Below, in pieces: positions 1 to 64,000 of a stretch of 64,000 nucleotides of DNA. The DNA is taken from positions 930,001 through 994,000 of the forward strand of contig NZ_JAMZFY010000001.1 of the NCBI RefSeq assembly GCF_025457605.1. The letters run 5' to 3'. Each line of letters starts with the position of its first letter. Within the stretch, counting starts at the first letter, position 1. The notes beneath the pieces were generated by a model. It was not told where the DNA came from. It did not search any database and saw only the letters and a program-made list of their open reading frames with translations. The position numbers and the translations under genes were made by a program. Source of the stretch: Haloarcula laminariae. Its GTDB lineage: Archaea > Halobacteriota > Halobacteria > Halobacteriales > Haloarculaceae.

Positions 1-36
1 CCGGCTATTCAAGTAGTCGTTGGGGCCATATAGTCC

Positions 37-1188
37 ATGCGCGTCACTGACTACGAACTGTTTGCCGTCCCGCCGCGGTGGCTCCTGCTCAAACTGGAGA
101 CGAGCGACGGTCTCGTCGGGTGGGGCGAACCCATCGTCCAGGGGCGCCTCCAGACCGTCAAGGCCGCCGTCGACGAGCTCGTCGGGGGATATCTCCTCGG
201 CAAAGACCCGCTGGCCATCGACCGTCACTGGCGGACGATGTACCAGGGCGGCTACTACCGCGGCGGGCCGATTCTCATGAGTGCGTTGGCCGGTATCGAC
301 CACGCCCTCTGGGATATCAAGGGGAAACACTACGGGGCGCCGGTCCACGAACTGCTGGGCAGTCACGTCCGCGACAAAGTGCTCGTCCACCAGTGGGTCG
401 GCGGCGAGGACAGAGAGGAGATAGCGAAGGAGGCCATCGACCGCCGCAACCAGGGGTACAAGGCCATCAAGCTGAACGCGACGGTCGAGTTCCGGGCCCT
501 GGAACCGCCGGACGCGGTCGAACGGGCGCGCCGTCGGGTCGCCACTGTCCGGGACGCCATCGGCGACGAGCTCTACCTCGGCGTCGACTTCCACGGTCGC
601 GTTTCGCGACCGATGACCCGCCGTCTCGTCGAGGCCATCGAACCGTACGACCTGATGTTCGTCGACCAGCCGCTACTGCCGGAACACTCCGAGTTCCTCT
701 CGACGCTCACCGCACAGACGACGGTTCCCATCGCGACCGGCGAGCGGTTCTACTCGCGGTACGACTTCAAACGGCTCCTCGCCGACGGTGCGGTGACGGT
801 CATCCAGCCCGACGTGACACACGTCGGTGGGATAACGGAACTGCGGAAGATAGCGACCATGGCCGAGGCGTTCGACGTGACGATGATACCCCACTGCCCG
901 CTGAGCCCCGTCGCCTTCGCGGCGAACCTGCAGGTCGTCTTCTGTTCGCACAACGCTCTGATGCAGGAACAGGACCTGTCGCTCCACGACCCGGACGAGA
1001 GCGTCGGCCTCCAGTATCTCGAAGACCCTTCCACGTTCGAGTTCGACGACGGCTACGTCCGGCGCCCGACTGAGCCGGGACTGGGCATCGACGTCGACGA
1101 GGAGTACGTTCGCAAGCAGTCACGCGCAGACGTCGGGTGGTACAATCCGGTCTGGCACCACGAAGACGGTGGCATCGCGGAGTGGTGA
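37..1188 (+). CDS. Enolase-superfamily sugar-acid dehydratase, D-galactonate dehydratase-like
   Basis: The 383-residue protein has the mandelate racemase/DgoD layout: an N-terminal capping domain (about 1-115) followed by a barrel. Visible catalytic-site motifs are VDFHGR (metal-ligand Asp plus the DgoD-type His), TGERFYSR (third acidic ligand), PHCPL (catalytic His) and QEQ near the C-terminus, in the order seen in E. coli DgoD. The family dehydrates aldonates such as galactonate to 2-keto-3-deoxy acids in the cytoplasm. The second ligand motif reads FVDQP, with Asp where DgoD has Glu (IEEP). The substrate is inferred; gluconate or another sugar acid is possible. The gene starts 36 bases inside the window, so its promoter is mostly outside. 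Confidence 0.8.
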   Translation: MRVTDYELFAVPPRWLLLKLETSDGLVGWGEPIVQGRLQTVKAAVDELVGGYLLGKDPLAIDRHWRTMYQGGYYRGGPILMSALAGIDHALWDIKGKHYGAPVHELLGSHVRDKVLVHQWVGGEDREEIAKEAIDRRNQGYKAIKLNATVEFRALEPPDAVERARRRVATVRDAIGDELYLGVDFHGRVSRPMTRRLVEAIEPYDLMFVDQPLLPEHSEFLSTLTAQTTVPIATGERFYSRYDFKRLLADGAVTVIQPDVTHVGGITELRKIATMAEAFDVTMIPHCPLSPVAFAANLQVVFCSHNALMQEQDLSLHDPDESVGLQYLEDPSTFEFDDGYVRRPTEPGLGIDVDEEYVRKQSRADVGWYNPVWHHEDGGIAEW

Positions 1189-1258
1189 GTCCCGGAGGAA
1201 CAATCGAGCACCTGTCTCGGGCGCGCACGGAAGCCCCCTGTAGCGCTCCCGACACTCA

Positions 1259-2689
1259 TCATCGGTCCCACAGCACGCCCGGAACCGCCTCCAGCAAATC
1301 GGTCGCGACCAGCCCGGACCCGTACTCCTCGACGACGGCGTCGCCAGCGGCGCCGTTGGCGTAGGCCCCGAGAGCGGCGGCGTGACGGGGGTCGAGCACG
1401 CAGGCCAGCGCCCCGGTGACGCCGGCGAGCACGTCGCCGGTCCCGCCGACTGTCATCCCAGCGTTGCCCGTCCGGCTGATTCTGGTCCGCTCGCCGTCGG
1501 ATATCACGTCGTCGGCGCCCTTGACCAGGAGCGTGTGGCCGATGTCGGCCGCGAACTCCGCTACGAGTTCGGCCCGCTCGCGCCAGTCGTCGCTGGTCTC
1601 CCCGCCCATCCCGACGAGTTCGCCCTGGTGGGGCGTACAGACCAGCTCTGCGTCGGTCTCGATGCCGGGGACGACCTGGAGGGCGTCGGCGTCGACCACG
1701 GCGGCCCCCTCGAACCCAGAGAGCAGGGACTCGACGGCCGAGAGCGTCCGGTCGGCGCTCCCCAGCCCCGGCCCCAGAACGACGGTGTCGTGGTCCGCGG
1801 CGAGGTCGGCCACCCAGTCGACGTGGCTCGGCCCGAGCCGGTCGCCGTCGTACCCGCGGACGATGAGGTTCTCGCTGTACCCCTGTATCTCCCGGGCGAC
1901 GGATTCGGGAGCGGCAACCCGGACGAGGTCGGCGCCCGCTCGCAGTGCGGCCTGTCCGGCCAGGGCCGGCGCGCCGGTGTAGGGGCCCCCGCCGACGACC
2001 AGCACCTCGCCGTTGTCGCCCTTGTGGCTCGCGGGGTCCCGCGAGAGCCGCTGGAGGTCGCCCCGCTCGACGAACCGCTCGGCAGCATCGGGGATGCCGA
2101 TGTCGGCGACGGTGACCGAGGCCGTGAGCTCGTCTAACCCCGGCTTCGTGTCGTGGAACGTGACGACGTGGTCGGCCGCGACGGCGTTGTCGGCGAGGTC
2201 GCCGGTCTCGCAGTCGAGCCCTGAGGGGACGTCCACGGAGAGGACCGTCGCCGCCGACTCGTTCATGGACTCGGCGGCCGTCGCCGCCGGCTCCCGGAGC
2301 GCGCCGCTGATGCCGGTCCCGAGCATCGCGTCGACCGCGAGGTCCGGCTCGCCGAGGTCAAACCCGGCGCTGTCGCGGACCTGTTCGGTGGGGTAGTCGG
2401 CCGACTGCAGGGCGTCCCAGTTCGACCGCGAGATGTCGGTGGTGATGGTCTCCGGGCGGCCCAGCAGGCAGACCCGCAGGTCGTAGTCGTCGAGAAAGCG
2501 GGCGGCCACGAGCGCGTCGCCGCCGTTGTTCCCACGGCCGGCGACGATGGTCACTGTCGCGCCCGGGTCGACGTGGTCCCGTACCGCCCGCGCGAGGGCG
2601 TGGCCTGACGATTCCATCAGCTGCTTTCGCGGGACGCCGAGCGCCTCGGCGTTCGCGTCGACGACGGCCATCTCGGAGCCGGTGAGCAT
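1259..2689 (-). CDS. nnr: Bifunctional NAD(P)H-hydrate epimerase / ADP-dependent NAD(P)HX dehydratase
   Basis: 476 residues in the usual fused form. The N-terminal YjeF/AIBP epimerase domain (about 1-210) carries GRGNNGGDALVAARFL and VPSGLD. The C-terminal ribokinase-like dehydratase (about 215-476) carries GPGLGSADR and the nucleotide-site motif GNAGMTVGGTGDVLAG. Together the two domains repair hydrated NADH and NADPH in the cytoplasm. The gene runs opposite to the upstream dehydratase and stands apart from the acylphosphatase by about 50 bp. A weak TATA-like stretch lies near 2712-2719. Confidence 0.92.
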   Translation of the reverse strand: MLTGSEMAVVDANAEALGVPRKQLMESSGHALARAVRDHVDPGATVTIVAGRGNNGGDALVAARFLDDYDLRVCLLGRPETITTDISRSNWDALQSADYPTEQVRDSAGFDLGEPDLAVDAMLGTGISGALREPAATAAESMNESAATVLSVDVPSGLDCETGDLADNAVAADHVVTFHDTKPGLDELTASVTVADIGIPDAAERFVERGDLQRLSRDPASHKGDNGEVLVVGGGPYTGAPALAGQAALRAGADLVRVAAPESVAREIQGYSENLIVRGYDGDRLGPSHVDWVADLAADHDTVVLGPGLGSADRTLSAVESLLSGFEGAAVVDADALQVVPGIETDAELVCTPHQGELVGMGGETSDDWRERAELVAEFAADIGHTLLVKGADDVISDGERTRISRTGNAGMTVGGTGDVLAGVTGALACVLDPRHAAALGAYANGAAGDAVVEEYGSGLVATDLLEAVPGVLWDR

Positions 2690-2742
2690 ACCGGCGCTTG
2701 GCCCGCCACGCTCCTAACGGTGGGGGACGACGCCCGACCGGG

Positions 2743-3018
2743 TCAGTACTCTATCTCGAACCCGTCTATGCCTTCGGGCTCCTCCTCGCTGACCTCGACC
2801 GTGCTGACGCTTGCCATCTCGCTGCCCTCGTAGCAGAAATCCACCATCGCGTCAACGGCCTCGGGGTCGCCCTCGAACACCGCTTCGACGCGCCCGTCGT
2901 CGAGGTTCTTCACCCAGCCGTCGACGCCCCGTTCCTGTGCGGTGTCCCGCGTCGTCGCCCGGAAGAAGACGCCCTGTACCCGGCCCGTGACGTAGACGTG
3001 GGCTCGCTTTCGTGACAT
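2743..3018 (-). CDS. acyP: Acylphosphatase
   Basis: 91 residues, the usual size for the family. The signature VTGRVQGVFFRATTRDTA contains the catalytic Arg, and GWVKNLDDGRVE contains the catalytic Asn. It hydrolyses the carboxyl-phosphate bond of acyl phosphates in the cytoplasm. The start is ATG at 3018; the frame stays open far upstream only as a shadow of the glycosylase gene. It lies between nnr and ogg on the same strand. Confidence 0.93.
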   Translation of the reverse strand: MSRKRAHVYVTGRVQGVFFRATTRDTAQERGVDGWVKNLDDGRVEAVFEGDPEAVDAMVDFCYEGSEMASVSTVEVSEEEPEGIDGFEIEY

Positions 3019-3110
3019 AGATCGGCCTTCGGCGGGGTGGTAGTTATGTCCGGGGGTCGAGACACTGTGTGTGGTGTCTTGCCGACCTATCGCGCCCCGG
3101 TACGTCCGGC

Positions 3111-4019
3111 CTACAGGTCCCGCCCGCCCGAACGCAGGTAGTGAAACAGATACGTCTGCGTGTAGCCGGCGTACTCGCCGCCGAGCGTCTCCCGGATGGC
3201 GCGTGAGGTGTCGGCGTAGTTCCCGCGGTCGCAGTCCGGGTAGAACTCGGCGATTGTCGTCTGAATCCACGTGTCCAGCGGGACCGCTTCCAGATAGCCC
3301 AGCGAGAACAGGAGGATGCAGTCGGCCACCTTGTCGCCGACCCCGACGAACTGGGTGAGGTGCTCGCGGGCGTCCTCGTAGTCCAGCCCGCGGGCGTCCT
3401 CGGGGTCGGCCTCGCCGCTCGCGACCAGCTCGGCCGAGCGCTTGACGTAGGGGGCGCGGTAGCCCAGGCTCAGCTCCCGGAGGGCGGCCTCGCTGGCGTC
3501 TGCGAGGGCCTCGGGCGTCGGGAAGGCGTGATACGTCTCGCCGTCGAATTCGACGGTTTCCCCGAACTCCCGCCGGAGCGCCTGTTGCATCCCGTGGATG
3601 CGGCCGACGCGCATCTGCGCCGAGCAGATGAAGGAAATCAGCGTGGGGAAAGCAGGGTCCCGGACGATTCGCATCCCCCAGTAGGCGTCGTAGGCCTCCT
3701 CGACGACGGCGTCGGGCGGTGCGGTCTCGCGGATGGCTGGCAGGTCGTCGCCGAGCCCCAACAGCGTGTGGAGGGCGTCCGCGGCGTCGAACGACGCCGC
3801 CCACTCCAGCCGTCCGTCGGTCTGGCGCACCCGGACGACCTCCGGCCGGCCGTCGACCCGCAGCGTCGTCCAGTACCACGCCGACCCGCCGCTGGCGGCG
3901 GTGCGCTCGTACATCCGTCCGTCCTCGCGGTCCCAGAGATACGACTGGCCGCTCTCGACGGTCGCCTGCAGGTCGATACCGCCGGGCAGCGACGCCGCGT
4001 CTATCGAGCCCCGTTCCAT
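3111..4019 (-). CDS. ogg: 8-oxoguanine DNA glycosylase/AP lyase, OGG1 type
   Basis: 302 residues. The N-terminal OGG_N-like domain (about 1-110) is followed by an HhH-GPD glycosylase domain. The helix-hairpin-helix GVGDKVADC contains the likely Schiff-base Lys230, and PLDTW contains the catalytic Asp249, which matches OGG1. ICSAQMRVGRIHGM corresponds to the OGG1 segment that contacts DNA near the lesion. It removes oxidised guanine paired with C in DNA. It could also be called a DNA-3-methyladenine glycosylase-like protein, but the N-terminal half and motif spacing favour OGG1. Confidence 0.88.
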   Translation of the reverse strand: MERGSIDAASLPGGIDLQATVESGQSYLWDREDGRMYERTAASGGSAWYWTTLRVDGRPEVVRVRQTDGRLEWAASFDAADALHTLLGLGDDLPAIRETAPPDAVVEEAYDAYWGMRIVRDPAFPTLISFICSAQMRVGRIHGMQQALRREFGETVEFDGETYHAFPTPEALADASEAALRELSLGYRAPYVKRSAELVASGEADPEDARGLDYEDAREHLTQFVGVGDKVADCILLFSLGYLEAVPLDTWIQTTIAEFYPDCDRGNYADTSRAIRETLGGEYAGYTQTYLFHYLRSGGRDL

Positions 4020-4065
4020 TGGGCGATAGTTAGCGCCGACGCGTATCGGGGTTTCTATCCGCGCC

Positions 4066-5463
4066 TCAGGCCGGCTCGGCCCGGTAGCGGGCGGCGACCG
4101 CCGTCCCGCCGACGACCGCGACGGCGACGACCGCGGCCTGCGGGGCCGAGACGGGGACGCCGACCAGCGTCCCGAGGCCGGTCACGAGCGTGAACGCGAG
4201 GAACAGCGGGACGACGACGGCGACGGCGTAGTACCACGGGCGGCTGGTCAGTCGCGCGATACGACCGGCGCCGAGTTCGTACTCCGCTATCGCGTCCCGA
4301 CCGAGCACCCAGCCACAGAACAGCAGGAAGCCGAGCAGGGTGACGGTGAGCGCGAGGTTCGCCAGCGTGTCCGCGAGCAGCGAGAACAGCGACGGCGACA
4401 TCGCCGCAGCACTGCCCGTGACGAGGAACAGGCCGCCGACGCCGGCGACCGCCCGCGAGCGAACGAACCCGTGTTCGTCGACGAGGTAGGCGACGAGCAC
4501 CTCGAAGATACTGATGGCCGAGGACAGCGCGGCCAGCAGGACGACGCCGAAGAAGACGACGCCGACGAGTCGGCTGAACGGGAGGTCGGCGAACCCGCCG
4601 GCGAGGCCGACAAACAGCGCGCCGGGACCGCCCGACCCCGGCGGCAGGTCGAGCGAGTACAGCAGCGGGAAGATGACGAGCCCAGCGAGGACGCCGATAG
4701 CGGTGTTCAACACGGCGATGAGCGTGCCGTCGGCGACCAGCGAGCGGTCCTCGTCGATGTAGGAGGCGTACGTGAGCATCGCGCCGGCCCCGACCGAGAG
4801 CGTAAAGAGGGCCTGTCCGGCCGCGGCGACGAGCACGTCGAAGAAGTTCGCCCGGAGATACCCCACGTCCAGCGAGAGGTAGAACTCGTAGCCGCCGGCG
4901 CTGCCCGGCAGCGTCGCCACCCAGACCGCGAGTCCGCCGAACAGAAGCACGATGCCGGGCACCATCACCGTCGTCGCTAGCTCGATGCCGCGGTCGACCC
5001 CGGCGTAGACGACGGCGACCGTCGCCAGCAGGAAGAGTACGTGAAAGCCCACCGCGGCGGGCCCGAAGTCGATGGCGGCGAAGTACGCCTGCGGGGCCCC
5101 GAAGTACGCGCCGGTCGCGCTGGCGGCCGTGTATCGGAGAATCCAGCCGCCGACCACGCTGTAAAACGAGAGGACGACGACCGACGCGAATAGGGCCAGC
5201 CCGCCCAGGACGCGCCACTGACGCGCGCCCAGCGCGTCGAACGCGCCAATGGGGTTGCGCCGGCTCCGGCGGCCGATGACCATCTCGCCGAGCAGGCCCG
5301 GGACGCCCACGAGCAGTACCACTACAACGTACAACAGGAGAAACGCCGACCCGCCGTTGGTCGCGGTCAGCCACGGGAACCGCCAGATGTTCCCGAGCCC
5401 GACGGCGCTCCCGACCGCCGCGAGCACGAATCCGAGTCGTGTCCTCCACGTCGCTCTCGTCAT
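4066..5463 (-). CDS. SNF-family sodium-dependent transporter
   Basis: 465 residues with about 11-12 membrane segments. The first helix carries the SNF signature VGSAVGLGNIWRFPWLTATNGG, whose unwound part forms the sodium and substrate site in LeuT. Members import amino acids or related solutes with Na+. ATG at 5463 begins MTRATWRTRLGF, directly before the first helix. Only 47 bp separate it from the stop of the next transporter upstream on the same strand and no clear TATA lies between, so the two are probably co-transcribed. Substrate unknown. Confidence 0.9.
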   Translation of the reverse strand: MTRATWRTRLGFVLAAVGSAVGLGNIWRFPWLTATNGGSAFLLLYVVVVLLVGVPGLLGEMVIGRRSRRNPIGAFDALGARQWRVLGGLALFASVVVLSFYSVVGGWILRYTAASATGAYFGAPQAYFAAIDFGPAAVGFHVLFLLATVAVVYAGVDRGIELATTVMVPGIVLLFGGLAVWVATLPGSAGGYEFYLSLDVGYLRANFFDVLVAAAGQALFTLSVGAGAMLTYASYIDEDRSLVADGTLIAVLNTAIGVLAGLVIFPLLYSLDLPPGSGGPGALFVGLAGGFADLPFSRLVGVVFFGVVLLAALSSAISIFEVLVAYLVDEHGFVRSRAVAGVGGLFLVTGSAAAMSPSLFSLLADTLANLALTVTLLGFLLFCGWVLGRDAIAEYELGAGRIARLTSRPWYYAVAVVVPLFLAFTLVTGLGTLVGVPVSAPQAAVVAVAVVGGTAVAARYRAEPA

Positions 5464-5510
5464 CGTGCCTCCGGTCCGTGTGAACGGGGAAAAGCCCGTC
5501 GAGTGCCGCC

Positions 5511-6854
5511 TCAGAGCGGCGCGAAGAAGGCGGCGTCCTCGACGAGGAACAGCTCGTTGATTCCCAGCCCGAGCGTCGCTATGACGGCGACGACGACGAC
5601 CACCCGAACCGTCCAGAGCCACACGTCACCGCCGGCGCCCAGCCCGTCGGTCCCAGCGCGCAGCTCGTCGACCGCGTCGGTCCCGAGCACCCAGCCGACG
5701 AAAATCGTCGTGGCGAGCACCGACAGCGGAAGGAACAGCTGGTAAGCGACGCTGTCGAACCAGGTCAGCCACGCGGTGTCCCAGGCCGAGGGCAGGCCGA
5801 GCACGAAGAGCCCGGCGCCGACCGCGGGCGCGAGGACCGTCCGGGGCACGTCGTAGTTGTCGTTGGCGTAAGCGACCGTTACCTCCAGCAGGCTGATGGC
5901 CGAGGACAGCGCCGCGATGAGGACGACGCCGAAGAAGACGACGCCGAACAGCCGGCCGAAGGGGACCGAGCCGAAGCCGGCGGCCGTCGCGACGAACAGG
6001 GCGCCGGCGCCGCCGGTCTGGGTCGTGATGTCCGCGCCGATGGTCAGCAGGATGGGGAAGACGACCAGCCCGGCCAGGACGCCCACGAGCGTGTTCGTCA
6101 CGACGATGGCGCCGCCGTCGACGATGAGGTTGTCGTCGTCACCCACGTAGGAGGAGTAGGTCACCATGATGGCCATCCCCAGCGAGAGCGTGAAGAAGGC
6201 CTGTCCGACCGCGAAGGGGATGATGCTCCCGGCGTTTGCCGTCATCGTGCTCAGGTCCGGCGAGAGGAAGAACTCGTAGCCCGCTCCCGCGCCGGGGAGG
6301 GTCGTCACCCACACCGCGAGTGCGATCATAAGCAGGAGGATGCTCGGCACCATGAGCTTCGTCGCCGCCTCGATGCCGTCCTCGATGCCGAGCGAGACGA
6401 TACCGACCACCAGCGCCAGGAACAGCGCCTGGGCGAGGACGGCTTCGGGACCGGCCGACACCGCGCCGAAGTACCCCGCCGGGTCCGCGAAGTACGCGCC
6501 GCGGACGCTCCCGAGGATGTAGCGCAACACCCACCCGCCGACGACGTTGTAGTACGAGAGTATCCAGAACCCGGTGACAACGGCCAGTCCGCCGACCGCC
6601 CGCCAGGGCCCGTGGCCGAGCCGCTCGAAGGCGTCGACGGCGTTGACGTTGGTTCGTCGCCCCAGCACGAACTCGGCGAGCATCGCCGGGAACCCGATGA
6701 CGGCGACGGCGATGAGGTAGAAGGCGACGAACGCGGCGCCGCCGTTAGTCGCGGTCTTGAACGGGAACTGCCAGAGGTTCCCGAGACCGACTGCGCTCCC
6801 GATCGCTGCGATGATGAACCCGGGCCGTGTGGCCCAGGTCTCCCGGTCGGACAT
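5511..6854 (-). CDS. SNF-family sodium-dependent transporter, paralogue
   Basis: 447 residues; paralogue of the downstream transporter, sharing the first-helix motif (IGSAVGLGNLWQFPFKTATNGG) and length. ATG at 6854 (MSDRETW) is chosen over an in-frame TTG three codons upstream because it lies about 30 bp below a good TATA box. The pair may handle different substrates or act as two subunits, as is common for tandem haloarchaeal SNF genes; the sequence does not decide this. Confidence 0.9.
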   Translation of the reverse strand: MSDRETWATRPGFIIAAIGSAVGLGNLWQFPFKTATNGGAAFVAFYLIAVAVIGFPAMLAEFVLGRRTNVNAVDAFERLGHGPWRAVGGLAVVTGFWILSYYNVVGGWVLRYILGSVRGAYFADPAGYFGAVSAGPEAVLAQALFLALVVGIVSLGIEDGIEAATKLMVPSILLLMIALAVWVTTLPGAGAGYEFFLSPDLSTMTANAGSIIPFAVGQAFFTLSLGMAIMVTYSSYVGDDDNLIVDGGAIVVTNTLVGVLAGLVVFPILLTIGADITTQTGGAGALFVATAAGFGSVPFGRLFGVVFFGVVLIAALSSAISLLEVTVAYANDNYDVPRTVLAPAVGAGLFVLGLPSAWDTAWLTWFDSVAYQLFLPLSVLATTIFVGWVLGTDAVDELRAGTDGLGAGGDVWLWTVRVVVVVAVIATLGLGINELFLVEDAAFFAPL

Positions 6855-6878
6855 AGTACCCAAATCATGCGCCTGCCC

Positions 6879-6889
6879 CTTTTTAAACG
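6879..6889 (-). promoter_or_regulatory. TATA box of the SNF transporter operon
   Basis: On the minus strand the sequence reads GTTTAAAAAGG, centred about 30 bp before the ATG at 6854. This predicts a leaderless or nearly leaderless transcript. Confidence 0.6.
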
Positions 6890-6930
6890 CATATGTTTCT
6901 TTTCGGGCCGGAGGAACACTGCCGGCAGCG

Positions 6931-7656
6931 TCAGAGGCTCGCGAGGTTCTGCCGGAGCTTGATGGTCGCCGTCATCAGCGTGGTCGCGGTCATGATGACG
7001 AAGACGACCTGGATGTGCAGGACGACGATGCGGTCGAGGCCGACGAGCACGGCCAGGTCGAGCGCGGGGACCAGCGCCGCAAACAGCAACACCGGGAGCA
7101 GATGCCGCAACAGCGTGTCGACGACGGTGCCCTGAACGCGCGCCTCGGCCGCGCCGCGCCGGCCGTAGAGCCCGCCCGCCAGCGCGAACCCGAGGGCGCT
7201 CAGCCCGGAGGCCGCGAGCAAGAGCGGGCGGCGCCCGACCAGCGCGAGCCCGGCGAAGACGACCGCGACACCGACGATGGCCGCCCGCGTCAGGCGGCGC
7301 TCCGAGCCGCCACCGTCGCCGGTCGTCGCCGGAACGACGCTGCGATACAGCACCCGGAGCGCGACGGCCAGCACGAACACCGCCCCGAGCAACAGCCCCA
7401 TCTTGAACGGGAGGACGTAGACGGTCAGCAGTTCGACCAGCCCGAGCAGGGCGAACCCGACGGCGAGCAGCCCGGCGAGGACGAGGAAGTCCCACAGCCC
7501 GTCCCCGGTTCCGAGCTCGCTCGTCAGCCGGTTCTGGTAGGCGTAGTAGCTAAAGCGGACCCCGAGCACCGCGAGCAGCGTCAGCGCGATGAAGAAGATG
7601 AAGGTCAGGTTGGGGTTGTTCGGCGCGTACGGCAGGCCGACGGCAACGCTATTCAT
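6931..7656 (-). CDS. Polytopic membrane protein coupled to the pseudokinase gene
   Basis: 241 residues, mostly hydrophobic. About seven membrane helices can be drawn (near 18-38, 58-78, 85-105, 127-145, 147-165, 185-203, 208-230) with few charged residues inside them. I do not recognise the family. The ATG at 7656 overlaps the TAG stop of the upstream HEAT/kinase-like gene (ATGAATAG), so translation is probably coupled and the two proteins may form one membrane-associated unit. A GTG six bases upstream is an alternative start. Confidence 0.75.
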   Translation of the reverse strand: MNSVAVGLPYAPNNPNLTFIFFIALTLLAVLGVRFSYYAYQNRLTSELGTGDGLWDFLVLAGLLAVGFALLGLVELLTVYVLPFKMGLLLGAVFVLAVALRVLYRSVVPATTGDGGGSERRLTRAAIVGVAVVFAGLALVGRRPLLLAASGLSALGFALAGGLYGRRGAAEARVQGTVVDTLLRHLLPVLLFAALVPALDLAVLVGLDRIVVLHIQVVFVIMTATTLMTATIKLRQNLASL

Positions 7657-8998
7657 CGTCACCCCGCAGGCTCCGGAGCTCCTGTCGGAGATGGGCCGCC
7701 GTCTCGTAACGGGCCAGCTTCCGCCGCGCCATCGCCTTGCCGACGATGTCGTCGACGGCGGGCGGGACGTCCGCGACGGCCGAGGGCTCGGGCGGGTCCG
7801 TCGACAGAACCGCCTCCCGGACCGCGTCGAACGTTCCGGTGTAGGGCGGCTGTCCGGTGAACAGCCGGTAGCAGACCGCGCCGAGCCCGTAGATGTCGGT
7901 CGCGTGGTCGATACGCCCGAACCGCCGCTGGTAGTACTCCGGGGCGGCGTAGTGGGGGTCGAGATACTGCGAGGGGTCGAAGCGGTGGCGGTACACCGAC
8001 AACAGCCCGGGGTTGTCGAGCAGCGGCGGCTGTCTGTCGCTCTCCGCGATGACGTTCCCGTAGTAGGCGACCGATTCGGCGTCGATACCGGCGTGGACGA
8101 CCCCGCGCTCGTGGAGCGTCGCGACCGCCTCGGCCAGCTGTTCGGCGTGCCAGGCGGCCTCGGTCGGCGGGACCCGCTCGCGGTCGGCCAGCGTCTCCGC
8201 CGTGTACTCCGTCGCCAGCCACAGCCGGGGCTCGTCCTGCCAGTCGTACAGCGTCAGCACGTTCTCGACGTCGGAGACAGTTTGCCACTCGTCCAGCCGC
8301 GTTGAGAGCGCCGTCCGGAAGGCGTCGTCGGTCCCCTCAACCCCGTCGAGCAGGCGCAGCGCGACGGCGTGTTCGGTCTCGTCGACGACGCCGAGCGTGC
8401 GGTAGGTGTCGCCGTAGCGCCGGCGCTCCCGCGGCGCCAGCACCGCGAGACTGTCGAACCGACTCTCGTACTCGACGAGCGAACGCCACTCCGCGTCGGC
8501 CGCCCGCGGCCGCTGGCCGATGGTGTTGCCGTCCTCGTCGTCGGCGGCGCGGCGCTGGTCGTCCTCGTCCTCGTCGTCCGTGTACACCTGCCGCCCGTCG
8601 CCGTCGGTCCCGGAGCCGGCGACCCTGGTCCGCCCCCGCTCGCGGTTGTCGGTCCCGCCCGTCGGCGTCGAGCGCTCGACCTCGTGTCTGGCCCCCAGGC
8701 TCGTCTCCCACCGGTCGAGCCGGTCCTCGACGACCGCGGGGTACCGGTCAGCGACGTATTCGAGCGCGAGTTCGGCTGCCAGGCTCTCGTCAGTGCGGTC
8801 CGCGAGGCGGCCCACGAGCGAGGCCACGACGCCGGGATGGGCGTCGGCGACGACACACAGCGCCGTCGCCGCCCCCAGGCGGACCTGCCGGTCGCCGTCG
8901 TCGAGGAGGTCGAGCAGCCGCGGGACCCGGTCCCGGTCCACGTCCGTCGCGGTGAGGACCTCGGCGACGAGCGCTCGGGGGTCTCTCTCCGAGGTCAT
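7649..8998 (-). CDS. HEAT-repeat protein with a degenerate protein-kinase domain
   Basis: 449 residues in three parts. An alpha-helical HEAT-like region (about 1-105) is followed by a charged low-complexity linker (about 110-180, runs of D and E) and a protein-kinase fold (about 185-445). The late kinase motifs remain: YAAPEYY (APE) and [19 protein letters not shown] (DxxGxG helix). The catalytic loop HRDxKxxN is replaced by HAGIDAES and DFG by DNPG, and no clear AxK lysine is present. It should not phosphorylate by the usual mechanism and is probably a scaffold or sensor. It is divergent from htrII with about 134 bp between them. Confidence 0.85.
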
Positions 8999-9022
8999 TG
9001 GTCGATAGAACAACAATCCCCG

Positions 9023-9032
9023 CCCTAAACGC
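9023..9032 (-). promoter_or_regulatory. TATA-like element of the pseudokinase operon
   Basis: The minus strand reads GCGTTTAGGG about 25-34 bp before the ATG at 8998. It is back to back with the htrII TATA box about 75 bp away, so a regulator binding between them could control both directions. Confidence 0.5.
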
Positions 9033-9102
9033 ATCACTGTTTTGGTGGGTAGTGGCGCGTCTCTCCCCCCAGTTTTCAACGGTGAGAATAGCGGAGGAAC
9101 GC

Positions 9103-9109
9103 TTTATAA
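9103..9109 (+). promoter_or_regulatory. TATA box of the htrII-sopII operon
   Basis: TTTATAA lies about 27 bp before the ATG at 9133, predicting transcription start within a few bases of the start codon. The segment TGAGAGGAAAAGG just before the ATG may act as a weak ribosome-binding site if a short leader is made. Confidence 0.65.
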
Positions 9110-9132
9110 CGTCATTCCCTGAGAGGAAAAGG

Positions 9133-11454
9133 ATGCCAACAGACCGGGATTCGCCCTTGCCGAGTTTCGTCGGCGACAGCTACGCCGCACGGCTCGGTGT
9201 CGCGCTCGCGTTCGCTATCGTCGTCATCGTCGCCTTCGGCACTGTCATCAGTGCCCAGGCGTCGTCGACGCTCGCCGAGGACGTCGAGGGCGACACGACA
9301 GCGCTGTCCGACACGCAGGCGGCACAGCTCGACGGCTGGCTGACCACGGCCAGGCGGGACGTCCGGACGACCTCCCGCCTGCCCGTGTTCGCGGACGGGT
9401 CACAGTCGGCCGTCCAGAACAGGCTCGCGGGCCTCGTCGAGAACGACGAAGTACCGCCCGACGTCGTGGCGGTCCACTACGTCAACACGGCGAACGGGAC
9501 CATCACCGCCAGCTCGAACGAGCAGTTCGTCGGCGTCAACGCCACCGAGCAGGGCGCGCCCTTCGCCACTGACCCGCCCGAGTTCGGCGGACCCGACGAC
9601 ACTCACGTCACCGACCCGTTCTCGGTCTCCGTCGTCGACCACCCGATCATCGCCGTCGTCTCGCCGGTGGCCGGGGCGGAGAACCGCGCTATCGTCTACA
9701 TGACCGACCTCGAAGCGCGGACCGAGTCGATATCGAACCAGCGCGAGGGGTCCTACACGACCGTCGTCAACGGGGACGGGGAGTTCATCGCCCATCCGAA
9801 CGTCTCGACTATCGGCTCGACCGCACCGGTCGCCTCGGGCGAGGACGACCCGATTAGCTCGCTCGACAGCGGCCAGAGCACGTTCGTCGAGACCGACGAG
9901 ATGCTGATGGGCATCTCACGGCTCGAAGGCCACGACTGGTCGGTGATGGTCCACGCCGACCGGACCCAGGCCTACGCCCTCGCGGACCAGATAAACTCGG
10001 ACCTCGTTGGGCTCATCCTGCTTGCGGTCATCAACCTCGGACTCGTCGGTGTAACCATCGGCGGCAGCACTATCGCCTCGCTGCGCCGGCTCTCCTCGCA
10101 GGCCGAAGCGATGGCCGACGGCGACCTCGACGTCGACCTCGAAACCACTCGCGGCGACGAGTTCGGCACGCTGTACGGGGCCTTTGACAACATGCGGTCG
10201 AACCTACGGGCCAAGATTTCCGACGCCGAAGCCGCCCGCGAGGAGGCGGAGTCGGCCAAACGTGAGGCCGAGGAGGCCCGGACCGAGGTCGAGGCCGAGC
10301 GCAACGAGATGCAGGCCCTCTCGAGCCACCTCGAACTGAAGGCCGAGGAGTACTCCGGCACGCTGGAGTCGGCCGCCGACGGCGACCTCACCGCCCGCGT
10401 CGACACCGAGAGCATGAGCGACGCGATGGCCGACGTCGGCCGCGAGATAAACGCGACGCTGGACGCCCTGGAGGCGACTATCGCGGACATGCAGGCGTTC
10501 GCCGACAACGTGATGGGGGCCAGCGACCGGGTCGAGACCAACGCCGAGCGTGTCGGGATGGCCAGCCAGCAGGTCTCCCAGTCCATCGAGGAGATATTCG
10601 ACGGGGCAACCGAACAGAGCGAGCGCTTACAGGAGGGGTCGGCCGAGATGGACAACCTCTCGGCGACGGCCCAGCAGGTCGCCGCCTCGGCCCAGGAGGT
10701 CGCGAACACCTCCGAGGCCGCCGCCGAGGTCGGCGAGGACGGCCGCGAGGCCGCACAGGAGGCCATCGCGGAGATGAGCGCCATCGACGACGAGACCGCG
10801 GAGACGGTCCGCGAGATAAACGCTCTCGAAGGTGACCTGGAGGAGATCGGCGACATCGTGAGCGTCATCACGAACATCGTCGAGCAGACGAACATGCTGG
10901 CGCTGAACGCCTCCATCGAGGCCGCACACGCCGACAAGGACGGGGACGGCTTCGCCGTCGTCGCCGACGAGATAAAGGGCCTCGCCGAGGAGACCAAAGA
11001 GGCCGCCGCGGACATCGAGGACCGCATCGAGCGCATCCAGTCCCAAGCTGGCGACACGGTCGAGACCATCGAGTCGACGAGCGAGCGCATCTCCGAGGGG
11101 GTCGACACCGTCGAGGAGGCCGTCGACGCCCTGGAGACCATCGTCGAGTACACCGAGGAGGTCGACACCGGTATCCAGGAGATAGACCACGCGACGGAGG
11201 AGCAGGCCCGGACCGCACAGGACGTACAGGCGACCATCGACGAACTGAGCAGCATCTCCCAGCAGACGGCGGCCGAGGCCGACACCGTCGCCGGCGCGGC
11301 CGACGACCAGGCGGCCTCCATCGAGACGGTGACCGACTCCGCCAGGGAGCTGCGCGACCGGGCCGAGGACCTCGAATCCGTTCTCGGCCAGTTCGAGGTC
11401 GACGGGGACGGGACGGACGACACGACCGAGGCGGCCGCCGCGGGGGACGACTGA
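9133..11454 (+). CDS. htr2: Sensory rhodopsin II transducer (methyl-accepting, with a large ectodomain)
   Basis: 773 residues. First membrane helix about 19-42, extracellular domain about 43-285, second helix about 290-312, HAMP about 316-365, a second HAMP-like segment about 395-450, and the methyl-accepting signalling domain to the end. The hairpin [17 protein letters not shown] and [15 protein letters not shown] are canonical. The overall size resembles Halobacterium HtrII (765 aa), which also senses serine, rather than Natronomonas HtrII (534 aa), which lacks the ectodomain. ATG at 9133 is chosen from the TATA position and the first helix. It precedes sopII by one base. Confidence 0.93.
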
Positions 11455-11455
11455 G

Positions 11456-12160
11456 ATGACAACGATAACGACCTGGTTCACGCTGGGACTGCTCGGCGAA
11501 CTGCTCGGGACCGCGCTGCTGGCGTACGGGTACACGCTGGTCCCCGAAGCGACGCGCAAGCGGTATCTGCTGCTGGTGGCCATCCCCGGCATCGCTATCG
11601 TCGCCTATCTCCTGCTCGTGCTGGGTATCGGCGCCCTCGACGGCGGCGGCCACACCGTCTACGTGGTCCGGTACGTCGACTGGCTGCTGACGACGCCGAT
11701 AAACGTCCTCTATCTCGGACTGCTCGCCCAGGCCGACCGCGGGACTATCGGCAAGCTGGTCGGGCTCCAGGCGCTGACCATCGTCTTCGGCTTCGCCGGT
11801 GCGATGGCGAGTGGCGCGCTCAGCTACGCGCTCTTTGCGGTGGGCGCGGTCGCCTTCGCCGGCGTCGTCTACCTGCTGTACGGCGACGTGGCCGACTCGG
11901 CCGTTGCCGCCCTCTCGGACGTCGAGGGCAGCCTCTACCGGACGCTGCGGAACTTCGTCGTCGTCCTCTGGTCGGTCTACCCCGTCGTCTGGCTGCTCGG
12001 CGCGGCCGGCATCGGCCTGATGGACGTCGAGACGGCGTCGCTGGTCATCGTCTACCTGGACGTGGTGACGAAGGTCGGCTTCGGGACCATCGCGCTCCAC
12101 GCCTGGATGACGATGGACGCCGACACCGTCACAGAGGGGACTGCCGTAACGGCCGACTGA
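11456..12160 (+). CDS. sop2: Sensory rhodopsin II (phoborhodopsin)
   Basis: 234 residues and seven helices. RYVDWLLTTP gives the counter-ion Asp75, and YLDVVTKVGFG gives Asp202, Thr205 and the retinal Lys206. The proton-donor position of pumps is Tyr86 (Phe in Natronomonas SRII), so this is a sensor, not a pump. Tyr175 and Thr205 match the Tyr174/Thr204 pair needed for SRII signalling. Tyr200 matches Tyr199 at the transducer interface, but the Thr189 position is Asp190. It mediates the repellent response to blue-green light through the adjacent transducer, with which it is clearly co-transcribed. Confidence 0.95.
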   Translation: MTTITTWFTLGLLGELLGTALLAYGYTLVPEATRKRYLLLVAIPGIAIVAYLLLVLGIGALDGGGHTVYVVRYVDWLLTTPINVLYLGLLAQADRGTIGKLVGLQALTIVFGFAGAMASGALSYALFAVGAVAFAGVVYLLYGDVADSAVAALSDVEGSLYRTLRNFVVVLWSVYPVVWLLGAAGIGLMDVETASLVIVYLDVVTKVGFGTIALHAWMTMDADTVTEGTAVTAD

Positions 12161-12251
12161 GCGGAAAAGGACGGCTGGCGCACGGAACGGCGTAGTCGTT
12201 TTCGGGTGGCGCCGGTCGCCACCTATCGATGCATCACCGCAGCGGTATCCG

Positions 12252-13211
12252 TCAGTGGATACCCATCGCTTCGATCTGTTCCTGGTACCGGTTTCGGATG
12301 GTGACCTCCGTCACCTGTGCCACGTCGGCGACCTCGCGCTGGGTCTTCTTCTCGTTACAGAGCAACGAGGCCGCATAGATTGCGGCGGCGGCGTAGCCGG
12401 TCGGGGACTTGCCCGAGAGCAGCCCCTGCTCGGCGGTGGTGTCGATTATCTCGTTTGCCTTCGACTGGACCTCCTCCGAGAGGTCCAGTTCGGAGGCGAA
12501 GCGGGGGACGTACTGCTTGGGGTCGACCGGCTCCATCTTCAGTTCGAGCTCCTGGGCGACGTAGCGGTAGGTGCGGCCGATCTCCTTCTGTTCGACGCGG
12601 GAGACGTCCGACACCTCCTCCAGGCTTCGGGGGATGCCCTCCTGTCGGCAGGCGGCGTACAGGCAGGCGGTCGCGACGCCCTCGATGGAACGTCCGCGGA
12701 TGAGGTCTTCGTTGAGGGCGCGCCGATAGATGACCGAGGCGACCTCGCGCACCGAGCGCGGGACACCCAGCGCGGAGGCCATGCGGTCTATCTCCGACAG
12801 CGCGAACTGCAGGTTGCGCTCGCCCGCGTCCTTCGTGCGGATGCGCTCCTGCCACTTGCGCAGTCGGTGCATCTGCGAGCGCTTCTCCGAGGAGAGCGAG
12901 CGGCCGTAGGCGTCCTTGTCCTTCCAGTCGATCTGTGTCGTCAGCCCCTTGTCGTGCATCGTCTGTGTGGTGGGGGCACCGACGCGGGACTTGGACTGGC
13001 GTTCGGAGTGGTTGAACGCGCGCCACTCCGGTCCGCGGTCGATGTTCTCGTCCTCGATGACCAGTCCGCAGTCCTCACAGACGAGCTCACCCCCGCCGTC
13101 GCTGGTGATAGACTCCGACTCACACTCGGGGCAGGTCTGCTGGCCCGTGCTTTCGGACGACTGCTCAGCCTCCTCCTGTTCCGTGTCCCGCTGGCGCGTC
13201 GGCCGTTCCAT
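12252..13211 (-). CDS. tfb: Transcription initiation factor IIB
   Basis: 319 residues. N-terminal zinc ribbon CPECESESI to [10 protein letters not shown] (about 24-52), a B-reader/linker segment ([18 protein letters not shown], then [12 protein letters not shown]), then two cyclin-like repeats (about 120-310) ending in a helix-turn-helix ([19 protein letters not shown]). It recruits RNA polymerase to TBP-bound TATA boxes. Haloarchaea carry several TFBs; which paralogue this is cannot be decided here. Confidence 0.95.
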
Positions 13212-13240
13212 GTGTTCTTTTACGGAGAACAGCTAATTAC

Positions 13241-13250
13241 GTATAAATGT
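13241..13250 (-). promoter_or_regulatory. TATA box of tfb
   Basis: The minus strand reads ACATTTATAC about 30-39 bp before the tfb ATG, predicting a leader of about 5-12 nt. Confidence 0.6.
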
Positions 13251-13317
13251 TTGGGGGAATCGGGTGGTCACTGTGTGTAGGCCCCGCCTACATCCCGCTC
13301 ACAGGGGGGCGAGTAAA

Positions 13318-13326
13318 GCCTTAACC
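13318..13326 (+). promoter_or_regulatory. TATA-like element before the 49-codon upstream ORF
   Basis: GCCTTAACC is centred about 30 bp before the ATG at 13353. Transcription from it should begin at or just before that ATG, not at the larger gene 146 bp downstream. Confidence 0.45.
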
Positions 13327-13352
13327 CCGGGCGTGCGGTGCTACGTACACAC

Positions 13353-13502
13353 ATGCAACCGTTCACGGGGCCGATTGCTGCCGTCGAGCGAACGCGCGAC
13401 AGCGCGCGCGACATCGTCCCGGACCTCGATTGCCGGTCGTCGGGGACAGCAAGTGAGGTCTCCCCATCGAGGCAGACTCCCCTCGGGGAGAGCGACCGAT
13501 GA
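13353..13502 (+). CDS. Putative 49-aa leaderless upstream ORF
   Basis: Short frame beginning MQPFTGPIAAVERTRDSARD, third codon positions mostly G or C. Its ATG lies at the expected start site of the TATA-like element at 13318-13326. Its TGA overlaps the ATG of the next gene (ATGA, 13499-13502), the arrangement seen in coupled haloarchaeal genes. No family recognised. It may be a small protein or only a translation-control device for the membrane protein that follows. Confidence 0.45.
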   Translation: MQPFTGPIAAVERTRDSARDIVPDLDCRSSGTASEVSPSRQTPLGESDR

Positions 13503-14080
13503 GTGACGGCCGACAGCCCGACAGGGAGGGCATCGCCGACCTGTTCGACGAGCTCCAGGAACTGGAGGATATCGTCGACAGCGAAGAGGAGCGGCGACAG
13601 GTCCGCGAGGCGATGCGGGCCGCGACAGACGCCCAGGACGACGACCCCGCCGTGTTCGGCCGCGTCATCTGGGGGTTCGACCGAGAGGACTTCGCCGAGG
13701 CGGTGCTCGGCTCGCTGCTTTTCGGCATCCCGATGGCCGTGGAGGGCGGCACCGTCGACGCCGGGCGCCACATCGCCCGGCACCCGCTGTATCTCCTCGG
13801 GACGCTGGTGACCGCGGTGGCGATGGTCGTCGGCATCCTCTATGTCGCCGATTTCCAGGACGTGCGCGTCGCCCACCGCATCTTCGGGGTCATCCCCCGG
13901 CGCCTGGCCGGCGTGACGCTGACGCCCCTCGCTACCTCGGTCGCCTTACTGACCGCCTGGGGGCTGGTCGATTGGTCGAGCGACCCCGCAATCGTCTGGG
14001 AATCGCTGTGTATCTGTGCCGTCGCGTTCGTCCCGATGGCCATCGGGGCGGCGCTCGGGGATATCCTCCCCGGCAGCTGA
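13499..14080 (+). CDS. DUF2391-type integral membrane protein
   Basis: 193 residues: an acidic, partly coiled N-terminus (about 1-55), then four to five membrane helices from about residue 63 to the C-terminus. The layout and the segment [20 protein letters not shown] resemble the DUF2391 (TIGR02587-like) membrane family, function unknown. Its ATG overlaps the stop of the 49-codon upstream frame. Confidence 0.7.
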
Positions 14081-14125
14081 GTTGCGCTTGCCACACTGTG
14101 GCATGCTCCCGACGGCGTTTGACAA

Positions 14126-14136
14126 CCGTTAAAAGC
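14126..14136 (+). promoter_or_regulatory. TATA box of the zinc-finger gene
   Basis: CCGTTAAAAGC is about 25 bp before the ATG at 14158, as expected for a leaderless transcript. Confidence 0.55.
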
Positions 14137-14157
14137 GCCGGTCGGGTACGAGGTGGT

Positions 14158-14337
14158 ATGAGCGAGAGCCAGCAAAAACGAGCGCAGAAATGCGTCTCGT
14201 GTGGCATCAACATCGCCACGACGAACGCGGCCGCGTTCAAGTGCCCGGACTGCGGACAGCAGATATACCGCTGTTCGAAGTGCCGCAAGCAGAGCAACCT
14301 CTACAAGTGCCCCGACTGCGGATTCACAGGACCATAA
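14158..14337 (+). CDS. Small two-zinc-finger protein, HVO_2753-like
   Basis: 59 residues with four CxxC-type knuckles: CVSCG, CPDCGQQ, CSKCRKQ and CPDCGFTGP. Length and motif order match the Haloferax volcanii protein HVO_2753, a zinc-binding microprotein reported to be needed for swarming and biofilm formation. The same neighbours follow in Haloferax (aEF-1beta, L21e, RpoF). The next gene begins two bases after this stop, so the two are co-transcribed. Confidence 0.9.
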
Positions 14338-14339
14338 CA

Positions 14340-14606
14340 ATGGGGAAAGTAGCAGCCAAGATCAAGATCATGCCGCAGAGCCCGGAAGTCGACCTCGACG
14401 AGCTCCAGGACCGTCTCGAGGGGTCACTTCCCGAAGGAGCGAAAATCAAAGGGTTCGAGCGTGACGACGTGGCCTTCGGCCTGGTCGCGCTGTTCCCGAC
14501 CGTCATCATCCCGGACGAAGCCGGCGGTACGGACGCCGTCGAGGAGGCCTTCGCCGACGTCGAGGGCGTCGAATCGGTGGACGTCGACACTGTCGGCCGT
14601 CTGTAA
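14340..14606 (+). CDS. ef1b: Translation elongation factor 1-beta
   Basis: 88 residues, the usual archaeal length. [18 protein letters not shown] at the N-terminus and the [19 protein letters not shown] core are characteristic. It is the nucleotide exchange factor for aEF-1alpha. It directly follows the zinc-finger microprotein gene. Its TAA is followed by a T-rich stretch (14611-14626) that could end some transcripts. Confidence 0.95.
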
Positions 14607-14686
14607 CGCGCCGCTCGTTTTCCGTTTCGCCGCGTAGTCAGCGACGGCGCCGGCGGCCGGCCCGGCGTCGCCGACCGCGGAACGCA

Positions 14687-14698
14687 CGTTTTATATGG
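14687..14698 (+). promoter_or_regulatory. TATA box before rpl21e
   Basis: CGTTTTATATGG is centred about 21 bp before a minimal ORF at 14714 and about 31 bp before the L21e ATG at 14724, so the transcript start may fall on either. Confidence 0.6.
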
Positions 14699-14713
14699 GC
14701 GAGTAGACAAGCG

Positions 14714-14731
14714 ATGAGCAAGAATGCCTAG
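14714..14731 (+). other. Five-codon leader ORF overlapping the L21e start
   Basis: ATG AGC AAG AAT GCC TAG encodes MSKNA and stops inside the third codon of rpl21e. It sits about where the TATA box would place the transcript start. It could be a leader peptide or chance. Confidence 0.3.
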
Positions 14732-15014
14732 TTCGAACGGCCCCCTCGAAGGAACACGGAACAAGCTGAAGAACAAGCCACGCGACCGCGGTACCTCCCC
14801 GCCCCAGCGCGCTGTCGAGCAGTACGAGGTCGACGAGAAGGTCCACCTGAAGATCGACCCCTCCGTCCCCGAAGGTCGCTTCCACCCGCGCTTCGACGGC
14901 CAGACCGGCACGGTCATCGGCGAGCAGGGCACGGCCTACAAGGTCGAAATCGTCGACGGCGGCAAGACCAAGACCATCATCGTCAAGCCCGCCCACCTCC
15001 GCCGGCAAGAATGA
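14724..15014 (+). CDS. rpl21e: 50S ribosomal protein L21e
   Basis: 96 residues beginning [18 protein letters not shown], with the family core [20 protein letters not shown] and [16 protein letters not shown] (SH3-like barrel). Its end overlaps the start of rpoF by four bases (ATGA), giving a ribosome/RNA polymerase operon. Confidence 0.97.
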
Positions 15015-15367
15015 CGATATTCAAGGAGAAGGTCTCCGAGGAGTATCTCACCACCGCCGAAACCAAGGAGATACTGGCGGACCTGGAGATGGAGCGGGCG
15101 GCCGACGAGGACCGCGAGATGCGCTACGAGCTCAAACGCTCCATCGAACACGTCAACCACTTCGCGATGCTCGACGTCGAGGAGTCCCTGGAGTTCGTCG
15201 AACAGCTCCGCGAACTGGAGAAAGTCGACGAGGCGACCGCCTACAAGATCGCCAACCTGCGCCCGCTCGACCGCGACGAGCTACGGGCCATCTACGCCCA
15301 GGAGCGGTACTCCCTGTCGGGCGAGGAACTCGACGACATCCTCGCCGTCGTCAAGCAGTACGCCTGA
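15011..15367 (+). CDS. rpoF: DNA-directed RNA polymerase subunit F (Rpo4/Rpb4)
   Basis: 118 residues, helical and acidic. The HRDC-like C-terminal part [20 protein letters not shown] matches archaeal RpoF. It pairs with RpoE to form the polymerase stalk. ATG overlaps the L21e stop. Confidence 0.95.
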
Positions 15368-15395
15368 GCGCGGTTCGTCGTTCCTTCTCTCCGCG

Positions 15396-15405
15396 TTTTC
15401 TTTTT
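15396..15405 (+). terminator. Poly-T terminator after rpoF
   Basis: TTTTCTTTTT occurs about 30 bp after the rpoF stop; T-runs are the main intrinsic terminators in archaea. Confidence 0.5.
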
Positions 15406-15579
15406 CCACAGTAGCGCCGGATAGAGCGGTGCGGTCGAGTGGACACGGACCCGCTGTGCCCGTCGGGACAGTCGTGTTGGCCACGCGACGAACGCCCCGG
15501 GAGAGGGCGAACTCCGGGACGGCGTGGTCCGGCAGTTCCCATCCAATGCATTAAGTGTACTCTGGTCATACAGTTCCGC

Positions 15580-16155
15580 ATGAGCAGCACCGAGAGCGGT
15601 GGCGAGGATTTGGTCGCGGCGGTGCTCGACGTCCTCCCGCACGGCCGGAGCGACGACGACCGCCCACAGCACCAGAAAGAGCCGCTCGCGTACGCACTCG
15701 GGGTGGACGAGTTCCACATCTACGAGCTCTCGCTCGACGAGGACGACGACATCGCCTTCGGGGACCGCATCGACCTGACGGCGTTCGGTCGGCTGACGGA
15801 GGTCGACTTCGAGGAGCTGCCAAGCGGCGCCAGGCAGGAACTGGAGTACGCCGTCGAGGAGATAGTCGACGCCGACGAGCGCCGGTTCGTGGACTTCTAC
15901 AACGACGCCCAGCCGATAACGCTGCGGCTCCACCAGCTGAACCTGTTACCGGGTATCGGGAAGAAGCTCCGTAACACGATTCTCGACGAGCGAAAGCGAA
16001 AGCCCTTCGAGAGCTTCGAGGACCTCGAAGAGCGGGTCAGCGGGCTCCACAATCCCCGTGAGGTCCTCGTCGAACGCATCCAGGAGGAGCTGCGCGACGA
16101 CGACCTGAAGTATCGGATTTTCGTGCGGCGCAGCGAGCAGGGCGAGGGTGAGTGA
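15580..16155 (+). CDS. DUF655 nucleic-acid-binding protein
   Basis: 191 residues. An OB-like N-terminal half (LDVLPHG to EFHIYELSL) precedes a helix-hairpin-helix LNLLPGIGKKLRNTILDERK and FEDLEERVSGLHNP, which fits the archaeal DUF655 family. Role inferred as RNA or DNA binding in ribosome biogenesis, because the gene lies between rpoF and ksgA in many archaea. ATG at 15580 is about 27 bp after GCATTAAGTG (15548-15557), a TATA-like element. Confidence 0.85.
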   Translation: MSSTESGGEDLVAAVLDVLPHGRSDDDRPQHQKEPLAYALGVDEFHIYELSLDEDDDIAFGDRIDLTAFGRLTEVDFEELPSGARQELEYAVEEIVDADERRFVDFYNDAQPITLRLHQLNLLPGIGKKLRNTILDERKRKPFESFEDLEERVSGLHNPREVLVERIQEELRDDDLKYRIFVRRSEQGEGE

Positions 16156-16246
16156 GCGAAGCGAACGAACCATCGAGGCGGAGCGGCTCGCTCGCTCCCG
16201 ACCCGAGTAGCGGCCTTTTTCACCGCCGGACCGTCTACGGAGGGTA

Positions 16247-17101
16247 ATGACCGAGTACGGGAACCGCGACCCCGACGCGCTGGTCCGGCGGGCGGGCAAG
16301 CGGGCCGACACGAGACAGGACCAGCACTTCCTGGTCGACGACCGCGTGCTGGACCGGATTCCGACTTACGCCGAGGAGATGGACCTCACGCACGTCCTCG
16401 AAATCGGCGGCGGGCCGGGGGCGCTCACCGACCGACTGCTGGCCGTGGCCGACCGGGTGACGGTGGTCGAGCGCGACCCCGAGTTCGCGGCCCATCTGCG
16501 GACGGAGTTCGCCGACGCCGTCGCGGCGGACCGACTGACAGTCATCGAGGGGGACGCGCTGGCTGTCGACCTCCCCGAGTTCACCGCGAGCGTCTCGAAC
16601 CTCCCCTACGGCGCGTCCTCGGAAATCGCGTTTCGGCTGCTCCCGGCGGGCAAGCCCATGGTCCTGATGTTCCAACAGGAGTTCGCCGAGCGGATGACCG
16701 CCGACCCCGCGACCGACGACTACGGGCGGCTGTCGGTGACGGCGGGTCACTACGCCGACGCCGAACTCGTCGAGACCGTGCCGAAGGGGGCCTTCGACCC
16801 CCAGCCCCGCGTGACGAGCGCGCTGGTGCGGACGACGCCCCGCGAGCCGGACTACGCGGTCCCGAGCGACGCGTTCTTCATGGACTTCCTGAAGGCTGTG
16901 TTCACCCAGCGCCGGAAGACGATGCGCAACGCCGTCCGCAACACGGCCCACATCTCCGGGCTGGGCGACCCCGACGCGGTCGTCGAGGCCGCCGACGAAG
17001 ACCTGATGAGCGCCCGCGCCGGCAAACTCGCGCCGGCCGATTTCGCCGACCTGGCGACGCTGGCCTACGAGGTCGGCGAGCCCGAGCACGGCGATGACTG
17101 A
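16247..17101 (+). CDS. ksgA: 16S rRNA (adenine-N6,N6) dimethyltransferase
   Basis: 284 residues. Motifs: GQHFL-like start (QDQHFLVDD), SAM-binding VLEIGGGPGALTDRLL, and catalytic NLPY in SNLPYGASSE. It dimethylates two adjacent adenines near the 3' end of 16S rRNA. CTTTTTCAC at 16214-16222 may be its TATA box. It overlaps the next methyltransferase gene by eight bases. Confidence 0.96.
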   Translation: MTEYGNRDPDALVRRAGKRADTRQDQHFLVDDRVLDRIPTYAEEMDLTHVLEIGGGPGALTDRLLAVADRVTVVERDPEFAAHLRTEFADAVAADRLTVIEGDALAVDLPEFTASVSNLPYGASSEIAFRLLPAGKPMVLMFQQEFAERMTADPATDDYGRLSVTAGHYADAELVETVPKGAFDPQPRVTSALVRTTPREPDYAVPSDAFFMDFLKAVFTQRRKTMRNAVRNTAHISGLGDPDAVVEAADEDLMSARAGKLAPADFADLATLAYEVGEPEHGDD

Positions 17102-17702
17102 GGAGGGCGAGGCGTCGGACGGTGGGGACCGGCCTTCTCTGGCTGACCAGCGCGGGGTCGAGACGGTGTACCAGCCCGCCGAGGACTCCGACCTGCTCGC
17201 CCGCACGGCCGTCGAGCGCGTCACGCCGGGGGACCGCGCCCTCGACGTGGGGACGGGGTCCGGCTACGTCGCGGCGAAACTGGCCGAGGCGGGTGCCGAC
17301 GCGACGGGGGTCGACCTCAGCCCGTTGGCCTGCCGCGAGGCCGTCGACAACGGCGTTCCGGTCGTCCGCGGCGACCTGGTGGCGCCGTTCCGGGACGACG
17401 CGTTCGACCTCGTGACGTTCAATCCTCCGTACCTGCCGACGCCCGCCGAGGCCGAGTGGGACGACTGGATGGAGGCGGCGCTGTCGGGCGGCGAGGACGG
17501 CCGCCGGCTCGTCGACCCGTTTCTGGAGTCCGTGGGCCGTGTCCTGGCCGGTGGCGGCGAAGCTCTGCTGCTGGTGAGCAGTCTGACCGACCCCGATGCC
17601 GTCCGCGCGTACGCTCGCGAACAGGGCTTCGAAAGTGAGATGCTTGCTACCGAGAAGCATCCATACGAAGCGCTCGTCGTCCTTCGGTTTTCGAAGTCGT
17701 AA
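17094..17702 (+). CDS. HemK/Mtq2-type N5-glutamine methyltransferase
   Basis: 202 residues. SAM site DVGTGSGYVAAKLAEAG and catalytic NPPY in FNPPYLPTPAE. The short form lacking the bacterial N-terminal helical domain corresponds to the eukaryotic/archaeal Mtq2 group, which methylates the GGQ glutamine of release factor aRF1. Start ATG overlaps ksgA, so the two are coupled. Confidence 0.88.
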   Translation: MTEEGEASDGGDRPSLADQRGVETVYQPAEDSDLLARTAVERVTPGDRALDVGTGSGYVAAKLAEAGADATGVDLSPLACREAVDNGVPVVRGDLVAPFRDDAFDLVTFNPPYLPTPAEAEWDDWMEAALSGGEDGRRLVDPFLESVGRVLAGGGEALLLVSSLTDPDAVRAYAREQGFESEMLATEKHPYEALVVLRFSKS

Positions 17703-17714
17703 TTACTACCAAGC

Positions 17715-17720
17715 ATTTTT
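17715..17720 (+). terminator. T-run after the HemK gene
   Basis: TTTTTT about 13 bp after the stop at 17702; may end the ksgA transcript before the metE promoter. Confidence 0.35.
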
Positions 17721-17730
17721 TAGAATAGGA

Positions 17731-17740
17731 AATATTAAAG
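17731..17740 (+). promoter_or_regulatory. TATA box of the metE operon
   Basis: AATATTAAAG about 25-34 bp before the ATG at 17765, in an AT-rich pocket within an otherwise GC-rich region. Confidence 0.6.
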
Positions 17741-17764
17741 CTCGTCATTTCATAGGACCGGCTA

Positions 17765-18766
17765 ATGCCAGAGATTGTTGCGACGACACCTGGCCTGTTC
17801 CCCTTACCGGACTGGGCCAAGGACGAGCTGTCCGACCTGAAAGGACACCAGAAGACGGACCTCATTAGCGGCGACGAGGGCGGGGCCATCTCCGACGCCT
17901 ACGACCGCGCCCGCAGCGAGGTCGTCTCCCTCCAGACCGACGCCGGCCTCGACCGGGTCAGCGAGGGGCAGTTGCGCTGGGACGACATGCTCGCGCACCC
18001 GCTGGCGGTCCACGAGAACGTCGAGACCCGCGGCATCGTCCGCTACTACGACAACAACAACTTCTACCGGGAGCCCGTCGTCACCGACGACCTGACCACC
18101 GGTGGCGACGTCGCCGCCGAGCTCGACGCCGCCGCCGAACTGGTCGATTCGGGGCTGCAGGCTGTGCTGCCAGGCCCCTACTCGCTGGCGGACCTCGCGA
18201 CGGACGAACACTACGGCGACGAGGCGGAGTTCGTCGGCGCAATCGCCGACTTCCTCGTCCGCGAGGTCGAGCAGTTCCCCGACGTTGAGACGCTGTTCCT
18301 CCTGGAGCCGTCCCTCGCCGAGAACCCGCCCGAGGACGGCGAGGACGAGCGCGCCAGCGAGGCCGTCGACGCCGTCGCCTCGGCCATCGACGCCGAGGTC
18401 GTGGTCCACACCTACTGGGGGCCCATCGAGGAGAAGACCTACGCGCACCTGATGGACGCCGCCGTCGACGCCATCGGTTTCGACCTCGTGGCCGACCACG
18501 ACAAGAACGTCTACAACGTCCAGGAGTACGGCACGAAAGATTCCGTCGCGCTGGGCGTCGCCGACGGACAGAACACCCGCATCGAGTCGCCCGAAACCAT
18601 CCGGGACCGCATCGACTGGTTCGAACAGCAGACGAACACGGCCTACGACACCGTCTACGCGACCACGAACACCGAGACGTTCTACCTGCCCGTCAACAAG
18701 TTCGAGGACAAGATTCGGTCGCTCGCCAACGCCGCGGCCCTCGACACCCCGGAGGCAGACCAATGA
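17765..18766 (+). CDS. metE1: MetE-type methionine synthase paralogue without zinc ligands
   Basis: 333 residues with the UROD/MetE barrel fold. Alignment by eye to the next gene shows that the zinc-ligand positions are lost: HVC is VVHTYWG (the Cys is Tyr) and SPDCG is TTNTE. Bacterial MetE has a similar zinc-free N-terminal barrel. It therefore probably serves as a folate-binding or structural partner of the downstream subunit. It overlaps that gene by four bases. Confidence 0.85.
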   Translation: MPEIVATTPGLFPLPDWAKDELSDLKGHQKTDLISGDEGGAISDAYDRARSEVVSLQTDAGLDRVSEGQLRWDDMLAHPLAVHENVETRGIVRYYDNNNFYREPVVTDDLTTGGDVAAELDAAAELVDSGLQAVLPGPYSLADLATDEHYGDEAEFVGAIADFLVREVEQFPDVETLFLLEPSLAENPPEDGEDERASEAVDAVASAIDAEVVVHTYWGPIEEKTYAHLMDAAVDAIGFDLVADHDKNVYNVQEYGTKDSVALGVADGQNTRIESPETIRDRIDWFEQQTNTAYDTVYATTNTETFYLPVNKFEDKIRSLANAAALDTPEADQ

Positions 18767-19839
18767 CAGGACCACGAGAGCAGTTCCGACCGGAGGACCA
18801 CCCGAACGACCATTTCCTGCTGACGACCGTCGTCGGCTCCTACCCCAAGCCGAAGTGGCACGACCGCGCCCGCGAGATGTTCGAGAACGAGGAGCGCGAC
18901 TTCGGCGAGGACGAGTGGGAGGAGTCGAAAGACGACGCCTCGCGGCTCATCACCCACGAACACGAGCGTGCGGGTCTCGACGTCATCTGTGACGGCGAGA
19001 TGCGCCGCAACGAGATGGTCGAGTACTTCGCCCACCGCATCGACGGCTACGAGTTCAACGGCCGCGTGAAGGTGTGGGGCCACAACTACTTCGACAAGCC
19101 CAGCGTCGCCGACGAGGTCGAGTACGGCGAGCAGTGGCTCGTCGAGGAGTTCGAGTTCACCGACGAGGTCGCCGAACGGCCGGTCAAGGTCCCCATCACC
19201 GGCCCGTACACGCTGGCGAACTGGTCGTTCAACGAGGTCTACGACAGCGAGGAGGAACTGGCCTACGAGCTGGCCGACCTGGTCAACGAGGAGATAGAGG
19301 CGCTCGTCGAGGCCGGCGCTCGCTACATCCAGATAGACGAGCCCGCGCTGGCGACGACGCCCGACGACCACGCCATCGTCGGCGAGTGCCTGGAGCGAAT
19401 CGTCGACGAGATTCCCGAGGACGTGCGGCTCGGCCTGCACGTCTGTTACGGCGACTACTCCCGCATCTACCCGGAGATTCTGGACTACCCGGTCCACGAG
19501 TACGACCTCGAACTCGCCAACGGCAACTACGACCAGCTCGACGTGTTCAAGGAACACGAGTTCACCAAGGACTTCGCGATGGGCGTCCTCGACGCTCACA
19601 CGGCCGAGGTCGAGTCCGTCGAGGAGATAAAGGAGAACATCAAGAAGGGCCTGGAAGTCGTGCCCCCGGAGCGCCTGACGGTCTCGCCCGACTGCGGCGT
19701 GAAGCTCCTGCCCCGCGAGGTCGCTCGCGGCAAGATGGAGAACATGGTCACGGCGGCCCGCGAGATAGAACAGGAACTCGACGCCGGCGAGATAGAAGTC
19801 GTCGCCGGCGGCGGCGCGGAAGCGAGCGCGGACGACTGA
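18763..19839 (+). CDS. metE2: Methionine synthase, MetE catalytic core
   Basis: 358 residues. VVGSYPKPKWH is the family N-terminal motif. Zinc ligands are His226 and Cys228 (LHVCYGD), Glu250 (YDLELAN) and Cys311 (SPDCGVKLLP). It makes methionine from homocysteine using a methyl donor, without cobalamin. Archaeal core MetE proteins may use methyl-folate or another donor; the presence of a zinc-free partner in the same operon suggests a split version of the two-barrel bacterial enzyme. Confidence 0.9.
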   Translation: MTGPREQFRPEDHPNDHFLLTTVVGSYPKPKWHDRAREMFENEERDFGEDEWEESKDDASRLITHEHERAGLDVICDGEMRRNEMVEYFAHRIDGYEFNGRVKVWGHNYFDKPSVADEVEYGEQWLVEEFEFTDEVAERPVKVPITGPYTLANWSFNEVYDSEEELAYELADLVNEEIEALVEAGARYIQIDEPALATTPDDHAIVGECLERIVDEIPEDVRLGLHVCYGDYSRIYPEILDYPVHEYDLELANGNYDQLDVFKEHEFTKDFAMGVLDAHTAEVESVEEIKENIKKGLEVVPPERLTVSPDCGVKLLPREVARGKMENMVTAAREIEQELDAGEIEVVAGGGAEASADD

Positions 19840-20303
19840 CGGAGCGGCCCTGCTGAGCGTCGGTCAGCCGGATAGCGGACGACTAGCGTGGTTCGAGCGG
19901 CCTACGAACCACGGTATTCGAGCAGTTTCTCTCCGGGTAGCGTGACGCGGCCAGCGCGCGCCCCGATATCGCGGACTCTACGACGATACCTGCCGGTCAC
20001 GAGCGGCGTCTACCGCCCCGTTTCCCACGTATGAACGCCGAGTCCGCCCCAATTGAGTTCAGATAGCTGACTGGTATGGTGCGGGTTCTTCGACGATAGA
20101 CGAATATTGAATCGACCAGCGCAGAAATAGATAAGTCTATCAGATATCAAATCTGGATTTCACTTCTTTCGATAGATGAGTTTTTGAGGGCTTGAAAGGC
20201 CACTTTAGTCGAATATCCTTTGAGGGCATGTATACGGACGCTAACTATTGTCACTGGGAAAGAGTTTAGTTGTACTCGGGAGATGTTCCAGATGAGATAA
20301 TCG
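19840..20303 (+). other. 464-bp intergenic region, AT-rich in its second half
   Basis: No convincing gene. The first part contains a perfect hairpin GTGGTTCG-9 nt-CGAACCAC at 19889-19913. From about 20040 the base composition turns AT-rich (for example around 20095-20170), unlike its flanks, which may be an old insertion scar or a regulatory region. GAGTTTAGTTG near 20262-20272 could be a TATA box for the next gene, with tiny ATG frames between. Confidence 0.5.
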
Positions 20304-20816
20304 ATGACCGACGACACACACCTCCGAGCGGAACTGTATCTTCGCGGTGACACGTACGGTACATTCGATGCCCAACAGCAGGTGCTGAATCGGGTCAACC
20401 GGCTGGAAGCGAACGGTGTCTTCACCGAGTCGATGGTGGCCGGCGAGTGGCAGCGCATCCGGACGATGGCCGAGGACACCCGTTCGGGGGCGCTCGCGAC
20501 TTACGAGGAGTTCGACGACTGGGCCGACCGCAACGACTCGTCGCTCGAACCGGCGTTCGAACACCGCACGCGCACCTACGTCGGGATGGACCAGGTCGAC
20601 GAGGTCGTCGTCTTCCCCGTCGTCTCGCTGGCGATATACGACGAGAAACGGCTGCAGTCGGTGTTCCCCTGCAGCGACGGCGAACACGTCTACACCGTCG
20701 GGGACGCGCTGGACGCCTTCGAGCGCGGCGACGAGGCGTGGCTGGCGCAGTTCGACGCCGTCACCGTCGACCGCACCGAGCCGTGGCTCGAAGCCGGCGT
20801 CGAAGCGTTGCCGTAG
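20304..20816 (+). CDS. Uncharacterised haloarchaeal protein, possible HTH N-terminus
   Basis: 170 residues, acidic and soluble. Residues about 18-60 are helical (TFDAQQQVLNRVNRLEANGVF) and could form a small winged-helix-like unit. The C-terminal half (VVVFPVVSLAIYDEKRLQSVFPC and YTVGDALDAFERGD) is a mixed fold. I do not recognise the family with certainty. It stands alone between metE2 and the convergent ABC operon. Confidence 0.7.
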   Translation: MTDDTHLRAELYLRGDTYGTFDAQQQVLNRVNRLEANGVFTESMVAGEWQRIRTMAEDTRSGALATYEEFDDWADRNDSSLEPAFEHRTRTYVGMDQVDEVVVFPVVSLAIYDEKRLQSVFPCSDGEHVYTVGDALDAFERGDEAWLAQFDAVTVDRTEPWLEAGVEALP

Positions 20817-20855
20817 GCCCGCCGGTCGCCGACCGCTCAGAGGTGTCGGACCCCG

Positions 20856-22001
20856 CTATCCCCGCAGGGCCTCGACCGGTTCTTCACTCGCGGCCTTCCA
20901 GGCCGGATACAGTCCGCTGAGGACGCTGACGACGACGGCGAAGGCGAACGCGGCGATGAGATACCAGAGGTTCGCCAGCCGGAACAACGCCATCGCGTTG
21001 TCGACCGTGTAGTAGTTGATGGCGAGACCGACGAGCGTGCTGACTACCACTCCGACGACTCCGCCGAAGACGCCCAGGAGCGTCGCCTCCATGAGCATCA
21101 CCTTCAGCACGTCCCGCTTCTGGTAGCCAACCGCGCGGAGGACGCCGATCTCCTCGCGGCGTTCGACGGTCGACATCAGCATGACGTTGAGGATGGAGAT
21201 GCCGGCCACGAACAGGGATATCCCGGCGATGCCGACGAGAACGGTGTTGATGACCTGGAAGGTCTGGTTCACCTGGTCGACGATGGAGCCGAGTTCCTGT
21301 ACCGTCACCCGCTGCTCGCGCCCGTTGAGCGCGTCCCGAATCGCCATCGCCGATTCGTTGGCGGCCGTGCCCGACTCGGTGGTGACGTACACCTGCGCGT
21401 AGTTGCGGTCATCGAACGAGCCCGCCGGCACGATGACGCGGTTGTCGGGATTGAGCTGTGAAAACGAGCCGGTCGACTCCAGGACCGCCCGGATTCTGAC
21501 CGACGTACCGTTGATTGTGATGGTGTTGCCGGGCTGGAGGTCGTACTCGTCGGCGATGCTCTGCCCGATGAGGGCCCCGCTCTGGAACGGTTCGGGTATC
21601 CGCCCGTCCGAGGCGTTGTACACCTGGGTCGGACGCTGGATACCGTACACCAGCTGTGTGGTGTTTTCCCCCCGTGCGAACGCTATCGGCTCGACCCGTT
21701 GTTTCACCGGCGAGACGGTCGCGTCCGGGCCCGCCGCGCGCCGTATCTCCCGCACGTCGCGCTCGGTGAGGTTCTGGACGCCCGCTTCCCCGTTGGGCGA
21801 GACCGTCACCTGGTTCCCCAGCCCGCCGAGGTTATCGGAAATCGAATACTGGAGCGCGACACCGAACATCCCGAGGGAAGCGATGGCGATGACGCCGATG
21901 ACGATGCCGAGCGAGGCGAGCACTGAGCGTATCTTGGTCCGTGTCAGGTTCCGCTGGGCCATCAGCACCGACGGGAACCGGCGGTAGAGGGGCTCAAGCA
22001 T
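20856..22001 (-). CDS. FtsX-like ABC transporter permease (MacB/LolC type)
   Basis: 381 residues. One N-terminal membrane helix (about 22-45), a large extracytoplasmic MacB-type domain (about 50-255), then three C-terminal helices ending [20 protein letters not shown], the classic FtsX end. The start codon overlaps the stop of the ATPase gene (ATGCTTGA), so the two are coupled. Likely moves or releases lipoproteins, peptides or lipids at the membrane. Confidence 0.92.
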
Positions 22002-22674
22002 CGAGCGTCTCCTCTCCGAGCGCGCCGTCGACCAGGTGGACCGTCCGGTCGACGTACTCGTTGACCAGTTCGTCGTGGGTGACGGCGATGATACCCACGT
22101 CCTCCTCGTCGGCGATGCGGCGGAACTCGTCGAGAATCTGTCGCCCGGTCTCGCGGTCCAGGCTCCCCGTCGGCTCGTCGGCGAGGACGATTTTCGGGTC
22201 GTTGATGAGCGAGCGCGCGATGGCCACGCGCTGTTTCTGGCCCCCCGAGAGCTGGTCGGGCCGATGGTCGAGTCGGTCACCGAGGCCGACCCGCGTCAGG
22301 AGGTCCTCGGCGCGCTCGGTCCGGTTCGGGTCCCGGTCGAACAGCCGCGGGACCTCGACGTTCTCGACGGCGGTCAGCGTCGGCAGCAGGTAGAAGTGCT
22401 GGAAGACGAAGCCGATGGTCCGCTTCCTGAGCAGGGTCCGTTTCCGGTCGCCCAGGTCGGTCACGTCGCGGCCCTCTAACAGGAGCCGTCCCTCTGTCGG
22501 CGTCGATAACAGGCCGATGATGTTCAGGAGGGTCGTCTTCCCGCTGCCGCTTGGCCCCATGATGGAGACGAACTCCCCGGGTTCGAGCGAGAAATCGACC
22601 CCCTTCAGCGCTTCGAGGGTCTGGCCGCCGGTCTGATAGCGCTTGACCAGCCCGCGAGCGTCGATGACGGTCAT
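21994..22674 (-). CDS. ABC transporter ATPase, LolD/MacB family
   Basis: 226 residues with Walker [11 protein letters not shown]-loop [10 protein letters not shown], signature [15 protein letters not shown], Walker [13 protein letters not shown] and H-loop VTHD. It is the motor for the adjacent FtsX permease. Its ATG overlaps the stop of the exported CARDB-like protein gene, giving a three-gene operon. Confidence 0.95.
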
Positions 22675-24149
22675 ATGTCCAGGTCGTCATCGTCGCCGCG
22701 CCGGTAGCGGCGCACCAGAAGCCCGGCGACGACGAGCGCGACGACGACGCCGAGTCCGAGGACCGCAAAGAGACCCGCGCCGGGGCCGCCGCCGGTCTGC
22801 TGTTCCTGCTGTCCGGTAAGTCCCGTATCGACGGGCGCGGAGAAGGTCTCCCTGGTCCGCTCGCCGTCGACGAGGTAGCTCACTTCGAGCGGAATCGAGG
22901 AGACGTTACCGGTTGCCCGTGCCGTCAGGTCGAAGGAGCTGAAGTCGCTCCCCGGCACTTCACCGACGAAGAAGTCCCTGTTGGGGGCCGCCGGTTCGAC
23001 GTTCTCCGACGGGACCACGCGGACGATGACGCTCCGCGCCGTCGTCGTCCCGACGTTGCTGGTGCTTCCCGTGATCTGGAACACCCCGTCCTCCCGGGTC
23101 ACGTCCAGCCCGGTCAGTTCGATAGCGGCGGGCGTCGCCCGGAGCGTGGTGCTCGTGTTGACCGAGCGCTGGACGGTGCCGCTCTCGTACTCGGCCGTGA
23201 CGACCACGTCGGCGCGTGGCTCGGAGAGCGTCGTGTTGAGCCGGACCTGCTTCGTCGAGCGCGCGGGGACCGAATCGACTATCGTCTGGCTGACAGTCGC
23301 GTTCTCGGAGACGCCGGAGACCACAACCTCATCCGCCGGCGTGTTCCCCTGATTGACGATGTCCACGGTGAGGGTCTGTTCGGTACCGCTGCCCGACCGC
23401 GACGTTTCGAGGACGACCCCGCGGCGAGCGGGGTCGGTCTCTATCGTCTGGTTCTGTGTCACCGTCCGCTCGGTGCCGCCGGGGAGCGTGTAGGTGACGG
23501 TCGAGGTCAGTTCGTTGTTGCCGGCGCGCTGGGGACGGAAGCGGAAGTCGGCGGTGGCCGTCCCGCCCTGTTCGAGCGAGGCGAACACCGAGCGGTCGTC
23601 GAACACGGTGACGCCGTCGCCCGAGACGCTCACCTCGACGTTCGAGACGCTCGTGTCGAGCCCGTTGGCGACCCGCACCGACCCGTTCGACGCCACGCCG
23701 GCGACCGAGTCGTTGGTCTGGACGTCTATCTGTGGATGGCGCTCCTGTACGGAGAGCGAGACGGGGTATCGGAGCTGTATCGACTCGCCGGTGTTCGCGT
23801 TCCGGGCGTCGACGTGAATCCGCAGGTCGCGGGTGCCCGGCTCCTCGAACGCGTGGGTCAGCGGGACCGTGATTTCAGCACCGGGCGAGAGGGTCCCGAG
23901 GTTCTGGGCTCGTGTGTAGACGGGGAGTCCCTGTCCCTTACTGGGGCGCAGTTCGACTCGCTCGATTACCATCGCGTCGCCGCTGCCCTGGAGATTCCGG
24001 ACCGTCGGCGTGAACGTGACCGACTCGTTGGGGGCGGGGCTCTGCGGTGAGACCGTGACACCGGTGATAGAGGCGTTCACCTGTGCACCGGCGGCCATTG
24101 CCGGCAGGGCCGCCAGGACAATCAGCGCGGCGACTACCAGTCGACGCAC
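22671..24149 (-). CDS. Secreted, membrane-anchored CARDB-like protein of the ABC operon
   Basis: 492 residues. Signal peptide (VVAALIVLAALPAMAAGAQ), several beta-rich repeats resembling CARDB/NEW3 domains (CARDB-like VNQGNTPADEVVVSGVS and TSNVGTTTARSVIV), then a C-terminal helix (AGLFAVLGLGVVVALVVAGLLV) and a basic/acidic tail. It starts at GTG 24149. It likely works outside the cell as a partner or substrate-binding adaptor of the FtsX exporter. Confidence 0.85.
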   Translation of the reverse strand: MRRLVVAALIVLAALPAMAAGAQVNASITGVTVSPQSPAPNESVTFTPTVRNLQGSGDAMVIERVELRPSKGQGLPVYTRAQNLGTLSPGAEITVPLTHAFEEPGTRDLRIHVDARNANTGESIQLRYPVSLSVQERHPQIDVQTNDSVAGVASNGSVRVANGLDTSVSNVEVSVSGDGVTVFDDRSVFASLEQGGTATADFRFRPQRAGNNELTSTVTYTLPGGTERTVTQNQTIETDPARRGVVLETSRSGSGTEQTLTVDIVNQGNTPADEVVVSGVSENATVSQTIVDSVPARSTKQVRLNTTLSEPRADVVVTAEYESGTVQRSVNTSTTLRATPAAIELTGLDVTREDGVFQITGSTSNVGTTTARSVIVRVVPSENVEPAAPNRDFFVGEVPGSDFSSFDLTARATGNVSSIPLEVSYLVDGERTRETFSAPVDTGLTGQQEQQTGGGPGAGLFAVLGLGVVVALVVAGLLVRRYRRGDDDDLDI

Positions 24150-24226
24150 AGCATCCCTCCGTCGGCTCGAACACTGTGCTGTCGGCGGAGACGGGTGGAG
24201 GACGCCTCTGCGGGGGCAATTCGCAT
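24134..24226 (-). CDS. Putative 30-aa leaderless upstream ORF
   Basis: ATG at 24226 lies about 26 bp below the TATA box at 24246-24257. The frame (MRIAPAEASSTRLRRQH...) runs 30 codons to a TAG 13 bases past the GTG start of the exported protein gene, in another frame. Translation of it would overlap and could control initiation at that GTG. Real peptide or control device; no homology recognised. Confidence 0.4.
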   Translation of the reverse strand: MRIAPAEASSTRLRRQHSVRADGGMLCVDW

Positions 24227-24245
24227 ACCTTGGCTTGACAAGGTG

Positions 24246-24257
24246 ATATAATAAATC
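24246..24257 (-). promoter_or_regulatory. TATA box of the ABC export operon
   Basis: The minus strand reads GATTTATTATAT. It is about 100 bp upstream of the GTG start of the first large gene but only about 26 bp from an upstream ATG. Confidence 0.6.
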
Positions 24258-24348
24258 CGACGGACCGTGTAAGCGAGCGCCGCAATGGGGTGGCGCCTGT
24301 GCCGTCTGTCCGACTCCGAGTGCGGCTACGACGCGCCGAACCGGTCTC

Positions 24349-25362
24349 TCATTGCGGAATCGCTTCGACGAGCCGTTCGAACTGCTGGCGGTACTGGGCC
24401 TCGGCGCGGGCCCTGACCAGCCCGGAGTCGTCGTCGAAGACGGACTCGAAGCCGGCCATCCGCCAGAGCAGGGTCGAGAGCTGATACAGCGGCCGCCGGT
24501 CGGCGTAGCCTTCGTCGAACGCCATCGGCCGGTGTTCGGTGTACCCCTCGTGGAACTCCGAGCGCAGTCCCTCCCGTACCTCGGGGTCGGTAACCGAGGA
24601 GTCGATAAAGAGGAACTCCGTCTGGGCGAGGTTGTACTCCGGCAGGGCCGCGAGCACGTCCTGCCAGTCCAGCACGGCCGTAATCGGCCGCTCGGTGCCG
24701 GCCTCGAACAGCAGGTTCGCCGGCCGGAAGTCGTCGTGGACCAGCCGGGGGACGCCGTCCTCGGGGACGTACTCCAGGGCCGGCTCTATCGTCTCCAGCG
24801 CACGACCCTTGACGTCCGCGAAGGGCGTCTCGTCCAGCCGGGAGAGGTGGGCCCGCGTGAGCCGCTCGAAGTACTCCCGCCAGCTTCCCATCCAGTCCCG
24901 GACGATGAGCCGGCCGTCGTGGAGGTCGAGGCGGCCGAAGGCCTCGAAGCCGATTTCCGAGTGGAGGTCGCCCAGGATGTGACCGGCCTGGCGCATGACC
25001 CGGCGGCGGTCCTCCGGCGAGAGCGTCGCGAACTCCGTCGCGAGGTTCTCTCCGTGGACCCGCTCGGTGACGAAGTAAGGGGGCACGTCGACCGCGGGCT
25101 CCCGCTTGAACACGAGAATGCGAGGGACGGGCACGTCCGTGCGGTTGGCGACGTACTCGTGGAGTTTCGGCTCGATGTCGAAGGGGATGTCACCGGCCGG
25201 TTTGAACTTCACTACCACCTCGTACTGCTCGCCGCCGTGGTCGAGTGTCACCATGTAGACGTCGCTCTGGTGACCGCCTCCGGGGGTCTCGAACGTGAAC
25301 CCGTCGTAGTCCGGCCCCGACTCCTCGAGGACAGCGCGGATATCGGCTTCCGGCGTCGACAC
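24349..25362 (-). CDS. Aminoglycoside phosphotransferase-family kinase
   Basis: 337 residues. Catalytic loop LVHDDFRPANLLF and metal-binding LDWQDVLAALPEYN are the APH/choline-kinase signature; the N-lobe has YEVVVKFKP with the ATP-binding Lys. In haloarchaea the substrate is usually unknown (a small alcohol or sugar), and resistance to aminoglycosides should not be assumed. AGTTTTATCTA near 25389-25399 on the minus strand is a well-placed TATA box. Confidence 0.88.
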   Translation of the reverse strand: MSTPEADIRAVLEESGPDYDGFTFETPGGGHQSDVYMVTLDHGGEQYEVVVKFKPAGDIPFDIEPKLHEYVANRTDVPVPRILVFKREPAVDVPPYFVTERVHGENLATEFATLSPEDRRRVMRQAGHILGDLHSEIGFEAFGRLDLHDGRLIVRDWMGSWREYFERLTRAHLSRLDETPFADVKGRALETIEPALEYVPEDGVPRLVHDDFRPANLLFEAGTERPITAVLDWQDVLAALPEYNLAQTEFLFIDSSVTDPEVREGLRSEFHEGYTEHRPMAFDEGYADRRPLYQLSTLLWRMAGFESVFDDDSGLVRARAEAQYRQQFERLVEAIPQ

Positions 25363-25426
25363 TGTCGGCGGCTACGCGGGTTGGTTAGATAAAACTGTCA
25401 GTGTCGCCGCCGTCGGGTCCCGCGAC

Positions 25427-27121
25427 TCACGTCTCGACTTCGACACCGGTAATCTCGAAGTGCGCGCCGCCCGCGTCGCTGCTGGTCACGCGTATCTCCC
25501 AGCCGTGGGCCGCGACGATTTCGGTCACGATAGACAGCCCAAGCCCCGTCCCGTCGCTCGACGTGGAGAAGCCCGATTCGAGGACGGCTTCGCGGTCCGC
25601 CACGGGGATGCCGATGCCGTCGTCGGCGACGAAGAACCCGGCGTCCCCGTCGAGGACGCCGAGGCGGATTTCGACGCCGTCGCCGCCGTGTTCCACGGCG
25701 TCCTGACGGGCTTGTGAGTCAGGGCTCGCGGAACCGTGTTCCACGGCGTTCCGGAAGAGGTTCTCCAGCAGTTGCTGGAACCGCGTGCCGTCGGCCAGGA
25801 CGGTCCCGTCGCTCTCGACGGTGAGCGTCGACGGGCCCGAGTCGACGACGTCCCAGGCGTCCGCCGCGGCCGCGGAGAGCGTGACGCGTTCCCGCTCGGC
25901 TATCGACTGGCCTTGCCGGGCGAGCGCGAGGACGTCCTCGATGAGCACCTCCATCCGGTCGAGGGCGCGGGCCGTCGCGGCGAGATGTTCGTCGTCCCCT
26001 TGCTCGCGGAGGAAGGCGATGCGTCCCTGCGCGACGTTCAGCGGGTTCCGAAGGTCGTGTGAGACCATCCCCGCGAACTGCTCCAGGCGCTCGTTCTGTC
26101 GCTCCAGTTCCCGGCGGTACTCCTCGCGTTCGGTCACGTCGGTGAGCGTCACCGAGCGCCCGAGGCGGCTCCCGTCGGTCGTGAACGACCTGACGCCGAG
26201 GCGGTAGTACCGGCGGCCCGCCTCGGTGTCGAGTTCCAGGACGTCGTCGTTTTCGGCCCCGTCGAGGAACGAACCGAGCCCGGGGTCCGCCGACTCGACG
26301 GTGTCGCCCGCTTCGAGCGCCGGGAACAGCTCGCCGGCGTTCACGTTGAAGTCGCGCACCCGCCCGTCGTCGCCGAGCACGATGACCGGGTCGTCCTGTT
26401 CGCCGGTCAACTGCACGGTCTGGAAGTCCTCGACGAAGACGAACAACACGCCGACGGCGAAGGCGGCCACGCCGAGCGGCTCGTACGTGATGTTGAGTAC
26501 CGTCGGGCTCACGATGGCGAGCGCATCGAGGACTATCGGGAGTCCGGTGAGACCGACCAGCCCCAGCAGCGGCGTGGTGTCGTGGCCCACCTGACGGAAC
26601 AGCTCGAACAGCATGAAATAGCCGACAATCGAGAGGGAATAGGCCAGCCCCATCGCGAGCCAGTGCAGTTCTTGTGAGACGATAGAGAGGTGGGGGAACG
26701 GCGTGAGCAACACCTCCGCGCGGTAGTATCGGTGGTGCAGCGGGTTCGTGAGCTTCACGAGCGAGATAGCAATGAACACGCCGACTGCGGCCCGGCGTAT
26801 CGGGACGGACTTGTGGAGACTGCGGCCGGTGTAGGCCGAACAGAAGTACAGCCACGGTCCCACAGTACTGAGTCCGACCAACAGCCCGACGTGATAGAAC
26901 ACGAGTTTGAGCGTCACTGTCGGTGCGAGGAGGAAGCCGAGGTGGGCGACCGACCAGCACCCGCTCGTCAACAGGAGAGCGACGAGCCCCTTTCGCGTCC
27001 CCTCGTGCCCGATAGCGCGAGCCCGCGGGACGCTCGCGAAGCAGGCGGCCGCCGCGGCGCCGAAGAGGAGTACGTAGCCCAGAAGATACGCGTTGGCGGC
27101 AGTGGGACTGTCTAGTATCAA
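25427..27121 (-). CDS. Membrane histidine kinase with 7TM sensor and PAS domain
   Basis: 564 residues if it starts at TTG 27121, the only start I find before the first helix, and one placed about 30 bp after a TATA box. Seven N-terminal helices (about 1-225, HisKA_7TM-like), a PAS domain (about 235-345), HisKA with phospho-acceptor His in VSHDLRNPLN, and HATPase with N-box NLFRNAVEHG, DDGIGIP and GTGLGLSIV. No response regulator is adjacent. Senses a membrane or hydrophobic signal, inferred. Confidence 0.87.
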   Translation of the reverse strand: MILDSPTAANAYLLGYVLLFGAAAAACFASVPRARAIGHEGTRKGLVALLLTSGCWSVAHLGFLLAPTVTLKLVFYHVGLLVGLSTVGPWLYFCSAYTGRSLHKSVPIRRAAVGVFIAISLVKLTNPLHHRYYRAEVLLTPFPHLSIVSQELHWLAMGLAYSLSIVGYFMLFELFRQVGHDTTPLLGLVGLTGLPIVLDALAIVSPTVLNITYEPLGVAAFAVGVLFVFVEDFQTVQLTGEQDDPVIVLGDDGRVRDFNVNAGELFPALEAGDTVESADPGLGSFLDGAENDDVLELDTEAGRRYYRLGVRSFTTDGSRLGRSVTLTDVTEREEYRRELERQNERLEQFAGMVSHDLRNPLNVAQGRIAFLREQGDDEHLAATARALDRMEVLIEDVLALARQGQSIAERERVTLSAAAADAWDVVDSGPSTLTVESDGTVLADGTRFQQLLENLFRNAVEHGSASPDSQARQDAVEHGGDGVEIRLGVLDGDAGFFVADDGIGIPVADREAVLESGFSTSSDGTGLGLSIVTEIVAAHGWEIRVTSSDAGGAHFEITGVEVET

Positions 27122-27150
27122 AACAACGGCTAGCCGTACGGTTCGTGACG

Positions 27151-27160
27151 ATAAAATCGT
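27151..27160 (-). promoter_or_regulatory. TATA box of the histidine kinase gene
   Basis: The minus strand reads ACGATTTTAT about 30-39 bp before TTG 27121, which supports the non-ATG start. Confidence 0.5.
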
Positions 27161-27316
27161 TGCTACTGTGCACCCAAGTCGGTGCAAGTCGCTCGCTCCG
27201 GGACGAGCGCAGAATCGGGGCCGCTGGTCGAGCGCGGACACTGTGGCGAGCGCCGCACCGACCGACTGCGACGCCGGCGGCGACACTCGCTTAGGGGCCG
27301 CCCCCGAAGGCCGGAC

Positions 27317-27814
27317 ATGGTCGAACTCAGACTCATCGCGGGCGTGGCTCGCACCGGCGCCATCGGCGACGGCGAGACTATCCCGTGGCACTACGACGAG
27401 GACGAACGGCAGTACAAGGACCGCGTCGCGGGCCACCCCGTCGTCGTCGGCCGCAAGACCCACCAGGGGATGAGCCGGGTCCGGGGAACCCACCCCGTCG
27501 TCGTCACTGGGAGCCCCGACGAGTACGCGGAAGCCGACGCCACGTTCGTCTCGACCGTCCGGGACGCCGTCGACGCCGTCGCGGCCGAGGGCGAGGTGGG
27601 TTACGTCATCGGTGGCCAGTCTGTCTACGCGATGTTTCTCCCCTACGCCGAGCGAGCCTACGTCTCGGAACTGCCGGAGCGACAGGTCGCGAGCCGGGTG
27701 TTCCCCTACCTCGGGACGAACTGGTCGGTGACCGGCCGCCGCGAGTACGACCAGTTCGCCGTCGTCGAGTACGAAAACGAGGCCCCGCTCGCCCCCTCCG
27801 AGGCGCCCGCCTGA
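27317..27814 (+). CDS. folA: Dihydrofolate reductase
   Basis: 165 residues. LIAGVARTGAIGDGETIPWHYDEDERQYK holds the family N-terminus with the catalytic acidic residue region; VVVGRKTHQG and GYVIGGQSVYAMFLPYAERAYVSEL are NADPH/folate motifs. It reduces dihydrofolate to tetrahydrofolate. CGCTTAGGGG at 27287-27296 is a TATA-like box at leaderless distance. It lies 82 bp before the dihydropteroate synthase. Confidence 0.93.
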   Translation: MVELRLIAGVARTGAIGDGETIPWHYDEDERQYKDRVAGHPVVVGRKTHQGMSRVRGTHPVVVTGSPDEYAEADATFVSTVRDAVDAVAAEGEVGYVIGGQSVYAMFLPYAERAYVSELPERQVASRVFPYLGTNWSVTGRREYDQFAVVEYENEAPLAPSEAPA

Positions 27815-27896
27815 GCGCCGGCAGGGTCGGCCCGTCCCGACCGTCACCGGTGCCGGAAGCGCCAACGCTTACCGTCCCGAGTCCCAGGAACCGCTC

Positions 27897-29078
27897 ATGC
27901 AAACGGTCGACGCGGCAGGGCTGCCGATTGGTGACGACCATCCCCCGCGGATTATGGGCGTCCTGAACGTCAGCAAGGAGTCGCCGTACTCCCCCTCCGT
28001 CTACGACGACCCGGCCGAGGCCGCCGCCTACGTCGACGAGGAACTCGTCGGCGAGGGCGCTGACATCGTCGACGTGGGCCTCGAATCGGCCAACAAGCGA
28101 CTCGACGTGCTCTCGGCCGAGGCGGAGCTCGACCGCCTGGACACCGCCATCGAGACCATCCAGTCGGTCAGCGGCGACGCCGTCTTCTCCATCGAGACCC
28201 GCTACGCCGAGGTCGCCGAGGCCGCCATCGAGGGCGGCTTCGACATGGTCAACGACATCTGTGGCTTCGCCGACCCCGAGATGCCAGCCGTCTGTCGGGA
28301 GTACGACGTGGCCGTCGCCAAGATGGCCAGCCCGCCGGACCTCGAACGCCCGGGCGCCGTCGAGGAGACCGACTGGGCCGCCCGCAAGTCCGCGGCGTGG
28401 GCCGAGTCGGCCGACTACGTCGACCAGGTGTACGAGGCGCTGAAACAGAACGGGCTCACCGAGAAGACCATCGTCGACCCGGCCTTCGGCGGCTGGAGCG
28501 AGGCCAAAACAATCGCCGACGACCACGCCACCTTCGAGCGGCTACGGGAGTTCCGCGGGTTCGGTCGCCCCATCCTGGTCTCTATCAACCGGAAGAACTT
28601 CCTGCGGACCATCGCCGACCGCTCGACCGAGGAGGCCCTGCCCGTCTCGCTGGCGGCGACGGCGATGGCCGTCGAGCGGGGCGCCCACATCGTCCGGACC
28701 CACGACGTGGCGGAGACCGTCGACGCGGCGAAAATCGGCTCGGCGTTCACCGAGCGGGCCGCCGTCGCCGGCGGCGGCGTCTCGGTCACCGAACTCGACG
28801 CCCGGCGGGCCACCGAGGTCGCCCGACACCTCGAAACGCTCGGCGCCCCGACCGACGCCAGTGACGCCTACGTCAGCCGGGTCTTCGAGGTCTCCGGGCT
28901 CCCCCCCGAGGCCGCCTCGGAGCTGGCCGCCGTCGCCGAGTCGGTCGGGCTCACCGTCACTACCGGCGACGGCGGCGTCCTCGTCGGCGGCCGGCCCGAT
29001 GCGCTTCGGGAAGCGGCCGACGAGCTGGCCGGACGCCCCACATTCGAACCGCTCGTCGAGGCCGTTCGGACCAGCTAA
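27897..29078 (+). CDS. folP: Dihydropteroate synthase-like protein, archaeal long form
   Basis: 393 residues. A DHPS barrel (about 15-280) has MGVLNVSKESPYSPSVYDDP, DVGLESANKRLD, VNDICGF and LVSINRKNF in the positions of the DHPS motifs (NVTPDSF, ESTRPG, DV, K/R). About 100 residues at the C-terminus (after about 290) are extra. Joins a pterin diphosphate to p-aminobenzoate or a related acceptor. The ESTRPG motif is replaced, so the exact substrates may differ. Context with DHFR and MptE supports folate biosynthesis. Confidence 0.85.
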   Translation: MQTVDAAGLPIGDDHPPRIMGVLNVSKESPYSPSVYDDPAEAAAYVDEELVGEGADIVDVGLESANKRLDVLSAEAELDRLDTAIETIQSVSGDAVFSIETRYAEVAEAAIEGGFDMVNDICGFADPEMPAVCREYDVAVAKMASPPDLERPGAVEETDWAARKSAAWAESADYVDQVYEALKQNGLTEKTIVDPAFGGWSEAKTIADDHATFERLREFRGFGRPILVSINRKNFLRTIADRSTEEALPVSLAATAMAVERGAHIVRTHDVAETVDAAKIGSAFTERAAVAGGGVSVTELDARRATEVARHLETLGAPTDASDAYVSRVFEVSGLPPEAASELAAVAESVGLTVTTGDGGVLVGGRPDALREAADELAGRPTFEPLVEAVRTS

Positions 29079-29081
29079 CGC

Positions 29082-30191
29082 ATGGACTACCGACAGGAGC
29101 GCATCACGACGCTGCACGACCTGACCGACGCGGTGCCGGCGATGCCGGGGGGTGAGAGCGCGGTCGTCGTCCCCATCGCCGGGGAGAGCGAGGCGGCCGT
29201 GACGCCGGCACACGTCTTCGAGGCGCTCGAAACCGTCGGTCCCGGTTCGGTCGTCGTCCCGCTCCGCGCGCCGCGGGCGGTCGCGGCCGCGTTCGACCGC
29301 TGGGCCGGCGACTTCGACCTCGACGTGACGACGCTGTGGTGTAACGCGCCCACCGTGGCCCCGCTGCTCGAGGACCACGGCCTCGACGGGGCGATGGGGA
29401 AAGGGCGCGACGTCTGGCTCGGGCTGGGGCTGGCCGCGGGCCGGGCCGACTACGTGGCCGTCCACGACGCCGACGCCTCCACGTACTCGCCGAAACACGT
29501 CCCGCGCCTGCTCGCGGGGCTGGAGATGGGCTACGAGTTCGTCAAGGGGTACTACGCCCGCGTCGAGGACGGACAGCTCTACGGCCGGCTCGCCCGGCTG
29601 TTCGTCGCGCCGCTGCTCCGGGCGCTGTCGCGCGCCCACGACGACCCGCTGCTCGACTACCTCGCGGCGTTTCGCTACCCGCTGGCCGGCGAGTTCGCCG
29701 TCACCGCCGAGACGGCCCGCTCGATTCGCGCACAGCGTGCCTGGGGGCTCGAAGTCGGGATGCTCGGCGAGGCCTACAGCGTGGTCGGGGCGACCGCCAC
29801 CGCGCAGGTCGACCTGGGGATACACCGCCACGACCACCGCCCCGTCGGCGGCCGCGGCGGGCTCTCGACGATGGCGGGCGAGGTCGGCGAGGCGCTGTTT
29901 CAGGCCCTCGAAGACCACGGGCTGGCGCCCGACTACGAGCGCCTGCCCGACGCCTACCGCGACGCGGCCGACACGCTCATCCGCCAGTACGGCGCCGACG
30001 CCACGGTCAACGGGCTCGACTACGACGCCGAGTCCGAGCGCTCACAGGCGCAGTCCTACGCCGAGAGCATCCGGGCGCCGGGGCCGGACGACCGGCTCCC
30101 CGCGTGGACGGAGACGACGCTGTCGCCCTCGGCAGTGCGAGCGGCCTCGCGGGAGGCGCTCGACGGACCCGGCGGTTCGCGGCCGGACTGA
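29082..30191 (+). CDS. Glycosyltransferase, glucosyl-3-phosphoglycerate synthase-like (GT81)
   Basis: 369 residues. GT-A fold with VVVPIAGE at the start, GKGRDVWLGLGLAAGRADYVAVHDADASTY (metal-binding DAD) and LLRALSRAHDDPLLDYLAAFRYPLAGEFAV, as in GpgS. The family makes glucosyl-3-phosphoglycerate, a precursor of the compatible solute glucosylglycerate. It begins three bases after the DHPS stop and is co-transcribed. The role in a folate neighbourhood is unexplained; another acceptor is possible. Confidence 0.8.
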   Translation: MDYRQERITTLHDLTDAVPAMPGGESAVVVPIAGESEAAVTPAHVFEALETVGPGSVVVPLRAPRAVAAAFDRWAGDFDLDVTTLWCNAPTVAPLLEDHGLDGAMGKGRDVWLGLGLAAGRADYVAVHDADASTYSPKHVPRLLAGLEMGYEFVKGYYARVEDGQLYGRLARLFVAPLLRALSRAHDDPLLDYLAAFRYPLAGEFAVTAETARSIRAQRAWGLEVGMLGEAYSVVGATATAQVDLGIHRHDHRPVGGRGGLSTMAGEVGEALFQALEDHGLAPDYERLPDAYRDAADTLIRQYGADATVNGLDYDAESERSQAQSYAESIRAPGPDDRLPAWTETTLSPSAVRAASREALDGPGGSRPD

Positions 30192-30250
30192 GCCGGCAAC
30201 GAGCTGTCCGTTGGAACCCGTTTGAACCGCCCGGCTCCCGGCCGCCTGTC

Positions 30251-30259
30251 ATTTTATAC
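30251..30259 (+). promoter_or_regulatory. TATA box before the Mer-like gene
   Basis: ATTTTATAC is about 27 bp before the ATG at 30282 of a short upstream ORF, and about 100 bp before the Mer-like ATG. Confidence 0.55.
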
Positions 30260-30281
30260 CACACGGGGCCCAGGTAGAGGT

Positions 30282-30359
30282 ATGCCGCCGATACGTCCCA
30301 GCGCCCCGTCACGAGCCGTCTCCACCGTCCGACAGCCGCGACCGCGGCCCGACCGATGA
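30282..30359 (+). CDS. Putative 25-aa leaderless upstream ORF coupled to the Mer-like gene
   Basis: The ATG sits at the expected transcription start of the TATA box at 30251-30259. The 25-codon frame is rich in Pro and Arg (starts MPPIRPSAPSRAV) and its TGA overlaps the Mer-like ATG (ATGA, 30356-30359). It looks like a leader for translational coupling, not a folded protein. Confidence 0.4.
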   Translation: MPPIRPSAPSRAVSTVRQPRPRPDR

Positions 30360-31354
30360 CCGACAGAGACATCTACCTCCCCGTCGCCGCACAGCCGTCG
30401 GTCTCGACGCTGGTCGGGCTGAGCCAGCTCGCCGAGGTCGAGGGGTACGAACGGGTCTGGCTCCCCGAAACGTGGGGGCGGGACGCCGTGACCACGCTGA
30501 CGAGCATCGCCAGCAGCACCGACAGGGTGGGTGTCGGCACCTCGCTGTTGAACGTCTACTCGCGCTCGCCGGCCCTCATCGGCCAGACCGCGGCCACGCT
30601 GTAGGAAGCGTCCGACGGCCGCCTGCGCGTCGGGGTGGGCCCCTCCGGCCCGCGCGTCATCGAGGGGTGGCACGGGGCGTCGTTCGAACGGCCGCTCCGG
30701 CGGACCCGCGAGACCATCGATATCGTCAAGCGGGTGCTGTCGGGCGACAGCGTCGAGTACGACGGCGACATCTTCGAGCTCTCGGGGTTCCGGCTGCGCT
30801 CGGAGCCGCCGGACCCGGCGCCGCCGATAGACGCCGGCGGCCTCGGCCCGAAGGCCGTCGAACTGGCCGGCCGTTTCGCCGACGGCTGGCACGCGCTGCT
30901 GTGTACCGCCGAGGGGATGGAAGACCGGCTGGCGGACTTCGACCGAGGGGCCGAGCTGGGCGACCGCGACCGGGCCGGCCAGCGGGTCACCTTCTCGGTC
31001 CCCTGCTGTGCGCTGGAGGACCGCGAGCGCGCCCGCGACCTGACCCGCCAACATCTCGCCTTCTACGTCGGCGGCATGGGCACGTACTACCGGGACGCGC
31101 TGGCCAGACAGGGGTACGAGGAGACGGCCACCGAGGTGTTCGAACAGTGGAACGGCGGCGACCGCGAGACCGCGATAGCCGCCGTCGACGACGACCTGCT
31201 GGACGCGCTGGCCGTGGCCGGCACGCCCGAGGAGTGTCGTGACCGCATCGAGCGTTTCGAGAGTATCGACGGTGTCGACGCGCTCAACGTCTCCTTCCCG
31301 CGGGGGGCCGAGCGGGCCGACATCGAGGCGACGATGGACACCCTGGCGCCCTAG
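30356..31354 (+). pseudogene. mer: F420-dependent methylene-tetrahydrofolate reductase-like (Mer/LLM), interrupted by an in-frame TAG
   Basis: One continuous frame of 332 codons before the stop, except for TAG at codon 83 (30602-30604). Sense sequence on both sides is intact: LVGLSQLAEVEGYERVWLPE and GVGTSLLNVYSRSPALIGQT before, then EASDGRLRVGVGPSGPRVIEGWHG and later luciferase-like monooxygenase/Mer motifs after. CAG to TAG would be one transition. Mer reduces methylene- to methyl-tetrahydropterin with F420. Alternatives: true pseudogene, sequencing error or readthrough. TAG ends other genes here normally. Confidence 0.7.
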
Positions 31355-32046
31355 TCGGCCCCGTCCGGCAGGCTGATGTCGTCCCGTCGCCCGTCCAGCA
31401 CGCCGAACCGCTCGCCGCGCCGGCGTTCCAGCCAGTACAGCAACCGCTCGGCCCAACGGAGCTTTTCGAGCTTCTCGGGGCTCACTGTCGGGTCGTCGAA
31501 GTCCCAGCCGACGAACCGGAGCTCGTCGGCGCCGAAGTGGTCCGCAGTGAACGCCGCCCGGTCGCCGTCGGTGAACCCCCCGAAGTTGTACACTCGGTCG
31601 GTCGGGGCGGCCTGTGTCGTCGGCACCACGAACGCGGGGTCGTAGTCCGGGACGTGCGTTTCGACGGCGGGGACGTTGTCGCCGTGCGCGTGGACGAACA
31701 CCGGCGTCCCCGACTCGGTCAGCGCTCGGCCCGTCTCGGGGTTTTTGTCGAGGTCGGTCACCATCGCGTCGACGGTGACGCCCCGTTCCCGCAGCCGGTC
31801 GACGGCGGTCGAGGCGGCCAGCACCGCGTCGGCGTCGGCCGCCCGGTGGGCGTCGTCCTCCAGGGACGGTCCGGCCCCGGCGACGGCGACCGTCGCGCCG
31901 TCGAGCGCGAGGTCGGCGGGGCTGTACGTCGTCTCCCCGGAGACCAGTTCGCCGAGCCGGTCCCGCGCCTGCTCGTCCCCCTCGCGGGGGTAGCCAAACG
32001 CCGCCAGCAGCCCGTCGTAGACCGGTTCCCACGTCTGAAAGTCCAT
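31351..32046 (-). CDS. mptE: 6-hydroxymethyl-7,8-dihydropterin pyrophosphokinase MptE
   Basis: 231 residues, DUF115/MptE family. TVAVAGAGPSLEDDAHR is the Rossmann-like signature, with DAMVTDLDKNPETGRAL and GFTDGDRAAFTADHFGADELRFVGWDFDD. It activates 6-hydroxymethyl-dihydropterin for folate or methanopterin synthesis, supplying the DHPS above. CGCTTTATCTGG on the minus strand near 32069-32080 is its TATA box. Its TAG stop and that of the Mer-like gene share the palindrome CTAG. Confidence 0.9.
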   Translation of the reverse strand: MDFQTWEPVYDGLLAAFGYPREGDEQARDRLGELVSGETTYSPADLALDGATVAVAGAGPSLEDDAHRAADADAVLAASTAVDRLRERGVTVDAMVTDLDKNPETGRALTESGTPVFVHAHGDNVPAVETHVPDYDPAFVVPTTQAAPTDRVYNFGGFTDGDRAAFTADHFGADELRFVGWDFDDPTVSPEKLEKLRWAERLLYWLERRRGERFGVLDGRRDDISLPDGAD

Positions 32047-32266
32047 AGCTGTCACTGTCGAACTGGTACCAGATAAAGCGGGTTGAGCCGAAATGGCACG
32101 TCCGTGTACCCCTACCCGGGTGCCCTTCCGGCTTTCACGCCAGTGTTTTGACGCCTCCGGTATAAGCTTTCTCTTACTCACACCTGCAGTCTACCTGGTG
32201 GTCACCTGTTCACCACCGCCCGGAACATCGCGCCCTTTTAATCTCGCAGTCACCCAACCGTGGCGT

Positions 32267-32791
32267 ATGGGCAAGGTAAACATCGGGTTGCGCGGCTGGC
32301 GGTTCGACGAGGACGTACTGGGTGAGGACGGCCGAGTGCGCCCGCTTGCGACGATGGAACCGGAGGACCGACAGCGCATCCTCGTGCTCGCCGACCGCGT
32401 CGTCGACCCCTGTGACGCCTGCTGGCTGGAGTACGGCGAGGACAAGATAGAGGAGTGCAACGTCGCCGAGGTCATCTACGGCGAGCCACGCGGCGAGGTG
32501 GTGCTGTGTTCGGCCCACGAGCCGGACTTCCTCTACTGGTTCCGCGAGGAGGGCGGCGACGAGTTCGCCGGCGACCTCGAACTCCAGGAGGCGTTCCACC
32601 AGTGGATTCTCGACGGGAACCGCGCGCCCGACGGCTACGAGGGGCTCGAACACGTCGACGAGGACCCCACGTCGCTCCCGGACGCCCCCGGCCGGAACGA
32701 GGCCATCCCCGGCTTCGAGGAGGAAATCGAGGGGATGGACGAGGACGACCTCGACGCGATGGACATCAACCTCGACGACCTCGACGTATGA
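32267..32791 (+). CDS. Conserved haloarchaeal protein with four cysteines
   Basis: 174 residues, acidic C-terminus. [20 protein letters not shown] and [12 protein letters not shown] supply CxxC and two further Cys, which could form a metal site; the tail ([16 protein letters not shown]) is disordered and acidic. No function recognised. CTTTTAATC at 32234-32242 is a leaderless-distance TATA box. It overlaps the RNA methylase gene by four bases. Confidence 0.75.
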
Positions 32792-33510
32792 TATCCGTCG
32801 CCGTCGTCGACGCCGAGACGCCGGGCAACGTCGGCACCATCGCCCGGTCGATGAAGAACTTCGGCCTGTCGGAGCTGTTGCTCGTGAACCCGCCGGACCT
32901 CGACCCCGACGGGGAGGCCTACGGCTTCGCCGGACAGGCTCGGGAAGACATCCTGCCCGAGGCCCGCGAGGTGAGCTTCGACTATCTCGTCGAGAACTAC
33001 CACACCGTCGCCTGCACCGCGACGACGAACGAGGACGACTCCAGCCACGTCCGCTACCCGGCGAAGACGCCGGCCGAACTGGCCGACTCCCTCGCCGGCG
33101 TCGAGGCCGACACCGTCATCGTCTTCGGCCGCGAGCGGGTCGGACTGACCAACGACGAGCTCGAACGCCTGGACGAGATCTGCTCGATTCCGGCCAGCGC
33201 CGACTATCCCGTCCTGAACCTCGGGCAGGCCGCGACCATCGTTCTCTACGAACTCCGCGAACTGACCGTCGCGCGCGACCAGCACCCCGAGGAGCTCCAC
33301 GCCCGCGCCGACGAAGCGGCCGTCGAGGGGCTGTACGAGGAGTTCGGGAGCTTCCTCGACAGCATCGACCACCCCGAGGAGAAACGCCATCGCGTCCGCC
33401 GGCTCTTCCGTCGGCTGGTCGGTCGCGCCCATCCCACGGGTCGGGAGGCAAAGACCCTCCGGGGCGTGTTCCGGCGGGCCAGACAGAGAACCGAGCGCAC
33501 CGAGGAGTGA
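32788..33510 (+). CDS. SpoU-family tRNA/rRNA 2'-O-methyltransferase, TrmJ-like
   Basis: 240 residues. SPOUT knot motifs: [44 protein letters not shown] and [16 protein letters not shown]. The C-terminal helical extension (about 165-240) is also present in TrmJ, which methylates position 32 of tRNAs. The start overlaps the upstream stop (ATGA), so translation is coupled. Confidence 0.9.
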
Positions 33511-33579
33511 TACCGTCGGCTGTACGTGGGGATGTTAGCCAGGAGCGGCGCCAGCTTCCGCGATGTGACGGCCGCAGAA

Positions 33580-35454
33580 TCAGGCCCGTTTCTGTATCTC
33601 CTCGCGCAGGACGGAACTGACCGTGTCGCCGTCGGCCTTCCCGCGGAGCGCCCCCATACACTCGCCCATCAGGCCCGAGAAGGCGCCCATCCCCTCCGCT
33701 TCGACCTGGTCGGCGTTGCGCTCGACGACCTCGGCGACGGCCTCCCGGACCTCGGACTCGTCGACGCCGCCCAGCCCCTCCTGTTCGACCGCCTGCTCGG
33801 CGGTGAGTTCGGGGTTCTCGGCCAGCGCCGACAGCAGGTCCTCGATGCCCTCGCGGGGCACGTCGCCGCCGTCGACGAGTTCGAGCGTCGCCCGCAGGTG
33901 GGCGTCGGTGAGGGCGTCGACGGGCACGTCGTCCCGGCGGAGCTCGGTCAGCGTCGACTCCAGCGTCCCGGCCGCGAGCGTCGCGTCGATTCCGTCCTCG
34001 ACGACTGACTCGAACAGCGGCCACCGCTGGCCGTAGGCGACCTGCTCGGCCAGCCCCGAATCGAGGCCGTAGTCGGCCTCGTAGCGGTCGACTTTCTCGG
34101 TGAGTAGCTCCGGCATCTCGACCTCGCTGGCGTCGGGCTCGACCGGGGGAACGTCCGTCTCCGGGTACATCCGCGCCGCACCGGGGAGCGGCCGGAGATA
34201 CCGGGACGTACCGTCCTGCAGGGCGTCGCGGGTCTCCTCGGGCACCCCCTCCATGGCCGTCTCGGCCCGCTCGACGACCGCCTCGATGGCCAGCTCCGCG
34301 GTGTGGGGGTCGTCCGCGACGAGGGCGACGGCGTCGTCGGGGTCGGCGCCGACCGCTTCCCGCAGCGCCTCGACCTCGCTCTCGGTGACGCCGTAGGCCG
34401 GCAGCTCGTCGGTGTGGAAGATGCCGCCGGCGCCGTGGCGCTTGGCGTGGTCGGAGAACTCGGTGCCCAGGCGACGGTCGGGCTGTATCTCCCGGCCGAC
34501 CAGGCCGTCGAACCCTTCGAGCAGCACTGCCTGGACCGCCCCGCCGTCCGAGAGCGCGCCGCCGATGACGCCCGAGTCAGTCCCCTCGAACACGTCGGTC
34601 ACGTCCCGGGGCTCGCCGACGGCGGCGTCGCGGTCGCCCAACTCCTCGGCGATGTCGACCAGTTCGACCTGCCGGCGGACCTCGTTGCGGACGAGGTCGT
34701 CGATGTCATCGAGGCTCTGGACGCCCTTCAGCTCGATACGGGCGCCCTCGGCGATGGAGACGTTGACGTCCTGGCGAATCGTCCCGAGGCCGCGCTTTAC
34801 CTTCCCGGTCGAGCGCAGCAACATCCCGATGCGCTGGGCGGCCTCGCGGGCCTGTGCCGGCGAGCTGATGTCCGGCTTGGTGCCGATTTCGACCAGCGGG
34901 ATGCCCAGCCGGTCGAGCGAGAACCGGACCCCCGAATCGGTCTCCTCGACGCGCTGGCAGGACTCCTCCTCCAGCAGCATGTCCTCGATGCCGACCGGCC
35001 CCTCGCTCGTGCTGATTTCGCCGTCGTTGGCGACCAGCATCGAGCGCTGGAACCCGGTGGTGTTGGAGCCGTCGACGACTATCTTCCGCATCACGTTCAC
35101 CTGGTCGACGACGTTCATATCCATCAGCTGGCCGATCTCCATGGCCGTCTCCATGGCCTCGCGGTCGACCCGACCCGGCGGCTCGTCGTCCTCCTCGACG
35201 AGACAGGTGGTGTCGTAGGCGAGGTACTCGAACTCGCGGTCGACCATGCTCTCCTCCAGGGCGGCGTCGTCTATCTCGCCCAGCTCGCTCTTGGTCGGAT
35301 GGAGGTATCTGGTGAAGGTGTGGTCGGCGGCCTCGGGTTCCCGCAGCTCGGTCGGACACGAACAGAACAGCTTGGTGGCCGTATCGAGCTGTTGGTGGAT
35401 TTCCAGACCGGCTACGAGGCCAAGGTCCTCGTAGTCGAAATCGGCGTCAGTCAT
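33580..35454 (-). CDS. gatE: Glu-tRNA(Gln) amidotransferase subunit E
   Basis: 624 residues, the archaeal GatE length. GLVAGLEIHQQLDTATKLFCSCPT and later RYLHPTKSELGEID are GatB/E core motifs; an AspRS-like insert (about 280-400) distinguishes GatE from GatB; the YqeY-like tail (ENPELTAEQAVE to GLMGECMGALRGKADG) binds tRNA. With GatD it converts Glu-tRNA(Gln) to Gln-tRNA(Gln). gatD is not in this window. GCGTTTTTTGG near 35481-35491 on the minus strand may be its TATA box. Confidence 0.96.
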   Translation of the reverse strand: MTDADFDYEDLGLVAGLEIHQQLDTATKLFCSCPTELREPEAADHTFTRYLHPTKSELGEIDDAALEESMVDREFEYLAYDTTCLVEEDDEPPGRVDREAMETAMEIGQLMDMNVVDQVNVMRKIVVDGSNTTGFQRSMLVANDGEISTSEGPVGIEDMLLEEESCQRVEETDSGVRFSLDRLGIPLVEIGTKPDISSPAQAREAAQRIGMLLRSTGKVKRGLGTIRQDVNVSIAEGARIELKGVQSLDDIDDLVRNEVRRQVELVDIAEELGDRDAAVGEPRDVTDVFEGTDSGVIGGALSDGGAVQAVLLEGFDGLVGREIQPDRRLGTEFSDHAKRHGAGGIFHTDELPAYGVTESEVEALREAVGADPDDAVALVADDPHTAELAIEAVVERAETAMEGVPEETRDALQDGTSRYLRPLPGAARMYPETDVPPVEPDASEVEMPELLTEKVDRYEADYGLDSGLAEQVAYGQRWPLFESVVEDGIDATLAAGTLESTLTELRRDDVPVDALTDAHLRATLELVDGGDVPREGIEDLLSALAENPELTAEQAVEQEGLGGVDESEVREAVAEVVERNADQVEAEGMGAFSGLMGECMGALRGKADGDTVSSVLREEIQKRA

Positions 35455-35641
35455 TATCGTCGTCTGCGGGACCGGGGGCCAAAAAACGCACCCTTCGGCG
35501 GCCGGTAGGGCCCGTCGGCGGCGTGTGTCTCGCCGACCGAGGGCGCGGCCGGCTAGCGAGCCGACCCGCACACACCGGCTGGCGGCGTTCTGGCCCTGTT
35601 GTGCTATATCGAACGCAGGCGATACGGCCGTTTGCCCCTAC

Positions 35642-35944
35642 CTACTCGGAGGTATTCCGGCCCATGATGACGGCGTGTCCGTCCTGGTAGAGGGTGATGC
35701 GGAACCCCTCGTAACTGAACTCGACCACGCCCTGGGCTTCGGCGGGTGGGGGCGTGGAGTAGAGGTGCTCGATGAGGTGGTCAGCCCAGTTGTACAGCGG
35801 ATTGAGTGTGTCCTGTTCGACGCCCTTGAGCTCGGCGACGGCGGTCACCAGTTCCGTCGTTGGGTCTTTCGTATCGTCCTCGAAAATGCTCCGGTGGTAT
35901 ACCTCCGCTTCGGACTCGCTGACATCGCCATGGCTGTGGGACAT
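35642..35944 (-). CDS. Stand-alone HalOD1 output-domain protein
   Basis: 100 residues. The part from ELVTAVAELKGVEQDTLNPLYNW to VVEFSYEGFRITLYQDGHAVI fits the HalOD1 output domain that occurs at the ends of haloarchaeal signalling proteins or alone. Likely a small regulatory partner; no sensor domain is attached. Confidence 0.8.
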   Translation of the reverse strand: MSHSHGDVSESEAEVYHRSIFEDDTKDPTTELVTAVAELKGVEQDTLNPLYNWADHLIEHLYSTPPPAEAQGVVEFSYEGFRITLYQDGHAVIMGRNTSE

Positions 35945-36109
35945 GTGATTTCACGATTGGGTGGACACAGAAAAACATCTATTATGTGTCACTTACTGAC
36001 TCCGAACCGACTCGTTACCACTCACTCCACAGCGGGTAGGTAAGACGATGTTTCCGACGTAGTCTCTGCCGACGCTCCGCCGGACCGCGCTCTCGCGGAC
36101 TCGGTTCGG

Positions 36110-37516
36110 CTACTCGTCGCCGAGTATGCCTCGCTCGGTCATCTTCGCCGGGTCAAGCACCTCGTCGACCTCGTCCTCGTCGAGGTACCCCTCTTCTAGG
36201 ACGACCTCCCGGATGGTCTTGTCCTCGGCGAGGGCCTTCTTCGCCACCTTGCTCGCCTTGTCGTAGCCGATGGCCGGGTTCAGCGCCGTCGCCAGGGCCA
36301 TCGACTGTTCGACACGCTCGGCGCAGTGGTCGGCGTCGGCTGCGAGCTTGGCAACGAACTTCTCGGCGAACACCTCCGACCCGTTGGCGATGAGCCGCGC
36401 CGACTGGAGGAAGTTCGAGGCCAGCACGGGCTTGTAGAGGTTGAGGTCGATCTGGCCCTCCGCGGCGCCGGCGGCGACGGCGGCGTCGTTGCCGACGACC
36501 TGCTTGTGGAGCTGGTTGACCGACTCGGCGACGACGGGGTTTATCTTCCCGGGCATGATGGAGGAGCCGGGCTGGTTCTCGGGCTGGTCGATTTCGCCCA
36601 GCCCGTTGCGCGGGCCGGAGGCCAGCAGGCGGAGGTCGTTGGCTATCTTGTTCAGCGAGCCCGCGACGGTGCGGAGCGCGCCGTGGGCCTCGTTCATCGC
36701 GTCGTGGGCTGCCTGGGCCTCGAAGTGGTTGTCCGCCTCGCGGAAGTTCAGGTCCGTCTCCTGACTGATGTACTCGGCGGCTTTCGCGGGGAAGTCGGGG
36801 TGGGTGTTCAGCCCCGTTCCGACGGCGGTCCCGCCCAGCGCGAGTTCGGCCAGGCGGCTGTGGGTGTCCTCGACGCGGGAGATGCCCTTCTCGACCTGCG
36901 TCCGATAGCCGGAGAACTCCTGGCCCAGCGTGATGGGCGTGGCGTCCTGGAGGTGGGTGCGGCCGGTCTTGACGACGGTGTCGAACTCGTCTTCCTTCTC
37001 GGCCAGCGCGTCCCGCAGCGTCTTCAGCGCGGGAACGACGTCCTTCTCGACGGCCTCCAGGCTGGCGACGTGCATCGCGGTCGGGATGACGTCGTTGCTG
37101 GACTGGCCGAAGTTGACGTGGTCGTTGGGGTGAATCTCGCGGGTCCCGATTTCCCCGCCGTAGATCTCGGTGGCGCGGTTGCTGATGACCTCGTTCGCGT
37201 TCATGTTCGAGGAGGTGCCCGACCCGGTCTGGAACACGTCGACCGGGAACTGGTCGTCGTGGTCGCCGGCGATGACCTCGTCGGCGGCTTCGACGATGCA
37301 GTCGGCCTTGTCCTCGGGAATCAGTTCGAGGTCCCGGTTCGCCTGCGCGGCGGCCTTCTTGACGATGCCGAGCGCGCGGACGAAGCGCCGCCCGAAGGTC
37401 ACGTCGCTGATGGGGAAGTTCTCGATGGCCCGCTGTGTCTGGGCCCCCCAGTAGGCGTCAGCCGGCACCTGCATCTCCCCGAGACTGTCCTGTTCGGTTC
37501 TGAACTCGTCGCTCAT
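36110..37516 (-). CDS. fumC: Fumarate hydratase class II
   Basis: 468 residues. The signature GSSIMPGKINPV (about 320) and TGRTHLQDATPITLGQEFSGY, GSGTSSNMNANEV and NDHVNFGQSSNDV are the active-site blocks of the fumarase/aspartase superfamily. Interconverts fumarate and malate in the TCA cycle. Aspartate ammonia-lyase is the main alternative, but overall similarity fits FumC. GGCTTTTACGC near 37543-37553 on the minus strand is its TATA box. Confidence 0.93.
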   Translation of the reverse strand: MSDEFRTEQDSLGEMQVPADAYWGAQTQRAIENFPISDVTFGRRFVRALGIVKKAAAQANRDLELIPEDKADCIVEAADEVIAGDHDDQFPVDVFQTGSGTSSNMNANEVISNRATEIYGGEIGTREIHPNDHVNFGQSSNDVIPTAMHVASLEAVEKDVVPALKTLRDALAEKEDEFDTVVKTGRTHLQDATPITLGQEFSGYRTQVEKGISRVEDTHSRLAELALGGTAVGTGLNTHPDFPAKAAEYISQETDLNFREADNHFEAQAAHDAMNEAHGALRTVAGSLNKIANDLRLLASGPRNGLGEIDQPENQPGSSIMPGKINPVVAESVNQLHKQVVGNDAAVAAGAAEGQIDLNLYKPVLASNFLQSARLIANGSEVFAEKFVAKLAADADHCAERVEQSMALATALNPAIGYDKASKVAKKALAEDKTIREVVLEEGYLDEDEVDEVLDPAKMTERGILGDE

Positions 37517-37667
37517 GAGCGGGCGGTCGAACGCCTCGGCGTAAAAGCCACCGGTACGTACTGAGGGCCGACCGGAAGGGCGTCAACTACAGGCGGGACG
37601 GGTTGACGGGAAAACGCAGACCTCCCCGGCGAGGTCTCCGGCCGGACAAAATGTTGGTCTCTCCAGC

Positions 37668-37678
37668 AGTTTTATCGG
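37668..37678 (+). promoter_or_regulatory. TATA box of the Tat lipoprotein gene
   Basis: AGTTTTATCGG about 24-34 bp before the ATG at 37702. Confidence 0.6.
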
Positions 37679-37701
37679 CACAAGTGTCGACTCTGACCGT
37701 A

Positions 37702-38667
37702 ATGAATCAGTACATTTCTCGGCGGGACGTGCTCCGAGCCGGAGCCGCGACTGTCGGGACCGGTGTCGCTGGGGGTCTCGCGGGCTGTGAACAGGCCGAA
37801 CAGTTCACTGGCGGCGAAGATGACGCGGACGCTGAGCCGGCTGACGAGACCGAAACCGAGTCCGGAACTGACAGCGACACTGGTGGGACGGTCGCCCAAT
37901 ACTGGACGTGGCTTCCCCAACCGGACGCGTTCGACACTGGGCACTACTCTTTCGAATCTATCGACTACGGAGTAGTGCGGGACCACGAGTCGGAGTTTAA
38001 TCCGGAAGTGTACGACAGCTACGCCGACAAGGCCCTGTTCAGCGAGCTCGAACTCGCTTTCGCCGACCTCGACCACGGCATCGAGATCGGCCCCGCCAGC
38101 GAAACCTCCCCCGCTATCGTCACCGGGAGCTTCTCCGCGGACGATATCGCCGACCGGCTTACCGAGCTGGGATACGCGGAGGGACCAACAGTCGGCGAGT
38201 ACAGCGTTTACGGCGGCGACGCGGAGATCGGCGTCACGGACGGGACGCTGGTCTATGCGGAGAACGCCGCCGCGGACTACGTCCGGACACTCATCCGGAC
38301 TAGAAACGGCGAACTGACCCGCTACACGGCGACGAGCGCTGACATGACATCGCTCGTCGAGCGATTCGGCTCAGAGACATTCGTCTACGGGAGCACGAAC
38401 GATGCCTACACCGAAGCGGAGCACGATCCGGAGGGCGGCCAGTTCGCCGGACAGGTGGGGATCGGCTGGGGGGATACGGTGCGCGGAGAGACGACGAGCG
38501 TCGAGATAGCTATCCTGTTCGAAACAGTGGCCGATGTCGATATGGACGCTATCTCGCAGTACACCGACAGTGATCTGTTCGCGGCGTACGACAGCGTCTC
38601 CTCAGCACAGGACGGTCGCACGGCCGTCGTATCCGGCATCGTGCCGACTGATGAACTCTACAGTTAG
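37702..38667 (+). CDS. Tat-exported lipoprotein of unknown function
   Basis: 321 residues. The twin-arginine [14 protein letters not shown] and lipobox GLAGC (Cys29) show folded export and lipid anchoring. An acidic Thr/Glu/Asp linker (about 38-65) precedes a soluble domain that has two similar halves ([20 protein letters not shown] and the later [17 protein letters not shown] region). No family recognised. Its stop overlaps that of fen by four bases in convergent orientation. Confidence 0.8.
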
Positions 38668-39644
38668 ACCCAGCGGTCCAGGCCGGTCTGGACCACGGAC
38701 TCGTCGATGCGCTCGAAGCCCCGCCGGACCTCCTCGGGGTCGACCTCCCACTCGTCGGTGACGTACTCGCGGGCGGCGTCGAGGTCCGGGTCGATGTCGT
38801 CGGGAATCGCGTAGTTGTCGGTGACGGCCGGGTCGAGAAACAGCGACCGGATGCGGTCGGCGTGGTCGACGTGTTCCCCCCGCGCTTCCAGCACCGCAAA
38901 GAGGTCGCCGTGTTCGCGCAACAGCTTGATGGCGGTCTTGGGGCCGATACCCGAGATACCCTCGTTGAAGTCCGTCCCCATCAGGATGGCGGCGTCGACC
39001 AGCTGCTCCCAGGTGAGTCCGGTCGATTCGAGCGTGGCCTCGAAGTCCATGAGCTCGGGGTCACCGCTCGACGTGAGCTGGCGCAGAGTGTAGGGCGCGC
39101 CAAAGAGCAGGGCGTCGTAGTCCTCGGTCCCGACGTAGTCCACGTCGCCCTGTCGGGCCATGTAGGAGGCCTGCCCCTCGCCCTCCGCTGGGGCGTCCAC
39201 GACGGGCACGTCCAGCCGCTCGAGCAGGCCGCGAGTCGTCTCGACAATCGTGTCCGTGAGCCGCTGTGTCCGGGAGTCGAGCTTGGCGACGCGGGTCGAA
39301 TCGCCCGCTTCGCGGGCTTTCTCCAGTTCGTCCTCGTACTTCTCGCGCTGTTCGCGCCGCTTGGCGACCTCGTCGTCCTTGAGTTCGGTCACCGCGCCGT
39401 CGAAGACGAAGACGGGGGTGAGGTCGTGTTCGAAGAACTTCGGGAGCCCCTGGACGACGCCGATGAGGTTCGCCACCTCCTCGCCGTCGGCGGTGGTGTA
39501 CTTGTGGTCGCTCGTGAACTTGACCGTCGTCGTGAGATACCGGTAGAGCCAGTTGTGCGCGTCGACGGCGACGACGCGCCCGTCTAACTCCTCAAAGGCC
39601 ACGTCCTCGATGGCCGCAAGCGAGCGGAGGTCAGCGTTTCCCAT
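38664..39644 (-). CDS. fen: Flap endonuclease 1
   Basis: 326 residues. XPG N domain with [10 protein letters not shown] and FVFDGAV; XPG I with [33 protein letters not shown]; helix-2-turn-helix [14 protein letters not shown]. The C-terminus QTGLDRWV resembles a PCNA-interacting peptide. Removes 5' flaps in replication and repair. ATG at 39644 follows an AT-rich TATA-like stretch near 39669-39679. Confidence 0.96.
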
Positions 39645-39689
39645 TGTCGGCCGTAATGGGGACAGGCGCTTGAATCTCCCGGGACGGCC

Positions 39690-40238
39690 TCAGTCCGGCG
39701 CGTCGATCACGTCCGGCGGCTCGCTGTCCAGCTTCTCCGCCAGAAACGCTTCCTCGTCCCCGGAGAGGTCCCGCTGGCGGAACACCGCGAGCCCGTTTCG
39801 GTAGCGCTCGACGCTCCGGTCGCCCGGCCATTCGAGGGTGAGTTCGGCCAGCCCGGTCTCCTCCCCGGTGAAGGCGAAGCCGGCACGATAGGCCGCCTGG
39901 TACGAGAAGGGGTTGTTCACCCCGATAGTCAGCCGCTCGTAGCCGCGCTGGGCGGCCCGCTCGCGGACGAACCCCAGGAGCCGTGGGCCGAGCCCTTCCC
40001 CCTGCCGGTCCCGCCGGACGGTGATGTAGCGGACACACAGCGTGTCCGGGTCGGTCCGGTCGGCGTCGAAGGCCGCGGCGGCCACGACGCCGTCGTCGCC
40101 GACGACGGCCTTCCCCGTCGAGGTCATGACGAACTTGCCGGCGTAGGCGAACTCCCGGTAGTCCAGCCGGAGAGGGTGGTCGTCGTCGGGCCAGCCCAGC
40201 AGCGCGAACTCCATATCCCCCGTAGCGCCACCGGCCAT
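39690..40238 (-). CDS. GNAT-family N-acetyltransferase
   Basis: 182 residues from ATG 40238 (MAGGATGD); GTG 40298 and ATG 40214 are alternative starts. Motif A is VRYITVRRDRQGEGLGPRLLGFV, followed by GVNNPFSYQAAYRAGFAFTG. Transfers acetyl from acetyl-CoA to an amine; substrate unknown. Divergent from the DUF3054 gene. Confidence 0.82.
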   Translation of the reverse strand: MAGGATGDMEFALLGWPDDDHPLRLDYREFAYAGKFVMTSTGKAVVGDDGVVAAAAFDADRTDPDTLCVRYITVRRDRQGEGLGPRLLGFVRERAAQRGYERLTIGVNNPFSYQAAYRAGFAFTGEETGLAELTLEWPGDRSVERYRNGLAVFRQRDLSGDEEAFLAEKLDSEPPDVIDAPD

Positions 40239-40327
40239 GTAGTTCCCGCCCACTCGGGGCGACTCGTCCGGTCGCGAGCGCGGCGGAAAACGGGGCACCG
40301 AAGTACGAGGAGCGCTAACCCGGTGAT

Positions 40328-40747
40328 ATGAGCGTTGCGACGGCCGACCGGAGCCGCATCGACCTCTCCTCGAAGACGGCCCTCCTCGTGGCCGGTGACC
40401 TGGCTGCCATCTTCCTCTTCGTCGCCATCGGGGAGTACACCCACGGCTACAACCCGATCGTCGACTTCGGGCGCGTCGCCGGGACGTTCGCCCCGTTTCT
40501 CATCGGCTGGCTGCTTGTCGCCGGCGCCGCTGGGCTGTACGCCACGGACGCGCCGGGGACGCTGGCGAACGCGACGCTCGTGACGCTGCTCTGTTGGGTC
40601 GCTGCCGTCGCCGTCGCGCAGGGGCTCCGGGCCACGAGCGTCTTCCACGGCGGGGCCGCACTGACGTTCGCCGTAGTCTCGGTACTCGTCGGCGGCCTGC
40701 TCCTCACGCTGTGGCGTGTCGGCGTGACCCTGACGATAGGGCGGTAG
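40328..40747 (+). CDS. DUF3054 membrane protein
   Basis: 139 residues with four membrane helices (about 18-38, 48-68, 80-100, 108-132) and the DUF3054 feature IGEYTHGYNP between the first two. Function unknown. Confidence 0.85.
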   Translation: MSVATADRSRIDLSSKTALLVAGDLAAIFLFVAIGEYTHGYNPIVDFGRVAGTFAPFLIGWLLVAGAAGLYATDAPGTLANATLVTLLCWVAAVAVAQGLRATSVFHGGAALTFAVVSVLVGGLLLTLWRVGVTLTIGR

Positions 40748-40795
40748 TCGGCCGCAGAAACCGTCGCTTTCAGTCCGGTGGCCGGCCCGCGACGG

Positions 40796-40963
40796 CTACC
40801 GGAGGTCGGCTACGTCGAGGGACATCGACGACTGGATCCACGCCTGGTGGTTCTCCCGGTCGTAGATGACGAACTCCTCGTCACCGATGTTCAACTCGGC
40901 GTACCGGCGTGCCGGTTCCTCGCTTCGGGCGTCGTTCGTATCGTCCGTGGCGTTCGTACTCAT
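40796..40963 (-). CDS. Small acidic haloarchaeal protein (55 aa)
   Basis: 55 residues; begins MSTNATDDTNDARSEEPARR, then the core YAELNIGDEEFVIYDRENHQ and AWIQSSMSL. This core looks like a known family of short haloarchaeal proteins (I think DUF7331) but I cannot check. A strong TATA box TGCTTATAAT at 41021-41030 on the minus strand would give a leader of about 35 nt, unusual here. Confidence 0.7.
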   Translation of the reverse strand: MSTNATDDTNDARSEEPARRYAELNIGDEEFVIYDRENHQAWIQSSMSLDVADLR

Positions 40964-41393
40964 TGGTGGCGCCGGGACAGACCCGGCTCACTCCCTCCGA
41001 TGTCTGCTACCTTGTTACCGATTATAAGCACTCGGACCCAGTTATCATTCCATAAAATGACAGTGGCCGCTAGTAAACGGACAGCAGCGCGCAATTTCAC
41101 TTTCTGAAAACGGGTGATAACGCGGAGACTGGGCCCGGTCACCTGTGTGTTCGGGGGGACAGTCCCCGTCCCGGTACGGTGTGACGACTGCGTCCCCCGT
41201 AGCGCCCGTCATGAGGCCAATAGCGTACGTTCGGACAGGGGACGACCGCTCTCAGGCCGCTCAACGTATTCTCATAACTTATGAAAATGCTGTACCGATT
41301 AGACAGAGGTAGTATCTAATGCCTATATAAAATCCTATGCAGTAATTACGCGAAACGCTTATGTACCCCTCTGCCATAGTATAATTCACACTT
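40964..41393 (+). other. 430-bp divergent intergenic region
   Basis: Holds promoters for the 55-aa gene (minus TATA at 41021-41030) and the next gene (CTTATGTA at 41358-41365). The stretch 41270-41345 is AT-rich with CCTATATAAAATCC (41320-41333), a second strong TATA-like element of unclear use. No convincing coding frame. Confidence 0.5.
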
Positions 41394-41612
41394 ATGACGG
41401 GTTATTACGACATCGTTCTTGGACTTATCCCGCTCGCTATGGCCGGAATCACTGGTGTTCTCGTCTTCGCTGGCTTCGCACTGACGACCGCGATTCCGCT
41501 GGCGTCGGTCGTCGCCGTCGGTCTCATCGGCCACGCGATGTTCGTCAACGCCCCGGTCGACCCCGTCCCGACCGAGGCCGTCAAGTCGGACCCGACACAG
41601 ACCGCAGACTGA
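41394..41612 (+). CDS. Small two-helix membrane protein
   Basis: 72 residues. Two hydrophobic helices (about 7-27 and 31-51) joined by a tight turn, then an acidic soluble tail (VDPVPTEAVKSDPTQTAD). No family recognised. It could be a small regulator or subunit of a membrane complex. The start follows a TATA-like CTTATGTA by about 32 bp. Confidence 0.7.
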   Translation: MTGYYDIVLGLIPLAMAGITGVLVFAGFALTTAIPLASVVAVGLIGHAMFVNAPVDPVPTEAVKSDPTQTAD

Positions 41613-41689
41613 CCCGTCCCCCCGAACGCCGACGCGCTGTTCTCCGTTCGCCCATCGCCATTAAGGAGTAGTCCCGCCTACGGTCGGGC

Positions 41690-42685
41690 ATGTCGACCGC
41701 CCTGTTTCTTTCGAGCGCCGAGATATCCGAGCTAGCTCACCCAACGGAGTACGTCGACCCGGTCCGTGCGGGCTACCGTGAACGCGGCCACGGCGCCCCC
41801 GCGGAACCCCGGACGACGCTGTTCAACGACGCGCCGGCCGGAATGCTGACCGGTTACCTCGCCGTCCTCCCGGAGACGGGCGCTATGGGCGGGTACACCT
41901 ACGCCGCCGGCTTCGGCGAGCGGGACGCACATTTCGCCCTGCCGCTCTTCGACGCCGATTCGGGCGCCCCGCTGGCGCTGCTCGACGGCGCGAGCATGAA
42001 CCCCCACAAGACGGGCGCGGCCGGCGCCGTCGGCGTGGACGCACTGGCGCCGGTCGACGCCTCGGACCTCGCCATAATCGGCAGCGGCACCCAGGCCCGC
42101 GGCCAGCTCCGGGCGACCGCGACGGTGCGGGACTTCGACCGCGTCGAGGTGTACTCGCCCACACAGTCCAACCGCCAGGAGTTCGCCGCCGAGATGAACG
42201 AGACCCTCGACGCCACGGTCGCCGCGGTCGCCTCCTCGGCCGCCGCGGTCGAGGGCGCCGACGTGGTCATCACGGCGACCAACGCCGCCGACCCCGTCTT
42301 CGACGGCGAGATGCTCGACCCGGGGACCCACGTCACCGCGATGGGACAGTACCACCCGGAGAAGCGCGAACTCGACGCCGCGACCATTGAGCGCGCGAAG
42401 TACGTCCCCGACCTCCGGGCCCGCGTCACACAGGACGCCGGGTCGTTCATCCACGCCATGGACGAGGGCGTCGTCGACGAGGACCACATCCACGGCGAGC
42501 TCGGCGAGGTGCTCGTCGGCGACGCCCCGGGACGGGAGTCGCCGGAAGACATCACGGTATTCGACTCGGGGGGCACCGCCATCGAGACCGTGGCTGCCGC
42601 GAAGATGCTGTACGACCGTGCCGTCGAGGAGGACGTGGGCGAGGAGATAGACTTCGCGCCCGCCAGCGAAGCGATGGACCGCTAG
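41690..42685 (+). CDS. ala: Ornithine cyclodeaminase/mu-crystallin family; likely alanine dehydrogenase
   Basis: 331 residues. The NAD-binding motif AIIGSGTQARGQLRATATV and conserved MNPHKTGAAGAVG (substrate Lys region) define the family. Archaeal members include the Archaeoglobus alanine dehydrogenase; ornithine cyclodeaminase is the other possibility. ATTAAGGAG at 41662-41670 is a leaderless-distance TATA box. Its TAG shares CTAG with the convergent protease gene. Confidence 0.85.
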   Translation: MSTALFLSSAEISELAHPTEYVDPVRAGYRERGHGAPAEPRTTLFNDAPAGMLTGYLAVLPETGAMGGYTYAAGFGERDAHFALPLFDADSGAPLALLDGASMNPHKTGAAGAVGVDALAPVDASDLAIIGSGTQARGQLRATATVRDFDRVEVYSPTQSNRQEFAAEMNETLDATVAAVASSAAAVEGADVVITATNAADPVFDGEMLDPGTHVTAMGQYHPEKRELDAATIERAKYVPDLRARVTQDAGSFIHAMDEGVVDEDHIHGELGEVLVGDAPGRESPEDITVFDSGGTAIETVAAAKMLYDRAVEEDVGEEIDFAPASEAMDR

Positions 42686-43707
42686 ACGTACGGCGCCAGG
42701 CCGAGCGCCTCGACGAGGCCGATACCGGCCACTACCGCGCCCAGCAGGTAGCCCGCGATGGACCCGCCGTTCAACAGCGGCAGCCCCGCGTGGGCCCGCC
42801 CCTTGAGGACCAGCCAGAGCAACACCGCGAGGCCGAGGAAGGTCCCGACCATGGCCGTCACCGCCGGGAGCGGGATTCCCAGTACCGTCCGGACGCCCGC
42901 GGGCGCGAAGAAGGCGGCGCTGGCGACCAGGATGGCCGGGATGATGGCGTCGCCCAGGCCGATGAACAGCGCGTCCCGCTCCAGGGGCCCCTGGTCAATC
43001 TCGTCGTCGCCCTCCCGCTCCGTCTCGCTGTCGTCGACAGCCTCTGCTGCCACCGCGTCGTCGTTCGTCTCCGCCTCCTCGGCGGCCGGGTCCGGCGTCG
43101 TCGCGTCGAGAAACGAGTACGACAGCGACAGCGGAATCACGAGCACCACGGGGACCCTGAGGTCCATGACTCCCGAGGCGAGGGTCAGCATGTGTTCGGT
43201 GCCGTAGACGCTGATGGCGTCGTAGACGGCCAGCACCGAAAGCAACAGCAGCGCGGGGAGCACCCCGAAGCTGATACCGAAGAGGCCGGCCGCGGCAGCC
43301 CCCATCATCGCCCCGGCGGTGTCGATGACGTACCACTCGGGGTAGACGAGCAGCCCGACGCCAAGCAGTGTCGCCAGAGCGAGCGCGACGACGTTGAACC
43401 CGCCGACCACGAGCAGCGGCGGCACGACCAGGCGGAAGATGTACAGCGAGAGCCACGCGCTCGAAAAGACGATGACGCCCCGAATCAGCTGCTCGGCGTC
43501 GTATCTGAAGGCGAGCAACATCCCGGCCGTGGCCAGGAGGATGGCCCCGACGTAGACGACGCTGTTCGTCGGGTCCGACGGGTCCTCGACGGCCTGGTAG
43601 CCGGCGCTTTTGAACGGCTCGACCAGCGCGAGCGCGCCGACCTGGACGAACAGGAAGATGAGACCGATGAGCGTACACCCGGCGACGGCACGCCAGCGAC
43701 TGTCCAT
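42682..43707 (-). CDS. Presenilin-like intramembrane aspartyl protease (A22/PSH)
   Basis: 341 residues, about nine helices. Catalytic motifs are YD in LLSVLAVYDAISVYG (about Asp162) and GLGD in DALFIGLGDAIIP (about Asp252), with a PAL-like GLPLLNGG near the end. An acidic loop lies between the two catalytic helices, as in presenilins. Cleaves membrane-spanning peptides such as spent signal peptides; substrates here unknown. ATG at 43707 preferred over GTG 43719. Same strand as gar1 and srp19. Confidence 0.9.
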   Translation of the reverse strand: MDSRWRAVAGCTLIGLIFLFVQVGALALVEPFKSAGYQAVEDPSDPTNSVVYVGAILLATAGMLLAFRYDAEQLIRGVIVFSSAWLSLYIFRLVVPPLLVVGGFNVVALALATLLGVGLLVYPEWYVIDTAGAMMGAAAAGLFGISFGVLPALLLLSVLAVYDAISVYGTEHMLTLASGVMDLRVPVVLVIPLSLSYSFLDATTPDPAAEEAETNDDAVAAEAVDDSETEREGDDEIDQGPLERDALFIGLGDAIIPAILVASAAFFAPAGVRTVLGIPLPAVTAMVGTFLGLAVLLWLVLKGRAHAGLPLLNGGSIAGYLLGAVVAGIGLVEALGLAPYV

Positions 43708-43758
43708 GTCTTCCGTCACACAGGACCGGGTTTCAGCGTTACGGAGTCACGCGGCGGC

Positions 43759-43986
43759 TCACCGGGCGTACAGCGGCGCCCCCAGCAGCGCCGGGAGGTG
43801 GACGCCGCTCGCCGGCGAGACGGCCATGTACGGCCGCTCGACGGGTCCGAACACGTCGACGACCTCACCGACCGACGTGAGCTCGTCGTCGACCAGCGAC
43901 GCGCCGATGTCCGCGTAGGTCCCGTCGGCCGCCCGGACCACGGCCAACCCCTGTGCGAGGCGTTCGACGGACCCGACGCGTCTCAT
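43759..43986 (-). CDS. gar1: H/ACA RNP protein Gar1
   Basis: 75 residues, a small beta-barrel: [39 protein letters not shown] and [11 protein letters not shown] match archaeal Gar1. Part of the box H/ACA RNA-guided pseudouridylation complex. Its start overlaps the srp19 stop by four bases. Confidence 0.9.
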
Positions 43987-44261
43987 TCGCGCAGCACCTG
44001 CATGTAGGCGGCGACGGCGCCCAGCAAATCCGTCTTCGTGGCGTCGTCGGCGTCCTTGACGACGACGCGCCCGCGCTGTTCGCGCTCGCGGGGATACGTC
44101 TTGTCCCGCTCGATGACGGCGTCGTAGCCCACCTGCTGGACCGCTTTCGCTATCTCGTCGACCGTCGGCTCTGTCACCGCCAGGTCTGTCGGGACGCGGC
44201 GCCCCTCGCTGCGCGAGCGGTCCGCGTCGAACGCGACCGGCCAGATGACGTTCTCAACCAT
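43983..44261 (-). CDS. srp19: Signal recognition particle 19-kDa protein
   Basis: 92 residues. [20 protein letters not shown] is the SRP19 signature (Y/W-P-x-Y-x-D), with [20 protein letters not shown] following. It organises 7S RNA for SRP54 binding. The minus strand reads CACATAAGTC near 44284-44293, a well-placed TATA box. Coupled with gar1. Confidence 0.95.
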
Positions 44262-44353
44262 GTCGGACAGTCGCCACCCCTGACTTATGTGCTTTTCCGA
44301 CGGTTCCCGCGAGGATACACACTTACATGATTGTGCATACTACTGCCGGCTAT

Positions 44354-45082
44354 ATGGTCAACAAAGCCGTCCTCAGTCTCGCCGCAATCGTGCTGTTTGC
44401 CGTGTTCGGCACCGGCGTCTTGGTCGGTACGCAGATTGGGGGCCTCGGCGGGGGCGGGCCCGCCGAAACGGCCACCGAGTCGGGGCCACAGGCCACCGCC
44501 ACGCCGGCGGAGGGCGACGCGCCGGCCACCGCGACTCCGACGGCGACGCCGACGGAGCCGTCGGACGACGGGCCAGAGCCGATTCCGGCACGCGAGTTCA
44601 ACGAGCGAAACATCAGCGTCGCTATCATCGAGAACATCAACGACGCCCGCGAAGCCGAGGGGTTAGAACCGCTATCCACGACAGGCACAACGGCCGAGAA
44701 CGTCCGGGCGATGGCGAGCGGTCATAGCGCCGCCATGGCGGAGGCCGGCGTAGCCAGACACACTATCGACGGGACCACCAGCGCCGACCGGTACAGACAA
44801 AACAACCTCTACGAGACCTGTCAGTTCCAGGTAGCAAGCTATATCCAAGATGCCGATAACAACGCTCTGGAGGTCGTCGGGCAGACCTACGCCGGCCAGG
44901 AGTACCCCGATAACGGGACCCAGAAGTTCAACGAAAACGACACGGCCGTCGCCAACGCACTGACCGAGGAGTGGCTCTCGACCCAACGCCAGCGGCTGTT
45001 CTACGAGAACGCCGAACGAATCGGTGCCGGAGTCAGCATCACCCGAACCGGGACCGTCTACGCGACCGTCAACGTCTGTTAG
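44354..45082 (+). CDS. Secreted or membrane-anchored CAP/SCP-domain protein
   Basis: 242 residues. An N-terminal helix (AVLSLAAIVLFAVFGTGVLVG) anchors or exports the protein; a Thr/Ala/Pro linker (about 35-75) resembles glycosylated stalks. The CAP domain begins IIENINDAREAEGLEPL and continues with MASGHSAAMAEAG and ARHTIDG, ending in a Cys pair framework (Cys in ETCQ and at the C-terminus). Start 44354 agrees with the CACTTACATG TATA-like element at 44320-44329. Confidence 0.82.
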   Translation: MVNKAVLSLAAIVLFAVFGTGVLVGTQIGGLGGGGPAETATESGPQATATPAEGDAPATATPTATPTEPSDDGPEPIPAREFNERNISVAIIENINDAREAEGLEPLSTTGTTAENVRAMASGHSAAMAEAGVARHTIDGTTSADRYRQNNLYETCQFQVASYIQDADNNALEVVGQTYAGQEYPDNGTQKFNENDTAVANALTEEWLSTQRQRLFYENAERIGAGVSITRTGTVYATVNVC

Positions 45083-45554
45083 GTAGCGCTATCGCCGTTT
45101 TCGACGGACCTGTGAGACGACATCGCCCAGTCAGTTGGTCGTCGACAGTTCGATTGCCACCCGGAGCGGTCGCCATCGCAGGGCGCTTTCTCACCACTAA
45201 TCGGGTGCCTGTCACAGGGAGACTGGCTCGGGACACCGGAGCGCGTCGACGCCCCGAGCGCTCGGGAACCGGCCAGCGGCCGTCGGCCTGGTCCTACACG
45301 TCACCGTCGCGTGTGCCGACTGTTGGGGTCGCCCCGCCGAATCTCCGTCGTCGGCTGTGGGTCGTATGTCCAGCGAACGCCGTCACCTTCTCGCGGCTGA
45401 CCCCGTCCTCGCCGAACGTGCTGCCGTCTCCGACGGTGAGTTAGGGCGTCCATACCGGCGGTAGAGCCGTTACCGACAGTGTGCCCATCCCCACAACGGT
45501 CGCACTGCTGGTCACACTGACGCACAGACTCGTAGCGAAAAATACTGACGACAA
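45083..45554 (+). other. 472-bp intergenic region without a clear gene
   Basis: GC-rich, between the CAP gene and the convergent coxB. Short frames such as a 32-codon one from 45373 lack support. The last 20 bp before the coxB stop hold the T-run terminator of that gene. No tRNA-like cloverleaf or T-loop seen. Confidence 0.5.
45536..45545 (-). terminator. T-run terminator of coxB
   Basis: The minus strand reads AGTATTTTTC about 10 bp after the coxB stop. Confidence 0.45.
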
Positions 45555-46397
45555 TCAGGCCGAGGTCGCGGTCGCGCTGGGCGTCGGGGTACCGGCGGGC
45601 GTCGCCGTCGCGTTGCCCGACGTGCTGTTGTCGGCGGCGTTGCTCGTTTCGTTTCCGCTGCTGTCACTCGACTGCTGGTCCTGGAGCCACTGGTTGTACT
45701 CGTCCTGTGGCATCACCTGGACGGTACCAAGCATCTGGGAGTGGCCCGAACCGCAGTACTCAGCACAGTATAGCTGGTAGGTCCCCGTCTCGGTCGGCAC
45801 GGTCCGGAGGCGGTTGTACTGGCCCGGGAAGGCGTCGGCTTTCAGGCCGAGGCTGGGCACGTGGAACGCGTGGAGCCAGTCGTTCGAGGTGACCCGCAAG
45901 TTCACTTCCTGTTCGGCCGGCAATCGGAGCGTTCCGGTCGAGGACACGTCGGCCCCCTGGTCGAAGCTCGACCCGTTGTAGTAGAACGTCCAGCCGTAGC
46001 GGTACGCCTCGACCTGGATGTGTTCGACTTCCTCAGTCTGCAGCTGTGCCTGGTTGGTCGATTCGGCCGTCACGAACGGGCTGGCCATCACCTGGTAGGA
46101 CGCGATGCCGACGAAAAGCAGGATGACGGCCGTCGCAATCGTCCATGTTATCTCGAGGCGTCGGTTCTCCATCGTCGGCAGCGCCTCCTCCTTGTTTCGG
46201 AACCGCCAGACGGTGTAGACGAGGATTCCCTCGACCAGCAGGGTGATTGGGATGGCCACGGCGAGCAGGTTCATGTTGAGGTCCCATATCTGCTCGACCG
46301 TCGTGGAGGCCGATGGCTGTGCGGCGACGGGTTCGGCGACGAACGCGAGCAACGCGGCGCCGAACAGCGCGACCAGACCGGCGCGTCTCCGAGTCAT
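45555..46397 (-). CDS. coxB: Heme-copper oxidase subunit II
   Basis: 280 residues. Signal peptide (1-26), two membrane helices (about 38-62 and 80-105), then a cupredoxin domain with the CuA ligands: His in HAFHVPSLG and CAEYCGSGHSQM (two Cys, His, Met). A Ser/Thr/Asn-rich tail follows. It receives electrons from a blue copper protein or cytochrome and passes them to subunit I, which is not in this window. Divergent from ctaAB. Confidence 0.95.
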   Translation of the reverse strand: MTRRRAGLVALFGAALLAFVAEPVAAQPSASTTVEQIWDLNMNLLAVAIPITLLVEGILVYTVWRFRNKEEALPTMENRRLEITWTIATAVILLFVGIASYQVMASPFVTAESTNQAQLQTEEVEHIQVEAYRYGWTFYYNGSSFDQGADVSSTGTLRLPAEQEVNLRVTSNDWLHAFHVPSLGLKADAFPGQYNRLRTVPTETGTYQLYCAEYCGSGHSQMLGTVQVMPQDEYNQWLQDQQSSDSSGNETSNAADNSTSGNATATPAGTPTPSATATSA

Positions 46398-46420
46398 GTG
46401 CGCGGCTTAGGATTTCGGGG

Positions 46421-46430
46421 ATAAATAACT
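46421..46430 (-). promoter_or_regulatory. TATA box of coxB
   Basis: The minus strand reads AGTTATTTAT about 24-33 bp before the ATG at 46397. Confidence 0.6.
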
Positions 46431-46549
46431 GCTGTCTCGCTCTGGGGTCCGAGCGGTCCGGTCGCACCTACCGGACGATACGGGACCGCCGTTCCCGGGG
46501 AACGGGAAAAAGCGGGGAGTCTAAGTGTCCGTACCCAAAGGATGGGACA

Positions 46550-47953
46550 ATGGCAGAGAGCCGGACATTCACCGGGCTGCTGGCCGCGACGGCGGTGGGC
46601 GTCTATCTGCTGGTCATCGCGGGTGCGACGGCGGCCATCACCGACGCCGTCGCCGCCTGTAGCACCTGGCCCCTGTGCCAGGGACCAGTGACGCTCGCCG
46701 ACCCCGACCTGCTGATAGCGCGCGGGCACCGACTGACCGCGGCGCTCGTCGGGCTGCTCGCGCTGGGGACGGTCGTACTGGGGCTGCGGACGGCGACGCG
46801 CCGGCGGGTCAAGGCCGCCCTGCTCGTCGGTATCGCGCTGTACCCGGTCCAGATAGCGCTGGGCGCGTTCGTCGCTACCGCCAGCGTGGCCGCCCTCCCC
46901 GGCGCGCATCTCGGCGTCGGGATGGCTATCTTCGCCTCGTTCGTGGTCGCGCTCGCGTGGCACCTGGAGTTCGAGACGGGGAGCGACGACGAAGACCCGG
47001 TCGACGACCCCTCGCCGGCGCCGATTCCCGACGAGGACGGGACGGACTCGCCGCCGCCCCACGCATCGCTCTCGACGAAACAGCGCGTCCTCGGCACCCT
47101 CGGGGCGTACTTCCGGCTGATGAAACCGCGGCTGATGTGGCTGCTGTGTCTGGTCGCCGCCGCCGGGATGGCGCTTGCGGCCGCGGCCGGTCCCGACCTC
47201 ACCACCCGGACCGTCCTGCTGACACTGGGCGGCGGTGTCCTCTCCATCGGCGCCTCCGGCACGTTCAACCATGTCCTGGAGCGCGACATCGACAAGCGGA
47301 TGGACCGGACCTCGGACCGACCCATCGCCACCCACCAGATTCCGGTGGCCAACGCGATGGCCTTCGGCGTCGCCCTCGCGGCTGCCGCTCTGGTGCTGTT
47401 CTGGCAGGTCAACGCCCTCGCGGCCGCGCTGGGGCTGGCGGCCATCCTCTTCTACAGCGTCATCTACACGCTCGTGTTGAAACCCAACACCGTCCAGAAC
47501 ACCGTCATCGGCGGGGTCGCAGGCTCGCTGCCGGCGCTCATCGGCTGGGCCGCAGTCGAGGGGAGCATCGGCCTTCCGGGGCTGGCGCTTGCCGGCGTCA
47601 TCTTCCTGTGGACGCCCGCGCACTTCTACAACCTCGCCCTGGCGTACAAGGACGACTACGAGGCAGGCGGGTTCCCGATGATGCCCGTGGTTCGGGGCGA
47701 GACCGAGACCCGCAAGCACATCGTCTACTACCTCGGTGCGACGCTCGTGAGTTCGGGCGTGCTCGCGGCGCTGACCTCGCTGGGGTGGCTGTACGCGCTC
47801 ACCTCCGCCGTGGTCGGCGGGGTATTCCTCTGGACGGTCGTCCGGCTGCACCACGAGCAGACCGAGGCGTCGGCGTTCCGGGCCTTCCACGCCTCGAACG
47901 CCTACCTGGGGCTCCTGCTGGTGGCAGTCGTCGTCGACTCGCTCGCCCTATGA
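46550..47953 (+). CDS. ctaB: Fused half-CtaA heme A synthase / CtaB heme farnesyltransferase
   Basis: 467 residues. Residues about 1-145 form four helices with ACSTWPLCQG (paired Cys as in CtaA), ARGHRLTA and PGAHLGVG (heme-ligand His candidates). An acidic linker (about 148-180) leads to a CtaB prenyltransferase (about 185-467) with NHVLERDIDKRMDRTSDRPI and YTLVLKPNTVQNTVIGG. The pair makes heme O/A or the archaeal geranylgeranylated equivalent. GTCTAAGTG near 46519-46527 may be its TATA box. Confidence 0.9.
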   Translation: MAESRTFTGLLAATAVGVYLLVIAGATAAITDAVAACSTWPLCQGPVTLADPDLLIARGHRLTAALVGLLALGTVVLGLRTATRRRVKAALLVGIALYPVQIALGAFVATASVAALPGAHLGVGMAIFASFVVALAWHLEFETGSDDEDPVDDPSPAPIPDEDGTDSPPPHASLSTKQRVLGTLGAYFRLMKPRLMWLLCLVAAAGMALAAAAGPDLTTRTVLLTLGGGVLSIGASGTFNHVLERDIDKRMDRTSDRPIATHQIPVANAMAFGVALAAAALVLFWQVNALAAALGLAAILFYSVIYTLVLKPNTVQNTVIGGVAGSLPALIGWAAVEGSIGLPGLALAGVIFLWTPAHFYNLALAYKDDYEAGGFPMMPVVRGETETRKHIVYYLGATLVSSGVLAALTSLGWLYALTSAVVGGVFLWTVVRLHHEQTEASAFRAFHASNAYLGLLLVAVVVDSLAL

Positions 47954-48648
47954 GCGCGCTCGAATCGGACCGGCGCGGGCTGGTCCCGGAGGGGCGCTCT
48001 CTCGCGCTGTGGGCCGTCATCCTGAACACGGAGCTCCTGTTGGTGTTGCTGTATCTCTTCTTGCTCCCCGGCGCCGCGACGGACCCGTTCCTGCTTTCGT
48101 TCCCGTTCGTCTGGCTCAACGTCGCCGGCTTGGTGTTCCTATACGTCCGACCGACGCCCGCGTCCTCCCGCCGGCGGGCCGTAGCCGGGGCCGTCGCGCT
48201 GGGCTACGCCCTCCTGCTTGGCTACGTCGGCGGCGTCTTCGGACTCGGCGGAGCGGGAACGGGGCTCCGCGTCGTCCTCGCCGCCCCGCCGGGCTTTGCG
48301 CCCTCGGTCGTCTACAGCGGGGCGGTCCTCGGCGTCGTGGTCACCCCCTGGAAGGTGGCGGGCTACCTCGCGCTCTCGTATCTGGTCTACGTCACCGTCG
48401 TCGACGCCAGCGGCGGGCTCGCGGGCGGCGTGGTCGGGCTGTTCTCCTGTGTCAGTTGCGTGCTGCCCATCGTCGCCTCCGTGGTCGGCGGGGCCATCGG
48501 CGCCGGCGGGACGCTGTACCAGGCCGCTATCGCCCAGTCCTACGGCCTCTCGACGGTCGTCTTCCTGGCGTCCGTGGGGCTACTGTACGCCGTCCACCGG
48601 TTCGATATCACCGCTGTCGGCTGGCTACGCCGTACGATGGCGCGGTGA
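47950..48648 (+). CDS. Polytopic membrane protein of the oxidase cluster
   Basis: 232 residues, about seven helices, with SCVSCVLPIVASVVGGAIG near residue 165, where two Cys sit three apart at a helix start. The start overlaps the ctaAB stop (ATGA). Context suggests heme or copper handling in oxidase assembly; family not recognised with certainty. Confidence 0.75.
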   Translation: MSALESDRRGLVPEGRSLALWAVILNTELLLVLLYLFLLPGAATDPFLLSFPFVWLNVAGLVFLYVRPTPASSRRRAVAGAVALGYALLLGYVGGVFGLGGAGTGLRVVLAAPPGFAPSVVYSGAVLGVVVTPWKVAGYLALSYLVYVTVVDASGGLAGGVVGLFSCVSCVLPIVASVVGGAIGAGGTLYQAAIAQSYGLSTVVFLASVGLLYAVHRFDITAVGWLRRTMAR

Positions 48649-48766
48649 CTACCGCCGGTCCAGGCGGCGTCGCCTGCAGTCCACCACCTGCGGGAGCGGA
48701 CGACCACCGCCCGTCGGACTGGGGTACGTCGATGGGTTTGTCACCCCCGGCGGCCTACCGGTGGCC

Positions 48767-48997
48767 ATGACCACCGTCGAAATCGAGTACTGCGTTCCGT
48801 GCGGGTTCCGCGAGCGGGCGCTGGACGTGGAACGGGCTATCCTGACGGCCCTGGAGAGTGACCTCGACCGAGTGAGTCTCGTGATGGGCGACCACGGCGT
48901 CTTCCGCGTGACCGTCGACGGCGACCCGGTCTACGAGAAGAGCGAGGACGAGTACGACGTCGACGCTATCGTTCGGGCGGTCCGCAAGCGGCTGTAG
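48767..48997 (+). CDS. Rdx/SelW-like thioredoxin-fold protein (Cys form)
   Basis: 76 residues. VEIEYCVPCGFRERAL is the CxxC motif of the SelW/SelT/SelH (Rdx) family, with Cys in the selenocysteine position; VSLVMGDHGVFRVTVDGDPVYEK is the following beta unit. Likely redox partner, fitting copper-site or heme maturation in this cluster, by inference. A 12-codon ORF (48732-48770) ends in its ATGA. Confidence 0.88.
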   Translation: MTTVEIEYCVPCGFRERALDVERAILTALESDLDRVSLVMGDHGVFRVTVDGDPVYEKSEDEYDVDAIVRAVRKRL

Positions 48998-49046
48998 CCG
49001 CCCGGAGAACGGAACGGCTTTCGGGGCCCGATTCCCAGCCACCAGT

Positions 49047-49985
49047 ATGACAGAAGTACTCCTCGCCGAGGAGGTCCACCGCAGCTACGGCGACACCGTC
49101 GCGCTGGACGGCGTGTCGCTGTCGGCGACGGCGGGCGAGGTGCTCGCGCTGGTCGGCCCGAACGGGGCCGGCAAGACGACGCTCGTCCGGGCGCTGACCG
49201 GCACCACCGAGGCGGAGGGGCGCGTCGAGCTGTTCGGCCGGTCGCCGACGACGGTCGACCGTGACCGAATCGGCCTGCTCCCCCAGTCGTTTACCCCACA
49301 CGAGCGACTGACCGCCCGCGAACTGGTCGCCTACTACGCCGGGCTCTACGACGAAACCCGCCCCGTCGAGGACGTGCTCGCCGACGTGGGCCTCTCCGAC
49401 ACCGCCGACACCCACTACGAGAACCTCTCGGGGGGCCAGCAGCGCCGGACCTGCGTGGCGACGGCGCTCATCAACGACCCGGACCTGCTCGTCCTCGACG
49501 AGCCGACGACCGGTATCGACCCCGCCGGCCGACAGGCGCTGTGGGAGCTGCTGGAAGGGCTGGCCGACCGCGGCGTCACCATCGTCGTGACGACCCACTA
49601 CATGGAGGAGGCCCAGCGGCTCGCCGACCGCGTCGGGCTGTTGGCCGACGGGCGGCTCGTCGCGCTCGACGCCCCCGAGGCGCTGGTGGCCGACCACGGC
49701 GGTGACAGCCAGCTACTCGTCGACGGGGAGTTCGAGGCCAACGCCGTCGACGCCGTCGACTATCCGGCCCGGATGACCGTCCGCAACGGGCGCCTCGTCG
49801 TCTACGGCGTCCGTCCCGAGTCCATCGGGGGCGTCGTCGACGCGCTCGACGCGGCCGGGCTGCCCTACGACAGCCTGACCTGGAAACAGCCGGACCTCGA
49901 AGACGTCTACCTCGAACTCACGGGGACCGGGGTCGGCCGCTCCGGCGAGCCGACGGGGACCGTCCCGGCGGGGGGTGCCCGATGA
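49047..49985 (+). CDS. ABC-2 type exporter ATPase
   Basis: 312 residues. Walker A GPNGAGKTT, Q-loop LLPQSF, signature LSGGQQRRTCVATAL, Walker B LLVLDEPTTGIDPAG and H-loop TTHYMEEAQR; the DUF4162-like C-terminal part is present. In this position it may export heme or copper for oxidase assembly or an unrelated compound. Overlaps the permease by four bases. Confidence 0.92.
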   Translation: MTEVLLAEEVHRSYGDTVALDGVSLSATAGEVLALVGPNGAGKTTLVRALTGTTEAEGRVELFGRSPTTVDRDRIGLLPQSFTPHERLTARELVAYYAGLYDETRPVEDVLADVGLSDTADTHYENLSGGQQRRTCVATALINDPDLLVLDEPTTGIDPAGRQALWELLEGLADRGVTIVVTTHYMEEAQRLADRVGLLADGRLVALDAPEALVADHGGDSQLLVDGEFEANAVDAVDYPARMTVRNGRLVVYGVRPESIGGVVDALDAAGLPYDSLTWKQPDLEDVYLELTGTGVGRSGEPTGTVPAGGAR

Positions 49986-50722
49986 GCCGCCTCGGCCGGC
50001 TCCGCTCGGAGTCGCGGGCCGCGAGCCGCGCGTTCCTGCGCCGCCGGACCGCCGTCTTCTTCACGTTCTTCTTCCCGCTCATCATCGTCGTCATCTTCGG
50101 CGTGCTGGTCCAGACCAGGCCCGGCGGCGGCGGGCTGTTCACCCGCGAGCCGGCCTACTACGTGCCGGGCTATCTGGCGGTGGTCGTCCTCTTTACGCCG
50201 CTCTCGCGAGTGGGCAGCGAGGTCGCCCGCCACCGCGACGGCAACCGCTTCGAGAAGCTGGCGACCACGCCGCTGACCCGGCCCGAGTGGCTGCTGGCCC
50301 AGACGCTCGTCAACACCGTCGTCATCGGGCTGGCCGGACTGTTCCTGCTCGGCCTGATGGTCGTCCTGACCGGGGCCGACATCGCCGTCTCGCCGCTCTT
50401 GCTCCCCTTCGTCGTGCTTGGGGTCGCGCTGTTCTGTGGCGTCGGCGCGATGCTGGGTAGCCTCGCGAGCTCCCAGGACGGCGTCATCTCCGCGAGCAAC
50501 GGTATCGCGCTCCCGCTTCTCTTCCTCTCGGAGACGTTCGTCCCGCCGGAACTGCTCCCGGCGTGGTTCCCCACGTGGCTCTCGCCGCTGACCTACTTCT
50601 CACGGGGCGTGCGGGCTATCAGCACCGGGGGCGGCGAAGCCGTCGTGCCGCTGGCGGTGCTTTCAGTCTGTGCCGTCGTCGGATTCGTCGTCGGCGCGGC
50701 GCTGTTGCCCCGGACGGACTGA
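49982..50722 (+). CDS. ABC-2 type permease
   Basis: 246 residues, six helices: about 20-40, 58-78, 98-120, 130-152, 160-180, 218-238. The segment HRDGNRFEKLATTPLTRPEWLLAQT is the ABC-2 cytoplasmic motif. Pairs with the upstream ATPase. Confidence 0.9.
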   Translation: MSRLGRLRSESRAASRAFLRRRTAVFFTFFFPLIIVVIFGVLVQTRPGGGGLFTREPAYYVPGYLAVVVLFTPLSRVGSEVARHRDGNRFEKLATTPLTRPEWLLAQTLVNTVVIGLAGLFLLGLMVVLTGADIAVSPLLLPFVVLGVALFCGVGAMLGSLASSQDGVISASNGIALPLLFLSETFVPPELLPAWFPTWLSPLTYFSRGVRAISTGGGEAVVPLAVLSVCAVVGFVVGAALLPRTD

Positions 50723-50730
50723 GCCGTCGA

Positions 50731-51360
50731 CTACCGCTTCAGCTTCGGCCCGACGAGCGCCAGGAGCAGCGCCGCCTCGCCGCGTGGCTCCCACATGTAG
50801 ATGTGGTTCAGCATCACGTAGGTGACGATGCCGAGAAAGAGCGAGAGCCCCCACGCGGCGACGGCGATGCGGCCGACTCTCGCGTGGGCCGTCTCCCTGA
50901 GTTCGCTGGGCGTGTGTGACAGGCCCAGGACGACGGCGTGGACGACGACCGGGACGGAGACGGCCGACAGCAGGATGTGGACCGCGAGCATCACGAGGTA
51001 GGCGTAGTAGACGGCCCCCTCGACCAGAATCGACTTCTCGAACCCCCCGCCCACTTTCAGGAGGTACAACACGAGAAAGAGGACGATGAGGGCAAACGCC
51101 GAAAGCATCGCGGCGCGGTGTCTGCGGACCTGGTCGGTCTTGATGAAGTAGACGCCGGCGAGTATACAGCCAAGCGCCAGCGTGTTGACCACGGCGATGG
51201 CGTCGGACAGCAGGATGACGGTCTCGTTGCTTATCGACGGGAACGGGAAGGCGCCCCCGAAGGTCCCGAAGACGAGGACGTAACCGACGAGCGATAACAC
51301 GGCGGTGACACGGCGCGGGGAGGCTCTCGCGTGTGACTGGAGTCTGTCTGCGACGGCCAT
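50731..51360 (-). CDS. DUF420 / CtaM-like oxidase assembly protein
   Basis: 209 residues, five to six helices. LSDAIAVVNTLALGCILAGVYFIK and RHRAAMLSAF, later VHILLSAVSVPVVVHAVVLG, with His at helix ends, match DUF420, whose bacterial member CtaM is needed for maturation of some terminal oxidases. Convergent with the ABC permease gene; closes the oxidase group. Confidence 0.85.
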   Translation of the reverse strand: MAVADRLQSHARASPRRVTAVLSLVGYVLVFGTFGGAFPFPSISNETVILLSDAIAVVNTLALGCILAGVYFIKTDQVRRHRAAMLSAFALIVLFLVLYLLKVGGGFEKSILVEGAVYYAYLVMLAVHILLSAVSVPVVVHAVVLGLSHTPSELRETAHARVGRIAVAAWGLSLFLGIVTYVMLNHIYMWEPRGEAALLLALVGPKLKR

Positions 51361-51417
51361 ACCTGACCTGAGAATTCGAGGGGTTTCCGTGTTCTGGAAC
51401 GGGAGTCGAAACCGGGC

Positions 51418-52632
<1,215 letters not shown>

Positions 52633-52653
52633 TATGCCCCTATTAGTGGGTGA

Positions 52654-52663
52654 ATCATTAAGA
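52654..52663 (-). promoter_or_regulatory. TATA box of pan
   Basis: The minus strand reads CTCTTAATGA, centred about 27 bp before the ATG. Confidence 0.55.
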
Positions 52664-52786
52664 GGCTTCGGGTCGTGCCACATACCGAAATCGGACGTAG
52701 CGGGCCGGAAACAGTCGAACACGGCAACTCAAGCTGAGCCGTGATGAATCGGCAGCCTTCTGTCGGGGCGTGCGCTACGGCCCCTC

Positions 52787-53518
52787 ATGGCATCACAGAC
52801 CTCGGTGGTTGTCGTCGGGGGCGGCGTCGCGGGGCTCTCGGCGGCGCTGTTCACCGCCCGGGCCGGCCTCGAAACGACCGTCGTCTCTGCCGGCGAGTCG
52901 ATACTCCGGCGCAACGCGCACCTGGAGAACTACCCCGGCTTCCCGGCCGGCGTCAACCCCCGGCTCCTCCTCGACCTGCTCGAAGAACAGGCCGGCGAGG
53001 CCGGCGTCGAGGTCGCCGACGGGCGAATCCAGCGCGTCACCCGCGACGGGGACGGCTTCGAACTGCTGGCCGCCGACGGCGACAGCTACGAGGCGGACTA
53101 CGTCGTCGCAGCCTCGTGGTCCGACGCGACGTATCTCGAGGGGCTGGACGTGGACTTTCTCGACCGCGGCTCCAAGACCTTCGTCGGCGTCGACGAGTTC
53201 GGCTCGACCTCGGTCGACGGGCTGTACGCGGCGGGCCGCCTGGCCGAAAAGCACCACCAGACCGTCGTCGCCGCCGGCCACGGGTCCCAGGTCGGTCTCG
53301 CCGTCGTCGAGGACAGCGACGCGAAGTTCTACCACGACTGGACGGTCCCCGAGGGCTACTTTACCGAGCGGGGCCGCGAGGTGCCGCCGGGCTGTGAGGA
53401 AATCGACGACGCCGAACGCGAGCGGCGGGAGTCCGAGTCCCTCGAACGGATGCGCGAGGCGTTTGCCGAACCACACCCGGCCGAACCGACGATGCATCCC
53501 AGCGTCGACGAGGAGTAG
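52787..53518 (+). CDS. FAD/NAD(P)-dependent oxidoreductase, thioredoxin reductase-like
   Basis: 243 residues. VVVVGGGVAGLSAALFTARAG is the FAD-binding motif and GLYAAGRLAEKHHQTVVAAGHGSQVG the family C-terminal motif. The protein is shorter than thioredoxin reductase (about 310) and lacks a visible CxxC, so it does not reduce thioredoxin in the usual way. Electron partner unknown. Confidence 0.83.
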   Translation: MASQTSVVVVGGGVAGLSAALFTARAGLETTVVSAGESILRRNAHLENYPGFPAGVNPRLLLDLLEEQAGEAGVEVADGRIQRVTRDGDGFELLAADGDSYEADYVVAASWSDATYLEGLDVDFLDRGSKTFVGVDEFGSTSVDGLYAAGRLAEKHHQTVVAAGHGSQVGLAVVEDSDAKFYHDWTVPEGYFTERGREVPPGCEEIDDAERERRESESLERMREAFAEPHPAEPTMHPSVDEE

Positions 53519-53519
53519 C

Positions 53520-53670
53520 GAGGCGCTACGCGCCTCGAAGCGAACCGGCGACCGCGAGGTGCTACGCGCCTCGGATGAAACGGCGAGCGTAGTGAGCCGT
53601 AGAGGCACGACGGGAGCCGGAGGGCAGAGCGTGATACCGGAACGAAGTGAGCCGCCTCGAAGCGAACCGG
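53520..53670 (+). repeat. Cluster of short GC-rich hairpin and direct repeats
   Basis: The 17-base hairpin GAGGCGCTACGCGCCTC (53520-53536) recurs as GAGGTGCTACGCGCCTC (53556-53572). An 18-base direct repeat CGCCTCGAAGCGAACCGG occurs at 53531-53548 and 53653-53670. Variants of GAGCGTAGTGAGCCG also recur. A related GAGCGAAGCGAAC-type string is present at 16152-16175. Probably a common haloarchaeal intergenic element; it may end the upstream transcript. Confidence 0.7.
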
Positions 53671-53713
53671 GACCCGTCACGGACTGGCGACCGGGACCGT
53701 CGCCGAGACGGTC

Positions 53714-53724
53714 GGACTTTTAGG
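53714..53724 (+). promoter_or_regulatory. TATA box of coaBC
   Basis: CGGACTTTTAG-like AT-rich core about 25-30 bp before the ATG at 53747. Confidence 0.5.
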
Positions 53725-53746
53725 CCGTGACGGTCAAGTGAGGGGC

Positions 53747-54925
53747 ATGCTGGAGGGAGTCAACGTCGTTCTCGGGGTCTCGGGCTCCATCGCGGCGGTC
53801 AAGACGGTGGAACTGGCCCACGAGCTACGCCGCCAGGGGGCCGCGGTCCGGGCGGTCATGACCGACAGCGCGACGGGTATCGTCCACCCGTGGGCGGTCG
53901 AATTCGCTACCGACGCTGACGTGGTGACCGAGCTCACGGGCCGGGTCGAACACGTCGAGCTGTGTGGGGTCGACGGCTGGGGCGACGTGCTCTTGCTCGC
54001 GCCGGCGACCGCGAACACCGTCGGGAAAGTCGCCGCCGCCGTCGACGACACGCCGGTGACGACGGCGGCGACGACGGCGCTCGGAGCGGGCCTCCCGGTC
54101 GTGGTCGCGCCGGCGATGCACGAACCGATGTACGACCACCCCGGCGTCATCGACGCAATCGAACGGGTCGAGTCCTGGGGCGTCGACTTCGTGGACCCTC
54201 GCATCGAGGAGGGGAAAGCCAAGATAGCGACCGCGGACGCTATCGTGACGGCGGTCGCCCGGGCGGCGGGCGACCAGCCACTCGCGGGCCGTCACGTCGT
54301 CGTCACCGCCGGGGCGACCACGGAGTCGGTCGACCCGGTACGGACCCTCTCGAACCGCGCCTCGGGCCGGACCGGCCGGGCAGTCGCGCGGGCCTGCCAC
54401 GTCCTCGGGGCCGAGGTGACCCTCGTCCACGACGGCGGGGACGTTCCCTACGCGACCGTCGAGGGCGTCGAGTCGGCCGCGGAGATGACCGCCGCCGTCG
54501 CCGAGGTCGCCGCCGAGGCGGACGCGCTCGTCTCCGCCGCCGCCATCTCCGATTACACCGTCGAGGCCGCCGACGAGAAGATACGCAGCGGCCAGGAGCG
54601 GCTGACCATCGAACTCGAACCGACGCCGAAGCTCATCGATACCGTCCGGGCCGACCATCCGGACCTGCCAATCGTCGGCTTCAAAGTGGAGTCGGCGGGC
54701 GGTGACGAGGGGCTGGTGGCCCGGGCCCGCAACCTCATCGAGCGCGTCGACCTCGCTTTCGTCGTCGCCAACGACGCCAGCGTGATGGGCGAGGCGGAGA
54801 CGAGAGCGCTCCTCGTCGAGGGCGATGCCCACGACGAGTACACCGGCGACAAGGGCGGCCTCGGACTCGCCGTCGCCAAGAAACTGGCCGGGAAACTGGG
54901 CGAACACCCATCGGTCACCGAGTGA
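53747..54925 (+). CDS. coaBC: Bifunctional phosphopantothenoylcysteine decarboxylase/synthetase
   Basis: 392 residues. The N-terminal flavoprotein (about 1-180) has GVSGSIAAVKTVELAHEL, catalytic-His region RVEHVELCG, LLLAPATANTVGK and APAMHEPMYDHP (His where bacterial Dfp has Asn). The C-terminal CoaB (about 185-392) has VVTAGATTESVDPVRTLSNRASG and SAAAISDYTVE. It makes phosphopantetheine for CoA. ATG at 53747 fits the TATA position better than GTG 53738. Confidence 0.93.
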   Translation: MLEGVNVVLGVSGSIAAVKTVELAHELRRQGAAVRAVMTDSATGIVHPWAVEFATDADVVTELTGRVEHVELCGVDGWGDVLLLAPATANTVGKVAAAVDDTPVTTAATTALGAGLPVVVAPAMHEPMYDHPGVIDAIERVESWGVDFVDPRIEEGKAKIATADAIVTAVARAAGDQPLAGRHVVVTAGATTESVDPVRTLSNRASGRTGRAVARACHVLGAEVTLVHDGGDVPYATVEGVESAAEMTAAVAEVAAEADALVSAAAISDYTVEAADEKIRSGQERLTIELEPTPKLIDTVRADHPDLPIVGFKVESAGGDEGLVARARNLIERVDLAFVVANDASVMGEAETRALLVEGDAHDEYTGDKGGLGLAVAKKLAGKLGEHPSVTE

Positions 54926-55017
54926 TTGCGAAATAGTTTTGCGTATCCCGACGCTCGCTTCCGGTAACGACCGTAGCGCCTCTTAGACACACGGAGACAA
55001 CACTCTCACAAACTATC

Positions 55018-56064
55018 GTGACTACTTCCGACGCCCTTCGTCTGCTGGTGCCCGTCGCCGACTCCGTGACGGTCCGTAACACCGTCGCGTACGCCGTCGA
55101 CGTGGCTACCGACGCGGCCGCCGACCGGCCAGTCGAACTCCACGTCGTCGATGTCGCTTCCACCCGGGCGGTCGACCCCGACGCCCCGGAGGAACTGGCC
55201 GCCGCAAGCGAACTGCTCGACCGCGTCGAGGCCTGGGTCGACGAGGACACGGGCGGGGAACGGCCCGCGAACCTGACGCTCGTCACCGATGTCATCGGCG
55301 CCGACCAGTATCTGTTCAGTCCCGGCGACTACGCCGACGTGTTGCTGGAGTACGCCGACGAGCAAGGCATCGACCGAATCGTGTTGGACCCCGAGTACAG
55401 CCCGGCCGGCGCGGCGCCGATGCTCCGGCCGCTCACTATCGAACTCGCCCGCAGCGATATCGAGATAGAGGAGGCGCCCGTCGAACGGCCGACCGAGCGG
55501 ACGGTCGTGGCCCGTGCGGCCTCGCTCCCGAAGTACCTCACCGTGTTCGGGGCCTCGTTTCTGTTCTATATGCTGCTTTCCTCGTGGAAACCGCTCGACT
55601 TCGCCACCGGTGCTCTCACGGCGACCCTGGTCGCCGTCCTGCTGGCCCCGGTTGCCTTCAGCGACCAACCGTCCTTCACACGAATCGGCAAACAGACCGT
55701 CAGAATGCTCATCTACGCGCCGTATCTCATGAAGGAAATCGCCGTGGCAAACCTCCAAATCGCCTACGTCGTGTTGCACCCGTCCCTCCCAATCGACCCG
55801 GAAGTGGTCGAGCTTCGACCGGCCGTCTGGGGCGACACCGCCGTCACGACGCTGGCAAACAGCATCACGCTCACGCCGGGGACGCTGACCGTCAGCGTCT
55901 CCGACCGCGCCTTCGCCATTCACTCGCTGACCGCAGGCGCACGCGAAGACCTCTTCGACGGCGGCCTGGAGCGGGCCGTGCGGTTCGTCTTCTACGGCCG
56001 CGATGCCGCGGCCATCGCCACGCCCCGCGAGCGCGGGGACGACGGGGGGCACAGCGATGGTTGA
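55018..56064 (+). CDS. mnhE: Mrp antiporter subunit E fused to an N-terminal UspA-like domain
   Basis: 348 residues, starting at GTG 55018. The first about 155 residues resemble a universal stress protein (RLLVPVADSVTVRNTVAYAVDVA; DVLLEYADEQGIDRIVLDPEY). The MnhE domain follows, with two helices (SFLFYMLLSSWKP; ATLVAVLLAPVAF) and YAPYLMKEIAVANLQIAYVVLHP. It is part of the Mrp Na+/H+ antiporter and first gene of the operon; overlaps mnhF. Confidence 0.92.
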   Translation: MTTSDALRLLVPVADSVTVRNTVAYAVDVATDAAADRPVELHVVDVASTRAVDPDAPEELAAASELLDRVEAWVDEDTGGERPANLTLVTDVIGADQYLFSPGDYADVLLEYADEQGIDRIVLDPEYSPAGAAPMLRPLTIELARSDIEIEEAPVERPTERTVVARAASLPKYLTVFGASFLFYMLLSSWKPLDFATGALTATLVAVLLAPVAFSDQPSFTRIGKQTVRMLIYAPYLMKEIAVANLQIAYVVLHPSLPIDPEVVELRPAVWGDTAVTTLANSITLTPGTLTVSVSDRAFAIHSLTAGAREDLFDGGLERAVRFVFYGRDAAAIATPRERGDDGGHSDG

Positions 56065-56332
56065 GTTCGCCACCGCCTTGCTCGCTGTCGCCGCGGCCTT
56101 CGTCAGTTTCGGCGTCGTCGCCCTCTACCGGGTGTTCGCCGGCCCGACAATCCACGACCGGGTCATCGCCGTCAACGTCGCCGGGACGAACACCGTGATA
56201 GCCATCGCGCTCGTGGCCGCCGCCTTCGAGGAGTCTACCTTCCTCGACGTGGCGCTCGTCTATGCCCTGTTGAACTTCCTGCTCTCGATAGCATTCTCGA
56301 AGTTCAACGTCGAACACGGGGGTGTGCTATGA
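56057..56332 (+). CDS. mnhF: Mrp antiporter subunit F
   Basis: 91 residues, three helices. YRVFAGPTIHDRVIAVNVAGT is the MnhF motif. Overlaps both neighbours (mnhE by eight bases, mnhG by four). Confidence 0.93.
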   Translation: MVEFATALLAVAAAFVSFGVVALYRVFAGPTIHDRVIAVNVAGTNTVIAIALVAAAFEESTFLDVALVYALLNFLLSIAFSKFNVEHGGVL

Positions 56333-56646
56333 CGCCCGTCGAGTGGGCCATCGTCGCCCTCGCCGCGCTGGGGGCCTTCTTCGGCGCCGTCGCCGCCATC
56401 GGCATCGTCAGGATGCCGGATATCTACACGCGCGCCCACGCGGCATCGAAAAGCGACACGCTCGGGGCGGTGCTGACCATCGCGGCCGTCGCCCTGGCTC
56501 TGGAGAGCGGACTCTCGACCATCAAGGCCGTCCTCCTGGTCGTGTTCATGTTCCTCACGAACCCGACGGCGGCCCACGCCATCGCCCGGGCCGCGGAGGA
56601 CCAGGGCATCGAACCGTGGACGACCGACGAGGAGGGCGAGCGATGA
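56329..56646 (+). CDS. mnhG: Mrp antiporter subunit G
   Basis: 105 residues, three helices. AAIGIVRMPDIYTRAHAASKSDTLG is the MnhG/PhaG signature; a short acidic tail follows. Membrane part of the antiporter. Confidence 0.95.
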   Translation: MTPVEWAIVALAALGAFFGAVAAIGIVRMPDIYTRAHAASKSDTLGAVLTIAAVALALESGLSTIKAVLLVVFMFLTNPTAAHAIARAAEDQGIEPWTTDEEGER

Positions 56647-57182
56647 GTCTGACCGCCCTTCAGGGCGCTTTGCTCGTGTTCGTCGTCGGCTGTGCCCTCG
56701 GCGCGGCCCTGCTCAAGGACACGCTGGCGTCGGTCATCGCGTTCGCCGCCTACAGCCTGGGGATATCCATCATCTGGCTCGTCCTCCAGGCCCCCGACGT
56801 GGGGCTGACGGAGGCCGCCGTCGGCGCCGGTATCATGACCATCCTGTTCCTGCTGGCGCTCGCCAACACGGTCACGCCCGACGCCGATAGCCTCCTGGAG
56901 TCGGTCCGCTGGCGGACGGTGGCCCTCGTCGGCGCGTTCGTCCTCGTGATGGGGGCGACGGTGCCGTCGCTGCCGGCCATCGGCGACCCGACCGCGCCCG
57001 TCGTCGGCGGCGAGATAACCCAGTACTACCTGGCGAACGCCTACAAGGAGACCCAGGTCCACAACGCGGTGACGGCGGTGCTCGCGGCCTACCGGGGCTT
57101 CGACACGCTGGGCGAGGCCGTCGTCGTCTTCTCGGCCGGCGTCGTCGCTCTCTCCGTGCTGCGCCGGGAGGTGTTCGCATGA
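56643..57182 (+). CDS. DUF4040 (MrpA C-terminal/MbhD-like) and MnhB N-terminal-like subunit
   Basis: 179 residues, about five helices. LKDTLASVIAFAAYSLGISIIWLVLQAPDVGLTEAAVGAGI is the DUF4040 motif found in the C-terminal part of bacterial MrpA and in MbhD of hydrogenases. The later part resembles MbhE. Here it is a separate gene because no full-length mrpA exists in the operon. Confidence 0.88.
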   Translation: MSLTALQGALLVFVVGCALGAALLKDTLASVIAFAAYSLGISIIWLVLQAPDVGLTEAAVGAGIMTILFLLALANTVTPDADSLLESVRWRTVALVGAFVLVMGATVPSLPAIGDPTAPVVGGEITQYYLANAYKETQVHNAVTAVLAAYRGFDTLGEAVVVFSAGVVALSVLRREVFA

Positions 57183-57649
57183 GCGCTGACGACCCGCCGG
57201 GGCTGTACGTCGAGTCGACCATCATCATGACGACGGTCCGGGTCGTCGCGCCCTTCGTCCTCACCTTCGCGCTGTTCATCATGTTCCACGGCGCGGACAC
57301 GCCCGGCGGCGGGTTCCAGGGCGGCGTCATCGCCGGCTCCGTCGTGATGATGCTCGCGTTCGCCTTCGGCATCGACTCCACCCGCCAGTGGCTCGACATC
57401 CGTATCGTCGCGGCGCTCGCCTCGGGCGGCGTCCTCCTCTTCGCCGGTATCGGACTGGGCGCGATGGCACTGGGGGGGAACTTCCTCGAGTACCACCTCT
57501 ACGAGCCTTATCTCCACCACGCCAGCAAGTACGGCATCGAACTGGTCGAACTCGGCATCGGCGGCATCGTGGCAAGCGTCGCCATCGGGCTCTTCTTCCT
57601 GCTGGCGGCCGGGTTCGGCCACGTCACGGACACGGAGGAGGAACGATGA
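57179..57649 (+). CDS. mnhB: Mrp antiporter subunit B
   Basis: 156 residues, four helices. FMFHGADTPGGGFQGGVIAGSV is the MnhB motif, with YHLYEPYLHHASKYGIELVELGIG following. Overlaps the gene before and the gene after by four bases. Confidence 0.95.
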   Translation: MSADDPPGLYVESTIIMTTVRVVAPFVLTFALFIMFHGADTPGGGFQGGVIAGSVVMMLAFAFGIDSTRQWLDIRIVAALASGGVLLFAGIGLGAMALGGNFLEYHLYEPYLHHASKYGIELVELGIGGIVASVAIGLFFLLAAGFGHVTDTEEER

Positions 57650-58020
57650 CGGCAGACCCACTGCAACTGGACCTGCTGACGAGCCGATACAACTACTACG
57701 CCGTCGTGCTGTTGCTGGGTATCGGGCTGTACACCCTCATCGAGTCGCCCAACCTCGTGAAGAAGGTCATCGGGATGAACATCTTCCAGACGGGCATCTT
57801 CCTGTTTTTCGTCACGCTGGCCTACCGCACCGGGGGGAACCCGCCGGTCGTGACCGACGGCGGCGGCCCCTACGTGAGCCCGCTGCCACACGTGCTCATC
57901 CTGACCGCCATCGTCGTCGGGGTGGCCCTCACCGCGGTGGCGCTCGCGCTCATCGTTCGCATCTACTCGGAGTACGGAACACTCGACGAAGAGACGCTGG
58001 AGGAGCTATACTATGATTGA
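57646..58020 (+). CDS. mnhC: Mrp antiporter subunit C
   Basis: 124 residues, three helices, NuoK-like. IGLYTLIESPNLVKKVIGMNIFQTGIFLFF and HVLILTAIVVGVALTAVALAL match MnhC. Overlaps the next gene by eight bases. Confidence 0.95.
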   Translation: MTADPLQLDLLTSRYNYYAVVLLLGIGLYTLIESPNLVKKVIGMNIFQTGIFLFFVTLAYRTGGNPPVVTDGGGPYVSPLPHVLILTAIVVGVALTAVALALIVRIYSEYGTLDEETLEELYYD

Positions 58021-59518
58021 CCATCTCCCCGTCCTGCTGGTGGTCGTACCGATAGTCGGCGCCGCCGTCCCGCTCGTCGCGAGCCTCTACACCGACCGCG
58101 CCGGCTGGCCGATAGCCGCCGTCACGATGCTCGGCCACGCCGCGCTCGCGGGCCTGCTCGTTCGCGAGGTGTGGACCGGCGGCGTCGTCAGCTACGCCGT
58201 CGGCGGGTTCGCGCTGCCGTACGGCATCGAACTCGCCGTCGACGGCCTCTCCGTGGCCGTCGTCGCACTCGTCAGTGCCGTCTCGCTCGGCGTCCTCGCC
58301 TACGCCCGCCGCGCCGGGCCACACGAGAACACGTTCTACAGCCAGTTTCTCCTGCTGGTCACCGGCCTCACCGGGATGACGGTGACCGGCGACGTGTTCA
58401 ACCTCTACGTGTTCCTGGAGATTACGGGCCTCGCGGCGTACGGGCTCGTCGCCAGCGGCCGCGAGGCCAGCGCGGCCGTCGCGGCCCTGAAGTACCTCAT
58501 CCTCGGGACCGTCGGCGCGTCGCTGTACCTGCTGGGCGTCGGCTACGCGCTGGCGGCGACCGGGACGCTCAACATGGCGGACATGAGCGCGAAGCTGGCG
58601 GCCTACGGCTACGACTCGACGCTCGTCCTGACCGCCTTCGGGCTGATGGTCGGGGGGCTCGCGGTCAAGGTCGCGCTGTTCCCCCTCCACACGTGGCAGC
58701 CCGACGCGTACGCGAACTCCCCCGACAGCGTCAGCGCGTTCATCTCGGCACTCGTCTCGACGGTGTCGGCCTACGCGCTCGCTCGCCTGCTGTTCTCGGT
58801 CTTCACCGTCGAGTTCCTGACGGCGGTCCCCGCCGCGCGGTGGGCCCTCCTCGCCGTCGCGTCGGTCAGCATCGTCGCCGGCTCGGCGCTTGCGGTCTCC
58901 CAGTCCAGCGTCCAGCGGATGCTGGCGTACTCCTCGGTGTCGCAGTTCGGCCTCGTCATCGCCGGCTTCGCCGTCGGGACGCCCATCGCCGTCGTCGGCG
59001 CGACGGTCCACCTCGTGGGACACGCGGTGATGAAGGGCGGCCTCTTCGCCGCCAGCGGCATCATCGAACGCGAGACCGGCGCCACGACCATCGGCGGGTA
59101 CGCCGGGATGGGCACCCGGACGCCGCTCGCCGCCGGCGCCTTCACCGTCCTCGCGCTGGGGATGGTCGGCGTCCCCCCGGCTATCGGGTTCGTCGGCAAG
59201 TGGTACATCCTCGTGGGCGCCGTCGAGGCCGAGCTGTGGCCGGTCGTCGCCGTCCTCCTGCTCAGTACGCTGCTGACACTCGCCTACTTCGCTCGCCTTG
59301 GCGAGCGGCTCTACTTCGCCGAGCCGACCATCCGCGAGGAGGGGGCCGTGGCCGACGGTGGTGCGGAATCCGCGCCGGACTCACAGCCCGACAGGGGCGT
59401 CTCGACCGGGATGCTCGCCGTGGTTGTCGTCGCGGCAGTCCTCGCGGTCGCGCTGACCGCCGCCGTCCCGGCGCTCGAACAGCTGCTAACTGAAACCCTG
59501 CCGCCACTCCTACAATGA
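58013..59518 (+). CDS. mnhD1: Mrp antiporter subunit D, first copy
   Basis: 501 residues, about 14 helices, NuoN/NuoM-like. Transport motifs: VFNLYVFLEITGLAAYGLVA (Glu in helix 5) and LKYLILGTVGASLYLLGVG, GGLAVKVALFPLHTWQPDAYANSP (Lys in helix 7), and HLVGHAVMKGGLFAASG (Lys in the discontinuous helix). Moves protons or Na+ across the membrane. Confidence 0.93.
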   Translation: MIDHLPVLLVVVPIVGAAVPLVASLYTDRAGWPIAAVTMLGHAALAGLLVREVWTGGVVSYAVGGFALPYGIELAVDGLSVAVVALVSAVSLGVLAYARRAGPHENTFYSQFLLLVTGLTGMTVTGDVFNLYVFLEITGLAAYGLVASGREASAAVAALKYLILGTVGASLYLLGVGYALAATGTLNMADMSAKLAAYGYDSTLVLTAFGLMVGGLAVKVALFPLHTWQPDAYANSPDSVSAFISALVSTVSAYALARLLFSVFTVEFLTAVPAARWALLAVASVSIVAGSALAVSQSSVQRMLAYSSVSQFGLVIAGFAVGTPIAVVGATVHLVGHAVMKGGLFAASGIIERETGATTIGGYAGMGTRTPLAAGAFTVLALGMVGVPPAIGFVGKWYILVGAVEAELWPVVAVLLLSTLLTLAYFARLGERLYFAEPTIREEGAVADGGAESAPDSQPDRGVSTGMLAVVVVAAVLAVALTAAVPALEQLLTETLPPLLQ

Positions 59519-61224
59519 TAGAACCATCCATCCGACCACTGGCCGCCGTACTCGTGAGCGCGCTGGCTATCCCCGTCATCCTCTCGCTGAAATCCCGCCC
59601 CAACGTCCGCGAGGGCGTCACGCTCCTCGTGGCCGGGTCCAAGCTCGCCATCGTCGGTAGCATGGTGCCGGGCGTGCTGTCGGGGACCGTCTACGTCACC
59701 GAGATTGCCGACTTCGGCGCCGGGCTTTCGATCGGTTTGCGAGCCGACGCGCTCGGCGTCCTCTTTGGCCTGCTCGCGAGCCTGCTGTGGGTCGTCACCA
59801 GCTTCTACTCCATCGGCTACATGCGCGGGCTGAGCGAACACGCCCAGACCAGATATTTCGCCTCGTTCGCGGCGAGTGTCTCCACGGCCATCGGCGTGGC
59901 CTTCGGCGCCAATCTCCTCACGCTCTTCGTCTTCTACGAACTGCTGACGGTCTCGACGTACCCGCTCGTTACTCACGACGAGACCGACGAGGCCCGCGCC
60001 GCCGGCCGGAAGTACCTCACCTACACCTTCGGCGGCGGCGTCGCCGTCCTCGGCGGGACCCTGCTGGTCTACTTCCTGACCGGGACGACGGCCTTCACTC
60101 CGGGGGGTATCGCGGGCCTGGCGACGGCCGACCCGACGCTCGCGAAGGCCGCGTTCGCACTGCTGGCGGCCGGCTTCGGCGTGAAGGCTGCGCTGATGCC
60201 GGCCCACTCCTGGCTGCCCGACGCGATGGTCGCGCCGACGCCGGTGTCGGGGCTGCTACACGCCGTCGCGGTCGTCAAGAGCGGCGTGTTCGGTATCGCC
60301 CGTCTGGTGCTAGACGTCTTCGGGACCGACCTGATGCGCGAACTCGGCGTCGCCCTCCCATTGGCCGCCGTCGCCGCCTTCACGCTGCTCGCCGCCAGCG
60401 TCATCGCCCTGCGCCAGGACAACCTCAAGCGCCGGCTGGCCTACTCCACCATCAGCCAGCTCTCCTACATCGTGCTGGGGCTCGCACTCCTCGAGGGGAA
60501 CGCCCTCATCGGCGGGCTCCTCCACATCCCCGCTCACGCGTTCATGAAGCTCACCCTGTTCTTCTGTGCTGGAGCCATCCACGTCGAGACGCACACCGAC
60601 GACATCAGCGACATGGCCGGTATCGGGCGACGGATGCCGCTGACGATGGCCGCCTTCGCCGTCGCCGCGGCGGGGATGGCCGGCATCCCGCTCGTCGCCG
60701 GCTTCGTCAGCAAGTGGTATCTCGTCATCGGGGCGCTGGAGGGCGGACAGACGGTCTTCGCCGCCGCGCTGCTCGTCTCCGGCATCCTCAACATCGCCTA
60801 CTTCTGGCCCATCGTCTACCAGGCGTACTTCGAGACACCGGACCACCACGACGAGAAGCCGCTCATCAGCGGCCTGCTGGGCGGGAGCGAAGCGGTGCGG
60901 CCCGACGGCGGTGAGGGCCGCGAGGACCCGGTTCCGGACGCCGATGGCGCGGTCGAAACTGACGACGCTGACGAGTCGGTGCCCGACCCCGCACACGTCG
61001 ACCACCTCGGGAAGTTCGACGAGGACCACGAACACCACGGCGGACCGCCGGCGGGCGGCTGGGACCACCGTGGCTGGCGGGGCGGGGAGAGCACCTGGTT
61101 CATGCTCGGTCCCATCCTGACGGCGGCGACACTCTCGCTGGCGCTCGGTATCGCGCCGCGACTGGCGGTGTTCCTCCGCATCGTCGAGGCGGTCGTCGGC
61201 GGCCTGCCGGGGGTGATGGGCTGA
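59515..61224 (+). CDS. mnhD2: Mrp antiporter subunit D, second copy, with an acidic His-rich insert
   Basis: 569 residues. Same core as the first copy: LTLFVFYELLTVSTYPLV (helix 5 Glu) and GVKAALMPAHSWLPDAMVAPTPVSG (Lys). Near 440-525 there is an acidic, His-rich soluble segment (FETPDHHDEKPLISGLLGG... and DEDHEHHGGPPAGGWDHR), which is absent from the other copies. The helix after it (SLALGIAPRLAVFL) resumes the core. Confidence 0.93.
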   Translation: MIEPSIRPLAAVLVSALAIPVILSLKSRPNVREGVTLLVAGSKLAIVGSMVPGVLSGTVYVTEIADFGAGLSIGLRADALGVLFGLLASLLWVVTSFYSIGYMRGLSEHAQTRYFASFAASVSTAIGVAFGANLLTLFVFYELLTVSTYPLVTHDETDEARAAGRKYLTYTFGGGVAVLGGTLLVYFLTGTTAFTPGGIAGLATADPTLAKAAFALLAAGFGVKAALMPAHSWLPDAMVAPTPVSGLLHAVAVVKSGVFGIARLVLDVFGTDLMRELGVALPLAAVAAFTLLAASVIALRQDNLKRRLAYSTISQLSYIVLGLALLEGNALIGGLLHIPAHAFMKLTLFFCAGAIHVETHTDDISDMAGIGRRMPLTMAAFAVAAAGMAGIPLVAGFVSKWYLVIGALEGGQTVFAAALLVSGILNIAYFWPIVYQAYFETPDHHDEKPLISGLLGGSEAVRPDGGEGREDPVPDADGAVETDDADESVPDPAHVDHLGKFDEDHEHHGGPPAGGWDHRGWRGGESTWFMLGPILTAATLSLALGIAPRLAVFLRIVEAVVGGLPGVMG

Positions 61225-63005
61225 TGGCGGGACCCCTCACGACCGTGCCGCCCGTCGTCGTCCTGCTGGCCGTCGCCGTCCTCATCGGCGTCCTACCCCG
61301 AAAGGTCGGCCACGCGCTCGGCATCGTCGCTTCGGGGGCCGCGTTGGCTTGGGCGTGGGTCGTCCCCTCCGGGGCCTTCCTCCGGACGACGTTCCTGGGC
61401 TTCGACGCCGTCCTGTTGAACGTCGACGACTTCTCCCGGCTGATGGGCATCATCTTCGGGATTATCGGCGTGGCGGCAGTGCTGTACTCGTACGCAAGCG
61501 AGGCCGAGAGCGTCCAGACCGCCTTCGCCTACTCCTACGTCGCCACAAGCTTCGGCGCGGTCTTTGCCGGCGACTGGCTGACGCTGCTCTTCTTCTGGGA
61601 GCTGATGGCCGTCACGAGCACGCTGCTTGTCTGGCACTACCGCGGGGCGGCGATTCGGGCCGGCTTCCGCTACGCTATCTTCCACGGCATCGGCGGAACG
61701 CTTCTGATGGCCGCCATCCTCCAGAACTACGCTATCAAGGGCACCTTCCTGTTCGGGTCGGTCCCCGGCGGACCCGAGGCGGCGGGTATCGCCCCGGGGC
61801 TCCCGGCGGCGCTGGCCGCCGTCGGCATCGGCGTCAACGTCGGCTTCATCGGCCTGCACGCCTGGCTGCCCGACACCTACCCCCGGCCACACATCGCCGC
61901 CAGCGTCTTCCTATGCGTGTTCACCACGAAGACCGGCGTCTACGGGATGTACCGGGCGTTCCCGGACGGCCACGTCGCCATCGCCTACATGGGCGGCGGG
62001 ATGGCCGTCTTCGGCGCGACCTTCGCGCTGTTCCAGAACGACATGCGGCGGCTGCTCTCCTATCACATCCAGTCCCAGGTCGGCTACATGATAGCCGGCG
62101 TCGGCATCGGGTCGGCCCTGTCACAGGCCGGCGCGTTCGCCCACGTGTTCAACCACATCCTCTACAAGGGGCTGCTGTTCATGACCGCCGGCGTCGTCGT
62201 CTACCGTACCGGCGAGGAGAACCTGAAGAAACTGGGCGGGCTGGCCCGACAGATGCCGATTACCGCCGGTGCGTTTACCGTCGCGGCGCTGTCTATCGCC
62301 GGCTTCCCCGGCTTCAACGGGTTCGTCTCGAAGGGCATCGTCATCGCGGCGAGCCACTACGACTTCCCTCACGGCCCGATTCACGTCGGCGGGCTGACGA
62401 CGCTGGAGTGGCTGCTTTACATCGGCGGCGTCGGCACCTTCATGTCGTTCATCAAGTTCGGCTACTACGCCTTCTTCCACGGGGAGTACGACGGGGACGT
62501 CGCGGACGCGAACAGCGGTCAGGCCGTCGCGATGGTCGGCATCGCCGCTCTCTGTGTGTTCTACGGCGTCTTCGACGGGGCGCTGTTCGCGCTGCTCCCC
62601 TTCGACGTGACCAGCAAGCCCCCCGTCTCGCACGTCTATCACACCTACACGGTCGAGCACATCGTCGAGGGGCTCGTCCTCGCAGTCGCCGGGCTCATCG
62701 GCTTCGCGCTCACGAAAAAGCCCCTCTCGAAACTCGGTCGCGTCCCCGACATAGATACCCTCACGAACCCGGCCGTGTTCTACGGGACCCGCGGTCTGGT
62801 CGTCGGCGTTACCGAGCTGTACGCTGCCGCCGACCGCCTGGCCGTCGCCGGTGCACACAGTGTGGTCAGCTCGGTTGCAAATCCTGATAGCATCTACGAG
62901 GGACTCGTCGAGACCGACAGCTCACACCCGCTTCGGGCGGGTATCGGCGTCAGTGTCCTCGTACTCGCGGTCTTCGTGACAGTGGCTTTACTTCTGCTAG
63001 CCTGA
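61224..63005 (+). CDS. mnhD3: Mrp antiporter subunit D/A-like, third copy
   Basis: 593 residues. Helix 5: LTLLFFWELMAVTSTLLVW; FIGLHAWLPDTYPRPHIAASVF; FNHILYKGLLFMTAGVVVYRTG. Near the C-terminus SHVYHTYTVEHIVEGLVL and a final helix. It probably supplies the role of the large NuoL-like subunit A. One base overlap with the previous stop (TGATG). Confidence 0.92.
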   Translation: MAGPLTTVPPVVVLLAVAVLIGVLPRKVGHALGIVASGAALAWAWVVPSGAFLRTTFLGFDAVLLNVDDFSRLMGIIFGIIGVAAVLYSYASEAESVQTAFAYSYVATSFGAVFAGDWLTLLFFWELMAVTSTLLVWHYRGAAIRAGFRYAIFHGIGGTLLMAAILQNYAIKGTFLFGSVPGGPEAAGIAPGLPAALAAVGIGVNVGFIGLHAWLPDTYPRPHIAASVFLCVFTTKTGVYGMYRAFPDGHVAIAYMGGGMAVFGATFALFQNDMRRLLSYHIQSQVGYMIAGVGIGSALSQAGAFAHVFNHILYKGLLFMTAGVVVYRTGEENLKKLGGLARQMPITAGAFTVAALSIAGFPGFNGFVSKGIVIAASHYDFPHGPIHVGGLTTLEWLLYIGGVGTFMSFIKFGYYAFFHGEYDGDVADANSGQAVAMVGIAALCVFYGVFDGALFALLPFDVTSKPPVSHVYHTYTVEHIVEGLVLAVAGLIGFALTKKPLSKLGRVPDIDTLTNPAVFYGTRGLVVGVTELYAAADRLAVAGAHSVVSSVANPDSIYEGLVETDSSHPLRAGIGVSVLVLAVFVTVALLLLA

Positions 63006-63044
63006 CCACTAAGGGTGTTCTCACAGCGGATAATTAGTACTGTA

Positions 63045-63055
63045 CCTTTATACGC
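63045..63055 (+). promoter_or_regulatory. TATA box of the pilin genes
   Basis: CCTTTATACGC predicts a transcript start near 63076 and a 5' leader of about 65 nt, long for this genome. Confidence 0.55.
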
Positions 63056-63141
63056 TCCTGTCCCGAAGCATCGCCCAAGGACACGACTGGGGAACTCTTG
63101 GTATCTACACGATACCACTCCAGGCCGTGTCGGACACGACT

Positions 63142-63510
63142 ATGAACATAAAAGAACTACTCCAAGACGACGACGCGGTATCACCGGTCATCGGGGTCAT
63201 CCTGATGGTCGCTATTACAGTCATCCTCGCTGCAGTGATTGCAACGTTCGTGCTCGGGCTCGGCGACTCGCTGGGTAATCAGGCGCCACAGGCGAGCTTT
63301 ACCTGCAACTCAAGCAGCGCGCTAATCCACGATGGTGGTGACCAAATAGATACGAGCAAAGTCTATGCAGGAGGAACGGGTCCACTTAACGATGGCACTA
63401 AATCAGCTGGTGATGTTATCGTCCCGAATTTCACTGAGGCAAATAGCACTGTCCCGCTTACCTGGGAAGACCAGGGTAGTTCGGCGACGCTCCGCTCGGA
63501 GGGCTGCTGA
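63142..63510 (+). CDS. Type IV pilin (archaeal, DUF1628 N-terminus), copy 1
   Basis: 122 residues. [20 protein letters not shown] is the prepilin peptide: PibD cleavage is expected before the hydrophobic DAVSPVIG helix, which forms the fibre core. The soluble part (about 45-122) is short and ends [13 protein letters not shown] 63142 chosen; a GTG five codons upstream is possible. Likely an adhesion pilus subunit. Confidence 0.9.
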
Positions 63511-63519
63511 TTACGAACG

Positions 63520-63888
63520 ATGAACGTCAAAGAACTACTACGAGACGATGACGCGGTATCGCCGGTTATCGGAGTAATCCTGATGGTTGCTATTACAGTC
63601 ATCCTGGCGGCCGTCATCGCGACGTTCGTGCTCGGGCTGGGCGACTCGCTGAGCAATCAGGCGCCGCAGGCTAGTTTCACCTGTGAAGGGGACGACCTAG
63701 TTCACGATGGTGGAGACGAACTTCAGGGCGATACGCTCTACCTTGCTAACGAATCCAGTTCGCTTGGAGGCGGTCCGTACTCTGCCGGTGACACAATTTT
63801 CGGCAACTTCACCGACGCTGCCGATACCGTTCCACTAACCTGGGAAGACCAGGGGAGTTCCGCCACGCTTCGCTCCGAGTCCTGCTGA
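63520..63888 (+). CDS. Type IV pilin, tandem paralogue
   Basis: 122 residues. Shares the first about 50 residues with copy 1 ([20 protein letters not shown], then the same helix) and the last 20 ([20 protein letters not shown]) while the middle differs. The gene begins nine bases after the first stop. Likely part of the same pilus. The last 112 bp of the window after it hold no gene I can support. Confidence 0.9.
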
Positions 63889-64000
63889 CTGACCGCAGGA
63901 ATCGGCTGTTTCATCCAGTGTCGAATCCGCCTAACTGAACACGGTCGCTCCGTTTGAGGCGGTAGCACCTTACTTTTCCATCAGTTCCTAAGAATCATAT

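Follow-up and report, generated by a model that had tools for sequence, protein, structure and literature searches.

A kinase-fold protein lacking catalytic residues and a seven-helix membrane protein encoded as a pair in Haloarcula laminariae and other haloarchaea

The locus and its intergenic region

The DNA analysed (the window) is a stretch of 64,000 nucleotides of Haloarcula laminariae (NCBI RefSeq assembly GCF_025457605.1, contig NZ_JAMZFY010000001.1, positions 930,001 to 994,000 of the forward strand), and positions given below are those of the window. Two genes on its minus strand, for a kinase-fold protein (PSK) and a membrane protein (MEMB), diverge from the genes of a transducer and of sensory rhodopsin II on its plus strand:

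7656-6931, minus strand: MEMB, 241 aa; a seven-TM protein with predicted N-out/C-in topology
8998-7649, minus strand: PSK, 449 aa; HEAT-like at its N-terminus (residues 7-109), followed by a disordered acidic linker (111-164) and the pseudokinase domain (~166-444)
~9030-9048, minus strand: promoter-like block 5' of PSK, reading CACCAAAACAGTGAT; conserved in an alignment of ten relatives
9071-9113, plus strand: htrII promoter block, TTxTCA...TGAGAATxGCGGAGGAA...CTTTA with a TATA-like CTTTATAA; conserved in the same alignment
9133-11454, plus strand: htrII, transducer; a divergent and apparently ancestral neighbour of PSK-MEMB, for which obligate partnership is not supported
11456-12160, plus strand: sopII, sensory rhodopsin II; as for htrII, an apparently ancestral neighbour without support for obligate partnership

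The preliminary description of this DNA had the coordinates of PSK and MEMB, and their divergence from htrII-sopII, right. It also took the MEMB ATG to overlap the PSK stop; the two frames do overlap, by 8 nt, but the ATG (7656-7654) sits inside the PSK frame ahead of the stop codon (7651-7649), and the two codons are separate. The back-to-back TATA boxes about 75 bp apart that had been proposed for the PSK-htrII intergenic region are, in part, what the alignment of ten relatives retains: two divergent promoter-like blocks are kept, ~70 bp apart, but the block on the PSK side is a ATATCACTGTTTTGGTG-like element and not an obvious TATA.

A kinase fold without its catalytic residues, and its seven-helix partner

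Pkinase is the top Pfam match of PSK (E 9e-12). The AlphaFold2 model of the protein (mean pLDDT 87) has six N-terminal HEAT-like helices, a disordered stretch coinciding with the acidic linker, and then a kinase fold, to which the nearest solved structures are PknB-type kinases (best Foldseek E 7e-13, for PknB itself). Both the HEAT-like N-terminus and the acidic linker had been recognised beforehand, and the model agrees with both; Pfam matches of PSK to HEAT are below the cut-off, and HEAT_2 is matched by 16 of 48 PSK homologues at E values of up to 0.1.

PSK shares with Hanks-type Ser/Thr kinases (such as PknB of M. tuberculosis) the kinase fold, APE, DxxG and the subdomain XI Arg. These three motifs are, together with the HRD His, invariant across the 48 homologues on which the motif counts are based. 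What separates PSK from PknB-type kinases is replacement of the β3 Lys, the HRD Asp and the DFG Asp (and no GxGxxG loop was seen in PSK). The β3 Lys position, whose loss had previously gone unremarked, is R215 in PSK; 33 of the homologues have Arg there and two have Lys. The HRD Asp position (G304 in PSK) is occupied by Asp in none, being Gly in 35, Ala in nine, Ser in three and Thr in one; at the DFG Asp position (N329), 32 homologues have Asn and 10 have Asp. With all three residues replaced, the designation of PSK as a dead kinase is upheld, and its catalytic loop HAGIDAES, its APE and its DxxGxG read as originally reported. The DFG motif had been given as DNPG; its Asp is indeed gone, but N329-P330-G331 is the better reading at that position, with D328 immediately preceding it.

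A pseudokinase has been defined (PMC12599244) as a kinase fold that has lost one or more residues of the catalytic triad, and PSK is such a protein, its fold present and its triad residues lost. Judged by these motifs, PSK is dead as a family and not through decay, and loss of the HRD base appears to be ancestral to that family, including a paralogous copy associated with glnA-lrp. Some members may nevertheless bind nucleotide still, because the DFG Asp and the β3 Lys persist in the 10 and two homologues, respectively, noted above. Catalysis at an unorthodox site, for example by an Asp shifted to the Lys position of HRDxK (where Asp is found in 43 of 48 members), would have to operate in spite of the joint loss of β3 Lys, HRD Asp and DFG Asp in most members, and is very unlikely. 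The paralogous pseudokinase (L096-L101; ~42% identity) has the same dead motifs, occurs without MEMB, and lies near glnA-lrp at five of six loci.

MEMB is confidently modelled as seven long helices (mean pLDDT 88.6). Its positive charge is mostly on the odd-numbered loops and the C-tail, a distribution that suggests an N-out/C-in topology and would place loop 5 (VQGTxxDTLLRH) and the C-tail (IKLRQNL), which are among its most conserved segments, on the cytoplasmic side. Searches of Pfam and NCBIfam yielded no match to MEMB, and such resemblance to 7-TM folds as Foldseek reported was only weak (best E 0.0097). (An iterated HMM of MEMB was discarded after straying onto overlapping frames.) The resemblance to microbial rhodopsins (PF01036) consists of seven helices, the N-out/C-in arrangement and a weak likeness of fold (best E 0.02, TM ~0.5); on the other side are the lack of a Pfam or profile match (hhalign probability 0.6) and of any Lys within TM7 (residues 209-229), on account of which MEMB is judged not to be a rhodopsin. 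HisKA_7TM (PF16927), the likewise seven-TM domain of haloarchaeal histidine kinases, is common as an input domain in the same genomes, but profile comparison with it was negative (hhalign probability 1.9) and MEMB has a gene of its own, which is paired with that of a pseudokinase. A Brp-like retinal enzyme was rejected on the lack of a Pfam, NCBIfam or profile match. MEMB was not found on PLSDB plasmids.

The pairing of the two genes, which the preliminary description had proposed from this one locus, is conserved. In a survey of neighbourhoods across haloarchaea, with loci gathered through MEMB homology and five distant stand-alone MEMB-like loci left out of the count, PSK lies directly upstream of MEMB on the same strand at 70 of 75 loci, in five families. 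The five that break the pattern are L086, L089 and L093 (MEMB fragment), L151 (contig end) and L163 (PSK inverted nearby). Purifying selection acts on PSK and MEMB alike, pairwise dN/dS being ~0.20-0.33 for the former and ~0.09-0.20 for the latter. A gene for a REC-HalX response regulator follows just downstream of MEMB at 11 of 13 loci examined in family f17 (listed for L088, L089 and L155-L162). Distant MEMB-like proteins without an adjoining PSK are encoded at L152, L153 and L172-L174, and CheW is absent from some of the genomes concerned; G179 has a distant MEMB-like protein only and no PSK.

Neighbourhood, light and taxis

Co-occurrence with sopII was surveyed, and linkage within the Haloarculaceae is conserved: htrII-sopII divergently adjoins PSK at 37 of 48 pair loci, in eight genera (genus g13 has an extra gene in between), and at some of these loci the outer flanks are mostly changed. 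This favours reading PSK-MEMB as an accessory devoted to signalling by sensory rhodopsin II, one that might, for instance, tune the output or the assembly of HtrII. The genes for TFB, SDR, GDPD and NSS are also often retained near the pair in this family, however, so that slow decay of synteny explains much of the linkage, and the placement beside htrII-sopII looks like an ancestral neighbourhood rather than a fixed partnership. Distribution also argues against the accessory role. An obligate accessory of SRII-HtrII should occur only together with sopII-htrII, and this fails in eight of 17 tested pair-bearing genomes, which lack rhodopsin genes of any kind (same-genus relatives G023 and G026 among them). 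Conversely, many genomes of the Haloarcula group have sopII-htrII without the pair, and beyond the Haloarculaceae the pair is found away from sopII, among other neighbours. Taken together, these observations leave little probability to the accessory role.

On the tree of the TFB gene, the state of the pair changes at least two times and that of sopII at least six times. Between the rhodopsin-less G023 and G026, dN/dS is 0.26 for PSK and 0.19 for MEMB. Since the pair and sopII have been lost separately, and since genomes without rhodopsin keep the pair under purifying selection, a fixed functional tie of PSK-MEMB to light is unlikely. The earlier suggestion of a module that ties light or chemotaxis signals to another output accordingly loses its necessary connection with light, while a wider connection with taxis is possible but confounded. 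(At L064, in G025, a relic of sopII interrupted by a stop codon, at ~6719-6970 of that locus, adjoins an intact PSK-MEMB pair.)

As to taxis, CheW is present in 75 of 75 genomes with a strong MEMB match (E < 1e-50) and in 237 of the 317 remaining genomes (Fisher p 5e-9, kinship ignored); within the family to which the window belongs, the corresponding figures are 38 of 38 and 38 of 55 (p 5e-5, kinship likewise ignored). With urease as a control the figures are 92 of 108 overall and 42 of 45 in the window's family, and part of the CheW signal is therefore due to lifestyle or shared descent. In a single lineage of family f12 the pair is close to taxis genes, with ~9 kb between it and a CheW gene on the margin of the arl/che cluster (L205-L206, in G092) and ~20-24 kb in relatives. 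PSK-MEMB is possibly linked to taxis in a broad sense, with the evidence confounded by ancestry and lifestyle.

Other neighbours bear on a role in the cell envelope or in transport, for which the mycobacterial MviN pseudokinase domain offers an analogy: the pseudokinase might gate its membrane partner. MEMB is polytopic, and genes for transporters, GDPD and glycosyltransferases are found nearby in some lineages, but such neighbours vary from family to family and it matches no transporter family in searches of family libraries. We consider this role rather doubtful.

A possible pseudokinase scaffold at the membrane

What is directly supported is that PSK has lost its catalytic residues, that the folds are predicted as described, that the genes are paired and that they are under purifying selection. 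The reading that we prefer, with middling confidence, makes PSK-MEMB a membrane-anchored pseudokinase scaffold beneath a seven-TM protein, perhaps modulating taxis and not specific for light. The two proteins would form a two-gene signalling module, with loop 5 and the C-tail of MEMB on the cytoplasmic side, where MEMB would anchor PSK through a presumed contact and might relay a signal to it. PSK, unable to phosphorylate in the usual way, would act as an allosteric adaptor or scaffold. Joined by the flexible acidic linker, its kinase-fold and HEAT-like domains might bring together or gate signalling proteins that act further downstream, those of the taxis or two-component machinery being the most plausible. 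The stimulus would not be light as such. A more far-reaching proposal is that MEMB founds a novel class of seven-helix receptors in archaea, whose signals reach taxis or response regulators by way of a pseudokinase adaptor dedicated to them, where other receptors use a histidine kinase or a methyl-accepting transducer; this seems to us distinctly improbable.

Membrane-linked dead kinase domains are known from the bacterial pseudokinase families ActPs2 and ActPs3 (MviN). In ActPs2, the β3 Lys is Arg, the HRD Asp has become Asn, DFG is deleted, and TM regions commonly follow C-terminally in the same protein (PMC12599244). PSK is comparable in its Arg and its presumed membrane link; it differs in having Gly or Ala for the HRD Asp, an NVG-like DFG, a separate gene for the seven-TM protein and an added HEAT-like domain. 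ArnC and ArnD of Sulfolobus, which regulate the archaellum and affect archaeal motility, share the kinase fold with PSK but are active kinases (PMC5300886). Elsewhere, many kinase-domain genes are crowded into short tracts (L210 and L211 at G058:C1:1464500-1500000, and G055:C2:27000-120000); in G058 three such genes retain an HxDxKxxN motif, and the frame of one of these three begins like Hsp70.

In a literature search of partial coverage, neither the PSK-MEMB pair nor any haloarchaeal pseudokinase family was found described. Work on signalling by pseudokinases has dealt chiefly with eukaryotes and a few bacteria. PSK-MEMB combines an unclassified seven-TM protein with a conserved archaeal pseudokinase that is dead in several haloarchaeal families and is under selection, and, some haloarchaea being genetically tractable, would offer an archaeal test case of kinase folds as scaffolds.
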